This document shows positions 1-64,000 of a stretch of 64,000 bases of DNA, piece after piece. Position 1 is the stretch's first letter. Each line of letters starts with the position of its first letter. The position numbers and the translations under genes were made by a program. Source of the DNA: Malachius bipustulatus (lineage: Eukaryota; Arthropoda; Insecta; Coleoptera; Melyridae); contig OU342633.1 in the NCBI GenBank assembly GCA_910589415.1, forward strand, positions 16,530,858 to 16,594,857, written 5' to 3'. The notes beneath the pieces are model-generated. The model was not told the DNA's origin, ran no database searches, and was given only the letters and a program-made list of their open reading frames with translations.

Positions 1-13
1 ATGTGATAGAACT

Positions 14-2692
14 TTGTTCACTAGTGATAAAAGGGATGGTGGGGGCGTCCTCATTGCCCTCCATAAGAAATTTAAATTTGAGAAAATTGCCATTAGTGAT
101 AATTCTTTTGAATTATCATTTATAAAAGTATTTACTATTGACTCTTGCTTTATTTTTGGAGTTTGTTACATTCCCACCGGTTCTAAGTCGGAATATTATT
201 CTGAATTTATAGAATGTTTACAAACATCTCTCTGTGATATCCTAGTCAATGATAATACAACTAAGTTTTGTCTCCTGGGAGACTTTAATATTCCAGGATA
301 CGAATGGTTTAATGAATCTTGTTATTCTACCGCCTATGGCTATAATAAAGATGTCAATTTTAGAGAAGCTGCTCACATTATGTCTGAGTGGTGTAAATCA
401 TACAATATTATTCAGCTAAATAATAATAAGAACGTTTTTGGTAATATTTTAGATCTAGTTTTTACTAACTTTTATAACTCCGACATTAATTTGTGTAATG
501 ACTTTTTGATAAAATGCGACGAGGCCCATCATCCCTTATCTATTTCATTCCAAGCATCAGCTATGACTTTATGTGAATGCAATGATGTTATTTTAGATTT
601 TAAATATGCAAATTTCACTGAAATTTCTGAGAAGTTGAATGATGTCGCTATTCCTGATGGCATTTCAGGTGAGATTCAGTTTAATGAATGTGTTACTAAT
701 ATTGAGTTAATTTTTCAGACGTTAATTGATGATTTTGTACCTACATTAAAGACTAAATCTAGAACTTTTCCTCACTGGTACTCAAATGATCTGAAAGCGG
801 CAATTATTAATAAGAAAATCTCTCACAAACTATACAAAAGGTACAAGTCCAGGTTTTTCTTTAATAGATTTAAAAGGGATAGAGCTTATTCTAAACTATT
901 AGCTCATAGAGATGAAAGATTATATCTTGAATCTACGGAAGAATCAATAAAATGTAACTCTAAAAATTTTTTTAAGTATGTTAACAATCTCAGTTCTAAT
1001 AATTCGATACCGTCAACCCTTCACCTAGATGATCAAACGGCTGATAACGGTCAAGATATTGTCAATCTTTTTGCTGGTAAATTTAGAAGCATTTATCGTA
1101 ATGTCGATCTTAGCAAAACAGCTGTACCTTTCGAGTTTAATGACTCTATCGGCAGTATTGTGTTCACCTTGGAGGATATTGAAACGTGCATAAATAATTT
1201 GAATTCTGGCCAAAGTCCTGGTCCAGATAAAATTCATCCAATTATAATTATTAATTGCAGTGAAGCCATCAAACATTGGTTACTGAAATTATTCAATCTT
1301 TCAGTTAAACTGGGTATTTTCCCGCAAACATGGAAATTATCTTACCTTTCACCATTTTTCAAGGGAGGGGATCCGTTCGATGTGAACAATTATAGACCGA
1401 TTAATAAATATAAAGTTTTTGCGAAGATGTTGGACTTTCTTATGTACACTAAGTTACTTCCGTATTTTCGTAAATATATAGTTCCTCATCAACATGGATT
1501 CCTTGAGTCTAGATCTACAGTTACAAACCTATCAGTTTATTCCGAGTACATTACATCCCAGTTGAATTGTGGCAAAGTTGTTGATTCTATATATATAGAC
1601 TTTACAAGAGCATTTGATCTCGTAAATTTTAATTTATTGCTAAAAAAATTGGAGGCTTTTGGTGTTTTTGGCAATCTCTTAGTTTGGTTTGAATCCTTCT
1701 TAAATGGACGCCAACAAATGGTTAAAATAAAAAACTACATATCAACTACTATTGAAGTTCTTTCAGGAGTTGGCCAAGGAACACATATGGGCCCTTTATT
1801 ATTTTTAATTTTCATTAATGATATAGTATATTGCATCAAATATTGTGAGATCTCTCTTTTTGCAGATGATACAAAAATTTTTAAGTCTATCGAGTCATCA
1901 ACCGATGCTATGAACCTTCAATTAGATATTAACTCCTTTGAAAGGTGGTGCAATCTTAATGGACTTCAGTGTAATACAAAAAAGTGCTTCACCATTAGAT
2001 TTGGTAAATCCCATCAGCCTATTTACGATTATTTTCTTGGAGGGAATATATTGGAGAGAGTTGATCATATTAGGGACTTGGGAGTTGTCTTTGATTCTAA
2101 GCTTTCTTTTAAGTTTCATATAGACTACCTGGATATTAACGTTCGTAAAAAAATCTACTTTGTTAAGAGGTTTTCTTTTAAATTTAGATCTATAAGTACT
2201 TTCCGCAGTATATATTTTGCTTATATTTACTCAAAACTGATGTACGCCTCGACGATCTGGAGACCAAGTGAGAGAGGTGACATAAAAAAATTAGAATCTT
2301 TAAATACTTTGTTTTTACGTTATGCGGCATTTAAAACTGGAAATGCACTTCATTTTACTGATCACGATTTTTCTTCAACTTATAAATTATTCCAAATTTC
2401 TACTTTAGAGTCTGCCAGAAATAGAGCCGATATTATATTTGCATTCAAATTACATAACAATCTCATTGATTGTCCAGATGTACTTGGGCATTTCGACTTT
2501 TACTGTCCTCCTAGAACTTTAAGGCATAACAGTTACTATTTTTTAATTCCAACACTAAGAATGGGACAGGGGAAGTCGATTGTCTATAGGTTGTCTGAGC
2601 TTTGTAACGAAAATACTGCTTGGTTTGATTTGCATAACTCTTCTTTATATTGTATTAAAAAACTCTCAAAGTTAATGTTAAAATATGAATAA
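14..2692 (+). CDS. Non-LTR retrotransposon ORF2 (endonuclease-reverse transcriptase), 5' end outside window
   Basis: An uninterrupted 892-residue frame encodes the pol protein of a Jockey/CR1-superfamily LINE, the enzyme that nicks target DNA and copies the element RNA at the nick. Residues about 1-175 are the C-terminal part of the APE-type endonuclease (GDFNIPGYEW, later DLVFTN). The reverse transcriptase follows: SPGPDKIHP near 400, DFTRAFD near 530, then FADDTKIF with the catalytic aspartates near 620. The N-terminus of the endonuclease and any ORF1 would lie left of the window, so the stated start is only the first ATG here. The usual GVPQGS loop of the RT reads GVGQGTHMGP, an unusual proline-to-glycine change. 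The frame runs cleanly to its stop and is followed by a (TAAA)n-like tail, so the copy is young or only recently silenced. Clade assignment within the superfamily is inference. Confidence 0.88.
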   Translation: MFTSDKRDGGGVLIALHKKFKFEKIAISDNSFELSFIKVFTIDSCFIFGVCYIPTGSKSEYYSEFIECLQTSLCDILVNDNTTKFCLLGDFNIPGYEWFNESCYSTAYGYNKDVNFREAAHIMSEWCKSYNIIQLNNNKNVFGNILDLVFTNFYNSDINLCNDFLIKCDEAHHPLSISFQASAMTLCECNDVILDFKYANFTEISEKLNDVAIPDGISGEIQFNECVTNIELIFQTLIDDFVPTLKTKSRTFPHWYSNDLKAAIINKKISHKLYKRYKSRFFFNRFKRDRAYSKLLAHRDERLYLESTEESIKCNSKNFFKYVNNLSSNNSIPSTLHLDDQTADNGQDIVNLFAGKFRSIYRNVDLSKTAVPFEFNDSIGSIVFTLEDIETCINNLNSGQSPGPDKIHPIIIINCSEAIKHWLLKLFNLSVKLGIFPQTWKLSYLSPFFKGGDPFDVNNYRPINKYKVFAKMLDFLMYTKLLPYFRKYIVPHQHGFLESRSTVTNLSVYSEYITSQLNCGKVVDSIYIDFTRAFDLVNFNLLLKKLEAFGVFGNLLVWFESFLNGRQQMVKIKNYISTTIEVLSGVGQGTHMGPLLFLIFINDIVYCIKYCEISLFADDTKIFKSIESSTDAMNLQLDINSFERWCNLNGLQCNTKKCFTIRFGKSHQPIYDYFLGGNILERVDHIRDLGVVFDSKLSFKFHIDYLDINVRKKIYFVKRFSFKFRSISTFRSIYFAYIYSKLMYASTIWRPSERGDIKKLESLNTLFLRYAAFKTGNALHFTDHDFSSTYKLFQISTLESARNRADIIFAFKLHNNLIDCPDVLGHFDFYCPPRTLRHNSYYFLIPTLRMGQGKSIVYRLSELCNENTAWFDLHNSSLYCIKKLSKLMLKYE

Positions 2693-2830
2693 TTAAATTG
2701 CAAAACACCTGTATTCGATTTGAACAAGTCATGAATTTGTAAGCACTTCATATGAAAAGTTATTATTTCATTGTATGGGGCTTGCCCTGTTGAAATTAGA
2801 ATAAATAAATAAATAAAAAATAAATAAAAG
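2693..2830 (+). repeat. LINE 3' UTR and (TAAA)n-type tail
   Basis: A short 3' UTR after the ORF2 stop ends in AATAAATAAATAAATAAAAA-type sequence at about 2801-2828, the simple-repeat tail typical of this LINE superfamily. The next element begins immediately after it. Confidence 0.7.
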
Positions 2831-3325
2831 TATACAGAGTGTCCCATATGACAGTGACATATCAAAGTTATGTTTTTTTTTAATGGAATGCTCCCGTGTT
2901 ATCACAGTTTTAGATTATCTGAGAAGAGGAAATAAGATTGGCTTTTACAGTTGGTGTTTAAATTCAGTAGTTTTTGAGTTATAAACAAGTGAAAATCGTC
3001 ATTTTTCAAGTTCAAGGCCCTGTACATTGAAAACGGTTCAAGATAGAGAAAAACGGCTTACATGTCCCTATTTTAACTTTTCATGTACTATCCCATGATG
3101 TAGATAAAATTTTTATACAGGGTGATAAAAAATTTGAAAAATTCTGAGATTTCTCCACGCGTCGCCAAATAAAAAAATCAAAGAAAGCACAAATGTTTCT
3201 ATACCATAGAATAGTACATGAAAAAGTAAAATATGGACATGTAAGCCGTTTTTCTCTATCTTCAGCCGTTTTCGTTGTACAGGGCCTTGAACTTGAAAAA
3301 TGACGATTTTCACTTCGAAAACACG
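2829..3325. mobile_element. Foldback MITE with TATACAGAGTGTCC terminus
   Basis: The left end is TATACAGAGTGTCCCATATG. Inside, about 110 bp at 2991-3100 recur as an inverted copy at 3217-3323, so the RNA or single strand would fold into a hairpin. The same sequence makes up the inner arms of the larger element at 16854-19727 (17245-17640 and inverted 19020-19345). No clear right terminus is visible, so this copy is probably truncated. Terminal TACAG..GTCC sequence is common in insect mariner-type MITEs; the superfamily is inferred. Confidence 0.7.
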
Positions 3326-3985
3326 AAGTTGTAATTTTGTTCTTATGTCAACAATTCTTAACTCATGCAAGCGAAGAACATCTTGAAGTATTCAGAATGA
3401 ATGGTTTGTTTGAAAGCAACTTGACTTTATTTAAAATTTTCCTTAATACCAGATTTCGGAAGCTATTCAGGTTTGGGTTAGTTTTAATACAACCCTGTAT
3501 TTTCAATTTTTGTCCTTAGGCGATTATCAATCTTGCGTGTTCTTGCTTGAAGCTTTAGCTTTAAAATGAGCCCTACATTTTGAAAATCGAGTCACGGGTA
3601 ACAAAGTTATCATTGCCACACCAAAAAGTAGTTATTTTGAGATCACCCTGTAAATAAAAGAAATAATCGGAAAATTCGAAAACCGTTTCGAGATATGAGG
3701 TCCATCTTCATGATCTTTGTGTTGAAATTTAAAAAGAAAAATCTTTGATCAAATGGGAGCAAGCTGAACTTTCTGAGATTTTGAACTGTTTTATCTACCA
3801 CCCTATATAAACTTTGTGTGAAGTACCAAGTTCTTGCAAACATACGGACTGATAAACAAGGGATTGAACTAGTGAACCCTCGAAACAAAAATTGAATTGC
3901 TCGAAACAATCCAAATTTTATCAGTGCCAAAGTTAGGGCAAATTTGATCATGTAACGTTTCATTTGTTGAGCAGTTTATAACCGC
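3326..3985. other. Noncoding repeat-like DNA
   Basis: No convincing gene. ACCCTGTAT/ACCCTGTAA scraps near 3490 and 3650 resemble MITE termini, so this is probably decayed transposon sequence. Confidence 0.4.
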
Positions 3986-5200
3986 ATGGTATCTCTATCC
4001 TACTTTTCCACCACATGGAAGTACGCCGAAATCTTAATGATCCAGAAACCAAAAAAGCCTCACAATGAGCCAACATCCTATCGACCAATTAGCCTCCTTC
4101 CCATACCAAGCAAACTATTCGAGAGATTGATACTCAAAAGGATCAAAGAAGACTACGACCTTCCAACATTACTGCCCAATCATCAGTTTGGATTCCGCGA
4201 ATACCACTCCACGATTCAGCAAACCCATAGGATAGTAAATGAAATTGCTAACAGCCTTGAAAAAAAGGTATACTGTACCGCAGCGTTTTTTGACATCTCT
4301 CAGGCGTTTGACAAGGTATGGCATACAGGCCTCCTCTTCAAGTTAAAAAGTAGGCTAAGCTCCGAACTACTACCTTCTGCTAAAGTCATACCTGTCCGAA
4401 AGAAACTTCTCCATCAAATACAATAACCAAAAATTCGATTACCAACCAATTCAATCAGGCGTTCCTCAATGAAGTGTACTAGGTCCGCTACTATTTTTAA
4501 TCCACACAATGGATATACCTGAGACAAATGACACCACTATAGCAACCTTCGCAGACGATGTAGCAATCTTGTCTGTGAATGAAGACCCCCAAATTGCCTC
4601 TGAAAAACTACAAATCCACTTAAACTTACTAGCAAGATGATATAGGAAATGGAGAACAGAAATCAACGCTGCTAAATCAGCCCAAGTTACATTCACCAAC
4701 CGACATACCACTTGCCCACCCGTAACCATGGACAACTCTCTGATCCCAATCAAAACTGAAATCAAATATCTTGGACTCCATCTTGACCTGGCAGAAACAT
4801 ATCGACACCAAACGGAGACAGCTAGATCTCAAGTTCCGACAAATGTATTGGCTCATCGGAAGAAAATCCAAACTCTCGCTAGCCAACAAACTTTTGCTGT
4901 ATAAAAGCATGCTGAAACCTATTTGGACTTACGGACTTCAACTTTGGGGACGTGCTAAACCCACAAATATACAAAGATTTCAATCAAAAACACTCAGAGC
5001 AATAGCAGACGCACCTTGGTATGTCAGCAACCACACACTCCACAATGACCTCCGAATACCACTCATCAGAGAGGCAATTCAAAAAGTTGCAACCACATAC
5101 AGCCAATGAACAGTAAATCATCAGAACATACTAGTTGAGCAAATCTATGACAATGGTACCGAAAGTAAGAAGACTCCGCAGAACATGGCCACAAGACCTC
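3986..5200 (+). pseudogene. Jockey-type LINE reverse transcriptase, 5'-truncated and broken
   Basis: Three frames together encode one RT. The first (3986-4426) has SYRPISLLP, HQFGFREYHST and FDISQAFDKVWH. The middle part, in another frame, contains SGVPQ, then an in-frame stop, then a VLGPLLFLI stretch and the catalytic FADDVAIL near 4550. The last (4771-5109) is the C-terminal thumb region (LSLANKLLLYKSMLKPIWTYGLQLW, split here at the family's usual end). At least two frameshifts and two stops make it non-functional. The endonuclease is absent, consistent with 5' truncation during insertion. Motif spelling places it nearer Drosophila Jockey/X elements than the LINE at 14-2692; that clade call is inference. 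Confidence 0.82.
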
Positions 5201-5740
5201 CTACAGCACTAAGCACAGTGGGTGTATTTCATAAGGCGAGTGGAAGGTGGATGCTCCCTTCCAAGTCTCCTCCACTCATCATATTTACTTAATGCTCCAA
5301 ATGGAAGTAGATTGTAAATCTTAGTACCAAATAAAAAATCATTATTGAAGTTTACTTGACAAGGAGATAATTGAACAGCTGGATGTCGCATTTTTGACAA
5401 ATTTGGTCACAGGCGGAAGGTAACAAGTGGAAACAAGCAAAGTTTGAAAAATGAAACAAATTATTAACACAAGTAGAAATCAATGAATTCTCTTTCAGTG
5501 AGTATTAAAAACATACTACGAATCTAGAGTCTATGAATCTATGTGAACTTTAGTATTTGATATAAGTTTACCTCAATAACTAACGCGAGAAAAAGAGTTC
5601 TTGGTCTTGATAGACACACAAACGACAGATTAAAAATGTTACAAAAGTTACCTTTAGGCAACGTGAAGTACAAGTAGGAACAAGTAGAAACCTCTTGTTG
5701 AAACATCCTCTAACACAGCAAAAGTTTACCATTTTTATTA
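5201..5740. other. Intergenic, no supported gene
   Basis: A 63-residue open frame on the minus strand (5209-5400) has no recognisable motif or splice acceptor. Nothing else is seen. Confidence 0.4.
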
Positions 5741-5888
5741 AATACGCTTACTTAATATCAAATTGTGTGAATTTTTATGAACGGGCAAAAACTTGACGTT
5801 TTTGAAGTTGAATTTGACATTCCCAACTTTTTGTGAGAATGAGAATGTGCCACCATAATGAGCGTTAGTGTTGGTAATACATACAGTT
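5741..5888. mobile_element. Truncated hAT-type MITE (same family as 22939-23240)
   Basis: The body (GACATTCCCAACTTTTTGTG, then GAGAATGAGAA) and the degraded right end GGTAATACATACAGTTACCCT match the intact MITE at 22939-23240. The left part is diverged and no target duplication remains. Confidence 0.6.
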
Positions 5889-5970
5889 ACCCTATCGTCG
5901 ACCAAATGCATGTATTTCAGTGAGAGTTTTCTGTATTATAGTTTAAGGTATTTGGTAGATACCAGTCCTA

Positions 5971-7502
5971 TATACAGGGTGTCCGGTAAGTACCTCCTAA
6001 TCTCTCGGGAGCATACAGGGGAGGTCAAAAAAAAAATTTCCTAAAGTGTCCCCAAACGGAGATATGGAGCCCTAAAAGGGTGCCCCGCATGGAAGCGCTA
6101 AAAATAGGTCAGCCGGATGGCTGGGCTCATTGCTCATTGACCGACCGTGAACGCTCGTAGGCAGGCAGGGACTTCCCGCGGTACCAGCCGTCCGAGGTGG
6201 GGAACGTCGCTTGCTGCGAACGAGTCGATCACGGAGAAAACGACCTGGCACTCTGATCTAGCTCACGCCGGAGGACAGATCATTTTCTATTCACTTGATT
6301 TACGCTTGTATGTTCTTTCCTTAATATACGTCTACGTAAAAATACATTCACGTTTTCATTTGTGCCTTTTTGTGCCTTTTACGCAATTTACTTTTTTGGC
6401 TCTAACTTTTGAACCGATCTGTATAATTGGATTGAATTTAAACACTTTATAGAGGCCACAGAGAGCCATCAGGCCATATTAAAGTCGATGTTTGACGTCG
6501 TCAGGGAAGTCAGAAACGGACTTACCATCATACTCGTTGAGTCAAAATGTTGACAGGTGTCACTTTACAGAGCTAAAAACTATTTTTTTGAATAATCTAA
6601 TACTTCATCTTTAAAAAAGGTGCTCTTAATTTATTTCGGTAAAACTGACGGTTTTCAAGATAAATCGGTTTTTAGATATGCGAAACACTCAAAAGTTACT
6701 AATGATAAACACAAACAGGTACAAATCAGGTTCTTGTTGATAAACCTACCTACATAATGAAGTGCTATTGACGGAACTTGGTCAAAATTCGCATAAAAGT
6801 CGATTTATCTTGAGAACCGCTAGTTTTATCGAAATAACTTAAGAGTACCTTTTGTGAAGATGAATGACCAGTGTATTTAAAAAATAAGTTTTCAGCTCTG
6901 TAAAATGACACCTGTCAAAACTTTGACACAATGAGTGTGGTGGTAAGTCCGTTCCTGACTTCCTTTAGGACGTCAAACATCCACTCTGATATGGATTAAT
7001 GAGTCTTTATGGCTTCTATAAAAAAATTAAAATTTCATCAAATTATACAGGCGGTTCAAAAGTTAGAGCCAAAAAAGTAAATCTTAGGGTACCATTTTGG
7101 GGCTCTGTATCTCCGTTTAGGGACACTTTAGGAATGTTTTTTTATGACAGACTAGGTTTATTTTGGGTTATCCTGTTGTTTAGTCTTCCAAAACACCCCT
7201 CACATGCCCATTCCACTTTTTCCACTCGCGTCTCTCACAGCAGTCACAGTGTTGCTGCATTAAATCAGGTCTTTGGTAAGGGTAGGTTTTTTTTTTTTAT
7301 TTTAGGGACATTTAAAGGGAAAAAAACCCTACCCTGACCAAAGACCTGATTTAATGCAGCAACCCTGTGAGCGACGCGAGTGGAAAAAGTGGAATGGGCA
7401 TGTGAGGGGTGTTTTGGAAGACTAAACAACAGGATTACCTTATTTTGACCTCCCCTGTATGCTCCCGAGAGATTAGGAGGTACTTACCAGACATCCTGTA
7501 TA
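5971..7502. mobile_element. Mariner-type long-hairpin element with TATACAGGGTGTCC ends
   Basis: The left end (TATACAGGGTGTCCGGTAAG) and the right end (complement TATACAGGATGTC) are inverted copies for about 60 bp. Inversion continues inside with 6370-6640 against about 6800-7080 (for example TTTGGCTCTAACTTTTGAAC and its complement). A unique GC-richer block at 6090-6370 sits in the left arm and a second hairpin (7168-7436) in the right arm. Ends and TA flanks fit Tc1/mariner. No transposase is encoded, so it is non-autonomous. Confidence 0.75.
7168..7436. repeat. Nested hairpin inside the 5971-7502 element
   Basis: ATCCTGTTGTTTAGTCTTCC at the left is the exact complement of GGAAGACTAAACAACAGGAT at the right. 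The arms run about 120 bp each around a T-rich loop near 7290-7310. It interrupts one arm of the host hairpin, so it arrived later or was captured there. Confidence 0.8.
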
Positions 7503-7649
7503 GTTGCGACTTGTGACCTATAGGTATAGGTAGTTTCTTGACATTATGGGGAGGGTGCCTGAAGATAAATAAGGCCGTGCTACCCTCAGGTAGATGTAAG
7601 TAAGCACAATAAAAGGGGTGGAAAACAATAAATTGATAAAATAACTTAC

Positions 7650-7757
7650 AGAAACATCAGAATTTTTTAAGTCTTCTTCCTCCATCCACTTGGTGACTGT
7701 TTTTTCAGTTTCTTCCAACTTTTCTGTTGACTTTTCATATTCTAATAAGGGTTCCAT
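7650..7757 (-). CDS. Candidate first coding exon, unrecognised protein
   Basis: The minus strand has an ATG in good context (TAAATGGA) followed by 36 codons ending exactly at a GTAAGT donor (complement of 7644-7649), phase 0. The peptide is highly charged, Glu/Lys-rich (EKLEETEKTVTKWMEEEDL) and would form an amphipathic or coiled-coil helix. Past the donor the frame loses this character. I do not recognise the family. Downstream exons would lie below 7640, but that DNA is transposon sequence and I could not identify them. It may be a real first exon or a remnant exon captured by repeats. Confidence 0.3.
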
Positions 7758-7759
7758 TT

Positions 7760-10017
7760 AGCATTTTATAGTGAACATTCCTGGGAACAAAAACATTTTA
7801 TTTTATTTAAACATGAAGTAGAAATGTACCTAACTTTAACATCACAAAATCTTTCATTTACAAGGTTAGGTTTTTAATTTCGTTAAATAAACATCTTTCA
7901 GAGTTATAAGATCGAAGACTAATAATAAGAGATTCATTACGATAAATTATTTGTATTCAATGGAAAAGATCAAAACTTTAAAAGATTTGAATTTCAGGCA
8001 GGAACATCAACAACACCATCTTTGAGAACATCGTTTCCTGTTCCTGTTTCCAGGCGGAAGTGTACAATGTCCATTTGGAGTCAAAAGTATATTCAAATAT
8101 TTCAAATTATCCAGTTTACAAAAAGCTTACCTTTTTAAATGTATGAAATTTAAACCACACTAAAATAATTATGGGATAAATTAAAATGAGAGCCTAACAA
8201 CAGAACACCGCCATGTTATTTATTTCAAGTTTCAATTCAAGCAAAAAGCAACAGAAACAGAACAGCAAGAGCAAGTCCAACAAGTAGGTATTATTTATTT
8301 CATTTCAACCATAGAGAAAGATATAATAGAGTGTTCGATTACACGTTAGACTCTAGGTAACCTGCGATGGTGGCGACTACCTGGGCTACCGGAGATATTA
8401 TTGGTAAGCGCGGGACATTCAAATTTAAATTTATACCTAATTATTATTTGAAACATTATTTTTACGGCTGAAGTGTCGCCACTTCAACAAATAAACTTTG
8501 AGGTATCAATATAAAACTTCTTTATTCTTAATAGATGCACAATATATACGAGTATACTTAATAATTGTAACAAATGCTTCCCACAAAATTTTCTTCACAT
8601 AAATACAGGTCCAGTTTTTACAGAAGATGCTTCTATTTAACCAGTTTTCTCAACGTGGAAAGACTTTTCCAGGAAAATAAAATTATAATAATAATAATTT
8701 TAACATAAAAGGCATTGCAGCCATCATCTGCTGGATCGTGCACCGCAGACGCCGTCGCTTGGTTAAGATGTGTATACCTATCCTATTGCTACGATCCACC
8801 GAAGTGGTAGGTCACGTAACTGAGTCCTCTTCAAAAGGGAAGCCGAAAAAGGATCTATCTGAAAAAAATTACAAAAAACTAAATTTTTTTGATTATTAAT
8901 TAGTTTCCAGTGAAGCAGCAGACGTTTTAAAGAAAAACTTCAAGCGTCAGAAGGCGATTTATCCTTCTACAGAGGATTAACCCTCTTATTCTCAAAAATT
9001 ACGAAAAAATTTACGCATATTCTTTAGACAAAAATAAGCAAACTTTTTCTTCATACTCCTCCCTTCTTTTGTAAAAAATATCAAGACAAAATAATGCATA
9101 GACATAGACCTTCATTTGATGATTTTACTGAGAAGGAAGAGTTTTAGCAGAGAAACTCCAAGAAACAAAAAATACTTATTTTTATCAAAGAATATGCCTG
9201 AATTTTTTCAGAGTTTTTCGGGCAACAAATAAGCGGCCCATTATTTGAGGTTTCCAGCTCCGAAGAGGGCCACGTGAACTTCTTTACTTAATAAAATGCC
9301 CAATAGTAATGTACCAAGCTAAATATAAGTATAAACAGAGAAGATAACACACACCGCAGCATCACCTCAGAATCTCAGCATCTCAAAAGATTTGTATTCG
9401 TTCATCTACTTCATCTACCTTCTAATATAGTGTTTTAATGCAGTTTTTCTTGGGTGTTGTATTCATAACTTTGATAAAATGATAAATCCATCGTTGTGAT
9501 TAGAACTGCTTTTAAACCAAGACGCAGACAGAATGTGGTTCCTAAAACAATTATTTCGCATTCAGGAAGAGTTTTTTCGATTTATTTAAAATAATTTTTA
9601 TTACCTACAAGAGCATGAAACAGCATTGCTTGCACTTACCTTTCAAAAGTCAACAAATATGCGAAAGTTTTACGTTATACTGTTATTAATTGGGTAAATT
9701 ATTATAAATTATATTTCTAAATAGTTTCAAGGTAAAGTTCATCTAAAATTTATTATTATTAGTTTGATAAAATACTCAAATTAAATAAATCAAATTTTAC
9801 ACAATTGCAAAACTAAACGTCAGATTATGTCAAAATGAGAATTTATATCTAAAGGCAGCTTCATTTTAGTTTAGAAATCGTCCGCAATGCGCGATGCGCT
9901 ACCGGAATGCGCGTGAACAGTGTACCCATTTTCGTCCGTCGATCTGACGGTCTCTTTATAGTATGTTGTCTCTGATTTCAACTAAACAACTTTCAACTTT
10001 TTCGTCATTTCAGTGGC
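7760..10017. other. AT-rich intergenic stretch with weak exon-like signals
   Basis: No long open frame. An acceptor-like TTAGTTTCCAG at 8900-8910 (plus) precedes 22 codons ending in TAA at 8978-8980 (EAADVLKKNFKRQKAIYPST), which reads like a terminal exon but has no identified partner. On the minus strand a TTTTTTTCAG acceptor near 8865 and an AATAAA near 8520 could bound a non-coding terminal exon. Confidence 0.3.
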
Positions 10018-10162
10018 TAGGGAACCTGTATTACCGACACTGACGCTTACTAGGGTATATAGCGCATTCTCATTATTCTCACAAAAAAAATGGGAAAAAA
10101 GCTGGGAATGTCAAATTTAACTTCAAAAACGTCAGATTTTCCATGAACGAACAACTGTCATC
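10018..10162. mobile_element. Truncated hAT-type MITE
   Basis: It starts TAGGGAACCTGTATTACCG, the terminal inverted repeat of the intact copy at 22939-23240, and continues with the shared GGGAATGTCAAATTTAACTT body before breaking off after CAACTGTC. The opposite end is missing. Confidence 0.7.
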
Positions 10163-10264
10163 AATACTTACCTGATACTGGGATTTTCTGGACAAAAAAT
10201 GCACCCGCAGCCCCATCAGAAGATAGTTATGATTGCAGATATATAATTTATATATTTTATATAT

Positions 10265-10602
10265 TGTTAGAAGAATAATTCGAGCTGGGAATAGCAGTCC
10301 TTCTTGTAAAAATAGCTATAGAAGCGACAGACAAATTCCTCAACTCAGGTATGACGCAGCTACCAAGTCACAGGTACCGTCGCCATTGGTAAATCCGCCC
10401 TGCCTCCCGCTCCTTCCACCGTCAAATCAGAGGAAGGCCTGACGCCGGTATCTGTCACCTGGCAGTGTCATCTGTCAGCTGCCGTTCGCCATACGCCACT
10501 TGCTCCTGTCTTCAGTCTTGCGCCTTTCCACGCCTCATCTCCAGTAGGCCTGCGCCAGAGATGTATCCCTGGTTGCCTACCGTTCGCCTTACTGGTGTAA
10601 CA
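10265..10602 (-). repeat. 3' LTR of the gypsy element (338 bp)
   Basis: Begins TGTTAGAAGAAT and ends GGTGTAACA on the plus strand. It is identical, as read, to the copy at 15127-15464. The sequence beside it (10603-10616) is not the clean purine tract expected upstream of a 3' LTR. Confidence 0.9.
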
Positions 10603-10683
10603 TTCGGCCGTCCTGCAAAATTAATGTCCCCATTAATTCAGAAATTACATCGCCTTAAAATTAGTTGAAGTAATGACAGACAG

Positions 10684-13600
10684 CTACTCATCGTCGCTGG
10701 TAGCGCAGTCACCACTCTCACTATACAAAGCGCCACTTTGATATCGCCTCAAGGCATCTGCTGCCGCAACTGCCTTGAATCGTTTGTATCCCCTAACACT
10801 AGGTAGTGACGCAATGACAAAACGATCATTCCCTAATGACTTAACTACCTTATAAGGACCATCATACTTATTGGCCAATTTTCGATTAACCCCCTTTTGA
10901 TTAGTAGTGGTAGCCGCCTGTTTCCACAAGACTAAATCACCTTCTTTATACTCAGTCGCAATTTTCCGCCTCTTATCATATCTCGCCTTCATTCGCCGAG
11001 ACGTCTCCGCCAAATTATCAGATGCCTTTCGCCTAGCCGCCCGCAATCTGTCCACCTCTGTATTGTGGGAGACTTGAGAACCGCCTGCCAAGTCTGCAAT
11101 CGCCCCGCCACGATAGGAGAACAGCAATTCAGATGGAGAGAACTTAGTGCTAGCATTCTCAGTATGATTAATGCCCCATATAACTTCAGGTAGCCGTTCA
11201 TCCCACCGCGCCTCACCTTCCGTACTCGCCGTTAGCGCCTCAATAATTGTACGATTCGGCCGTTCTACCTGGCCATTCGCCCTTGGGGTAGCAATGGCAT
11301 TGAGTACATGCCTGATCCCCTTTTCCGCCATATAATTAGCGAACTCCTTGCTAATAAACGCCCGCCCCCGATCGGAAATAATTCGCCTTGGATATCCAAA
11401 TTCACCAAACACCCACCTAAGCTTGTCTATTGTTTCGGCTGTACTAAGGGTGCGCGTAGGGACCGCTATTAAGAACTTGGTGAATGCATCCACCACCATC
11501 AAGATATAATTGTGATGTTTAGTTGTTTTAGTGAAAGGGCCCACATGATCAATGTGTATTGTGTCGAAAGGTGTTGTTGGTTTCTTGATGGGGTGCAAAA
11601 GACCTTCACCCTTCCCATAGTCTCCCTTAGCAAAAGCACAATTCATGCAAGCCGCCGTATACTTCTGCACAAAACGCCTCATGCGAGGAAACCAGTACTG
11701 CTGCCGAAGCAGTTCATAACACCTCTTGTACCCAGGGTGGCCAATGTCGTCATGATGTCGCCTCAATAGACTAAATTTGGCCATTGCAGGCACGTATAAT
11801 CTGTCACCGTTCTCAGTTCGCCTCCAGAGTCGCCCGTCTTTAATTTTGAAGTCACGTTTTATATCTGCGTCAGCTGTTCCTTCTGATAAGGCCTTTACAA
11901 TCGCCTGTGCTTTATCGTCCTGTAATTGTATTGTAAAAAACCAATCATCTTCCGCCATCTGTATCAAATTAACCTTCACCGGATTACGGCTAAGAGCATC
12001 GACATGTTGCATTTTATCGCCTGGCCTGTATTCTACCTCCATATCATATTCCTGTATTGTAAGCCACCACCTAGCTATACGAGGTACAAGATCTCGCTTG
12101 AGTAGGGTTGCTCTAACCGCCGAGCAGTCAGTAATCACCTTAAAGTGGATACCTATCAGATATACCCTAAAACGCTTAATAGATTCAACCACCGCCAAAG
12201 TTTCCAGCTCATAACTATGATAATTTACTTCAGCTGTAGTTGTCGCCCTACTAAAGTACGCAATCGCCTGCATCCTCCCATCAGATCGCCTTTGAAGAAG
12301 GATGCCACCCAGGCCCAATTTACTTGCGTCAGTGTGCAACTCCGTATACGCCTCACTGCAATACAACCCCAAGATGGGTCGCTCCGCCAATATACGCCTC
12401 AATTTGTCAAATGAATTCTGCTCGACTTCCCCCCATTTCCACTCACAATCTTTCGCTGTTAACTGAGAAAGAGGCCTTGCCAATACAGCGAAGTCCTTGA
12501 CAAACTTCCTAAAATAACCCGCCAACCCAAGGAATTGCCTAACGCCATGTACGTCTGCGGGTATTGGAAATTCAGTCACCGCCTTTATTTTGCGTTGCCC
12601 CGGTCGAACGCCTTCACTGCTCACTTCATGACCCAAGTATTCGATGGATCCCTGCAAAAAGGAGCATTTCGCCATATTTAGTTTAAAACCCGCCTGCTCT
12701 ATTAGATTAAGAACTTGCTCTAACAACGCCAACCCATCCTTTATAGTCGCTGATGGAATTAACAAGTCATCCATATATGCTAATACTTGGTCATGCCGCA
12801 GATCGCCTAACATCTTGTTGATGATCCTCTGGAACACCGCCGGTGCATTTGCCAGCCCAAATGGCACCCTTAGATATTCGAACTGACCATCGGGGGTAAT
12901 AAATGCCGTCTTATGAATAGACTCCGGATGCATAGGCACCTGGTGATACCCCTGCGCCAAGTCAAGGGTCGTAAAGAATCGCTTACCAGCCAAACGATCC
13001 AACTGATCGGTAATTAGGGGAAGGGGATACCTATCCTTCACCGTAATTGAATTTAACGCCCTGTAATCTACGCAGAGTCGCACACCGCCGTCTTTCTTGC
13101 CTATCAAAATGATAGGACTTGCAAAATCGGAATTGGACTCTCTGACAACGCCAGAATCAATCAGTCCTTGCACCTTGTCCCGTACCTGCTGCCTTTCGGC
13201 ATGCGATAGTCGGTAGGGTCGAAAATAGACTGTGCCGGCCTTTGCCAATTCAATTTTCATCTCGCCTAAACGAGTTAACCCAAGATCCGCCTCGCCTTGT
13301 GAAAAACAGACAGCTTTACGTGCTAGTAACCGCCTTAAAGCTAGCTCATTCGCCTCGCCTATATCCCCAATATTAAGCTCACTAAACTTAGTAATAGAAA
13401 CTCTACTCACCCCAACTCCTGTGACAACAGTGGGCTCAGGAGCTGCCACACATCGCTGGGCTCGAGCAACCACTCTCCCCTTTTGCCACTTCAGCTCCTG
13501 GTCGCCAAGGTTGGTCACGTGAACTTGTATCTCGCTGCCTTGGCGCAGAATCCCTCGCGGCATCGCCACTAATGTACGCCCGTCATCAATCGCCTTAGCC

Positions 13601-14019
13601 TCCATTATCACCTCTTCGCCTGGCTCCGCCTCTACCACCACGTTCGCCATAACAGATGAGTGAGGAGGTACTTGAATATCCTCCTTCAGCAGGACACGTC
13701 GCCTTGTAGAAGTCTCCCCCTCCAGGGAGATGGACGCCAGAAGATCGTTGATCCTACCATCCCGGAAGAACTTCGCCTTTCCCTCCCGCACAATGAAGGA
13801 CACGCCTGCGCCTCCTATTGCCGGTTGCCCAGCCTGACCCGACAAGTTCCTTTCTTGGAGTCCGCCTGACTGCCCTTGCTGCCTCGCCTCGCCTGACCAT
13901 ACCTGGTGGTGCACTCCGCTGCCTTGTGGCCCTCGCGGCCACAGATCACACACCTCTCTCGCCTGGGCTTCGGGCAATCCCTGCTCAGGTGCTTGCCATA
14001 CTCCTGGCAGTTGTAGCAC
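10684..14019 (-). CDS. pol: Gypsy Pol: reverse transcriptase, RNase H, integrase (no visible protease)
   Basis: The open frame of 1111 codons includes about 70 N-terminal codons overlapping gag antisense-like or frame-shifted sequence. True pol probably begins after a frameshift from gag near 13850. RT lies at about 270-460 (SPIILIGKKDGGVRLCVDYR, LAQGYHQV, catalytic YMDDLL). RNase H follows (HTDASKLGLGGIL, VDALSR). Integrase at about 770-1010 has the H-H-C-C zinc region (HPGYKRCYELL, CMNCA) and catalytic D-D-E (IDHVGPF, ISDRGRAF, GQVERPNR). A C-terminal basic domain (YKEGDLVLWK) ends it. The region where the aspartic protease should be (about 60-260) has only the spacer usually found after it. 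Acts in virus-like particles to copy and integrate the element. Confidence 0.9.
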   Translation of the reverse strand: MLQLPGVWQAPEQGLPEAQAREVCDLWPRGPQGSGVHHQVWSGEARQQGQSGGLQERNLSGQAGQPAIGGAGVSFIVREGKAKFFRDGRINDLLASISLEGETSTRRRVLLKEDIQVPPHSSVMANVVVEAEPGEEVIMEAKAIDDGRTLVAMPRGILRQGSEIQVHVTNLGDQELKWQKGRVVARAQRCVAAPEPTVVTGVGVSRVSITKFSELNIGDIGEANELALRRLLARKAVCFSQGEADLGLTRLGEMKIELAKAGTVYFRPYRLSHAERQQVRDKVQGLIDSGVVRESNSDFASPIILIGKKDGGVRLCVDYRALNSITVKDRYPLPLITDQLDRLAGKRFFTTLDLAQGYHQVPMHPESIHKTAFITPDGQFEYLRVPFGLANAPAVFQRIINKMLGDLRHDQVLAYMDDLLIPSATIKDGLALLEQVLNLIEQAGFKLNMAKCSFLQGSIEYLGHEVSSEGVRPGQRKIKAVTEFPIPADVHGVRQFLGLAGYFRKFVKDFAVLARPLSQLTAKDCEWKWGEVEQNSFDKLRRILAERPILGLYCSEAYTELHTDASKLGLGGILLQRRSDGRMQAIAYFSRATTTAEVNYHSYELETLAVVESIKRFRVYLIGIHFKVITDCSAVRATLLKRDLVPRIARWWLTIQEYDMEVEYRPGDKMQHVDALSRNPVKVNLIQMAEDDWFFTIQLQDDKAQAIVKALSEGTADADIKRDFKIKDGRLWRRTENGDRLYVPAMAKFSLLRRHHDDIGHPGYKRCYELLRQQYWFPRMRRFVQKYTAACMNCAFAKGDYGKGEGLLHPIKKPTTPFDTIHIDHVGPFTKTTKHHNYILMVVDAFTKFLIAVPTRTLSTAETIDKLRWVFGEFGYPRRIISDRGRAFISKEFANYMAEKGIRHVLNAIATPRANGQVERPNRTIIEALTASTEGEARWDERLPEVIWGINHTENASTKFSPSELLFSYRGGAIADLAGGSQVSHNTEVDRLRAARRKASDNLAETSRRMKARYDKRRKIATEYKEGDLVLWKQAATTTNQKGVNRKLANKYDGPYKVVKSLGNDRFVIASLPSVRGYKRFKAVAAADALRRYQSGALYSESGDCATSDDE

Positions 14020-15077
14020 CTGACCAACTCCTGACTGGGCGCCGGTCGCTTCGCCGGTGGTGATGTCGCCATTCGCCTCACTTGGCCTGCCTCGTCGCCT
14101 TCACGTCGCCCGCCTGTCCCTCCCGGTGACTGGTAGTTTTCCAGCCCCGACAGGAACTGCGCATACAACGCCTCCGGAGTTGTCGCCTTACACGCATACG
14201 CGTTTGCCCTCAGCTCATCAGGCAGCCCACGTATGATCACCGACACGGCGTCTTCGCCTGAAATGTGACACCTACCACACATCGCCAGCTTCGCATGATA
14301 GTAGCGCGTCATCGACTCTGCGGGTCTCTTGCGCCTCGCCACCAACTCCTCCAGACACACAGCAAAATCCTGGTGCCGGGGAAACGCCTTCTTCAACTTC
14401 GCCTTCCATTCCGCCCAGCCGAAGTCGTACTCCTCCAGGCGGTTGAACCACGCCCTCGCCGAACCCCTCAACTTCATCTGGGTGAAATATGCCCTTTCCG
14501 CCTCGGACCACCCGTATATTCCACCCAGCTGATCAATCATGGAGAGCCACCTCTCCACGTTGGAGTCCGGATCATCCGGGTCGAAGGGCTCCACGACCTC
14601 GCCAGCTGCCCGTATGTCGCCACGGACTCGCCCCGCATATGTCGAAGTCCCTGAAACACCAGAGACTGCAGGCGCCTGAAACACAGAAGGACTTACCTCC
14701 ATCGCCACATCCCCAGATGGGGAGGTTACCCCACTCGCCTGTCCGCCAGTCGTCGCCAGGAACTTCTCCATCGCCTTGGAGGTTTGTTCCGCCACCAACG
14801 CCGCAATCCGCTCCGCCATTGTGCCGTCAAGGGCACGCAGAACCGCCGCCTCTGCTTCACGAGCCGCCGCCTCGGTTGCCGCCTGCACCGCCGCCTGAGT
14901 CGCTGCTTCTCGAACGCCAGCTTCCTCCTCTTCATAATTGAAGTCTAACTCGTCCAGGGCACTGGGGCGATCGCCGTCGCCGTCCCTGTTCTCATCCGCC
15001 ATGATTGATTGCAACTCAATGTCACCAACACACACAACTGGTCTGGTCAGTCGTAAAAGACCGCCGCCAAAAATCAC
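13815..15077 (-). CDS. gag: Gypsy Gag with two zinc knuckles
   Basis: A 420-residue structural protein that assembles particles around element RNA. Residues about 25-100 are an acidic, alanine-rich helical region. About 160-300 form the capsid domain (ERWLSMIDQL, GSARAWFNRL, the Ty3/gypsy-type retrotransposon Gag signature). CCHC knuckles lie near 355-390 (CYNCQEYGKHLSRDC and CVICGREGHKAAEC). The stop at 13815 lies inside the start of pol, so Pol must be made by ribosomal frameshifting. A slippery AAGAAAGGAA tract lies just before the stop. The ATG is the first in the frame, about 50 nt inside the 5' LTR boundary. Confidence 0.88.
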   Translation of the reverse strand: MIFGGGLLRLTRPVVCVGDIELQSIMADENRDGDGDRPSALDELDFNYEEEEAGVREAATQAAVQAATEAAAREAEAAVLRALDGTMAERIAALVAEQTSKAMEKFLATTGGQASGVTSPSGDVAMEVSPSVFQAPAVSGVSGTSTYAGRVRGDIRAAGEVVEPFDPDDPDSNVERWLSMIDQLGGIYGWSEAERAYFTQMKLRGSARAWFNRLEEYDFGWAEWKAKLKKAFPRHQDFAVCLEELVARRKRPAESMTRYYHAKLAMCGRCHISGEDAVSVIIRGLPDELRANAYACKATTPEALYAQFLSGLENYQSPGGTGGRREGDEAGQVRRMATSPPAKRPAPSQELVRCYNCQEYGKHLSRDCPKPRRERCVICGREGHKAAECTTRYGQARRGSKGSQADSKKGTCRVRLGNRQ

Positions 15078-15126
15078 TTTTCGTAGCCGGAAAGCACGTA
15101 AAATTCACAGATCCCACTTCTGAATT

Positions 15127-15464
15127 TGTTAGAAGAATAATTCGAGCTGGGAATAGCAGTCCTTCTTGTAAAAATAGCTATAGAAGCGACAGACAAATTC
15201 CTCAACTCAGGTATGACGCAGCTACCAAGTCACAGGTACCGTCGCCATTGGTAAATCCGCCCTGCCTCCCGCTCCTTCCACCGTCAAATCAGAGGAAGGC
15301 CTGACGCCGGTATCTGTCACCTGGCAGTGTCATCTGTCAGCTGCCGTTCGCCATACGCCACTTGCTCCTGTCTTCAGTCTTGCGCCTTTCCACGCCTCAT
15401 CTCCAGTAGGCCTGCGCCAGAGATGTATCCCTGGTTGCCTACCGTTCGCCTTACTGGTGTAACA
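15127..15464 (-). repeat. 5' LTR of the gypsy element (338 bp)
   Basis: Carries the element promoter by position. The sequence immediately inside it (minus strand TCAGAAGTGGGATC) resembles the inner part of a tRNA-Leu primer-binding site, but the expected TGG start is not seen, so the primer is uncertain. Confidence 0.88.
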
Positions 15465-16456
15465 ATATCTTTTTTATACAGGATGTCCCAATATTCCATG
15501 GACATGGAGCAACCACAGATTACTGAGGTAAAAAAAAGTCGCTCGGACCAAACTTATCTCTATACCAAAATGCTTCGTTTGTCCGTTAGAGGGCTTCAAA
15601 GTCTTTTGAAAATTTTATTTTTTTTGAAATAGCTCAAAGTTGGCTGATTCAAATTCGATGAAATTTAGTAAGTAAATTTCTTATTAAAAGTACTAATTTC
15701 TGATGTACATATTATGATAATTTGACGAAAACCCGAGAAGGGGTGAAACTACCCCTACCTTCCATTAAAATCGATCGTAATTGTTGATTAGTAGTAGGTA
15801 GCAGGAACGCTGTTCATGTTTTTTTGTTTGAAAGATACATATCGTTTTAGCCCATTTTTGGTCTCCTACAAAAATCTGTATCTTTCTGAGGTGCTATGTG
15901 ATAAAATAAATTAGTCGATGATACCTAACCAAAATTTTATTTCATTCTTTCAATTTGAAATCAAATTTTCAATTGTCAGGTGATTATTTGATCTAATCTC
16001 ATAAAAGATGTTCGATGTGGGCGCCGGTTTGAAGCCTATAAAGTTCCATCCTGCGCAAAAAAATTATTTGAACTCTTCTTGGAACCTCGTCGTTTTGAAA
16101 ACTGTTTAACTGCGTTTGAAAAAAACCGTTTGCAAACACCTGCAAAAAAACCGAACCATACTAAACATCATCTTCTATGAGATTAGCTAGGGCCAGTTGT
16201 ATAATATCTCGAAATATAATTATAATATCAAATATCTCGAAATCGGGTTGTTCAATTGTTTTTCTGTTTTCGCCATTTTATTCAGGAGAAAAAATACTAC
16301 TAGTTTGCTAATTTAACCGACTTTCTAGCTCAAATAATAACGAAGTTAGCAATAGTGCCGACTTAATTTAAAACACGGTGTATAGGTGCCATAGTGAAAC
16401 TGTAGTAGCCGCGGATGTAAATATAATGACCAAAAATACTATTTTCCTCATCATAT
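15465..16456. other. Repeat-derived intergenic DNA
   Basis: A single MITE-like end (TATACAGGATGTCCC) sits at about 15476. A 24-bp segment at 16380-16410 (GGTGCCATAGTGAAACTGTA) recurs inverted at 33790-33812. No gene is supported. Confidence 0.45.
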
Positions 16457-19400
16457 TGTTTACGGGTCTCACAATAATAAATCCACTACTATAAGTCTGT
16501 AAATTCCTTTATTGATACCACAAGTAGAAAGTACTTATAACCTCTAAATCTAACATCTAACTAATCAAACACACAGCTGTTCTCTTTTGTCTCCACTCAC
16601 ATACTACACTACTTGTCTATTCTTTATATCCGCTATACTGTCACTACTGGCTTCCTTACTTCACACTTCACTTCACTACTGCTCTGTCTATACTTCAGCT
16701 TTCACCTTCACGTCCAGGATACTACTACTCTGTCTTCAGTTTCACTCCACGTTCAAGATTCTACTACTGCACGCAGCCATACGGCGGCTCTTGCATAGTC
16801 CCCCGACGCGTCATCGAAACAGTAGGCACATTCTCGTAGGTTGCAGAACTCACGATACACATATACACGGTATGCCGATAGCGGTTTCTATTTTGGTCAA
16901 CTACTGCGCAATGACGTCACGTGGATCAGATATTACACATGAGATTGCTCATATCTATTTTATTGTTAGAAATAAGTAAATAGGTAATTTTTTGTACACA
17001 TATTGCTTTTATGGCTATTTCTGATATTCGGGTAAAGGTGGAGGTGGAGATTTATGCTATATTTAATCATAATCATAGGTTAATTATTTAAAAGGGAATA
17101 TTTTAAAGAAATATAGGATATAAATATGGTGTCCCAGCTTATTCGAAGCGGTCTTAGTAGGCGAAACGATAAATTTTTTCCCAAAAAATTTTGCAAATTC
17201 AAGCACAGAATCACAATGGCCATAATTTAAAATTATTTTGGAGTATACAGAGTGTCCCATATGACAGTGGCATATCAAAGTTATGTTTTTTTTTTAATGG
17301 AATGCTCCTATGTTATTGCATTTTTAGATTGTCTGAGAAGAGAAAATAAGATTGGCTTTTACAGTTGGTGTTTAAACTCAGAAGTTTTTGAATTATAAAC
17401 AAGTGAAAATCGTCATTTTTCAAGTTCTAGGCCCTGTACGACGAAAACGGTTCAAGATAGAGAAAAACGGTTTACATGTCCCTATTTTAACTTTTTATGT
17501 ACTATCCTATGGTATGGAAACATTTGTACTTCCTTTAATTTTTTTATTTGGTGACATGTGGAGAAATCTCAGAATTTTTCAAATTTTTTATCACCCTGTA
17601 GAAACATTTCATCTATCGTGTGAGCAAATGAAAACATAATTTAGGTAGGCCTTGGAAAAAAATTTAATGTCTTAGATTGGATCTGTAAAACTGTAAAATG
17701 AAAATTTTGGTTTGTAAAATCGTAAACTCATTCTGACATTGCATTCTTCTTGTTTTGCAATTTTATTGTCAAGTAATAATTATTTTGACATTTGCTGAAA
17801 TAAGGTGCATCAGGTTGTTAAAATTAGTTTTGTATTTCTTGAATAACGCGGACGTAAATTATTCGGAGATTGTTCCAGTTACCGTGAAGTTTATTGGATT
17901 ATTGACACTGCAAACCCCGTAAAAATGTCTTGTTCAAGCCAAAGCAATAAAGGATTAATATCTAATAATAGTTTTCCTTAGTCTGCAGTTTGTCCTTTGT
18001 AAAATGGTAGGTATTTATGTTTAAGGCCCTATTACTTATCGAATTATCTATCTACTTATTAATTATAGTAAAGTATTTATTAAGTATTAATTTGCACCTG
18101 AGGGTTTAACATAAACACACACCACAAGATATAAAAATAAAATCAAACAAGAATAAAGTAACATAATCAATGAAAATGGGAATAAATCCAGCAGAGATGA
18201 TTAACTTTCTTCCTACTATGCACTCATGCTCATGATAAAAGTAAGGTCTGTGATCTGTGGCTCTAGTGGTGGCCATTTTTTAAGAGGGCAAACTCTTCTG
18301 GAAAGAATGTTTATAAATTTTTGCCGGACGACAGTCGCTGACTCAATTTTTTTTTTTCGAAAAACTATTCCCATAAAGTTGGTATGTCTGTGCTTCAGTG
18401 CTTCTCCTAAATATCTGTGCCAACGGAATCTTGCCTTGTCACACCCTTACCTAAAAAAGTCCAGATAGGTGGTACGGTTTAAAAAACACAAATACGGCCC
18501 TGAAGGTGGAATATGCGTTCATAAACAGAAACTGACGTTTATGTGTAACAACCAGAGTGATGCCTTACATTTGCCGGAATTTCGTCCGATTGTTCCATTT
18601 TATAAACGTAATTCGAACGAGAAAGCAAAGGAAATAATAGTTCAAAAGTATTAGATTATGTGTAACTGTCAGATTCACACTTTTTTTAATTTAATACTAA
18701 TTTTTGTAATTTACTAGTATTATGCACAGAATTGTGTTTCATGTGTTTCATCAACCCATGTGCTTCTTCAAAACTCTCAAAACTCTGCGAGTGCACTTCA
18801 AGCGTCGTCATCGGCAATTTATGAACGATGCTAGATTTTTATCCAATCAAGCGAACTGGTTTTTTTATGAACGCATCCAGAGCTTTTCATGTATGATGCA
18901 AACTGTAATAATTCATGAACGCACCCCAGACCACTCAAAATTACAAAATAAGAAAAATAAGATTTTTAAAATTAATGACAGTGATTTTATCGTAGGATTT
19001 AATCTAAGACATGAAATTTTTTTCCAGGGCCTACCTAAATTATGTTTTCATTTGCTCACACGATATATACATCATAGGATAGTTCATGAAAAGTTAAAAT
19101 AGGGACATATAAGCCGTTTTTCTCTATCTTCAGCCGTTTTCGTTGTATAGGGTCTTGAAACTTGAAAATGACGATTTTCACTTGTTTATAATTCAAAAAC
19201 TTTTGAATTTAAACACCAAATGTAAAAGCCAATCTTATTTTCTCTTCTCAGACAATCTAAAAATGCAATAACCTTAGGAGCATTCCATTAAAAAAAAAAC
19301 ATAACTTTGATATGCCACTGTCATATGGGACACTCTGTATGCTCCAAAATAATTTTAAATTATGGCCATTGTGATTCTGTGCTTGAATTTGCAAAATTCA

Positions 19401-19978
19401 AAATTTATCGTTTCGCCTACAGAGACCGCTTCGAATAAGCTGGGACACCATATTTATATCCTATATTTCTTTAAAATATTCCCTTTTAAATAAATAACCT
19501 ATGATTATGATTAAATATAGCATAAATCTCCACCTTCACCTTTAACCGAATATCAGAAATAGCCATAAAAGCAATGTGTACAAAAAATTATTTACTTATT
19601 TCCAACAATAAAATAGATATGAGCAATCTCATGTGTAATATCTGATCCACGTGACGTCACAAGACCGGAACGCAGCCTGCGCGTCATCGTCTATCGGCAT
19701 ACCGTGTATATGTGTATCGAGGCCGTGGCAGAACTCACACCGGCCCTGGATTCTGGAAATGTCAGATTGCTCGGCGAGACCACTCCAGTAATCCATAGAA
19801 CTAACAACTGTCTGTCAATGTGTCATATGACATGTCGCGAACATGCCTTATCTTATAACCACGAACCATCATAAAAAAATGTAAACATAAACAACGAAAT
19901 GGTGAAACTTGAAACTAGAATTTCAAGAAACAAGAAACGAATAGATGAATAGAATTTTTCCAGAGCGGTCGCGTTATA
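16457..19978 (-). repeat. Retrotransposon LTR, split by a 2.9-kb insertion
   Basis: The parts 16457-16853 and 19728-19978 match a second LTR copy at about 37490-37925 across the split (CAGCCATACGGCGGC, CCCCCGACGC, TGCAGAACTCACAC, TTTTCCAGAG). On the minus strand the LTR starts TATAACG and ends GTAAACA, with an AATAAAGG polyadenylation signal near 16505. Possible 4-bp ATAT duplications (16453-16456, 19979-19982) suggest a solo LTR, though ATAT could match by chance. The exact ends are tentative. Confidence 0.6.
16854..19727. mobile_element. Long-terminal-inverted-repeat element with 11-bp target duplication (MULE-like)
   Basis: GCAGAACTCAC occurs on both sides (16843-16853 and 19728-19738), and the related LTR at 37.75 kb has it once, confirming a target duplication. 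Arms of roughly 800 bp (16854 to about 17675; about 19010 to 19718) are inverted copies beginning GATACACATATACACGG. A 9-bp GAGGCCGTG is extra at the right end. Duplications of 9-11 bp with long TIRs fit Mutator-like elements. The core (17675-19010) has only short open frames (18226-18468, 18722-19102) with no recognisable transposase, so it is non-autonomous. Confidence 0.75.
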
Positions 19979-21010
19979 ATATCATAATAATATACTTTCC
20001 ATTTTGACCCTTTCTTTACATTCAAAATATCTTCAAAATTCAAAAAATGGCATAAAAAATACTAGGCAATGGTAATCACATGACATCTTGTAAAAATTTT
20101 TATCATTTCCAAGTATTTATAATATAATAGGAATGTCTCTGTTTTGTACCTACATAAAAATAAAAATTTATTTACTTTTTCCAATTCTAATACCATTAAT
20201 TTAAATAAACATAATACCACACATTACCTATACCTCGATCGAGACCTGATGTCTTTCTTTAGTGTCTCTGCACTCTCTGCGCGTCTCGACCCTCACTGCT
20301 CACTGTTCCTGCTGGTGTTTGTGTTGATGTGTTGACTTGTTGTAGGGTTTAAATTTTTACTGTTTGTCTTTATGTTTGTTTTATTATTTCTGTAATAACG
20401 CTGTTGTACTGAGCAATGACTGTTGTAAATCTTCTGAATATTTTTATGTACCAAAACTTATAATCATTTGCCAAATAATTTTACAAAAAATTAATTATTG
20501 AAAAAAAATTTCAAAAGAAATTTTAAATATTTTATTACAAAAACGTTACTACAGCTTCAATGAATATCTTAAACAATTTTTTGGATTTGTAATTTCAAAT
20601 TATAACTTTATAACTAATTTTACGATTTTATTGTTGTTAATTTTTCACAAATAATACAGTAACAATAAGGAAATAAATGTTATTATTATTATTATTCAGT
20701 GAAAAAATTTCAAGTTATAGCATAAACACTTATACTTATCCAACATAAAAACTGCTAAACAACTATCCAACGATAATAATTACTTTTACAGCAATGAAAC
20801 TTTGAATAAATATAAATAATATTTGATTAATAATTAATTAATAGTTACAGTACAGAATGTTTAATTCTCGTTTCGGTTAATACAAATAACTAAGACCATT
20901 TTGAATCCAAACCAAACATTACAATAAACACTTTCCAGTTTTTCATTTGCATGTTCATGAACAGCGAATTAGTTGCATTTTAGTACTCACTCACTCACAC
21001 ACACATTACC
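19979..21010. other. AT-rich DNA, probable 3' flank of the zinc-finger gene
   Basis: No gene is seen. AATAAA on the minus strand near 20530 and 20628 could end the transcript of the zinc-finger gene. Confidence 0.4.
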
Positions 21011-22834
21011 TTACGTTCTTCTAACAGAGTGAGCAGACTTTAAATGTCTGATAAGGTCTCTTTTCATTTTAGTTTCATGCTGACACTGAGCACATTTTTT
21101 ATACACTTCCACTACTTCCTCATGTTTACGTTTATAATGTGCAGTCAAATTACCTTTATAATACGTTTCATAGGAACATTCCTGACATTTGTACACTTCT
21201 GCATCTTTTGAATGTTTATGTTTAAAATGTTTGATCAAATACGTTTTATATTTCGTTTTAACAGAACATATGTTACATGTATACCCATCAATGTCTTTTG
21301 CGTTTTTAAGTTTACACTCTCCATTCAAATTAATTTTAAAGTGTCGGCTCAAATGTCTTTTATATCGTGTTTGAAATGAGCATTTGTCACATCTGTATAC
21401 TTCGGCGTCTTTTGAATGTTTAACTTTAAAATGTATGGTCAAACTGCGTTTATATCTCGTTTTATATGAACATTCCTGACATTTGTACATTTCAGCTTCT
21501 TTAGAATGTGTATGTTTAAAATGTTGAGTGAAACTACTCTTCTGTTTTGTTTGATATGAACATTCGTGGCATTTGTATATTTCTGCTTCTTGTGAATGTT
21601 TATTTTCATAATGTTGAGTGAAATTGTTTTTATATCTTGTTTGGTAGGAACATTCGTGACATTTGTAGACTTTGGCATCTTTTGAATGTTTATGTTTAAA
21701 ATGTCGAGTGAAGCTACTTTTATCTTTTGTTTCAACAAAACATATGTCACATCTGTACACTTTAACATATTTGGAATGTTTAAATTTATGATGTTGAGTC
21801 AATGAACTTTTACATTTTGTTTCATAGGAGCATTCCTGACATTTGTACACTTCTGCTGTTTTGGAATGTTTAATTTTATAATGATGTGCCAAACTATATT
21901 TATATGTTGTTTGATGAGAACATTCTCCACATTGATACACTTCCATATGTTTACGTTCATGTCGAGTCAAATCACATTTATATGTCGTTTCGTACGAACA
22001 TTTGTGACATTTGTAGACTTCAGTATCTTTTGCATGTTTACGTTTATAATGTACAGCCAAAGCACTTTTATCTTTTGTTTCAAATGAACATTCCTGGCAT
22101 TTGTATATTTCTGATTCTTGTGAATGTTTTATTTTATTATGTCGAGTCAAATTACTTTTGATTTTTGTTATAAAAGAACATTCCCGACATTTGTACACTT
22201 CAGGCCCTTTAGCATCGTTTGAATGTTGACGTTTGCAATGTCGAGTTAAATAGCTTTTCATTGTTGTTTCAAATGAACATTCCTGACATTTGTACACTTC
22301 TGAATGTTTGTAATGTTTACAATTATAATGCCGAATGAAATTTTTCTTTTTGTTTGTGTTATAGGAACAATGAGCACAGTCATACTTCGCTTGTTCTTCC
22401 CTGGTCCTGTCAGAAGATCGTGACTCACTTTGTTGAACAGACTCACACCGAACAAGTTCATCCTTTAACATTCCAACTTGACTATTACTTCCCTTAATCA
22501 GCTCCCAGCCTGGTTTGTGGTCCTCGATGTCAATCTCTTCTTTTAGTGCCAGATTTTCAATTCCTTGCAATTGACAAACCTCATCTGCTCCTAATAAGTC
22601 TTCAGGTTCTTTTTTTATCGGGCAAGAGATATTCTCAAAATTGTCAGATTCAGAAGATCGATCGCAGCTTGAATGATTTGCTTCATCTTCGCATTTCAAC
22701 TTTGGGGCCGCGAGCAGGGAGTCGTCAAACTTATCGTCTTCTACTGGTTCGGTTTTGATAATTTCCTGGACCTGGAGGAGTTGTTGACCACTACTCTGTT
22801 TGTTGTTTACTTCATTTTCAATAATTAAGCTCAT
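21011..22834 (-). CDS. C2H2 zinc-finger protein, 15 fingers, single exon
   Basis: A 607-residue nuclear DNA-binding protein, probably a transcription regulator. Residues 1-145 are acidic, with two IKxEP-type sequences (IIKTEPVEDD, IKKEPEDLL) that fit SUMO-acceptor consensus. From about 150 to the end there are 15 tandem fingers of the form YKCxECSYxTxxKxxLxxHxKxKH. The linkers are HSKDAEV-type, not the Krueppel TGEKP, which is typical of insect lineage-expanded arrays. Finger 5 has a shortened His spacing. In finger 12 the second zinc histidine is lost (HFKINL), followed by a longer linker. The frame is intact from a clear ATG, and repeats between fingers suggest internal duplication. A MITE lies 104 bp upstream. 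The exact orthologue is not recognisable. Confidence 0.9.
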   Translation of the reverse strand: MSLIIENEVNNKQSSGQQLLQVQEIIKTEPVEDDKFDDSLLAAPKLKCEDEANHSSCDRSSESDNFENISCPIKKEPEDLLGADEVCQLQGIENLALKEEIDIEDHKPGWELIKGSNSQVGMLKDELVRCESVQQSESRSSDRTREEQAKYDCAHCSYNTNKKKNFIRHYNCKHYKHSEVYKCQECSFETTMKSYLTRHCKRQHSNDAKGPEVYKCRECSFITKIKSNLTRHNKIKHSQESEIYKCQECSFETKDKSALAVHYKRKHAKDTEVYKCHKCSYETTYKCDLTRHERKHMEVYQCGECSHQTTYKYSLAHHYKIKHSKTAEVYKCQECSYETKCKSSLTQHHKFKHSKYVKVYRCDICFVETKDKSSFTRHFKHKHSKDAKVYKCHECSYQTRYKNNFTQHYENKHSQEAEIYKCHECSYQTKQKSSFTQHFKHTHSKEAEMYKCQECSYKTRYKRSLTIHFKVKHSKDAEVYRCDKCSFQTRYKRHLSRHFKINLNGECKLKNAKDIDGYTCNICSVKTKYKTYLIKHFKHKHSKDAEVYKCQECSYETYYKGNLTAHYKRKHEEVVEVYKKCAQCQHETKMKRDLIRHLKSAHSVRRT

Positions 22835-22938
22835 GATGTTAAGTTTTTCCTGTTCTTATTGTTACACTCTGAATTTTAATATTACTAGACTTTAATACGT
22901 CCAACTCCGGCAATTTTACATGCATTTCGAAGGCAGCC

Positions 22939-23240
22939 TAGGGAACCTGCATTACCGCTTTACTAGGGTAGCGCATTCACTCGTTGACGTTATGACGTTT
23001 ACTAAACACGGTTATGTTACGAAGCTGTAGACTTTAGTATCTAACACAACACGTAGTTACTGAGAAAAATACGTTTTAATACGCGGATTTAATGACAAAT
23101 TATGTGAATTTTTAGACAGTTGTACGTTCATGGAAAATCTGACGTTTATGAAGTCAAATTTGACATTCCCAACTTTTTTCCCAACTTTTTGTGAGAATGA
23201 GAACGCGCTACCCTAGTAAAGCGGTAATACAGGTTCCCTA
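22939..23240. mobile_element. Intact hAT-type MITE (302 bp)
   Basis: Perfect terminal inverted repeats (TAGGGAACCTG / CAGGTTCCCTA) are flanked by an exact 8-bp duplication, AGGCAGCC (22931-22938, 23241-23248). An 8-bp duplication is diagnostic of hAT. It is too short to code, so it was moved in trans. It lies directly upstream of the zinc-finger gene, where it could be part of the promoter or 5' UTR. Partial relatives are at 5741-5888 and 10018-10162. Confidence 0.88.
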
Positions 23241-23248
23241 AGGCAGCC

Positions 23249-23950
23249 GCTGTGGCAGCGCCATCTAGTGTCGCGAGTTGTAACTAACACACTGCACCAT
23301 AGTGATGTGGATGTGCAACAGATAACAGTATCGAGTAGATATTGATACATTAGTCACAAGTATCTGATACGTTGAGTTGATTACTTGATTACTTTTGCTT
23401 GCTTAATACTTAACCATTATACCCAGACCCCGGACCCGATATTTCTCTATGGGATCGTTGAGTACCTACTGACTAGTTATGCAAGGCTACTTCGGTCCTC
23501 TAAGAAAATTAAAAAAAGTAAAAATTTCAAGCCAGAAAACAAAAAAGGAATAATTATAGGAATACTTGACTCTTTAAAAATTATAAGTAATAACATAATA
23601 ATTATCAAATAAAAATGTAAATATGTAACTGTATTACATATAATGAAAAAATACTTGAGATGGAATGTGAAATAAGCAAAAAAAAATTTTTTTCATTTAT
23701 TTCAGTCTTGTAAGAAAAAAAAACCTTCTTGCGCATCAATCGCAGAAATAGTGTATTTTTATGCGATTCAATTATGAATATTTTCACCGCTTTTTAAATT
23801 ATTGGCTTTCTGAAATTTTCCACAGTCATGTCATGTTAGCGTAGTGCTTTAATGTGAAAAATTTTCTGTGATAATTTCATTTCATTTCGTTTCAACACGT
23901 GCCTTAGATCGGATTTTTAAATTTAAAAATCAAAAAAATTGGCAAAATTT
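23249..23950. other. AT-rich intergenic DNA
   Basis: Only short low-complexity open frames (for example the Lys/Ile-rich 23385-23612). Nothing is supported. Confidence 0.4.
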
Positions 23951-25375
23951 TACAATTTTGTCCCTTTTCCTATGCCCGCCACTGGCTAACTTTACTTGAA
24001 AAATACTATTTTTTACACTACCTTTAATAAATTCGGAAAAAACTGAAAGGAGAGTTTTGAAAACCGAAAGTTTGAAATTTTAGAGGAATAAACATCATTT
24101 AAAAATATTCGAATATATCTCCGCCATTTTTATATTTGCTTCTTGAAATTTTTGAAGGTTAAATGCTATTAGTATAGTTGTCTACTATCAAAATTTTGTT
24201 AGTATCATGATACTTGAAATCATGAATGTTTATAGAAATGTAGACATTTTTACCCTTTTCCTACCCACGCCTCTGGCTTATTAATAGAAATGATGCAAAT
24301 TGTATTGCATTAGCTCAAATTTCAAATAAGTTTATTCCAATCTTGTTAATTTTGTTTAAAAGTTTTTGATCTTGCCTATTTAGGGGTTCAAAATCTAGCC
24401 ATTTTCCAAAAATTGAAAAGGCCGCCATTTTGGAATGTCTTTACCTATTTTACTCAAATACAGTACCAGACGACTACTTGAGGGTATCTTACTACCAAAA
24501 AAATTTCAGCGCTCTAGATTGAAAACTTCGACCAGAAACCGTGCCTCACGGACGGTTTTTTTTCTGAAATTCGGAGGGACATCCTGTAGAAGTAACACAA
24601 CTCTAGGAAAATGTTTTTTACGAAAATCAAACGTCAGCCCTAAGGTTTATAAGAGTAAAAAATTTCGTTCATTAATCTTGAAAGATGAAGCTACAGGAGC
24701 GTTTTTAAAAATTTAGAGAAATTAATTTAAAAAAAACATCATGTAAAAAAATCGAATATCTCCGCCATTTTTCTTATTTACTTTTTGAAATTCTCAAGGG
24801 TTGAAGTCTATTAGTATAGTTGTCTACTGTAAAAATTTCAGTTTAATTACTTCAAAAATGTGCTCATAAATTGTTGGAGAAATTTAGCCATTTTTACCCT
24901 TTTCCTACCCACGCCACTGGCTTATTAATAGGAAAAATGCAAATTTTGTTGCATGAAATTAAATTTCAAGTCATTTACTTCCACAATTGTGAATTTGATA
25001 TAAAACTCTTTTTCTATCTAGCTTATACAGGGGTTCAAAAAATAGTCCTTTTTCCAAAAATTAAAATGGCCGCCATTTTGAAACGGCTCGGCCGATTTTG
25101 CTCAAGTGCAATACCAGACCACTCCTTGTGGATATCTTACTCCCACAAAAATTTCAGCCTCCTAGATTCAAAACTGCGACCTGAAATGAGATGACAAAAA
25201 CCGGATACCTGGAATTTTGAAGGGACACCCTGTAGAAGTGATGGGACTTTTGGAAAGTTTTTCAACGAAAATCTAAAGTCATTCCCAAATTTTACAAGGA
25301 CCCAAAATTTCGTTCACTAATCTTAAAAGATAAAGCCACAGGAGCGTTTTTAAAATCGAAATTTCGCGATTTTGG
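23951..25375. repeat. Diverged tandem repeat, unit about 650 bp
   Basis: TTTTCCTAnnCnCGCCnCTGGCT recurs near 23965, 24260 and 24906. ATCTCCGCCATTTTT recurs at 24118 and 24767, and GGCCGCCATTTT near 24422 and 25070. Copies two and three are about 647 bp apart; the first is shortened by an internal deletion. Noncoding. Confidence 0.6.
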
Positions 25376-25378
25376 AGA

Positions 25379-25381
25379 AAT

Positions 25382-25414
<33 letters not shown>

Positions 25415-25432
25415 AATATATATATATATATC
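25379..25432. repeat. (TA)n microsatellite
   Basis: Alternating TA with two AAATA interruptions directly follows the tandem repeat. Confidence 0.9.
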
Positions 25433-25989
25433 GTGGGCAGGTGAATTTTGGAAAACCACTTTTTCGTAATCTGGGGGTCATGATCGGTGGACATTTGATG
25501 AGTTTGGGTGATTTTTGGAAAGTGATGTCGTCCTCAATAGTGTATTTTTTTGTTAAAAAATACACTAAAATGAAGATACCTACATAGGTATATATACGTA
25601 CCGACAAGATACAAGGCCATATGGGCTAAAACATCACGTGGAACAAGGAACTATGATTATACATAATTCAGTTCCAGCACTCCAGGAGCAGGAGTTTATA
25701 GTAGAGATACCGTTCCGAGGGTCAGGGGTCAGGGTATGCGTGTCGCGATTACGGCTCCGCTCCAGTCGGCGATGTGGCTATGGCTAAACAGTTCCAAAAT
25801 ACCGGTATTTTGTCGCGGTATTTTTCTGTCTCGGTACCAGTTGGATTGGAACGGTCGTACTCTTCGGTAACAGTATTTCCCATCTCTATTCCGGGCCCAG
25901 TAGAACAACTGTAGCCGTCCTCGAGCCGCCAGGTTCGCTAGTGTCGCCTCGCTGCCGGTTTTCAGTCGAAGTTGGACGTATTATAATAG
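25433..25989. other. Unassigned DNA with a GC-richer patch
   Basis: 25700-25980 is GC-richer than its surroundings but has no long open frame. Function unknown. Confidence 0.35.
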
Positions 25990-26475
25990 TCTAGCGTATT
26001 TGATATAATGAACGAAGCCTTGAGACTAAAATTTGTTGCCAACCAAAGTTAGGCAACCATACATACAAGTAAGGGAAAAGCGACGAATTCAATTCAACAA
26101 AACAAATTCAAACAAAGAATAATCAAAAATTCCGCATTCTTGGTGTTTTTTGAGCGATAGAACAATTATTAATGTTAATATTATTTTTATCCTACCCCAT
26201 AAGAAAATTGAACTTTCTCGACTGCATGTCCCCGGAGAAAGTGCCACTTTTCCTGCCTAGGCGGTAAAATTATTTTTATATTTTCACGCTAGAGGGCCAC
26301 CCAATTGCAATTGAAGCTATTTCCAGAAGGAACCAATAGCAAGCAAGCTAGCTGTATGCAGTCTGTCAATGTCAATAGACCAGCAAGACCCAGCAAATTA
26401 AAAATTTATTATTGAAGATTTGATGATTTAAAGTTTTAAACTTTGAAGTTATTGAAGATATTAGATTTGAATTAC

Positions 26476-26718
26476 AATGGAACTAACGGATAATGAATCA
26501 GAAGAAATATTGTATTTCACTCCGCCATAGAAATTAGAGCTAAAGCAAAGCAAGTCACGCTTGATTTATTACCAGAAAAATCGAAAGCAAAATATAACCT
26601 CCAATACAAACTGTTTATGGAATGGTGTGCTTCCAAGCAAATTAAGAAATATAGTGGAAGTGTAATTTTAACGTATTTGTCCGAATTGTCAAAAAATAAA
26701 TTACTGATTGTAATTTAA
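26476..26718 (+). pseudogene. Crypton-type tyrosine recombinase, N-terminal fragment
   Basis: An ATG at 26476 opens MELTDNESEE. After one frameshift the frame continues as LDLLPEKSKAKYNLQYKL, FMEWCASKQIKKYSGSVILT and YLSELSKN, then ends. A basic start, a conserved WC and a YLSELSK end are the SAM-like core-binding domain seen at the N-terminus of animal Crypton recombinases. The catalytic R-H-R-Y domain is missing. Identification is from memory of the family pattern. Confidence 0.55.
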
Positions 26719-27272
26719 CTAATCTACGCTTACTGATAGTAATGTATTAAGCAAACATATGTAGGTATTCAATAAATTTTCTTTCAAAACAAATTAAAAA
26801 AAAAATTATTATTATTATTATTATTATTATTGCGTAGGATAAAAAATTATGTGTACACCACGGCGGTAAAGTGTCTTTTCAGGCCTCAAGAAGTGGCCAG
26901 CCTCGGCTGCGCCTCGCCTGGCCATATCTTCTTGAGGCCTGAAAAGTGCCACTTTACCGCCTAGGTATACAATATACTATTTTATCCTACCCCATAGGAA
27001 AATTGAACTTTCTCGACTGCATGCCCCCGGAGAAAGTTCCACTTTTCCTGCCTAGGCGGTAAAATTATTTTTATATTTTCACGCTAGAGGGCCACCCAAT
27101 TGCAATTGAATGCTATTTCCAGAGGGAACCAATAGCAAGCAAGCTTATAGTATAGCTGTATGTCAATCTGTCAATGTCAATAGACCAGCAAGACCCAGCA
27201 AATTAAATACTATAATAGTGAGGTACTGATGTCAAATTTATCCAAACAAGGAATTTCTTTCAATAATAATAA

Positions 27273-28360
27273 CCAGGCAGCAATCGAACATTCACTGAAT
27301 GTTAAAAATGAACATTCAGCCAATGTTAGAAACGACAGATTCGTGAACATTCAATGAAGGTTAGTTTTAAATGTTCAGTGAATGTTCAGATTTAAGCTTT
27401 AGTGAACATTTATAAATGAATGTTTACTGAACATTCAAAAATGAACATTCAGCCAATGTGAAAAACGACAGATTCGTAAACATTCAATGAATATTCGTTT
27501 TAAATGTTGAGTGAATGTTTGTTTTTTTTTTATCAAACTGATCATCACTAAGAATTGTATTACCTATATGGAGCTGAAAAGCTGAAAAAAATAATACTTA
27601 CTATGTAGGTGTATTCCATTTATCAATCCATCAGTGAACAATATAAATTATTATTATTATTATAAGGTCACATTTGCTCTTCCGTGTTGTTTTTCTTCTC
27701 CCTGTCTACATCATAATACCTACCTACCTATAATACCTGGGAATCCTGGGATGAAGAATTAGATTAGTTTGCATCACTCTCTGCACCTTCTCTCTCCGAC
27801 CAGACAAGCTTAAAATACTTAGCTTGCTGATAATTTATTGTGACTTTTATACCTATACATAGGTATATTCATATTCATAGTTTAGAAAAACAAGATGAAA
27901 TGCCAAGAATAGCAATAGCGGACATATTGGATTGGACACAATACAAGAGAATCTGGGAGTGGGAATGCAATAGACAAGAGAGCTGCGCGCGCAACACCTC
28001 GTAATAATTAATTATAATAAATATAATTCTGGTTTTTATCAATTTTTAAGCCAAATATTTTCGTTTCAGCATGTAATTTTCCAATTTTTTTTGGTATATG
28101 TTATTTACCTGATGTCAGTGTACCTGTATGTAATTGCGTGCAATAAACATTTCATCTTAAACATTGTATGAATGTTAATTAAACATTGCATTTTGAATGT
28201 TCAGTATCTAATGTTCAATGAATGTTTATTCAAGGTCTGAAAACGAACATTAGAATCTGAACGTTGCCTGAATATTCGGAAAGTCTGGTAAACATTAGAG
28301 CAATGTTTAATGTTCGGTGAACATTTAGGGAACATTCAGTGAACATTCGTTGCTGCCTGG
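27273..28360. mobile_element. Palindrome-rich MITE with CCAGGCAGCAA ends
   Basis: Terminal inverted repeats CCAGGCAGCAA / TTGCTGCCTGG bound 1088 bp. Inside each end AACATT and its complement AATGTT occur more than 25 times, often as palindromes such as GAACATTCACTGAATGTT. A 131-bp sub-repeat with CGACAGATTCGT occurs twice (near 27330 and 27460). The central 27540-28130 is unrelated. No coding sequence is seen. Confidence 0.75.
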
Positions 28361-29200
28361 GATATAATTATTGTAATATTCAAAATCCAACGTTCACTAT
28401 TAATGTTATCCATAAATAAATAAATAAATTACTGATTGTAATTTAACTATCTACGCTTACTGATAGTAATGTATTAAGCAAACATCATATGTAGGTATTC
28501 AATAAATTTTCTTTCAAAACAAATTAAAAAAAATATATTATTATTATTATTGTGTAGGATAAAAAATTATGTGTAAACCACGGCGGTAAAGTGTCTTTTC
28601 AGGCCTCAAGAAGTGGCCAGCCTCGGCTGCGCCTCGCCTGGCCATATCTTCTTGAGGCCTGAAAAGTGCCATTTTACCGCCTAGGTATACAATATACTAT
28701 ATCTGACATTAGTATAAATAAATAAATATTTATTATTGGCCTTGTAAGGAAATTATAGGTGTATAACAAATAGATCTGATTTTAATATCCATATACTGGT
28801 TAAAAGCACATTTATATTTACTTTAAATATCTTTGTCGATTTAAAATTTAATATTAATGATGGTCCAGTCTTGTGCAGCTTATAATTGTGTAAATCGTGT
28901 ATCAAAATTAACAGATATATCTTTTCATAGGTAAGTGAAACATTTTATCTCTGTAATTGTAATAAATAGTTATTCTATTAGAATTACCCTATAAAAACAA
29001 ATAATAAAGTCGTGTTATTATAATTTTTATGCATTTATTTTCTTAATCTTTAAAAATAACCATGTTCTTCCTATAAAATATGTGTAATAAAAACAAAAAA
29101 TTTGAATTTCGTATTATTTCTCCATATTCAGTAGTTTTTGCCCTTACAAGAAATGTTGGATTGCCTACCTTACACTGGCAACAAACTTAGTACAGTAAAT

Positions 29201-29284
29201 CATTGACAACTATCAGTCCATTATATTCTAGGTCTATGATGATGGCCATAGACCTAGAATATAATGGACTGATAGTTGTCAATG
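29201..29284. repeat. Perfect 38-bp hairpin
   Basis: 29201-29238 and 29247-29284 are exact complements around an 8-nt loop. Part of it (CCATTATATTCTAGGTCTAT) also occurs at 30467-30486 outside the foldback end, so it probably represents two abutting termini of the same repeat family. Confidence 0.85.
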
Positions 29285-29289
29285 CTTTA

Positions 29290-29794
29290 AGCCGGCCACT
29301 CACACGCAGTACAATTTGGTTGGATATGCAATTGGATATGAATTGGAGCGTGTGTGGCGATGGCCGGCAAAATCATACAACAAAAGTACGTGCTTACGTG
29401 CTTATTAGTTGTTTATTTCAATAAATTTGGGGTTTTTAATAAATAGATATGTCTAGTAAATATAATATTTTTTTTAAAGGAGTTTTTTTGTAATATATAA
29501 ACATTTTGATTCAATCACAATAATTGATTTATTTTTAGCAACCATTCCTTGCATCAACATTTTCGATTAGTATATTATCTTTTCTTTCATTTTTTGATTT
29601 ACAAACACAAATTACAGCTGCTGCAAAAAACAAATTACAAATTTTTCTCATTGTCCGACGTCTCTACTCGACGAGAACTGCCCAATACTGCACACGGCTG
29701 GATAGTGAGTGGCCGTATACAATTGTCTGCGAAATTGTACAATTTCGTAGTACGATCCTGTCGTACTGCGCTGCAGTATAGTGAGTGGCCGGCT
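29290..29794. mobile_element. MITE with AGCCGGCCACTCAC ends, TTA duplication
   Basis: Inverted ends AGCCGGCCACTCAC / GTGAGTGGCCGGCT are flanked by TTA on both sides (29287-29289, 29795-29797). A 3-bp TTA duplication fits PIF/Harbinger. Similar ends occur at 62150 and, more distantly, at 58509-59242. Confidence 0.65.
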
Positions 29795-30497
29795 TTACTG
29801 TACTAAGTTTGTTGCCAGTGTAAGGTAGGCAACCAACATTTCTTGTAAGGGCAAAAACTACTAAATATGGAGAAATAATACGAAATTCAAATTTTTTGTT
29901 TTTATTACACATATTTTATAGGAAGAACATATGGTTATTTTTAAAGATTAAGAAAATAAATGCATAAAAATTATAATAACACGACTTTATTATTTGTTTT
30001 TATAGGGTAATTCTAATAGAATAACTATTTATTACAATTACAGAGATAAAATGTTTCACTTACCTATGAAAAGATATATCTGTTAATTTTGATACACGAT
30101 TTACACAATTATAAGCTGCACAAGACTGGACCATCATTAATATTAAATTTTAAATCGACAGAGAAGAGATATTTAAAGTAAATATAAATGTGCTTTTAAC
30201 CATATGGATATTAAAATCAGATCTATTTGTTATACACCTACAATTTCCATACAAGGCCAATAATCAATATTTATTTATTTATACTAATGTCAGATAATAA
30301 TATTAACATTAATTGTTCTATCGCTCAAAAAACACCAAGAATGCGGAATTTTTGATTATTCTTTGTTTGAATTTGTTTTGTTGAATTGAATTCGTCGATT
30401 TGCCCTTACTTGTATGTATCGTTGCCTAACTTTGGTTGGCAACAAATTTTAGTTTCAAGGGTTCGTCCATTATATTCTAGGTCTATGGCCATCATCG

Positions 30498-30731
30498 TAA
30501 CATAACCTCAATCCTCATTCCTCAATCTAACCTCACTATCTGCGACCGCGACCGCGAATTTCACGTCGGATTTCGTTTCGAAGATTCATCAAATTGAATC
30601 TAGTCAGACTACACTAAAAACAAAAACATTTCAGAATTTCGACCTTTTTGGCATAGTAATATCAAATGAATGGTTTAGATAGTGAATGTTATGGACTTAT
30701 AATTATCAACTTTTTATAACTTCGAAAGAAA
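30498..30731 (+). promoter_or_regulatory. Probable NLE promoter and 5' UTR
   Basis: Non-repetitive DNA between the foldback end and the NLE start codon, with a CG-rich patch near 30540-30580 (CGACCGCGACCGCG). No TATA box is evident. The assignment is by position only. Confidence 0.4.
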
Positions 30732-33700
30732 ATGTTACCAACAACCGATATGGAAGACGAGCGTAAAATTCTCTGTCGTTTTAAATCAGAGACAGGGGAG
30801 GTCCTAGGGGAAACCGACCTGCCACCAAACTGCACTGTCGACAATCTTTCTCTAATCTGCAATGCCCTTCTTCAAGAAGAAACCAGCGTTCCATATTTAT
30901 TCTTCATAAACGACACGGAAATCACAACAGACTTACAAAAAGCGCTAACTGCTTCCAAAGTAAGCACCGAAAGTGTAGTCGATATAATATACCAGCAGCA
31001 AGCCGTTTTTAAAGTACGTCCGGTAACACGATGCACAAGTTCCATGCCGGGCCATGCTGAAGCCGTTATCGTCACTAGCTTCAGTCCAGACGGAAAGCAC
31101 TTGGCTTCAGGATCAGGAGATACAACTGTCCGATTCTGGGATGTCTTGACCCAAACTCCACAGTTTACCTGTAACGGACATAAAAACTGGGTGCTATGTT
31201 TAGCTTGGTCTCCGGACAGTTCCAAAGTCGCTTCAGCTTGTAAAGACGGTAGAATAATAATATGGAATCCATTCAGTGGAGAACAGGTTGGGAAAACTAT
31301 GGTTGGACATAAGAAATGGGTCACTTCTTTGAGCTGGGAACCATATCATCAAAACCCTGAATGCAGGTTCGTACAACTTTCAATAATTATTATAAAAATT
31401 AGGGTCATTGTATCATTATACAGGCTGTCCGGAAATTATGAGCAAAAAATTAAGGGGGTGATTCTTCTTGATGAAATATTGCCAAAAGTATCAATAATTT
31501 TTTTTCGAAAACTCAAAAAGAAGAAAGTTATAAGCCTCCAAAGTTGATTTTTTTAAATCAATATTTTTTTATAACTTTTTTTCTAGTGTACGGATTTTCT
31601 TAAAATTTGACACACTTGTCACTGATGTTGCTTTACATCCTTGGTCCAAATTAGACTTGAATCCCTCGAAATCAAAAGGCCTTAACTGCCCTTGACCTTC
31701 AAAAAAGGCCTATAACTTTTTTCGTAATATTTTTTTCTGAGTTTTGAAGGCGCACAATTGAAGAACGTGAAGAAATATTCGGAAAAAGTCCTCTTTGTCT
31801 ATCACGATAAAATGACCCGTTTCCGAGTAAAACTGTTTTAAAAATTTTCCTGCACTAAAATTGATCACCATAAACTATGATCATTCTGCAACAACACCAA
31901 AGCATGCTTTGGAAACAGCTGCAGGATTGCCTAGTTATGTACAAAACAGAGACATTCGTATTATAAATAGACTGGAAATAATTTTTTTTTGAAAATGAAA
32001 AAAAATTTTAATCATTTTTTTTTTTAATAAAATAATAAAATAATAAAATAATTTTAATTAAAAAAAATAATAAATTGCTGTCAAAATGAAATCCAAAGCA
32101 AACGTCTTGTTTCCTAGGCAACCCTGCCACCGTTCCCAAAACATGCTTTGGTATTGTTGCAGAATGATCATAGTTTATGGTGATCAATTTTAGTGCAAGC
32201 AAATTTTTGAAACAGTTTTACTCGGAAGCAGGTCATTTTATCGTGATAGACAAAGAGGACCTTTTCCGATTATTTCTTCATGTTCTTCAATTGTGCGTCT
32301 TCAAAACTCAGAAAAAAATATTACGAAAAAAGTTATAGGCCTTTTTTGAAGGTCAAGGGCAGTTAAGGCCTTTTGATTTCGAGGGATTCAAGTCTAATTT
32401 GGACCAAGGATGTAAAGCAACATCAGTGGCAAGTGTGTCAAATTTTAAGAAAATCCGTACATTAGAAAAAAAGTTATAAAAAAATATTGATTTAAAAAAA
32501 TCAACTTTGGAGGCTTATAACTTTCTTCTTTTTGAGTTTTCGAAAAAAAATTATAGATACTTTTGGCAATATTTCATCAAGAAGAATCACCCCCTTAATT
32601 TTTTGCTCATAATTTCCGGACACCCTGTATGTATAATGAATTATTATAAGTATCCCTGAGTGTGAGTAGCGCCTAATATGCTATGGGTTATAACTATTTC
32701 GTTGCTCACTACAGGGACTTCGAAAACCTTAAAAGATATAGGGTCGGTCAAACTAGCAAAAAGTTGCTACATTTTCGTCTTCATATGTTGGTGAAAACAG
32801 ATCCGAAGTATATACACAGTTCACTTATTCTTATTATTATTTATAAACAATTAAGTTATAGTATAGTGTAGAGTGATGGAAATCACTGGATATGACTGCA
32901 GTCATTGCAGTGAAACAAATTGATATAATAATAAATTATTATATCAATTACAGCAATCCGATTGTTGAAAAACAATAATGCTTTCTGAACGACACATTTG
33001 CCCTAATGGTATGGTGAAGACACACTCTTCTGATCGGCACACTCCTCTAGTGGTGGTGATGAGACTCTAGACAGACTGATGAGATGGAAATGACCATTGA
33101 AACATCGATGTCTCTGTCTTCGCCATACCATTAGGGCAAATGTTTCGTTCAGAAAGCGTTATTGTCATTGCAGTGCGAAATTCCAACCTACTTATATATT
33201 TTTTTAGATATTTTGGCTTTCAGGTTACACGTTTGATTTTTTTAATCATGAAAGCCTTCCTCCTGAACGTTTTAAGAAACAATAACATCACTTATGCCCG
33301 GTTTCACGAACATAATTAAAAATCTCTCAGATAATCACCGATTTTGAAATGCCCATAATATTGTCAAAATATTGGTCTGCTATCGCTGGAAATAAATTAT
33401 ACTCCCTTTAGAAGAATTAATTACTGATAAAAAAATTAAAGATCATTTAATTTATTCATCGTATTTTCAAAATTTGCAATTTAAAATCAGTAATTATCTG
33501 AATAATTTTGAATTACTTTCGTGCAACCGGACCTTACAATCATAATAATTGTCACTCACTTATAGTCTGTCACAGTAAAAACCAAAAAATGATGAACAAT
33601 TGCAAACACAAATACTTACTCTTTGCGAATTAAATGAATATTGAAACGTGAAATGATGGAATTTCAATTTTCTAGCATTGTTCATTTAAAATGAGAATAA

Positions 33701-36700
33701 TTTTCATCCTTTTTTTAAGATCCAGGAGGAAGTCCTTTATCAATGCAAAATCAAAAGTGTATACGGTCATTATTTACATCCGGGTATCCTACAGTTTCAC
33801 TATGGCACCTATATCGATGGGTTTTTGACAAAACGTCGTAAGCGACAGAGAGTGCATTTTACAGGAATTGACTTTTTTAGGTAATTACTTTTACAGTAGA
33901 TTTAATTACCTCAAATACTTCCAAGTCATATTATTTTTGCAATATAAATTGATTCGGTGGTTAATATCAAAACAAATACATCATTTTGCACTAATTAGGT
34001 GACTTACCATTTTATCAGTATATCTTTTTTAGTGATTCGTCTCTTACGAATCTTACGATGCACATAAAATATAATGTCGGGGCGAAATACTGAACAAAAA
34101 CAAATAAATAATAAAAAAAAATCGAAAAAAAATAATAAAGAATCCACTTTTTAAATGATCTGAACTGAAACCTAATACTACTTTCTAATGTTCTTCATTT
34201 TTTTTCTCATCTTCCTCGTCAGTCTCACCTAAGGTATCTGGGATGTCACTGCTTCACTGCTGCCAATAAATGACTTGTATTCTTCCCAATATTGTTGGGG
34301 TATGATACATTTTTTGCAAAGCTCCATAAGATTCTTGAACTTTATTGACAATATTTCTAAAGGAGATGGGTATAAACTGTCAACAACTTTTGAAATTTTC
34401 TTTTTTCTTTTACCTAAAAACAAAAGAGCTCCTAAATATTGCAAATAAATCATTTCGCACTACCTTTACCTTTGGCCAATGGTCCATAAGAAATTGGCAG
34501 GGTAAACTCATCTGCAGAATCAGAATAGCAGTACTTTATTTTGATACAATCCTCGCCCTTTTTTCAAGTAAGCTATTTTAAGTTGGCTAATTTGAAAAGG
34601 ACGTCCTTCTTTCGTTTTGTTGAGAGTGTTAGGAATCAAGTTCTGTGATATGGTTTTCCAGTCTTTAAAGTCGAAGTGCTTCATAAGGACCACTTCAAAC
34701 GGTCCAGGATTAACCCTAGCATTGGCAATTATGGTAGCCCATTCTGAAGGTGACCAAATTATACGTTTCGAAATAAATCTGTCTATTGTAGCATGTACTG
34801 CATCAACGGGCATGTAAGTATGCTCAGGAAGTAGGAATACAATTTTTATATCAAGAATATTCTTAGATTCTTTGAGGAACGAATACAACATAGACAGCAT
34901 AGCTCTGTTCTTATTCTGTCCTGAGCAGCTCTCGCAATACAAACGGACTGTTTTGACACTTTTTCTTTCGTCAACAGTATCTAGGTACTTTTTAATAACT
35001 GTGCAGATTTCGTTCGAACCACGATTACCATCAACTTCGCCCCATAAATAACAAAAAGCGTTTTTTGTTCCACTTTCGTATACAGTTTCATTGTACATGG
35101 AGTACTTTCTTGAGTAATACAGCAGCATGTTGTCCCCATGAGGTGTGTTTAAGACCTTTTGGAGGTCGAAACTTGCACAAACTAATCCATCATCTTCCTT
35201 AGCTTCTTTTTGATCAGCAAGGAACAATTTCTTACACTCCTCTTTATGCTTGATGTGGTCTTCGTATTTTTCTATCTCGACCTCTGTGAATTTAATATCA
35301 CTATCTTTTCTTGATTCGCAAACAGTACACTTGTCTTTTTTGGGTAGATGAAACCCAAGGTTAAAAACTAAATTAAAGGTTAAATTAAATTAAAAAACTA
35401 AAGGTTAAAGATACCCTGGTTTTTCTATTATGATTTTCCAACTGATCCTTGACAAATATTCTATATAAGAAAGAAACATTTCTCATTTCAGCAGGCAAAT
35501 ATTTTTTTGTTGTACTGGCTCTGCAGTAGTGGGATGGAACGGCTGGTAGTTTCTTTATAAATTCGTGCACATATTCTTTGTCCTCGGGCTTCGTTTTGGG
35601 AGGTGGATCATGTTTCCCTCTTTTATTATCCTTGGCAAAAATTTCCGTGAAAGCATTGTTTTTTGTATAACATAGTGTCATTTGAGATATGCACAGCGTT
35701 TTTAAAAGAAACTGTTGGCAAACTTCATTTTCTTTCCCATCCCATGATATGAAGTATTTAAAGGTTCGTTTCCTTCTGCTGTCAATACTCTTCGTACGCC
35801 TTCGTTTAATGTCAACCTCCTTCATACACGATAAAAGCCACTCTTTCTGTCTCTGATAGCTGCTTAAGCCTCAGTAAAACTCAAAAATGTTATGCCGTTG
35901 CTGCTCTGTGAAATGTTTTGAACATGCATTTTGGCAAGCTTTGTTTTTACATGGATTTTCTTGCACTGATTTAGTAGCACCAAGACGCTTTTCAGTTTTT
36001 CTTGTTTCTTTTTTGTAAATTTTTTTAGGTTTCTGCAGGCTGGATTCTCCCACAGATTCTGTGAATTTTTCAAGGTTATCTTCACAATCGGAAGTCGATA
36101 AATAATAATCAGAGTTTTTATTTTCATGAAAAGAATAGTCTGAGTCAAATCTTTTAAATTTCTTGTTCTTGTGGCGAACGGTTGTTTCGAATGACTCTGA
36201 TTCTGAGCTAGATGAATAATCTACCAATCTCAATAAACCGACAGGGTTTTCATGTCTATCACAGTTTTTGACCTTATCCTCATGAAAAATGTAGGTAGGA
36301 GATCGGTTCAATCTTAAGGCATCAAACTTTTCCTCATTATTTTCGCTTTCTAGGAACACTACTGGCAGATTTTCTATATCAAAAGTTTCCAACGTTTCAT
36401 TACAAATTCCGAAGATGCTTTCATTGTTATAGGATGAACTTACAGAAACAGAATGCTTCAAGGAAGTTACAATATCAGCTTGTGAAGTATTTTGACCGTT
36501 GATTCCCCTTTATCAACATCACTAAAAATTATTTCGGGCCCATCTACTTGATTATTACTTTCCAGTTCTGAGTTTGGAACTTGTTCAGTTCCGAATAATA
36601 ACAGTTCTGAGGTATCTGTAGAATTGGTGAAATTTACCAGATCTACTTGATCATTTTTATCTACAAAGTTAGTAGTAACTTGAGAAGCTGTGGAATTTGA

Positions 36701-39316
36701 CAACTCTACATTATAATTTTTATGTTCGAGGCTAAAAGTGCCTTCAGCAGAATTAGTGGAATTATTTTGTTTCTGGTTTTCCTGAATTGCCATTAAGGCG
36801 ATTTTATAACCTCTTGAAGTACTTGATATTGCCGTCTAATAGCTTAAATAAAAAAAGGTTCTATAACCAGGGAACATAAAAGGGTTAATAAGACTTACCC
36901 AAATAATTAGAACACACAAATCACTCAATTCAATTGTTCAATAAGACTATTGTAGAGAACAAACACCTTTCGATTTCACTGGTAACAGGATTTAAGAAAA
37001 TTATTTGTATTCGTATTACGACCATATACACCAACCCTCGCATTCAAACTAACAGTTTAGCAGTTTACCATTCATTGTATTGATGAGAAAAGAAGGAAAC
37101 AGCACGTGGAAGCTGGGAGACGGGTAACGTAAGCGCCCAGCGCGCAATCGTAAGCGACGCAACTCCGCAGCGCTTAAGATTATTTGCCGGTAGTACTCTG
37201 GTGCTTACGATTATTTTTGGGTGAATTTCGTTGTTTATTTGAAAATACCGTTGGTTACGATAACAGAAAAGCTTAAAACAAACGAATAGCATGCGTTGAC
37301 AATGGTACAAAAGTTTGCAGGCACCTAGAGGTCAGCTCTGGGAATCGAATAGACCAAATAACCCAATTTTGATGTTTTTGTCGCTTACGACGTACCTATA
37401 GTAACACCAGGAAGGTATTCATTTGCTTTGCAAATGCATGGTTAGCCAAAAAAAAAAAAACGGCACTAAAAATAGGTTTTCGAATTGCGGTCTTGGCTAG
37501 AATCGCGGATAATCACATTATAAATACGACGGGTCTGGGAAGTAACAACTTGACGACAAGGCCAACTGCCTCGAAGCGTACAGAGCAGGACCCGCATTAT
37601 ATCCGCTTTCTCATACTTCTTTACTTCTGTCTTCCTTACTATACTTCAGCTTTCACCAGTCACTTCCAGGATACTACTGCCGCACGCAGCCATACGGCGG
37701 CCCGTATATAGTCCCCCGACGCATCATCGAAACAGTAGACACATTCTCCTAGATTGCAGAACTCACACTGGCCGTCAAACGTCATTCCAAAGACATGCGA
37801 CTGGAATTGTCGCGAACGTGTCATTGACTAACCCATATAAAAAAATATATATAAACAAACAAAATGGTGAACTAGAATGTTAAAGAAAACAACTAATAGA
37901 ACTTTTCCAGAGTGATCTCGTTATACTGTCCCCCTTCTATTTTTGAGCGTCTCGTTTCTCCAAATCTGCTAATTAAATTATCCACCAAGCCTCTCGCAAC
38001 TGTAGCAGCTTCTTGGTTCGGTATGGCGTATGCTTCAAGCCACTTGCTGAAATAATCCATGGCAACCAGGATAAAGCGGGTGCCGCTGTCGCTGATTGGA
38101 AAAGGACTTGCTACGTCTATGGCTATCCCCTCAAATGGGACTCCGACGTTGTACTGCTTCATAGCACCTGTCGTCCTTCAAATTCTACTTGTAATTTTTA
38201 CTGTCATACTGTGCGATGTTACAACACAGCATAATCTAATATGACCTTGGTAGAATATTTAGAAAAAAATCCAAGCTGCCAGTTCATGAAATAACCATAA
38301 AAAACTAAAAATATCGTGTTTTTGTTTGTCAAACTTCTTTTTTTATGATAGTAATGTAAGAAAACCTTTAGAAGCATTTAATTTTTCATTAAGGCTACTC
38401 AAGATCAGAAAATAAGAAAAACAAGTTTTCATATTATTAGAACTCATAGTACATTCTCTTTAAAAAATAAATCAAATGTTTCAATTTAGTGATTCAATAT
38501 TATCATTTCAGATATCTGGCAAGTTCCTCGAAAGATGGCGATGTGAGAATATGGGACACAGTTCTCTGCAGCACCATTTTAACTTTATCTGGACATACAA
38601 AAAGTATAAGTCAAGTAAAATGGGGTGGTCAAGGACTAGTCTACACGGCATCACAAGACAGAACTGTGAAAGTGTGGCGAGCAAAAGATGGAATTCTTTG
38701 TCGTACATTAGAAGGCCATGCTCATTGGGTCAACACTTTGGCTTTAAACACAGACTACATTCTTAAAATTGGAGCTTTTGATCCTGTGAAGGACTCCAAT
38801 ATTGATACTTCATGTCCTGATAAAAAGAAGTCACAAGCGTTTGCTTTAGAGAGGTATAAGGGCGTTGTCGAGTCAATCGGTGAAAGATTAGTGTCCGGTT
38901 CAGATGATTTTACTTTGTTTTTATGGAATCCGGAGCAAGACAAAAAACCTATAGCTAGGTTGACCGGGCATCAGCAGCTGGTTAATGATGTGAAATTTTC
39001 ACCAGACAGCCGAATTTTTGCTTCAGCGTCGTTTGACAAATCAATCAAACTTTGGGAAACGAAAACTGGAAAATTTATTGCAACTTTAAGAGGACACGTT
39101 CAGGCAGTTTATTTATTGGCTTTCTCTGCCGATTCTAGGTTATTAGTGAGTGCCAGTGCAGATTCGACTTTGAAAGTGTGGAATTTGCAGAAAAAGAAAC
39201 TGGAATTTGACTTACCAGGACATGCTGATGAAGTGTACGCTGTTGATTGGTCAACTGATGGGTTAAGGGTAGCTTCGGGAGGGAAAGATAAAGTTTTGAA
39301 ATTGTGGCAAAATTAA
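30732..39316 (+). CDS. NLE1: Notchless homologue (NLE1/Rsa4), exons 30732-31366 and 38512-39316
   Basis: Ribosome assembly factor of nucleolus and nucleoplasm; in yeast and mammals the Rsa4/NLE1 family links pre-60S particles to the AAA+ remodelling ATPase Rea1/MDN1. Splicing AG|A in phase 2 at GCAG|GTTCGT and TTTCAG|ATATCT gives 479 residues, close to the usual 480-510. Residues about 12-78 are the NLE/ubiquitin-like domain. Glu63 in FINDTEI sits where family members coordinate the MDN1 MIDAS ion. Eight WD40 repeats follow (SGSGDTTVRFWD, ASSSKDGDVRIWD, TASQDRTVKVW, SGSDDFTLFLW, SASFDKSIKLW, SASADSTLKVW, SGGKDKVLKLW). The splice falls inside the third repeat. AATAAA lies 29 nt after the stop. 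The gene looks intact despite a transposon-filled intron. Confidence 0.95.
31417..32632. mobile_element. Foldback element with TATACAGG-TGTCC ends
   Basis: The ends (TATACAGGCTGTCCGGAAAT and complement) and about 550 bp inward are inverted copies, around an AT-rich loop near 31975-32085. Noncoding; fits mariner-type MITE ends. In the NLE pre-mRNA it would form a long double strand, a possible ADAR or Dicer substrate. Confidence 0.82.
32901..33175 (+). mobile_element. Small hammerhead-bearing repeat
   Basis: A 12-bp direct repeat GTCATTGCAGTG (32901-32912, 33164-33175) flanks it. 51-nt inverted arms (32972-33022, 33115-33165) with three mismatches enclose the ribozyme. The size and layout resemble a retrozyme-like or SINE-like unit; the class is uncertain. 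Confidence 0.55.
33069..33119 (+). ncRNA. Hammerhead ribozyme, sense orientation in NLE intron
   Basis: All invariant core positions are present. CTGATGA is at 33076-33082 and GAA at 33099-33101, with A15.1 at 33102. The cleavage triplet is GTC at 33110-33112. Stem I is 7 perfect pairs (33069-33075 with 33113-33119). Stem II is 5 pairs (33083-33087 with 33094-33098, the first G.U) with a 6-nt loop. Stem III is ACATC/GATGT with no loop, so cleavage may need a dimer, as described for minimal retrotransposon hammerheads. Predicted cut after C33112. It lies on the strand transcribed as NLE pre-mRNA. Confidence 0.8.
33176..33832. other. Intronic DNA without identified features
   Basis: AT-rich; 33790-33812 matches 16380-16410 inverted. 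Nothing else is seen. Confidence 0.4.
33833..37393 (-). mobile_element. DNA transposon with ACGTCGTAAGCGACA inverted ends and DUF7869-type protein
   Basis: A perfect 15-bp inverted repeat (33833-33847, 37379-37393) brackets the broken coding region on the minus strand. The internal right flank 37100-37230 repeats the same core (CGTAAGCG, CGTAAGCGAC, GCTTACGATTA), and the left flank has CTTACGA copies near 34050-34060. Such subterminal repeats commonly bind transposase. No clear target duplication is visible. The link between this protein family and these ends is inference from position. Confidence 0.6.
34200..36793 (-). pseudogene. DUF7869-type transposase-like protein, decayed
   Basis: Pieces at 36467-36793, 35871-36461, 35385-35825, about 34520-35355 and 34200-34453 read collinearly as one protein. 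The N-terminal half is acidic and low complexity, then a Cys-rich patch (NPCKNKACQNACSKHF). The conserved C-terminal domain has ASFDLQKVLNTPHGDN, FCYLWGEVDGNRGSNEI, LYCESCSGQNKNRAML and HTYMPVDAVHATIDRF, the signature of a repetitive insect family annotated as DUF7869. Breaks: a frameshift in a G run near 36507, a stop near 35860, an AT-rich insertion near 35345-35410, and frameshifts near 34535 and 34450. A DDE-like role is suspected but unproven. Confidence 0.7.
37490..37925 (-). repeat. LTR fragment (same family as 16457-19978)
   Basis: Shares CACGCAGCCATACGGCGGC, TAGTCCCCCGACGC, TTGCAGAACTCACAC and the TATAACG start with the LTR at 16457-19978. It shows the uninterrupted GCAGAACTCAC site where that copy took its insertion. 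The far half has diverged. Confidence 0.65.
37926..38162 (-). pseudogene. Gypsy integrase fragment fused to polypurine tract
   Basis: The minus strand encodes MKQYNVGVPFEGIAIDVASP, then TRFILVAMDYFSKWLEAYAI and GLVDNLISRFG, the start of a gypsy integrase catalytic core with its first Asp. It runs straight into an AAAATAGAAGGGGGACAG polypurine tract (37926-37943) and the LTR. The rest of integrase was removed by an internal deletion. Upstream frame traces continue weakly to about 38240. Confidence 0.65.
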
Positions 39317-39344
39317 AAATATCGCTGTACATTTATTAAATGTA

Positions 39345-39350
39345 AATAAA
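39345..39350 (+). terminator. NLE polyadenylation signal
   Basis: AATAAA, 29 nt after the NLE stop codon. Confidence 0.7.
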
Positions 39351-39639
39351 TTTTTTATGCAAATACATTAAGTTAAAACAAAGTACCCTTCTGCTATATC
39401 CTATCCATTCCCATTCGGCTCCTAATGTTTCAACAATTATTTACTGATACACCACAACAGGACACATACAGGGTGATAAATAAAATAATGATGAAAGTAG
39501 GTCGTATGAGTATAAAGCACATAAAGTGCATTTACTAGCCTGTTAGGTGGGGTCGGAGTATTCCTCCATCGCCCATAACAGTTGTCATGCTGGCAGTGCC
39601 TGAAACTCCAATCAAGAGAGCAACATCCAAAAACAGAGC

Positions 39640-39811
39640 TGTAATGTTCTTATTTAATTAAGATGATTATTAATATATGTTTTATTATTTAAACTAGGTA
39701 AATTACATAAATAAAAGGTAACACTTTACGAGCATGACGTTGGGTCGGAACTGTGTTATAGAACTGACAAAATGGCGTTATTGCCAAGGTTACCAAATCA
39801 CATACGTCACA
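39640..39811 (-). repeat. Outer element 3' LTR (172 bp)
   Basis: TGTAATGTTC...CGTCACA; same as 49140-49311. Confidence 0.9.
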
Positions 39812-39955
39812 CGCCCCTTTTAACAGAGTACATTATTATGGTATTGTTTACAATAATAATTAATGTTAATATTAAACAAAGTAAAATAAATTTTTACCAG
39901 CAAAAAGATAATTAAATGCATACTAAATTAAACATGCAGAAAAACAAATTATTAT

Positions 39956-40767
39956 TCAAAGATCAAACTTCTTAGGAGGTTTACTTATTCTACCACTTCT
40001 TGTGTAAACACATCTTTCAGTTTTTTCTGTTTCTTTGGTTTCTGTTTCTTGATCTTTTTTCACTTCTCGTTCTCTTTCAATAACTCTTCTTTCCTCTGTA
40101 ATAGGAGATTCATGCTTTATCCGAGTTTTAGTTTCTTGCTCATTTTCTTGTTTCTCATTCTCATCTTCCTCAAACTCTGTTTTATACGGTCTTATATGCA
40201 TTCTGTTTCGTCTATAGTTGGTGTCATTTACTTGAACAGTATAGTCTCTTGGTCTGTTTATATTTACTACATGACCAGGTTTCCAGTTTCGAACACCATC
40301 TTGAACTAACACTTTTTGACCTTTTGCAAGTTCGGGTAAAGGTTTTGTTGTTTTATTATATCGGCACTGTTGTTTACTTTGTTTTGATCTAAGTTTTTCC
40401 TTGATTCCCTTTGTTGAATATTTTGGTTTTAATATTTCTTTATTTACAGGAAGCGTAGTTCTCAGGCATCTACCCATTAGTAAAATAGAAGGAGCTGGCA
40501 GGTCTTGTTTTGGTGTTGTATTGTAGTTCAATACAGCAAGAAATGGATCTTCTTTATCTCTATACGCCTTGACAAACAATCCTTTCACCGTCTGTATGGT
40601 CCTTTCGACCATTCCGTTGCTCTGTGGATATAGTGGGCTTGATGTTGTTAAATTAATATCATATTTCCTTGAGAAATTTTGAAATTCTCGCGAGTTAAAG
40701 GGTGGACCATTATCTGAAAATATTTCCAATGGAAGGCCATATAACGTAAATACATTTTTCAAGGATG
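39956..40767 (-). CDS. pol: Outer element Pol, C-terminal part (integrase end)
   Basis: Continuation of the gag-pol frame at 45653-48874 after the inner insertion. It contains the rest of the integrase core, IFSDNGPPFNS (second Asp) and QSNGMVERTIQTVKG (catalytic Glu). Then come a GQKVLVQD..NWKPGHVV beta-rich DNA-binding region and a long Glu/Lys-rich tail. The open frame extends a further 67 nt into the inner LTR, which is not native. Insertion separates it from the first catalytic Asp, so this copy is inactive. Confidence 0.88.
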
Positions 40768-40771
40768 ATAT

Positions 40772-41088
40772 TGTTGTGTATCTGGGGGCAGTGTAGTTGT
40801 AGGTACTCTTGTAATAATATTGAATTATACACAAATTAACTTTATTCGATCCTTAACACTAATATATACAGTTGTATGTAAAACGATTATAAGAAAGCTT
40901 GAAGTAATATTTATCGTTGGTGAATGTACTGTAGTTCAGACCAATGTGTAATGTAATCTGTATGCTGGTCTGTATGCTAATTGCTAATGCTGCAGTGGCT
41001 GGAGTGTATACAGGACTCCGGCCGAGAAGCCGGTAGTTTACAGTGTTGTCACTGTGTAATATATTTCCCTAATATGGAAGACATAACA
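40772..41088 (-). repeat. Inner element 3' LTR (317 bp)
   Basis: TGTTGTGTATC...GACATAACA. One mismatch to the 5' LTR. Confidence 0.92.
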
Positions 41089-41106
41089 TCTCTCCCTTTC
41101 CTATTT
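41089..41106 (-). promoter_or_regulatory. Inner element polypurine tract
   Basis: The minus strand reads AAATAGGAAAGGGAGAGA immediately before the 3' LTR, the plus-strand DNA primer site. Confidence 0.8.
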
Positions 41107-41234
41107 TAACTTAAAACTACTAATAAGCTAAACAAAGTAATTAAGATATGTAACTACCTAAATGAGAATATGTTTGTAATTATACTTATACATAAACATG
41201 GTTACCTTAAGTAAAACAACATATTAAACAATAA

Positions 41235-44200
41235 TTATAGGTTCAATCTAACAACTGGCTTCCTTATTCTAGTTGTTCTTAAAATATTAGGTGGTGTAAC
41301 ATTTATATTATTATCATTTACCTGAATGTCAGTCATTGCCTCTGTTGAAGTATCCGGTATAATATTATTTGATGTAGAATCTCTAGGAGTGTATTTCCCT
41401 ATCAAGCGTATTTGATTAACGTGTCTGCGCCACGTCATTCCATTGTCTAGTTTAATTAAATAGTGTAATCTACCTAATTTTTTGTGAATAATTCCAAATT
41501 TCCATTTTTCATGATGAATGTAATCCCTAACTGATACTCTCTCTCCTACTTTAAAATTTCTAATAATTTTCTCAGGTGATTTAGTACCGTTCGTATTCTC
41601 ATTGGAATTTGGTTTAATCAAATCTAATCGTGTACGTATTTCACGACCTAGCATAAGCTTGGCTGGACTACTTCCCGTAGATGTATGTGGCGTTCTTCTG
41701 TATTGTAATAAAAATTGTTGTAAGATATCCGAAATTTGAGTATTATTATTATTTGCTGTAGCTGCACGAAGCGAATTTTTCAGTGTTTGTATATGCCTTT
41801 CAGCTAACCCGTTCGTAGCAGGATGATAAGGTGCGCTGCATTTGTGCATTATTCCATTGTTTTTTTAGAAACTGTTGGAATTGATACGATTTGAATTGCG
41901 CTCCATTATCACTAATCAATAAATTAGGTAAACCGAAGGAACTAAAAATTTGTCTACATAATTGAATTGTTGTATGAGTTGTAATGTTCTTTACAGCGTG
42001 TATTTCCGGCCATTTAGAGTATGCATCGACTAGGACAAAAAAATAATAGCCCATGAATGGTCCTGCATAGTCGATATGGATTCTCTGAAACGGTCTTGTA
42101 GCTGGTTCCCATGAATGGGTCTCAACGGGTGGTGGGTTATTCCTAAATTTGTTACACTCGAAGCAATTTCTACCTGCTTCTTCAATTTCTTGGGATATAC
42201 CTGGCCACCAACAAAAGCTTCTCGCTAAAGCTTTCATCTTTACGACTCCCATGTGTCCAGAATGTAATTCTTGTAAAATTTCTTTACGGAGTGAGGTCGG
42301 AATAACTGTACATTGTTTACGGATGACGCAACCGTCTTTTAAAGTAAATTCATTTTGGTTAATATTAAATCTAACCTTAGGTTTTAACAAAAAGCCACGT
42401 TCTAATCCTAATATTAATTTGGACAATTCGGGATCGTTTTTTGTTTCCCTCTGTAATTTATCAATTGTAATTGGTAATGTTTCTAATTGATTTAAATAAA
42501 ATATGTCACATTCATCGTATTCATTTGCAAGTAATTTTTCGGATGTATCTGGTAAACGAGATAGAAAATCTGCGTTGCCATGTAATTTCGTATTCCGATA
42601 TTTTATGTCAAACTGAAACATTTGTAAATATATTGCGTAATGTTGCATTCTCGTAGCACATAGCACTGGCAATTGTTTATTTGGATTGAAAATTTGCGTC
42701 AATGCTTTGCAGTCTGTATAAAGAATGAATCTTTTCCCGAATAAAAATTGATAAAATTTCTTAATTCCGAAAATTATGCTGTAAGCTTCTTTGTCTACTT
42801 GGGGATAACGTTTTTGCGTTTCCGAAAGTGTTTTTGATGCAAATTGAATCGGTCGCTCTGATCCATCTGGGTATAAATGCGATAAGACTGCTCCCACGCA
42901 ATGAGAACTGCTATCTGTTGCTAAAACTAGCGGTAGTTTCGGATCAAAATGAGCAAGTATCCTATCGGATTGTATTTCTTTCTTAATGTAATCAAAAGAA
43001 TTTTGGCACTCCCTGCTCCAAAAGAAAGGTGTATCTTGCCTCAATAATTGATTTAATGGATGTAATATTTCGCTTAAATTTGGAAAGAAACGAGCGTAAT
43101 AATTTATTAAGCCAATGTATGCTTTAATCTCGTGTTTGTTTTCAGGAATCTTAGCATTTTGTATTGCACTAATCTTAGATTTAGTTTTGTGTATACCGTT
43201 TTTATCAATAATAAAACCACAGTACTCGATTTGATCCCTCATAAATTCACATTTACTACGGTTTACTTTGATATTATGATCGGCAAATTTTTGTAATACC
43301 AATTTCAGTCGCTCCAAATGTGTATTATCATCTGGCGCTGTAATTTCTATATCGTCTAAGAATACTGAAATTCCTGGAATGTGCTTTAAAATATTTTCAA
43401 TTTCACGCTGCCATATGGCTGGTGCGGACGCTAAGCCGTACATAAGTCTGGAACTTTGAAAAAGTCCCAAATGAGTATTCAAGGTCAAATATTTGCGATC
43501 CTCAGGGCGAACTTCTAGTTGTAGGTAGGCTTGACTCAGATCAATTTTACTAAACTTGTCGCCGCCAGATAAAGATGCAAACAAACTATCTAAAGTAGGT
43601 AAGGGATGCTCGTCTATTATTAGATTTGGATTTAACGTTACCTTGAAATCACCGCATATCCGGACCCGACCGTTTGCTTTCACCACTGGTACAATAGGCG
43701 TAGCAAATTGAGAATGTTCGACTCTTGTAAGTATACCTTCCCTGACTAAAAGGTTTATTTCATCCTCAACTTTCGATTTTATTGCAAAAGGAATTTGCCT
43801 GGCTTTAAGAAATACCGGTTGTACGTTTTCTTTCAACTTTAGCGCGGTCTGTATACCTGAAATTTTACCGATACTTTCCTCGAAAACTGTATTATATTGT
43901 GAGAGTAGCGTGTCTAAATCTGTTCCTAGAGAACGATTCTCTTGTAATTGATGAATATTTCCTAAGTCAATATTTAATTGCCGTATCCACTCTCTACCTA
44001 ATAATGGACTCTTATCTATATTCGTAATGTACAAATTTAGTGGAATTTCTTTTCCTTTGTATTTCACCTTTACTTCAGCAAAACCAATGACATCGATTCG
44101 TTTCTTACAGAATGTAGTTAGAATAATTGAACTCTTATGTATTGGAAGTTCATTGAAAATCATTTTGAAAGTATTAATATTAATTACACTAACTGATGCA

Positions 44201-45204
44201 CCTGTATCTACTTCAAATAAAATGTTATTACTATTCACTTGTAAATTTAACGTATATTGTTCCCTGAACTTTTCTTGTTCACTTTCGATCTGACAAATTT
44301 CATTTAGCGAGTTTACATTTTTTGTCTGATCTGACTTCTTTAGCTTGAAACAAACGTTTCTTGTATGACCTTTAGTTTTACAAAAAGAACAATAATTATT
44401 ACGTATATTGCATTTATCTGCTAAATGATCATATGAGCCACATCTGTAACACTTAGATTTCTTCGTATTATTATTTCTGGTAGGAAATTTTCGCTCATGT
44501 GAAGTGAATGAAGTTTTAGGTGTACTTACATTTTCGTTCTTGGAGTAGTTTGGTTTTGTATTATACGCCTTCACTTTGTGCACTCTCCCTTCGCTGCTAT
44601 GTAGTTTCGCTGCATTTCTCGTGGATAGCTCGATGTTGGTTGCTACTTCGACTGCTTTTTCTAGAGTTAGGTCCTTGTACTCCAACAATCTGCTTTGGAT
44701 GATTTCGGATCTTAATCCGAAGACGAATTGATTCCGTAGCGCTTTCTTCAAATGATCGCCAAATTTGCAATGTATTGCCAATCGCTGAAGTCCGGTGAGA
44801 AAGTCTTCTATAGTTTCTCCCTCCTGTTGTTTCCGTTGATTAAAACGAAAATTTTCGGCGATTTCCGATGGCTCGGGATTGTAATATTGTTTCATTTGCT
44901 GTGTAAGCTCTGCGTATGTTTTCCCTGATGGATCTTCCGGTGCCATTTTGTCACACAAAAGATCGTAAGCTTCTGCCCCCATGTAATGTAGTAGGTAGTC
45001 AGTGCGGTTTTCTTCTGATACATGGAAAACCCTAAAAGCTGATTCCAACCTTTTCAACCATCTTTCAAATGTTGTCGTATTTTGATTGAAATTTTCAATT
45101 GTGAATGTAGTGTGTACTGTATGCTGTACTGTAGTAACTTCTTGGTCCGATGATGTATCCGTACTTTTGTTTGGTGTTCCCGTAACTTTGTTGCTTTTAC
45201 CCAT
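41235..45204 (-). pseudogene. gag-pol: Inner element Gag-Pol, one frameshift in integrase
   Basis: Frame one (41800-45204) holds Gag (ERWLKRLESAFRVF), two CCHC knuckles (CYRCGSYDHLADKC, CSFCKTKGHTRNVC), protease (FEVDTGASVSVI), RT (IDLSQAYLQLEV, then FLDDIEI in place of the usual YxDD), RNase H (LATDSSSHCVGAVL, NADFLSR) and integrase with zinc region and two Asp (IDYAGPF, ISDNGAQF). An extra base in an A7 run near 41862 shifts the frame. The rest (catalytic Glu in NGLAERHIQTLKN, DNA-binding tail) continues at 41235-41849. It is otherwise intact; a sequencing error in the homopolymer is possible. Confidence 0.88.
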
Positions 45205-45310
45205 TTCGGAAGTGTGTAATAAATTTCACTCACGGAAAACTAATAGATAATTTTCACTTGTGTTAGGAACTCACTGTAGGTACTCACTTTTGTAATAAGG
45301 TTCTTCTTTA

Positions 45311-45327
45311 TCCCATCCTCGTCGCCA
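45311..45327 (-). promoter_or_regulatory. Inner element primer-binding site, tRNA-Ser type
   Basis: The minus strand reads TGGCGACGAGGATGGGA, three bases inside the 5' LTR. It complements the 3' end of animal tRNA-Ser(GCU), recalled as ending TCCCATCCTCGTCG plus CCA. Confidence 0.75.
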
Positions 45328-45330
45328 AAC

Positions 45331-45647
45331 TGTTGTGTATCTGGGGGCAGTGTAGTTGTAGGTACTCTTGTAATAATATTGAATTATACACAAATTAACT
45401 TTATTCGATCCTTAACACTAATATATACAGTTGTATGTAAAACGATTATAAGAAAGCTTGAAGTAATATTTATCGTTGGTGAATGTACTGTAGTTCAGAC
45501 CAATGTGTAATGTAATCTGTATGCTGGTCTGTATGCTAGTTGCTAATGCTGCAGTGGCTGGAGTGTATACAGGACTCCGGCCGAGAAGCCGGTAGTTTAC
45601 AGTGTTGTCACTGTGTAATATATTTCCCTAATATGGAAGACATAACA
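45331..45647 (-). repeat. Inner element 5' LTR (317 bp)
   Basis: Carries the promoter by position; flanked by GATAT. Confidence 0.92.
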
Positions 45648-45652
45648 GATAT

Positions 45653-48600
45653 AACAGTCGATGCATTTTTACTCGCCAGTTTGTTTACTATGGTAAACTT
45701 GCTAAAATAATCTACAATGACTATATAATCAGCCATTTCCACATGCATAAAATCAATTCCAATTTTCTCCCACGGTAAGTCAGGTGGTTTATGACTTTTT
45801 AATGGTTCTTTTTGATTACTTTTGGAGTACATTTGGCAAACGGAACAATTAAGTACCAATTTCTCAATATCGGAAGTAATTCCAGGATAATACACAGCCT
45901 GTTGTGCTCTCTTCTTACAGGATACTACTCCTTGGTGTGATTGATGGATAAGATTTAAAAATTCATCTTTTAAGGCCTCTGGGACTACTAATCTTTTTTG
46001 ATAGAAGATGATATTCTTATGCATGAAGATTTCGTTGCGAATATGCCAATACTTCTTAACTGAAGGTGGACTGACACTGCTTTTGTGCTGTGGCCAACCA
46101 TTAAGTGTATAATACTTAACCTTCTTCAGTGTTTCATCTTCTTCGATCGCTTGTAGGAGTCTTTTCTCATTTTCAGTTGAGGTCGAGATTACTGAAAATA
46201 CACGTAGATTATCATCCAAATAATTGGTATTCATTGTGTCTTTTGTAGGACTTCTGCTTAATGTATCCGGCACCTGTAAGTTTTTTCCAGGTACGTATTC
46301 AAGTTCAAATTGATATCGTAACAATTTCAAAGTTAATCTTTGTATTCTTGGTGACATATCATCAATTGGTTTCTTTAATAGACCAATCAGAGGTCTGTGG
46401 TCTGTTTCAAGTTTGAATCTTCTACCATATAGGTAATAGTGGAAACGTTCGCAACCAAACACCAACGCCAACAATTCTTTATCAATATGGTTGTAACGCT
46501 GCTGAGTCTGTGTAAGAGAAATTGAAGCAAACTCCACCGGTTTATTCTCTTGAGCTATGACAGCACCAATGCCATATGGACTCGCATCAACAGACAAAGT
46601 TACTTGTTTTTCAGGATTGAAATATGTTAAAGTTACATCTGCAGCAAGCAATTCTTTGATATGTTTAAAGCTGTTTTCTTCAGTTTGTGTCCATATCCAC
46701 TCTACCTTCTCACTAAGTAATTTTCTCAATTGACTCGTCGCTTGTGATAAGTTAGGTATAAACTTAGCCAAATATACTACCATACCTAAAAATCGTTGCA
46801 GTTCCTTTTTATCCTTTGGAGATGACATGTTTCTAATTGCTACTACTTTATTTTGATCCGGTGAAACACCATTGCCGCTAATTTCATGTCCTAGGAACTT
46901 GATTTTAGGTACACAAAATTTGGACTTTTCCAAATTTAAGGTCATGCCACTCTTTCTGATTTTTTCCAATACTAGGCTTATCCTTTGATGATGTTCTTCA
47001 ATGGTGCTTCCATAAACTAAAATGTCATCGAAGTATGCTATTACCCCAGGAAGACCACTCAACATCTCATGTATAAAATGTTGAAATATTTCAGGTGCAG
47101 AAGTAAGCCCGTATGGCAATCTCAAATAGCGATACCTTCCAAAGCTTGTTGCTATCGTACATAGTAGGGAACTTTCTTTTTCCAATGGAATCTGTAGAAA
47201 TGCCGAAGATGCATCTAGTAAGCTGAAAACCTTGGCTCCAGATAATTGTGAAAATAAACAATCATACGTTGGTATTTGAAAAAACTCCCTCTTCACATAT
47301 TTATTAAGGTTACGAGGATCCATGCAAATTCGGATGTCACCGTTGCTTTTGGGGACCACCACTATAGGATTGACCCAGTCTGTTGGTTCAGTTACAGGCA
47401 CCAAAATTTTTTGTGATACCAATTCATCAAGTTTTTTCTTGACTCTGTCCCGCAAAGCTATAGGTATTTTTCGGGCGGCACATACGCTCGGTTCAGCATT
47501 TGGTTTCAGAGTAATCTTGCACTCTTTATTCACACACCCGATTCCCGAAAACACATTTTTGTTGAAGTCTAGGATTTCATTTAACGTATTGTCTCTGTTT
47601 ATTATTTCAGTCACTATTTTAGTTTTAATTATGTTGAAATGTTCTGCCGCACTTAAACCTAAAATGGATTTAGGCATACTTTCGTTTAAAATATAGAATA
47701 GAAGTTTGTTCCTTTTACCGTTATATGAGCACCACAAATAAATTTGTCCAAGTATATTTATTTTATGTCCCGAGTATGAAGACAAAGACGATGCTACATT
47801 TGAAAGTTTCTCCACACTAATTTTCAGAGAATCAAAATCATCACGGTTTAAAATGTTGACATCACTTCCAGTGTCTATTTTCAAGTTTATCAGACAGTCA
47901 TTAATTTTGATTAGTTCAAACCACTCTATTGAGCTTACAACAGTATTGTTTACTGTCCAAACCACTTTTTGATTATTAAAATTACTATCACTGCCTTCTG
48001 TACTAGAGTCAGTATCACTGTTCAATTCATCTTGCATAACTTCATGCACATTAGATTTTTTAGGGCACATTTTCCGATAATGTCCCTGTAGTTTGCAACC
48101 AGAGCAAATTCGATAATAAGCTGGACACTTTCCTTTAACATGTTGCAAGTCACACCTCTTGCACTTGTAAGCAAGATTAGTTGATTTATTTTGGTGTCTA
48201 GTGGAACGCCAATTATCACTTGAGCTATCAACAGTTTCCCTATATTTATTTGGTTTGCTAGTTGAAGCACTAACACTATTTTTAGAGAAATGTCCTCTAC
48301 TTTGTTTATAATTATTAATTGCACTCACATTAGACTGATTTATTTCTTTTTGAGTTACTACACTACTTTCCATTGATCTAACAATATCAATTGCTTCGTT
48401 CAATTTTAAATCAGAATGTTGAAGTAGTTTTTCTTGTATTCGTGTATCACGAATACCTAATACAATTCGGTCACGTATTAGCACGTCTTTTTCTTTAAAT
48501 TCGCAAGTTGAGGCTAACTGTCTTAGCGCTGTTATAAATTGATCAACTGTTTCATTAGGAAGCTGATCCCTTTTAAAAAATTTAAAATGTTCATACACCA

Positions 48601-48874
48601 AATTTTTCATGGGGTCACAATACTTTTGAAATTTATCCAAGACAACATTTAATTTTGTTTTGTCTTCATCTTCTCCATACTCAAAAGTATTATATACTTG
48701 TAACCCTTCAGTACCAATTTGGTTCAGCAAAATGGCGATTTTTACATCATCCTTTTTCTCTACCTTACCACTTGCCAGCAGGTACAGTTCAAATTTTTGT
48801 CTCCACAGCTTCCAATTACTTGCTATATTCCCTTGAAACGAGAATTTTTCAGGAGATATGTATTGCTCAGACAT
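45653..48874 (-). CDS. gag-pol: Outer element Gag-Pol, main part
   Basis: A single fused frame from the ATG at 48874. Gag domain about 1-185 (NWKLWRQKFELYLLASGKVE). Zinc knuckles about 235-275 (CKRCDLQHVKGKC, CSGCKLQGHYRKMC). Aspartic protease with KIDTGSDVNIL near 330. RT with LLDASSAFLQIPL and catalytic YFDDILV. RNase H with LSVDASPYGIGAV and VPDTLSRSP. Integrase zinc region HQSHQGVVSCKKRA..CSVCQMY and first catalytic Asp in KIGIDFMHVEM. The frame is interrupted at the GATAT site by the inner element and resumes at 40767. No other break is seen. The zinc-knuckle order and lack of a separate gag frame resemble K02A2.6-type gypsy elements. Confidence 0.9.
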
Positions 48875-49126
48875 TATTCTTGTTTATTCTTTAATATTAA
48901 TTAATCAGAATCAGAATAACCACTATTGCTTGTTTGAGTTCCTCCAGCGAAAATTATAAAAACTGATGCTTCTGGTTCATTTTCGCTTGCTCTCCCATAC
49001 ACACAGAATGATTGTTCTCGTCCTTATCGTGATATTTTCATCACGCACTCCCAGCACACGTATTATTACGGGTTGTTTACGTTTGCTTTACCTTTTTACA
49101 CCGATTATTTAGTAATTTCACTTTTA

Positions 49127-49139
49127 CCAGCTGCCACCA
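49127..49139 (-). promoter_or_regulatory. Outer element primer-binding site
   Basis: The minus strand reads TGGTGGCAGCTGG directly against the LTR end. The cognate tRNA was not identified. Confidence 0.65.
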
Positions 49140-49311
49140 TGTAATGTTCTTATTTAATTAAGATGATTATTAATATATGTTTTATTATTTAAACTAGGTA
49201 AATTACATAAATAAAAGGTAACACTTTACGAGCATGACGTTGGGTCGGAACTGTGTTATAGAACTGACAAAATGGCGTTATTGCCAAGGTTACCAAATCA
49301 CATACGTCACA
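49140..49311 (-). repeat. Outer element 5' LTR (172 bp)
   Basis: Same sequence as 39640-39811; very short for a gypsy LTR. Flanked by AGAGC. Confidence 0.9.
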
Positions 49312-49335
49312 AGAGCCAACCAGAGTACCAGAACA

Positions 49336-49379
49336 AGCACAGACACGTGTTTCGCCCTACTGGGGCTCATCAGTGTGCT
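49336..49379 (-). ncRNA. Hammerhead ribozyme in retroposon copy 1
   Basis: On the minus strand: CTGATGA (complement of 49367-49373), stem II GCCC/GGGC with loop CAGTA, then GAAAC, and stem III ACAC/GTGT with no loop. The cleavage triplet is GTC (complement of 49342-49344). Stem I is six perfect pairs (49374-49379 with 49336-49341). Every core base is conserved. The loopless stem III suggests dimer-dependent activity. Confidence 0.8.
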
Positions 49380-49591
49380 GCATCCGGAGTATCTGGAGTA
49401 TTTTAAAGGATGCGTGGATGCCCGGGCCCTCTTTAAGCGGCCTGTTACACGGTTCTCCGTGTGGTGTAAAGTAGAGCGACATCTAGCGGTCAGTCTAAAG
49501 AACTAACCGTGAGTTCACTCCAAGTTTATTAAAGTTTCAGACACCACCAAATGCCAGACGATTGACAATCATAAATAAGAGAAAAAAGCTG

Positions 49592-49627
49592 ACCTGACCT
49601 GACCCGACCTGACCTGACCTGACCTAC
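49592..49627. repeat. (CTGAC)n pentanucleotide repeat
   Basis: About seven units with one CCGAC variant, between the two retroposon copies. Confidence 0.85.
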
Positions 49628-50066
49628 CTTCTTTTATTTATTTATTAATCGTTGAGTATACTTGCCTTTTTCTCTTATTCATGATTGTCAATCGTCTGGC
49701 ATTTGGTGGTGTCTGAAACTGTAATAAACTTGGAGTGAACTCACGGTTAGTTCTTTAGACTGACCGCTAGATGTCGCTCTTCTTTACACCACAAGGAGAA
49801 CCGTGTAACAGGCCGCTTTGAGAGGGCCCGGGCATCCACGTATCCTTTAACATCCTCCAGAAACTCCGGATGCAACACACTGATGAGCCCCAGTAGGGCA
49901 AAACACATGTCTGTGCTTGTTCTGGTTGGCTCTGTTTTTGGATGTGTGGAAGCTCTCTCGATTGGAGTTTCAAGCACTTCCAGCATGGCAACTGTAATGG
50001 GTGATGGTGGAAACTCTGACCCCACCTAACAGGCTAGTAAATGCACTTTATACTCATAGGACCTAC
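49620..50066 (-). mobile_element. Hammerhead-bearing retroposon, copy 2 (inverted)
   Basis: Inverted relative to copy 1 and about 447 bp. The minus strand ends with a TAATAAATAAATAAAAG tail like a LINE-mobilised retroposon. TACCTTCTTTTATTTATT occurs at both 49623 and 50066. A 92-codon frame (49747-50025, minus) is also partly open in copy 1, but shows no domain and is probably fortuitous. The ribozyme lies on the strand opposite the tail. Confidence 0.6.
49874..49916 (+). ncRNA. Degenerate hammerhead in retroposon copy 2
   Basis: CTGATGA (49880-49886), stem II and GTC are kept, but GAAA has become AAAA (G12 lost at 49900), one stem III pair is broken, and stem I keeps only four pairs. Probably inactive. 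Confidence 0.65.
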
Positions 50067-50087
50067 CTTCTTTTATTTATTAATTAA

Positions 50088-50843
50088 ATGTTCCCTCCCA
50101 AGAAAACCAAGGAATTTAATTTTAAATTGCAGGGCAAACTTGAGATTGTAAATTTTTTGTTGTTCGCTAATAAGTTGTCTGGTAATGTGCTGAAAACAAA
50201 GATCATAACTTTTGGTAACTACAGAGATTCTGTTCCGGAAAAATTTGAGATAATAATAGATGGCAAAATAGTCACAAGAACAACGAGCATCAGATACTTG
50301 GGAGTGATACTTGATACAATTTCAAGTGGGATGAACATGTAGATAGTGTGGTAAAAAAGGACAAAGTATTTGATCTATGTGTTCTATAAACTTTCATTCA
50401 TCATGGATGCTAGAAAGTTACTGCAAGTGTACTATGCATTGTTTAACAGTGTATCAACTTATGGAATAATAGCATGGGGGAACGCTTGTAAAAGTATTCT
50501 GGTAAAACTGGAATCCCTACAGAATAGGATACTAAAGATAATATATAGGAGGGGTAATGGAGGAGTGTCTCTGAGACCTATGAGTATCAGCCAAACTTTT
50601 AAATTAGAAGCACTATTGTATTCATATAAGGAATTAAGTGATAATTATCAGAGTAGTGAGAGTATAACAAGAAATAAAACTATCCCTCTTCCAGCATGCA
50701 AATTAAACAGTGGCTTGAGAAGACACACGTATACTGCGGTTAAATTGTTCAATGAACTGCCAGCTACTATGAAAACTATTGACAGTAAAAATCGTCGTAG
50801 TCTTAGAAGAAAATTGGCACAATGGATCAGGCAGAATAAATAA
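50088..50843 (+). pseudogene. LINE reverse transcriptase C-terminal fragment
   Basis: Two frames (50088-50342, 50370-50843) joined by a frameshift near 50345 encode the end of a LINE RT: RYLGVILD, then YYALFNSVSTYGIIAWGNAC and LESLQNRILKIIY, ending in a stop. The catalytic FADD part is missing because of 5' truncation. A T-rich trailer to about 50980 follows. Confidence 0.72.
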
Positions 50844-50984
50844 GAGAACTATATTGATTGCTTGATGTTGTTATTTTATTGTTTTTATTTTTTTTGTTCT
50901 TTGTATTTTTTGTTTTTCATTCTTTGTAATTTTTAATTTATGTTTTTCCTTCTTCTTTTTCTCAACTATTGCTGATTAGTTATA

Positions 50985-51016
50985 TTTATTTATTTATTTA
51001 TTTATTTATTAATAAA
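50985..51016. repeat. (TTTA)n, shared tail of LINEs
   Basis: On the minus strand it is the (TAAA)n tail of the LINE at 51243-53085. Confidence 0.75.
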
Positions 51017-51242
51017 TTTGGGAAACTCAACAGGTAAAATTAACCCAATTACAGAGTTTCCACAAAAGATACAACAATGTCTAACAATCAATTATGTACA
51101 ACGGGTTATCTTAAAAAACTACAAAAGGAAAGAGATATAAAAAAATACTGATACCCAACAACGAAACTAGGGGACTCAGACAGTTATTTCTGCTGATATA
51201 ATAAAAATACAAAAGAAATAAAAGAAAAAAAACCCACCCACA

Positions 51243-53085
51243 CTAACGTACATTGGCCAATGAGGCATAAGCTTGACGTTTTAACGCATACAATGAAACA
51301 TGAAAGATATCAATATGACTAAAATAAGTATTGACACAACGCTGCATATTTCTTACAGGAGAATTTAAGCTGTAATTGGTTCTGGAATAAGGCACATGCA
51401 ACAAGTAGGGCATCCTTCCGAAATACACAGCGACTCTCAGTGCCAAGGATGCAAGAAGAAATGGTGAATAAATTAAGTTATTAAAAATTTTGTACACGTA
51501 CACAATGCAACAAACTCTGCGACGATCCACCAATCTGCTCAAGCGATAAAACCTCAGGGACGCTTCGTAGGGTTGCGAATCAATCCCCTGTGGTAACGGT
51601 AGTTCAGTATGCCAAGAAATTTTCTTTGAACCTTTTCCAATCTGTTTATATAGTATTCATAGTAAGGGCTCCAAACAATGGAACAGTATTCTATGTGACT
51701 TCTAACCATGGAAGTAAACAGTGTGATTAAACTTCGTTCACTGGCAAAGTCGGTCGTGTTACGGGCAATAAATCCCAAGTTTCTATAAGCTTTTCGCACC
51801 ACAGCATCCATATGAAGATCAAACCTCATACCAGAATCAAGAATGACACCAAGATCTTTAATGTTGTCTACCTTATTTAGAATATAGTTGTTTATATTGT
51901 ATGTCACAGCATGTATGATCCTACCTTTTGTAAATCTAATATAAGAACACTTTTCCAAATTCAGAGATAGTCGATTTGCTATACAAAAACTGTATAGGCG
52001 CTGAAGATCACTTTGAAGTTCATCACAATCAGTAATATTTTTAACTGTTCTATAAATTTTCATATCATCGGCATACAGGAGATAGCCCGAGTGCTCAAAA
52101 CATGAGCCAATGTCATTAATAAATAGTATGAATAAAAGAGGACCCAGATGAGATCCCTGAGGAACACCCGAGGTAACATCCCTATATGCCGACTTATGAC
52201 CATCAAACCTAACACACTGCCTGCGGTGCGATAAATATGATTTAATCCAACGAAGGAGGGTGCCATGCAAACCGATATTCTCCAACTTAACCAGTAATGT
52301 TGGGTGATGTACTTTATCAAATGCTTTGGAGAAATCAGTGTACAAAGCATCCACCTCCGTGCCATTCTCCATTGCTTCTATAACAAACTGAGTGAACTTT
52401 ATAAGATTAGTTGATGTTGAGCGACCTCGGCAAAAGCCATGCTGATTCTCGTCAATCAAATGTTCAACTTTATAGTACAAATATTTGGTTACAATACACT
52501 CAAATATTTTTGCAAAATGAGAAAGCATTGAAATATTCCTATAATTATACAAATTATTTTTATTACCTGACTTATGTATGGGAATAGTTTCGGCCTGCTT
52601 CCAGAAAGAGGGCATAACTCCTTCAGACAATGATTTGTTATACAAAATTAGTAGGGGTTCACAGAGAGATTGACTACATGATTTAATAAAAAATGAAGGA
52701 ATACCATCAGGTCCAGCCCCCCCTCTGGCGTCAAGCTTCTCCAGACAATCAGCAATGTCATCAGCGCAAATGGAGTCCATTGTAATGGACGATGTAACAC
52801 TATTTTGGAGCTCAATCAGGGATGGAGTATCATTCCGTTCAAACACTGATGTAAAATATTCACTAAAAGCTTCACAAATTACTTGGGGATCAGTTAGAAC
52901 TTCGTTATCATTAATATAAATACCCTTTTGAGTACCTATTATAGTATTTACACTGTGTGTACTCAGGCCACTACTGCGTACAGGTATTATAATACCTCCT
53001 TGCAGTATTACTGTTACCGCATTGTGAAATACAGATTGTTTGAAACTTTGTAGAGAATGTGTAATGACTTCTGAAGATGTATGTT
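51243..53085 (-). pseudogene. LINE reverse transcriptase, 5'-truncated
   Basis: Minus-strand RT of the Jockey/CR1 superfamily. Coding similarity starts near 53085 without an ATG. The main frame (51554-52846 and upstream) contains GAGPDGIPSFF, NQHGFCRGRSTSTNLIKF, DFSKAFDKVHH, SGVPQGSHLGPLLF and catalytic YADDMKIY. The C-terminus breaks near 51550 and continues in another frame (51243-51542). No endonuclease. All RT catalytic residues remain, but the copy cannot move itself. Confidence 0.85.
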
Positions 53086-53600
53086 ATTTATATTTTGTTA
53101 TTTATAAGTGAATACAATGGAAATGGTCTTTTTTAGCCACAAGACGAGAGCTTGTATTAGGGTTTTCCTCAAATCGAACAGTGAATATTCTCTTCAACAG
53201 CTTAACTAACTGGCCGATCTCGAGTCTATTCAATCGGATCCTGTCAACAACATTAACCACATGTATAATAGCAAACAAGACGACTACAAGTCCGTCTGCA
53301 AGTTGTGAAGCACGGTAATAAACCCGAGAGAACTTGAACTTACCGCGAGAGTACCTGTATTTCGCAAGCGGCCATAATAAAAACAAAAGTTGACTCTGCA
53401 AACTCTAGGATCTAGTCGGCTTTGAAAAATTTTTGAAATATCAGATGGATATTTATATAATATGGCAAAAATAAGAAATCTTGATTTTTCAGTTTTTTCA
53501 TGTTCCAAGAATGGTTACAGATATCTTTTTTGTCTTGACGGATTCGAGATGGGCACAAAATAAGACATCTTTTCTCTAATTTAACAGACCCTGTATCTCT
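53086..53600. other. Unassigned noncoding DNA
   Basis: No gene supported. Confidence 0.35.
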
Positions 53601-53794
53601 TATACAGCCAGTATTATAAAGCCTCATTAATTAAGCTAACAGGCAGATTTCTAATACCATTTTTAAAACTTTTATCCACGTCAAATAACTTTTATTAATA
53701 TTTTTGTAATCCCTTTCAGAATCAATAAATTGCTATATTTTCCACCTACGGTCGATACCTTTTCTAGGAACGGTCCCAGAAATCTGCCCGTTAA

Positions 53795-56228
53795 CAACAC
53801 GTTCACAGTCCATGTGATAATCACTAGATATACCTTAAGAGTCCCCGTTTACATTTACATGACCCACATGTGGGTCATAGGACGTTAGGCCATATTCATG
53901 ATCATATTAGAGTCCTATGACCCACATTTGGGTCGCAATAATTTTCAAACACAATATTTCTCGGAAATGCATTTCTCGGAAACGCAAAATATATTTTATC
54001 TGTATTCTGTAAAGTGATTTTCTCGATATTCTGAATAATGTTAGTCAGTCTTCAGATGTTGAAGACATAGGTAGTGTCATTCAGTGTAGCTCGGTACTAT
54101 TTGATACAAATTCAATAAATAATTCCATGGCCAAAAACAATCATTTTTTATCAGAAGCAGAACTAGAATATTATGCAGATAATATGTCAGAGATAAGTTC
54201 TTTGTCTGATCTTGATAACGATTCAGACGATAGTCTGATCGACCCCGATTATATTACGGATGATGATGAAGAAGAAAATGATACAGGAGAAAGTGATGGT
54301 GAAAATAATGATAATGAAAATGATAACTCTGATGCTAGAACCGTACTAGGGATTGCGGAAAATGGTGAAGTAAACGCAAATGCTATGGATATTCCGGAAA
54401 GTAATGAAGAATACACACACTGGTCGGAAACTATAATAAATTTTGCAAGATTTGAGTTTACTGGTGCTAGTGGACCACTTGTTCCAATGAATAGAGATAT
54501 GTTACCAATTGACATCTATAATTTATTTATTGACCAAGAAATCATCAGTTTGATGGTACTCGAAACAAATCGATATGCCAGACAATTAAAAGAGGACAAA
54601 CGCCTCATTCGTTCTGCAAGAATTGCGAGATGGTATGATACAGATGATAAGGAAATGAGAACATTTCTTGGTAAGTAAACTTTATCTTGTGAATATCTGC
54701 GAATCTATATAAAAACTTTTGTAGGCACAATAATGCTGATGGGTCTAGTAAACTTCCCAACTATTGAATCTTACTGGAAGACAGATCCGCTATACTACCA
54801 TGATGTATTTCATAAGATTCCTATCAAGTACAATCGATTTGCATTACTCCTACGATGTTGGCATTTTCAGGATAATACTATACCTGCTAATGCCAATAAT
54901 CGACTGTCAAAAATATTACCCCTATTGAAACTTATCAGAAGGAATATGAATAACGCTTATTCACCGGGCGATACCATCGTCGTAGACGAAACTATGGTTC
55001 CATTTCGTGGCCGCCTAAAGTTTCGTCAATATAACCCATCCAAGGCGCACAAATATGGAATAAAGCTTTATAAGATTTGTACCCCTACTGGATATACATG
55101 GGACTTGAAAGTATATGACGGACAGGGTCAACGATTTGAAGAATTAGATCTTCCCGGAAGTACAGTGGTTGAGTTAATAAACCCATTACTCGATAATGGT
55201 CGGTTAGTAATAACTGATAATTATTATACAAGCATAAAACTTGCCAAATACTTATACAGTCATGAAACTAACTTATTGGGCACTATAAGAAAGAACAGAG
55301 TAGGTCTACCCAAGGATATCGTGAATTATAATCTAAAGAAAGGAAATCTTGTAGCAAAACAAAATGACTACATAACATTTATAAAATGGAAAGACCAACG
55401 AGATGTTTGCATGCTCTCAACGTGTCATGGTAACAAAGTAGAGGTTTGTGGCAAAAATAGATGCGGCCAGGACAAAATCAAACCATTGGCTGTGATCGAG
55501 TACAACAGGGGCAAGCAGGGTGTTGACATCTCAGATCAACTCTCTAGTTACTACACATGCTTGAGGAAGTCATTGGTTTGGTATAAGAAACTAGGCGTAG
55601 AAATCATTTGCGGAACTTTGATTGTTAACACGTTAATTTTGTATAATTTACAACAACCGAAAAAGTTAAGTCTCTTACAATTAAGACAATCACTGATAAA
55701 AAGCCTACTAAATATCAAGGATGATAAAAATGAAATGATAAATAAGACAGTAGAAAAGAAAGACGGGAAACAACATAAGTTGGAAGAATTGCCAAGAGGA
55801 ACCGACCAGAAAATTTTCAGAAAACGCTGCCATGGCTGCTACGCGAAACTTAGAGAAGAAAATATGTCATCTAGAGAGGCCTCGAAAAAAGCCAAAAAAG
55901 TTAACACAGTTTGTCGTCAATGCAATCAAGCCTTTTGTGTTGGGTGCTTTGCTGAAAACCACTAGTTTTGTTGATTTGTGTTAGTCCTTTTTAATAAATT
56001 GGTAATGACTCTAACTTTTTTATTTGATAACTTATCGACATTTGGTTTTTTTTTATATATATTTCCTTCTTTCTTCCTACGTCTCCTTTATATACAAGAA
56101 TAATAAGTCACACGTCCTGAGTAAAATATGCCTGTAAAATCAAATGCTTTTGCGACCCATATGTGGTTCGTGGACGTATGAATTATAACACCTGTGATCC
56201 ATATATGGGTCGTAGGACTGTGAACGTG
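53795..56228 (+). mobile_element. Complete piggyBac-type transposon (2.4 kb)
   Basis: TTAA on both sides (53791-53794, 56229-56232), ends CACGTTCACAGTCC inverted (the left end has CAA before it), an intact spliced transposase, and four imperfect palindromes of GACCCAYATGTGGGTC type near the ends (about 53862, 53920, 56155, 56197). Potentially autonomous. Confidence 0.9.
54127..55965 (+). CDS. piggyBac transposase, exons 54127-54670 and 54725-55965
   Basis: Cut-and-paste transposase acting at TTAA. Removing a 54-bp intron (GTAAGT...TTTTGTAG, phase 1) joins MRTFLG to TIMLMG in the conserved piggyBac order and gives 594 residues, the family's usual size. Acidic N-terminus (residues 15-70). Catalytic Asp triad in VVDETMVPFRG, VITDNYYTS and KQGVDISDQL. 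The C-terminal Cys-rich domain (CHGCYAKL...CRQCNQAFCVGCF) binds the ends. The ATG has good context (TCCATGG). No frameshift or stop, so it may be active; a domesticated gene is less likely because both ends and TTAA sites are kept. Confidence 0.93.
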
Positions 56229-56252
56229 TTAATGAGCCTTTATAATACTGGC

Positions 56253-57164
56253 TGTTAGTGTTCACAAACAGCAATGATTCTTATAAAAATTTGGATTTAG
56301 GTTCTACTCACCCTCTACTTCAAGGTTGTTACTGTACCGGGGGGTTGATTTTAGCCGTGGGGTGGATGCCACCTCTTCTCGGGGGTGAAAAATGTTTCAT
56401 TGAAAATAATTATTACAGGAATGAATAGATCGACTAATTCTAAGCAACTTTTGTTCTATAGTTCTATAAGTTCTTTTTTTCTGAAAGTAGGTAAATACTT
56501 TTCGACTTATTCACAAGTGAAAGTGTCAATTTTTCAACCAATAAACCAACATTTGTAGTTTATATTATACGAAAGTGATTAAAAATCTGATAATTTTCAT
56601 CATGATGAAAGTATTTTCATTGAATTTACGTAGTCACTAATGTCTAAAAAAAATATATGTTCAGGCTCTGGGATCAATTTAATAGTTCCCAAGGCCGGTG
56701 GTCAACCTTGATGAAACAGCCTGCATAATGTCAATTGGGATTCATAACATGGAAATTAAAAAAAAAACCATATGAAAAAACAACACAAACCCAACTAGTT
56801 TGATTAGCCACTGGATGTTACATATAAAAATAAAAACAAGACGAATTACCTTTTGAAGGATGAGTGTTTTATTTATCATCCATCAGTATGCAGAGTTTCA
56901 AGCACTTTTTTTTTGTAGTATTAGAAGGTATTTCATAGCATCTATATTGGTAGAGCTGGTGCAATTCAAAATCCTCATACTTCTGTTGTTATCCCTAAAT
57001 ACATATAAAAATTATCCCTAAAACATAGGCAGGAACTCACAGCACCTTGATAAATCTGACTACTGACCTTTTGAAATATTTATAAAAATCAAAAATTTTC
57101 TCACCTGTTTAAGTACATTATGTAATATGCTTAAAACTTAAAAAAGTAAAAAATTCAGCATTTT
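56253..57164. other. AT-rich intergenic DNA
   Basis: A GC-richer strip at 56320-56390 (GGGGTGGATGCCACC) resembles a common insect repeat. No gene is seen. Confidence 0.35.
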
Positions 57165-57181
57165 AAATCAGTATTTGCATG

Positions 57182-57396
57182 AACGGACAATTTATGTTTC
57201 TGACTGTTTAGCAGTTGACGCTGCCACTGTCTGGAGTTCGAATCCCAGCTCGACATGATTGGTTGTGTTCGCTTATAAAACTATATATTTTATAACATAA
57301 AAATATGTCTGTGACTATATGAGCTCGATCTCGAAGCCAAATGAGCAGAGTGGAGCGACTATGTCTTATCTAGACAGTCAAAACTCTTTAAAAAAA
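57182..57396 (+). mobile_element. tRNA-related SINE (about 215 bp)
   Basis: Flanked by a 17-bp near-perfect duplication AAATCAGTATTTGCATG (57165-57181; 57397-57413 with one change). It has an RNA polymerase III box B-like GAGTTCGAATCCC (57234-57246), a weak box A (TTTAGCAGTTGAC near 57208) and a poly(A) tail at 57390-57399. The parent tRNA is not identifiable. Confidence 0.7.
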
Positions 57397-57413
57397 AAAT
57401 CAGTATTTGTATG

Positions 57414-58508
57414 TGTATTTTTTTCAATCTAAGAGGACTGATACTTCACTTATTCAGAACAATTCAGTAATAAAGTGAAGATATAAACTAGATTTTATCA
57501 ATTTTAAGTAGGTAAATGTAGAATTTTGCAACAATTTTTTTTTTAGAACCTTTTCTACCTTTAAACATATTTGAAATTTATGTTTCTTTTTCAGTGTTTT
57601 GGAACACCAAACTTTTTATTTTTATTTAATTTTAGTACATTAGAAGCTCTTAGGTAAATCAAATAGGTATGATATTCAAATATGTACCTACACTTAACTG
57701 GTATCAATTCCCAGTTGAACATGTAACATAAAAAAATGCTTTGACAAATATTTGAGAATACAAAAAAAAAAAAATTCTGTACATTCCAGATTTATGCTAC
57801 CCTATTTGCTTTCATAACAGATTAGATGATCAGTTGGTATATTTAATTCTTGTAGGTTACAAAATGGAAACAAAATATATTCTTTTAAGACAAACGTTTA
57901 TTAAAAAATTACAACAAATAAGTAATTTTAATTATAAATAATAATAAATTGCTTGGGTGTGATGAATTCAACATTGAAGTCTTCCCCTGCAGCTACTTAC
58001 AAAAATATGCCGTGTTATAAAACAGCGATAAGAGATTCACACTTCAATTAGCTTTGAAAGACAAAGACAGATAAAACAATACAGCAGAATTCATATTATA
58101 AAAATTTTTTTTTGACTGAAATTCTGTTTGTGCTGGTAAAAACTGAAAATTCTCAAATATTGACAAAATCAGCTGCTTTAGAGAATGTCAATAATAATTT
58201 TCTCAGGGGCATAGCAAAGGAGGGGAAGGGGTGGTACAGGTGGGGCCGGCCCACCTCAGAATCCTTCTGGCCCACCCCAGATAAAATTTTAAGTCGACAC
58301 CCGAGTTTACAAAACTTCGATGTAACTGGCAAACTCCGATTATGGGATTATGATTGTTCAAGTAAGTAAGGCCTACTTGTAAGTGGCGGACTTCTAAGTA
58401 GACGGATTTTCGATTTTTTTTTTTTTTTTTGAGTGCTGGGAACTTGCGTGTGACCTTAAATATAAAAAAACTTGCCTACGGCCCTTTATCGGGGGTGGGG
58501 TGGGACCC
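57414..58508. other. AT-rich DNA, no supported gene
   Basis: A G-rich patch at 58210-58280 contains the palindrome GGGGCCGGCCC. The 85-codon frame at 58112-58369 has no recognisable domain. Confidence 0.35.
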
Positions 58509-59242
58509 AATAGCTGGCCATACACACAGAGGTTAATTTGCCAGTTTGGAATGGGGTGGTTGAAACTTACGGTTTAATCCTTGTGTTAGTGGGTAATCGC
58601 CGTGCCAGATTTAACCCGTACAGACTTGTCTGCCAGTTTGCACTGTGCATGAAAACTGTGGCCGTCAATTAACAGACAGTTCAATAATGTCTTCCGAAGG
58701 AGTTGTTCTCTCTAAGACTTTTCTAACAAAATTCATACAAATTCAAACAGAATTTGATCGAAATTTTGTTTGTAAGAAAATACAAAATCTTGAAGGATGT
58801 TTCCGGAAAGAAGTCAGGATCGTTTTCTCTTAGCCTCTTAGCTCTTTTAATAGAATACTATGGTTGAGTTGCTTTTTCTTAAGCAAATAACTTTTAATCC
58901 ATTTAGAACGTCTCTTTGCGACACCCCTATTTTCCATTATTGTTTGCATATTAACTATTAATGCACAGCAAAGAGTCCGTTTTTTTATTATCAAACATAT
59001 AAGTAAACTTTCGTCAAACCGAATTCCACAGTTTCAGTTTAATCCGCGGATAAATCTGTGGTTTTTGCCCACTAACAAGCGATTTGGCGTGTGAGAGAGA
59101 CCAACTTTGGAAGACTGATCTGTGAATTTTTGTTTTGAGTTTGTGGATCAAGACGGTTTTGATCTGTGGTGACTAAACCGGAGGGCGTATCTGCAGCGGT
59201 AAGAACAAGCGGTTAACCTCTGTGTGTGTGTGGCCAACTATT
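58509..59242. mobile_element. MITE with AATAG.TGGCCA ends
   Basis: AATAGCTGGCCATACACACA and its near-complement at the right end bound 734 bp; further inverted matches lie inside (TTAGTGGG / CCCACTAA). No coding sequence. The ends loosely resemble the 29290-29794 MITE. Confidence 0.65.
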
Positions 59243-59720
59243 ACAAACGTCTTTTTTTTTGCTGTCTTTATCGGCAGCAGTGATTCAAAATCAGTGCTCT
59301 TTGGTACGTTCGCAGCCATTTTATTATTTTTTTATGATAATTATTGTTATTATCATTTCCCATGCCTGATTCTGTTTTATTAGAAACTCCTTTTTCGAGA
59401 TGGAATAATGATGACAAGAGAGACTTTTTAAATTGCCCAAAATCGACAGTCATTAGATAATAAATGTAAAATCTTTGCTATGCCCTTGAATCTTCTTATT
59501 GCAAACCAATAGTGTTGCATGTTATGATTATTATTTTTTAAATTTACTTATTCTATAAACAATGTTTCATTTTTGTAGTCTCTAAAATTATCTTACAAAA
59601 ATGATGAAGTAGATAAGTTTAGAACAGAACTTGGAAATAACAGAGCATGTTTGCATCATAGTCAAGAGTGGAAAAACTTCAGCGAACAAACGGTCATCAT
59701 TGACTGTGAAACATTTCACT
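59243..59720. other. Intergenic, nothing identified
   Basis: AT-rich with short open frames only. Confidence 0.35.
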
Positions 59721-59722
59721 TA

Positions 59723-62144
59723 TAAGGGTGTCCCATCGTATAGAATTCTCGCGAAAAGTACACTTTATTATTAAATTAGAGTATTTTATTCGCGGCACGT
59801 TCATGAATAATTTAATGCTCTATAATCTGGTCTAATCGGCATGTAATCTAGTGAACTTAATTAAGCTTACAGTCGCGAAAAACTAATTAATAAAAAAATG
59901 TCAACTTTTTTATATCAATAAACTCTAAACATCATTAGACATTGAAAATTTATAAAGCAAATGCCATTAATTGCAGATAATGTTAAGTTAGGAAAAATCA
60001 GATATCATTTATGATGATTTTTGTTGGTATAAAGCTATTAAATGTGGCGAAAGGCACTAAGGCGGTCAAGGGTCCCTGTTATTGATGACTGAGTTGAGAG
60101 TTGACAATAAACTATTCTCCCTTTACAGTACAGAGGCGGACTAAATGTTAAATTCTGTGAAATAGGTAGGTAGAAATTTTTGCGCCGGCCTCAAAATATG
60201 CAAGTGAGTTCTTACCTTCTATCATTGTTTTAGTTTGGTGGTCATAAGTTGAAAAAATTGATTAAATACTCTTTTTTAATATTTCTTTAGATTTTTTGTT
60301 GAAATAGGTTCTATTTTAGTAAAATAATTAATAATTTTTAGAGAGTGGTTTAATATTTTTTTAGAAAAGACAAACGATTGAAACAACTGAATTAACATTT
60401 ATTTTTACCTTTAATAAAAGTTTACCTTTTATTTTATAAGTAAGTAATATTTGCTAGTAACTACCTACAAAAATAACTTATAAGTTTGATGATTGCTTTA
60501 CAAAGTTAGGTAGGTAGGTTATAAAGTTATCTGAATGAATTAAATTCCTATTTCAAACACTTTTCAAATGTAGTTTTATTTACAATAATTTATTAGAAAG
60601 TATTAAAAAAAAGTACCTAGAATCTAACTACGAAATTTTGAAACCTACCTAAAGAAGATGTTCGAAGATATGCCCATTTTGTTCTATGCACAATAATTGT
60701 AGACGTCTTCTAAAATTGACCTGAACAGTTGAAACGGTTAAAAAGCCGAAATGCATCTGCTATCCGTTCCATCATGTTTTCCCGAGTCGTCGGTTTCTCA
60801 GCGTAAACGTGTTATTTAAAGGCGCCCCACAAAAAAAAATCAGGACGTGTTAAATCTCGAGATCGAGCTGGCCAGTGGGCAGGCCCTCCCCTGCTGATCC
60901 AACGATATCCAAATTGCTGTTGCAACTGCTCGTGAGCTTGCACACTGAAATGTGGAGGAGCACCATCTTGTTGGAATCAAATATTACAACTTTGATTTTA
61001 TGGTACATCTTCATCAAGCATTTCATTAATATGTTTTCTTAAAAAGCTTGCGTATGTTTCCCCATTTAAGTGACCATCAAATAAAAATGGACCAACAATT
61101 CGATTGTTGATTGAGTGACCATCGATTTTTGTTGTCCTGCTCTCGTATCCAGTGAGGGTTCTCCACTGCCCAGTAGTGCATGCATTTAACCAACCCATAA
61201 CTCTTGAAACAGCTTTTGTCTGTAAACAACACTTTATCGAAGAAATTGGGGTCGGCTATGATCATGTTTTGCGCCCACTCACAAAATGTGACCCGATTTT
61301 CAAAATCTCCATCATAAAGTTGTTGGTGGAGTTCAATATTGTATGGATGAAAATTATTCCGCTTGCTCAAATTAGTTCTAGAACACTAAATTCAGAACTC
61401 TTCCTTGGGCGAGTTCGTTCATGGCATTATAATTCTCAAACACTTTCACCTTCTGACGAAAATCTCCCCTCTCGTGTAAGGATTGACACAGTTTCTTAAA
61501 AATCTGATTGCTTGGATGGTTGCTATTTGGAAATCTTTCCGCATAGGTCTCTACAGCAAGAGTTGCATTTCTCCTTCATTCACCATGGATAAGAAGCATC
61601 TCCAGTTTTTCATCAAAAGAATATCGGAACAGCATTTTGAAGACTTCTAATTAAAATATTTCGTGTCTATTCCAATAATAATTCAAAAGCTGCATAGGGA
61701 TTAAATTTGCCTTCGAAAAAGCGGGACCTGGATTCAAGAGAAACCTTCTACAGGGACCTAAACAAACAAAGTATAAAAACCTTTAGTGCTTACTAGTTGT
61801 CTCACAGCGGCTACTTCTAAAGCTTACGGTTGTAAATTATTGATGTGTTGTCCAACTTTGATGTGAAATTAATCAATTTTGGTTGAAGATATCGATGAGC
61901 TGATTACTGTTTCTTATAGAAGAAACTTTCTTCTACAAGTGTATGAAAAATCATGGTGATGCGATTGATATTTAGATATGAAATCTATGTCGAAAATCGA
62001 AAGTCACATTTAATTAATTTACTAAAATTGATTACACCATGTTTATGCAGGTTTATTATAATGTATGTCTATAAAATTTCATATAAAAATCTTGATTAGA
62101 AGTACCTTTTTTCGCCGAAATTCTATAAGATAGGACACCCGGTA
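59723..62144 (-). mobile_element. Tc1/mariner element, DD41D type, dead
   Basis: Inverted ends share GGGTGTCC.ATC.TATAGAATT and CG.CGAAAA. A TA dinucleotide sits at each edge. A minus-strand transposase relic lies at 60649-61635. The long noncoding stretch 59760-60640 is unusual for a mariner. Confidence 0.78.
60649..61635 (-). pseudogene. Mariner-like transposase, broken
   Basis: The N-terminal helix-turn-helix relic (FDEKLEMLLIHGE) follows an ATG at 61635. Then VLFTDKSCF (first Asp), RIVGPFLFDGHLNGETYASF, FQQDGAPPHF (second Asp) and RPDFFLWGAF (third Asp). I count 41 residues between the second and third Asp, that is DD41D. The C-terminus ends IEQNGHIFEHLL at 60649. Multiple stops (for example after GAFK and LLIHGE) and frameshifts make it inactive. 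Confidence 0.82.
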
Positions 62145-62929
62145 TGTAAAGCCGGCTACTCACTACGCGGTACTGGGCAAGTGAATTATTTCGCCAGTAC
62201 TTGTTAGTGCAAGTGATGTTTGACTTGGGTCAGTTTACTGACAACAAACGGGTAGTACAAGTAATGGCAGGGGAAGTGAATCTTGAAAATGAAAGTTGCA
62301 TGCCGCGTCGTCATACCTACTAAGCGGAATTTGCTAAGTATTCACAAGTACTTGGCAAGTGCAACTACTGCTCTCAAAAAATACACTTTTAACTGGAACA
62401 CAAACTGATTAAAAATTGAGTTTTACTACGAAGCTTGTTAAAAATACTTTTAACACTAGTGCTAAAAACAAACGAAAAAATTATTCAACTTGAGAAAAGA
62501 GGTCAACTCTTTTCCTTAAGCTAAGATTAAGTTGTAGCCATTCAAAGATAATATTGTGAAACTTAGAATAAAAATTCCCATCCATTTTTCTTTTTAATTA
62601 TCTGCAACTAAACTTCTCAACATCTAGAACATTTATTTTACATATATGCCGTTCACATATTAAAAAAGCATTGGTAGGCCATGAACTTTTGTTTTTAGGT
62701 TTACAAAAATGAGAACTCCCTAGATCTTGATTGACAATATCAGCTGATCGAGGTATTGAAGGTTAAGTAAACACCGACACTTGTCAAATCGCTCAAATTG
62801 CCTCAGCTGATTAACAGCCTTGTTGTCTAATTGATGTTTTAGTAGATTATCTAGGATAATTTTTATTCAGACAAATTTTTCTCGAACTGTCAAATAAATA
62901 TTATTTTTTTGACATTATAAATTTCATAA
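62145..62929. other. MITE end and unassigned DNA
   Basis: AAAGCCGGCTACTCAC at 62148 matches the end of the 29290-29794 MITE. The other end was not found. The rest is AT-rich with no gene. Confidence 0.4.
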
Positions 62930-63630
62930 TGCCTAAATTAATATCAATTGAAGAAAAAATTCGTGAAAAATAGGCATTCAAGTTATTTAAATCTGAAAAT
63001 GACAACCTAAGTGAACGACAAGTCATATTGAAAGTAAAACACATTTGGGGTGTAAGTATTATTAAGTGTACACCTAATAAAATGATGTTACGTAATTTTC
63101 CTCTTTTATAGTATTCAGTAAGTGCGATTGAAACAATAATTAAACAGGATAAATTTGAAGTTAAGCCTTTGGGCAGACGACCTAAACCAGACAATAATCA
63201 TGAAAATTTTACGTTTCGGAAAGATTCGCAACGACTGATTTGGCAATATAACTTGAAAAACGAACATTTTACTGTAGGAAAACTTTTGGAAGACGAACGT
63301 AAACATTTGGATTTTGAAAAGGGGAGAACTAGTTTATTTAAAATTCTTAAATATCTCAGCTATAAATATGAATATGTGAACGGACGCAAAATTCTTTGTG
63401 AACAAAAGCATGTCGTTGCATCCAAAATTACCTTTCTAAGAAAATACTTACGATATCAAAATTCGAGTGAAAATGTAACGTTCGTGTACCTGGACGAAAC
63501 ATGGATCTACCAGAATGGATCCAAACAGCCATCACCAATAATAAGATCGCCAATCACCATGACCGTAGCCGATTGGCCGATTCAGTACCTACCTAATGTT
63601 CTATTTTTTAATAATAAAGAGTTCCTTTAA
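62930..63630 (+). pseudogene. IS630/Tc-type DDE transposase fragment with intron
   Basis: An ATG at 62930 begins a helix-turn-helix-like segment (LISIEEKIREK, one in-frame stop, then NLSERQVILKVKHIWG). A GTAAGT...TTTATAG intron (about 63052-63113) leads to YSVSAIETIIKQDKF and the frame at 63169-63630. VYLDETWIYQNGS at about 63490 is the first catalytic Asp motif of this transposase group. Directly after it the sequence is unrelated, so the remaining catalytic residues are gone. Confidence 0.65.
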
Positions 63631-63885
63631 TTGGAGCATTGGTCGGAGTAACGTTGTAACTTACATTTTTACATGAGACTCAAAAAATGTACCTTGCAAC
63701 ATTATTAAATGGAATGTTTTTTTCATTTAGCGATTCTTGAAATATTGTTTAAATATTATTTAAGGTAAATTAGGCAACAATTAAAGCTTTGTGGAAGCAT
63801 TCTGCCCATTTAAACGTGCTGAATCGAAAAAATTACTCCAAAAAATTATGTAAGTTACAACGTTACTCCGGCCAACGCTACAATT
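63629..63885. mobile_element. MITE with GGAGTAACGTTGTAACTTAC ends
   Basis: Left and right ends are complements for about 35 bp with three mismatches, around a noncoding AT-rich centre. It directly abuts the truncated transposase. Confidence 0.75.
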
Positions 63886-64000
63886 AGTTACTTTAAGATA
63901 TCAAAATACAATAAAACTTTTTTCTCATGTTATAATTTATGGCAAGCTTATTAGATTTGACGAGTTTGCTTTCTAGATAAAGATTGCAATATCATAAAAT

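Follow-up and report, generated by a model that had tools for sequence, protein, structure and literature searches.

The question raised by this locus is whether a complete hammerhead motif within an intron of a beetle gene belongs to that gene as a self-cleaving ribozyme, was brought in by a mobile element or arose by coincidence. The locus is part of the genome of Malachius bipustulatus (assembly GCA_910589415.1, contig OU342633.1), of which a stretch of 64 kb, referred to as the window, was analysed.

Sequence anatomy of the hammerhead motif

The motif, HHR1, is of type I, occupies positions 33069-33119 (+) and is predicted to be cleaved after C33112. All of its parts are located on the (+) strand. 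The 5' strand of stem I, AGACAGA (33069-33075), is followed by the core CUGAUGA (CTGATGA in DNA; 33076-33082), the stem II hairpin GATGG/CCATT with the loop AAAUGA (33083-33098), the core GAA (33099-33101), the stem III palindrome ACAUCGAUGU, i.e., ACATC/GATGT (33102-33111), C17 (33112) and the 3' strand of stem I, UCUGUCU, which forms 7 bp with AGACAGA (33113-33119). All features that define type I are present, namely the CUGANGA and GAA core, A15.1-U16.1 and H17, and by the descriptor the three helices, with the open end at stem I, comprise 7, 5 (one G-U) and 5 bp.

The earlier note on this DNA had described a complete motif with every core base and a 7-bp stem I, which is confirmed in the sequence. 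The 5-bp stem II of that description does have five pairs, but the innermost one (10.1-11.1) is a G-U wobble; G10.1 and C11.1 are termed conserved positions in PMC2837043. In case of the 5-bp self-complementary stem III, the palindrome stands, but it has no loop, and therefore one molecule keeps only three pairs, around a UCGA loop. Pairing of all ten bases requires two molecules, i.e., dimerisation, which the palindrome allows.

Both strands of the 64 kb were scanned with a descriptor consisting of CTGANGA, GAA, A15.1-U16.1, a non-G at position 17 and three stems. Two sites were found, HHR1, with stems I/II/III of 7, 5 and 5 bp, and 49342-49373 (-), with 6, 4 and 4 bp. Two matches to the simpler pattern CTGATGAG-N6..30-GAAA occur in the window, compared to 0.20 expected.

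The host intron

HHR1 is situated in a GT..AG intron of NLE (Notchless) of 7,145 nt (31367-38511 (+)), across which the reading frame is open. According to Pfam, the upstream exon encodes the NLE domain PF08154 and WD40 repeats and the downstream exon WD40 repeats. The downstream exon matched 1,884 homologues, and among the best 120 of them the top-scoring named ones are from beetles, with at most 84% identity. The motif is in sense orientation relative to NLE, and its placement in the earlier note, on the sense strand of an NLE intron, is thus correct. Between the predicted cleavage site and the 5' and 3' splice sites there are 1,746 and 5,399 nt of intron, respectively. The same intron also contains a DUF7869 ORF (34520-35389 (-)) and a second, MITE-like inverted repeat (33298-33352/33476-33530, 55 nt, 80%) with CCGG ends. 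Around HHR1, between 31548 and 34519, there is no ORF of at least 110 aa.

In the literature searched, as far as the texts were available, no hammerhead in Notchless surfaced, and co-mentions of Notchless and ribozymes appear to concern ribosomes. There is no evidence for a role of HHR1 in the regulation of NLE.

Inverted repeat and direct repeat around HHR1

HHR1 forms the tip of a long inverted repeat with arms of 51 nt that are 94% complementary. The left arm L (32972-33022 (+)) competes with its AGACA end for stem I, and the right arm R (33115-33165 (+)) overlaps the 3' strand of stem I. The hairpin of 225 nt has a predicted energy of -108.5 kcal/mol (z -12.1). The middle segment M (33023-33068 (+)) is complementary to R, too. 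The M/R duplex reaches -31.5 kcal/mol, compared to means of -16.9 (sd 3.6) with shuffled R and -16.1 (sd 3.0) with shuffled M, and in either series 2 of 2,000 shuffles were as low. Due to the pairing of M with R, HHR1 has an extended stem I, and since both L and M pair with R, L represents a second, better partner for that strand.

A 12-bp exact repeat, GTCATTGCAGTG, occurs at 32901-32912 (+) and 33164-33175 (+), the right copy overlapping the last two bases of R. No other exact repeat of 9-14 nt is shared by the compared flanks 32750-32975 and 33150-33230, and the 12-mer possibly represents a target-site duplication that bounds an insertion of 251 bp (32913-33163); the size of the element is 251 bp only if the repeats do bound it. 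As the left copy falls within a local palindrome and is separated from L by 59 nt, the interpretation as a target-site duplication may be wrong. The presumed insertion also contains a palindrome of 15 perfect base pairs, closed by a loop of 2 nt, at 32918-32949 (+). Judged by eye, a flip of 32901-32971 about this palindrome would put CACTGCAATGAC beside L and extend L.

Chance occurrence and covariance models

In dinucleotide shuffles of the whole window, 16 of 1,500 sequences contained any motif at the minimum stem lengths of 3/3/4 bp, and none of the 1,500 contained one at minimum lengths of 4/4/6 bp. Because HHR1 caps an inverted repeat, the loop alone was shuffled as well, with the arms kept fixed. 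Any motif was then obtained in 124 of 3,406,614 shuffles, the best with a score of 16, compared to 17 for HHR1, which is the maximum possible. Given the outcome of both shuffle tests, chance is a poor explanation, and a purely accidental origin is rejected. The HHR1 motif is beyond chance in sequence and has a complete catalytic core.

The loop shuffles also bear on the possibility that the locus is a foldback, MITE-like DNA element, the hairpin tip of which resembles a hammerhead by chance while stem I comes for free with the inverted repeat. The near-perfect 51-nt arms, the other inverted repeat in the intron (33298-33530) and the lack of Rfam acceptance of the motif agree with such an element, but none of the loops shuffled between the preserved arms scored like HHR1. 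Furthermore, the short duplication that directly flanks the terminal inverted repeats of MITEs is lacking at the arms 32972-33022/33115-33165, the flanks of which differ by eye. A foldback origin therefore appears unlikely.

The earlier note had proposed a comparison with the Rfam hammerhead models, and this did not return an accepted hammerhead. In the whole window no covariance model matched at the gathering threshold, and in 351 nt around HHR1 no hammerhead family was reported at E<=10. With 59 nt containing HHR1, the sole hammerhead match was RAGATH-1-hammerhead with 13.4 bits (E 2.5; gathering 56.3). The status of a hammerhead certified by Rfam is accordingly rejected for HHR1, since nothing reaches gathering and RAGATH-1 stays below its threshold. 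The same tool does score the second hammerhead of the window, described below.

A second hammerhead in the window and the search for relatives

HHR2, at 49336-49379 (-), matches RF00163 with 33.6 bits, just under the gathering threshold of 34 (E 7.1e-7 for a query of 301 nt), and thus scores better than HHR1, from which it is 16 kb away. Its stem III is, like that of HHR1, a loopless palindrome, here of 8 nt. HHR2 is carried by a repeat of which the window contains an inverted pair of copies. These agree at 94.7% over 263 bp and, on the far side of an inserted LTR retrotransposon that is flanked by GCTCT at either end, at 82% over a further part. In the other copy, near 49880-49915 (+), A replaces G12. 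Due to this repeat-borne HHR2, the existence of hammerhead repeats in this genome is established. In a comparison of the HHR1 and HHR2 loci, no match at E<=10 was listed.

The retrotransposon inserted in the HHR2 repeat has identical LTRs of 172 bp (39640-39811/49140-49311), and nested in it is an LTR-like direct pair (40772-41088/45331-45647, 99.7%). The spacer that separates the two inverted copies of the HHR2 repeat contains a GGTCA tandem repeat at about 49590-49628. In both HHR2 copies (49300-49380 (-) and 49883 onwards (+)) the AUG of the core opens a hydrophobic frame, MSPSRAKH..SVLVLV, which stops after 26 codons, where it enters the LTR, and after 48 codons, respectively. An ORF that starts inside the hammerhead is described for a lizard Penelope element (PMC11167929). 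In case of HHR1, such a start is rejected, since by eye the frame opened by the ATG of the core closes after 4 codons.

When 32860-33200 was compared to the window, the region recovered, apart from the self-match, only its inverted counterpart and short matches, and no second copy of the element. A 20-mer of the arms occurs in one viral contig, where the match extends over 22 nt and the sequence on either side is dissimilar; it is taken as chance and not as a relative of HHR1. The pattern CTGATGAG..GAAACATCGATGTC was found neither in viral nor in prokaryote contigs and CTGATGAG..GAAACACGTGTC not in viral contigs, i.e., the patterns yielded no relatives of HHR1 among viral or prokaryote contigs.

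Folding of monomer, full hairpin and dimer

The energies given here exclude hammerhead tertiary contacts and Mg2+. The short HHR1 stretch is unremarkable in stability, both with 63 nt (z -1.31; 19 of 200 shuffles equally stable) and with 53 nt (z -2.18; 7 of 200), and its minimum-energy fold differs from the hammerhead. The active fold costs 4.9 kcal/mol in the 53-mer, 7.8 kcal/mol with M and R (33023-33165) and 10.8 kcal/mol with L, M and R (32966-33170). In a transcript growing from 32966, the cost amounts to 5.3 kcal/mol at 33119, 6.5 at 33122 and 10.8 at 33126. It climbs to this value because L takes the 3' strand of stem I, from which it captures five bases (AGACA/UGUCU). When L is left out, another fold is still preferred to the active one.

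As a control for these costs, 51 viral loci (L001-L051) were used, of which 11 passed a similar descriptor and provided 23 distinct motifs, all of them sequence matches and none a proven ribozyme. The 40 loci failing the descriptor, 39 of which had been picked by a hammerhead-like pattern, were dropped. The active fold costs less than 1 kcal/mol in 19 of the 23 motifs, 1.05 and 1.87 kcal/mol in two and 4.55 kcal/mol in the remaining two; the motifs of the window cost 4.29 (HHR2) and 4.9 kcal/mol (HHR1). With other ends, HHR2 costs 6.2 (48 nt) or 3.9 kcal/mol (111 nt). Judged by the modelled energies, HHR1 probably has little or no activity as a monomer and is probably mostly held in an inactive shape at its present site.

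A different picture is obtained for two molecules. The double hammerhead of HHR1 (-35.1 kcal/mol) is nearly equal in energy to the best dimer fold (-35.2) and lower than two monomers (-27.0), and the corresponding values of HHR2 are -36.3, -36.6 and -33.0 kcal/mol. The resemblance to dimer-forming hammerheads of retroelements, which the earlier note had pointed out, is supported.

Considering the competition of L and M for R, L might be a built-in off-switch that permits cleavage only in multimers or once L has been displaced. The capture of AGACA/UGUCU by L, with the increase in cost from 7.8 to 10.8 kcal/mol between 33023-33165 and 32966-33170, and the complementarity of M itself to R speak for this idea, but the element is a single copy, the L arm of which may have arisen recently as an inverted duplicate during insertion, the active fold is unfavoured without L as well, and tertiary contacts and Mg2+ do not enter the energies. 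We regard a switch of this kind as improbable. Similarly doubtful is its extension to a beetle family of hammerhead retroelements of about 250 bp, in which the competition of M and L for one 3' arm would act as a conformational switch, off in a single intronic copy and on in multimers or in dimers via the palindromic stem III.

Self-cleavage of the NLE pre-mRNA after 33112 during transcription, altering splicing or output or releasing intronic RNA, as suggested in the earlier note, is compatible with the sense orientation, the complete core, the 5,399 nt of intron yet to be transcribed past the site, a cost of only 5.3-6.5 kcal/mol until base 33122 is made and the conserved intronic hammerheads of human C10orf118 and RECK that cleave in vitro (PMC3088659), but it is very improbable in view of the 10.8 kcal/mol from base 33126 on, the 3-bp monomeric stem III, the G-U at 10.1-11.1, the lack of Rfam acceptance and the expectation that large databases hold chance fits to the consensus, some of them unable to fold (PMC3088659). 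With the active fold disfavoured by about 5 (local) to about 11 kcal/mol (full hairpin), an effect on splicing finds no support, and the inverted repeat, the 12-bp direct repeat and the repeat-borne HHR2 16 kb away point to a mobile element instead of a part of the gene.

Origin of HHR1

We consider it fairly likely that HHR1 is a hammerhead by descent, the relic of a small non-coding hammerhead retroelement that was inserted in sense into the NLE intron and has low activity as a monomer. This reading is based on the full core, the shuffles, the inverted repeat with HHR1 at its tip, the pairing of M with R, the 12-bp repeat, HHR2, the dimer energies and the reports on animal type I hammerheads cited below. 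The lack of a match at gathering level in Rfam, the single copy, the lack of a listed match between the HHR1 and HHR2 loci, the lone hammerhead, the weak stem III and the offset of the direct repeat from L count against it.

According to the retroelement reading, an element of about 251 bp (32913-33163, between the 12-bp direct repeats) would have been inserted in the sense direction of NLE, and its RNA would form a long rod with the ribozyme at the tip, on the stem I extended by M and R. Cleavage after C33112 would require stem III, which would consist of 3 bp in one molecule and involve all ten bases in the double hammerhead of two molecules. L, an extra, near-perfect arm in this copy, would pair with R and remove five bases of the 3' strand of stem I. 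Since L occupies R and these stem I bases, a single intronic transcript is expected to be mostly inactive and to be spliced away.

HHR1 may be an unreported beetle hammerhead element. Type I hammerheads of insects in general have been reported already (PMC7229834), and in a beetle-satellite paper with a hammerhead co-mention the word occurs in the reference list only. HHR1 offers a clean case of a ribozyme that seems to require a dimer but occurs as a single copy within a pre-mRNA, and it raises the question whether inverted arms silence a ribozyme.

Comparison with known hammerhead systems

As far as the cited passages go, most classical animal type I hammerheads are located in small retroelements, with target-site duplications, when present, of more than 4 bp (PMC7229834). 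The metazoan non-LTR retrozymes of the same report share with HHR1 the type I layout, a direct repeat of more than 4 bp, a highly self-paired RNA and possibly the location in a small non-coding element (approximately 170-400 nt). The HHR1 element, provided that the 12-bp repeats bound it, would fall with 251 bp into the retrozyme size class of 150-450 bp, and the exact 12-bp repeat, a possible target-site duplication of more than 4 bp, is placed asymmetrically about the arms. In contrast to retrozymes in tandem copies, the HHR1 insertion has one motif, with no tandem or dimeric unit seen, and unlike retrozymes it has long, near-perfect inverted arms. Most invertebrate retrozyme hammerheads are described as having a stable helix III and cleaving as monomers (PMC7761336), whereas stem III of HHR1 is a loopless palindrome.

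Two more distant cases are found in a satellite and in vertebrate introns. The satellite pDo500 of Dolichopoda cave crickets (PMC2837043) is, like HHR1, an insect repeat with a hammerhead, for which a double hammerhead has been proposed; it differs as a tandem satellite of 500 bp in 12 species from the single, dispersed HHR1. The vertebrate RECK and C10orf118 hammerheads (PMC3088659) are likewise intronic and thought to descend from a hammerhead-bearing repeat; for these, conservation and cleavage in vitro are reported, whereas HHR1 is a putative ribozyme.

Minimal hammerheads of Penelope-like elements and Terminons as well as RAGATH-1 resemble HHR1 in a weak stem III that perhaps needs dimers (PMC7761336, PMC6466107, PMC11167929). 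In case of RAGATH-1, the likeness consists of the sub-threshold match of 13.4 bits. Minimal hammerheads may act as dimers and are, as HHR1, mostly dispersed in non-coding DNA (PMC7761336); dimer action in eukaryotes is also said to need a tandem arrangement in addition to a palindromic stem III (PMC6466107). In vitro insertion of the lizard Penelope element did not depend on cleavage, and RNA ends at the site were not found (PMC11167929). An ORF with reverse transcriptase and GIY-YIG, typical of Penelope-like elements, is not situated beside HHR1 among ORFs of at least 110 aa, and GIY-YIG was absent among the Pfam families listed for 7 of the 41 listed ORFs. The variable part of helix III is usually missing in the minimal forms, whereas HHR1 has a palindrome of 10 nt. 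Taken as an animal type I hammerhead with a weak, palindromic stem III, the element would have its nearest counterparts in the minimal hammerheads of Penelope-like elements and in the retrozymes.
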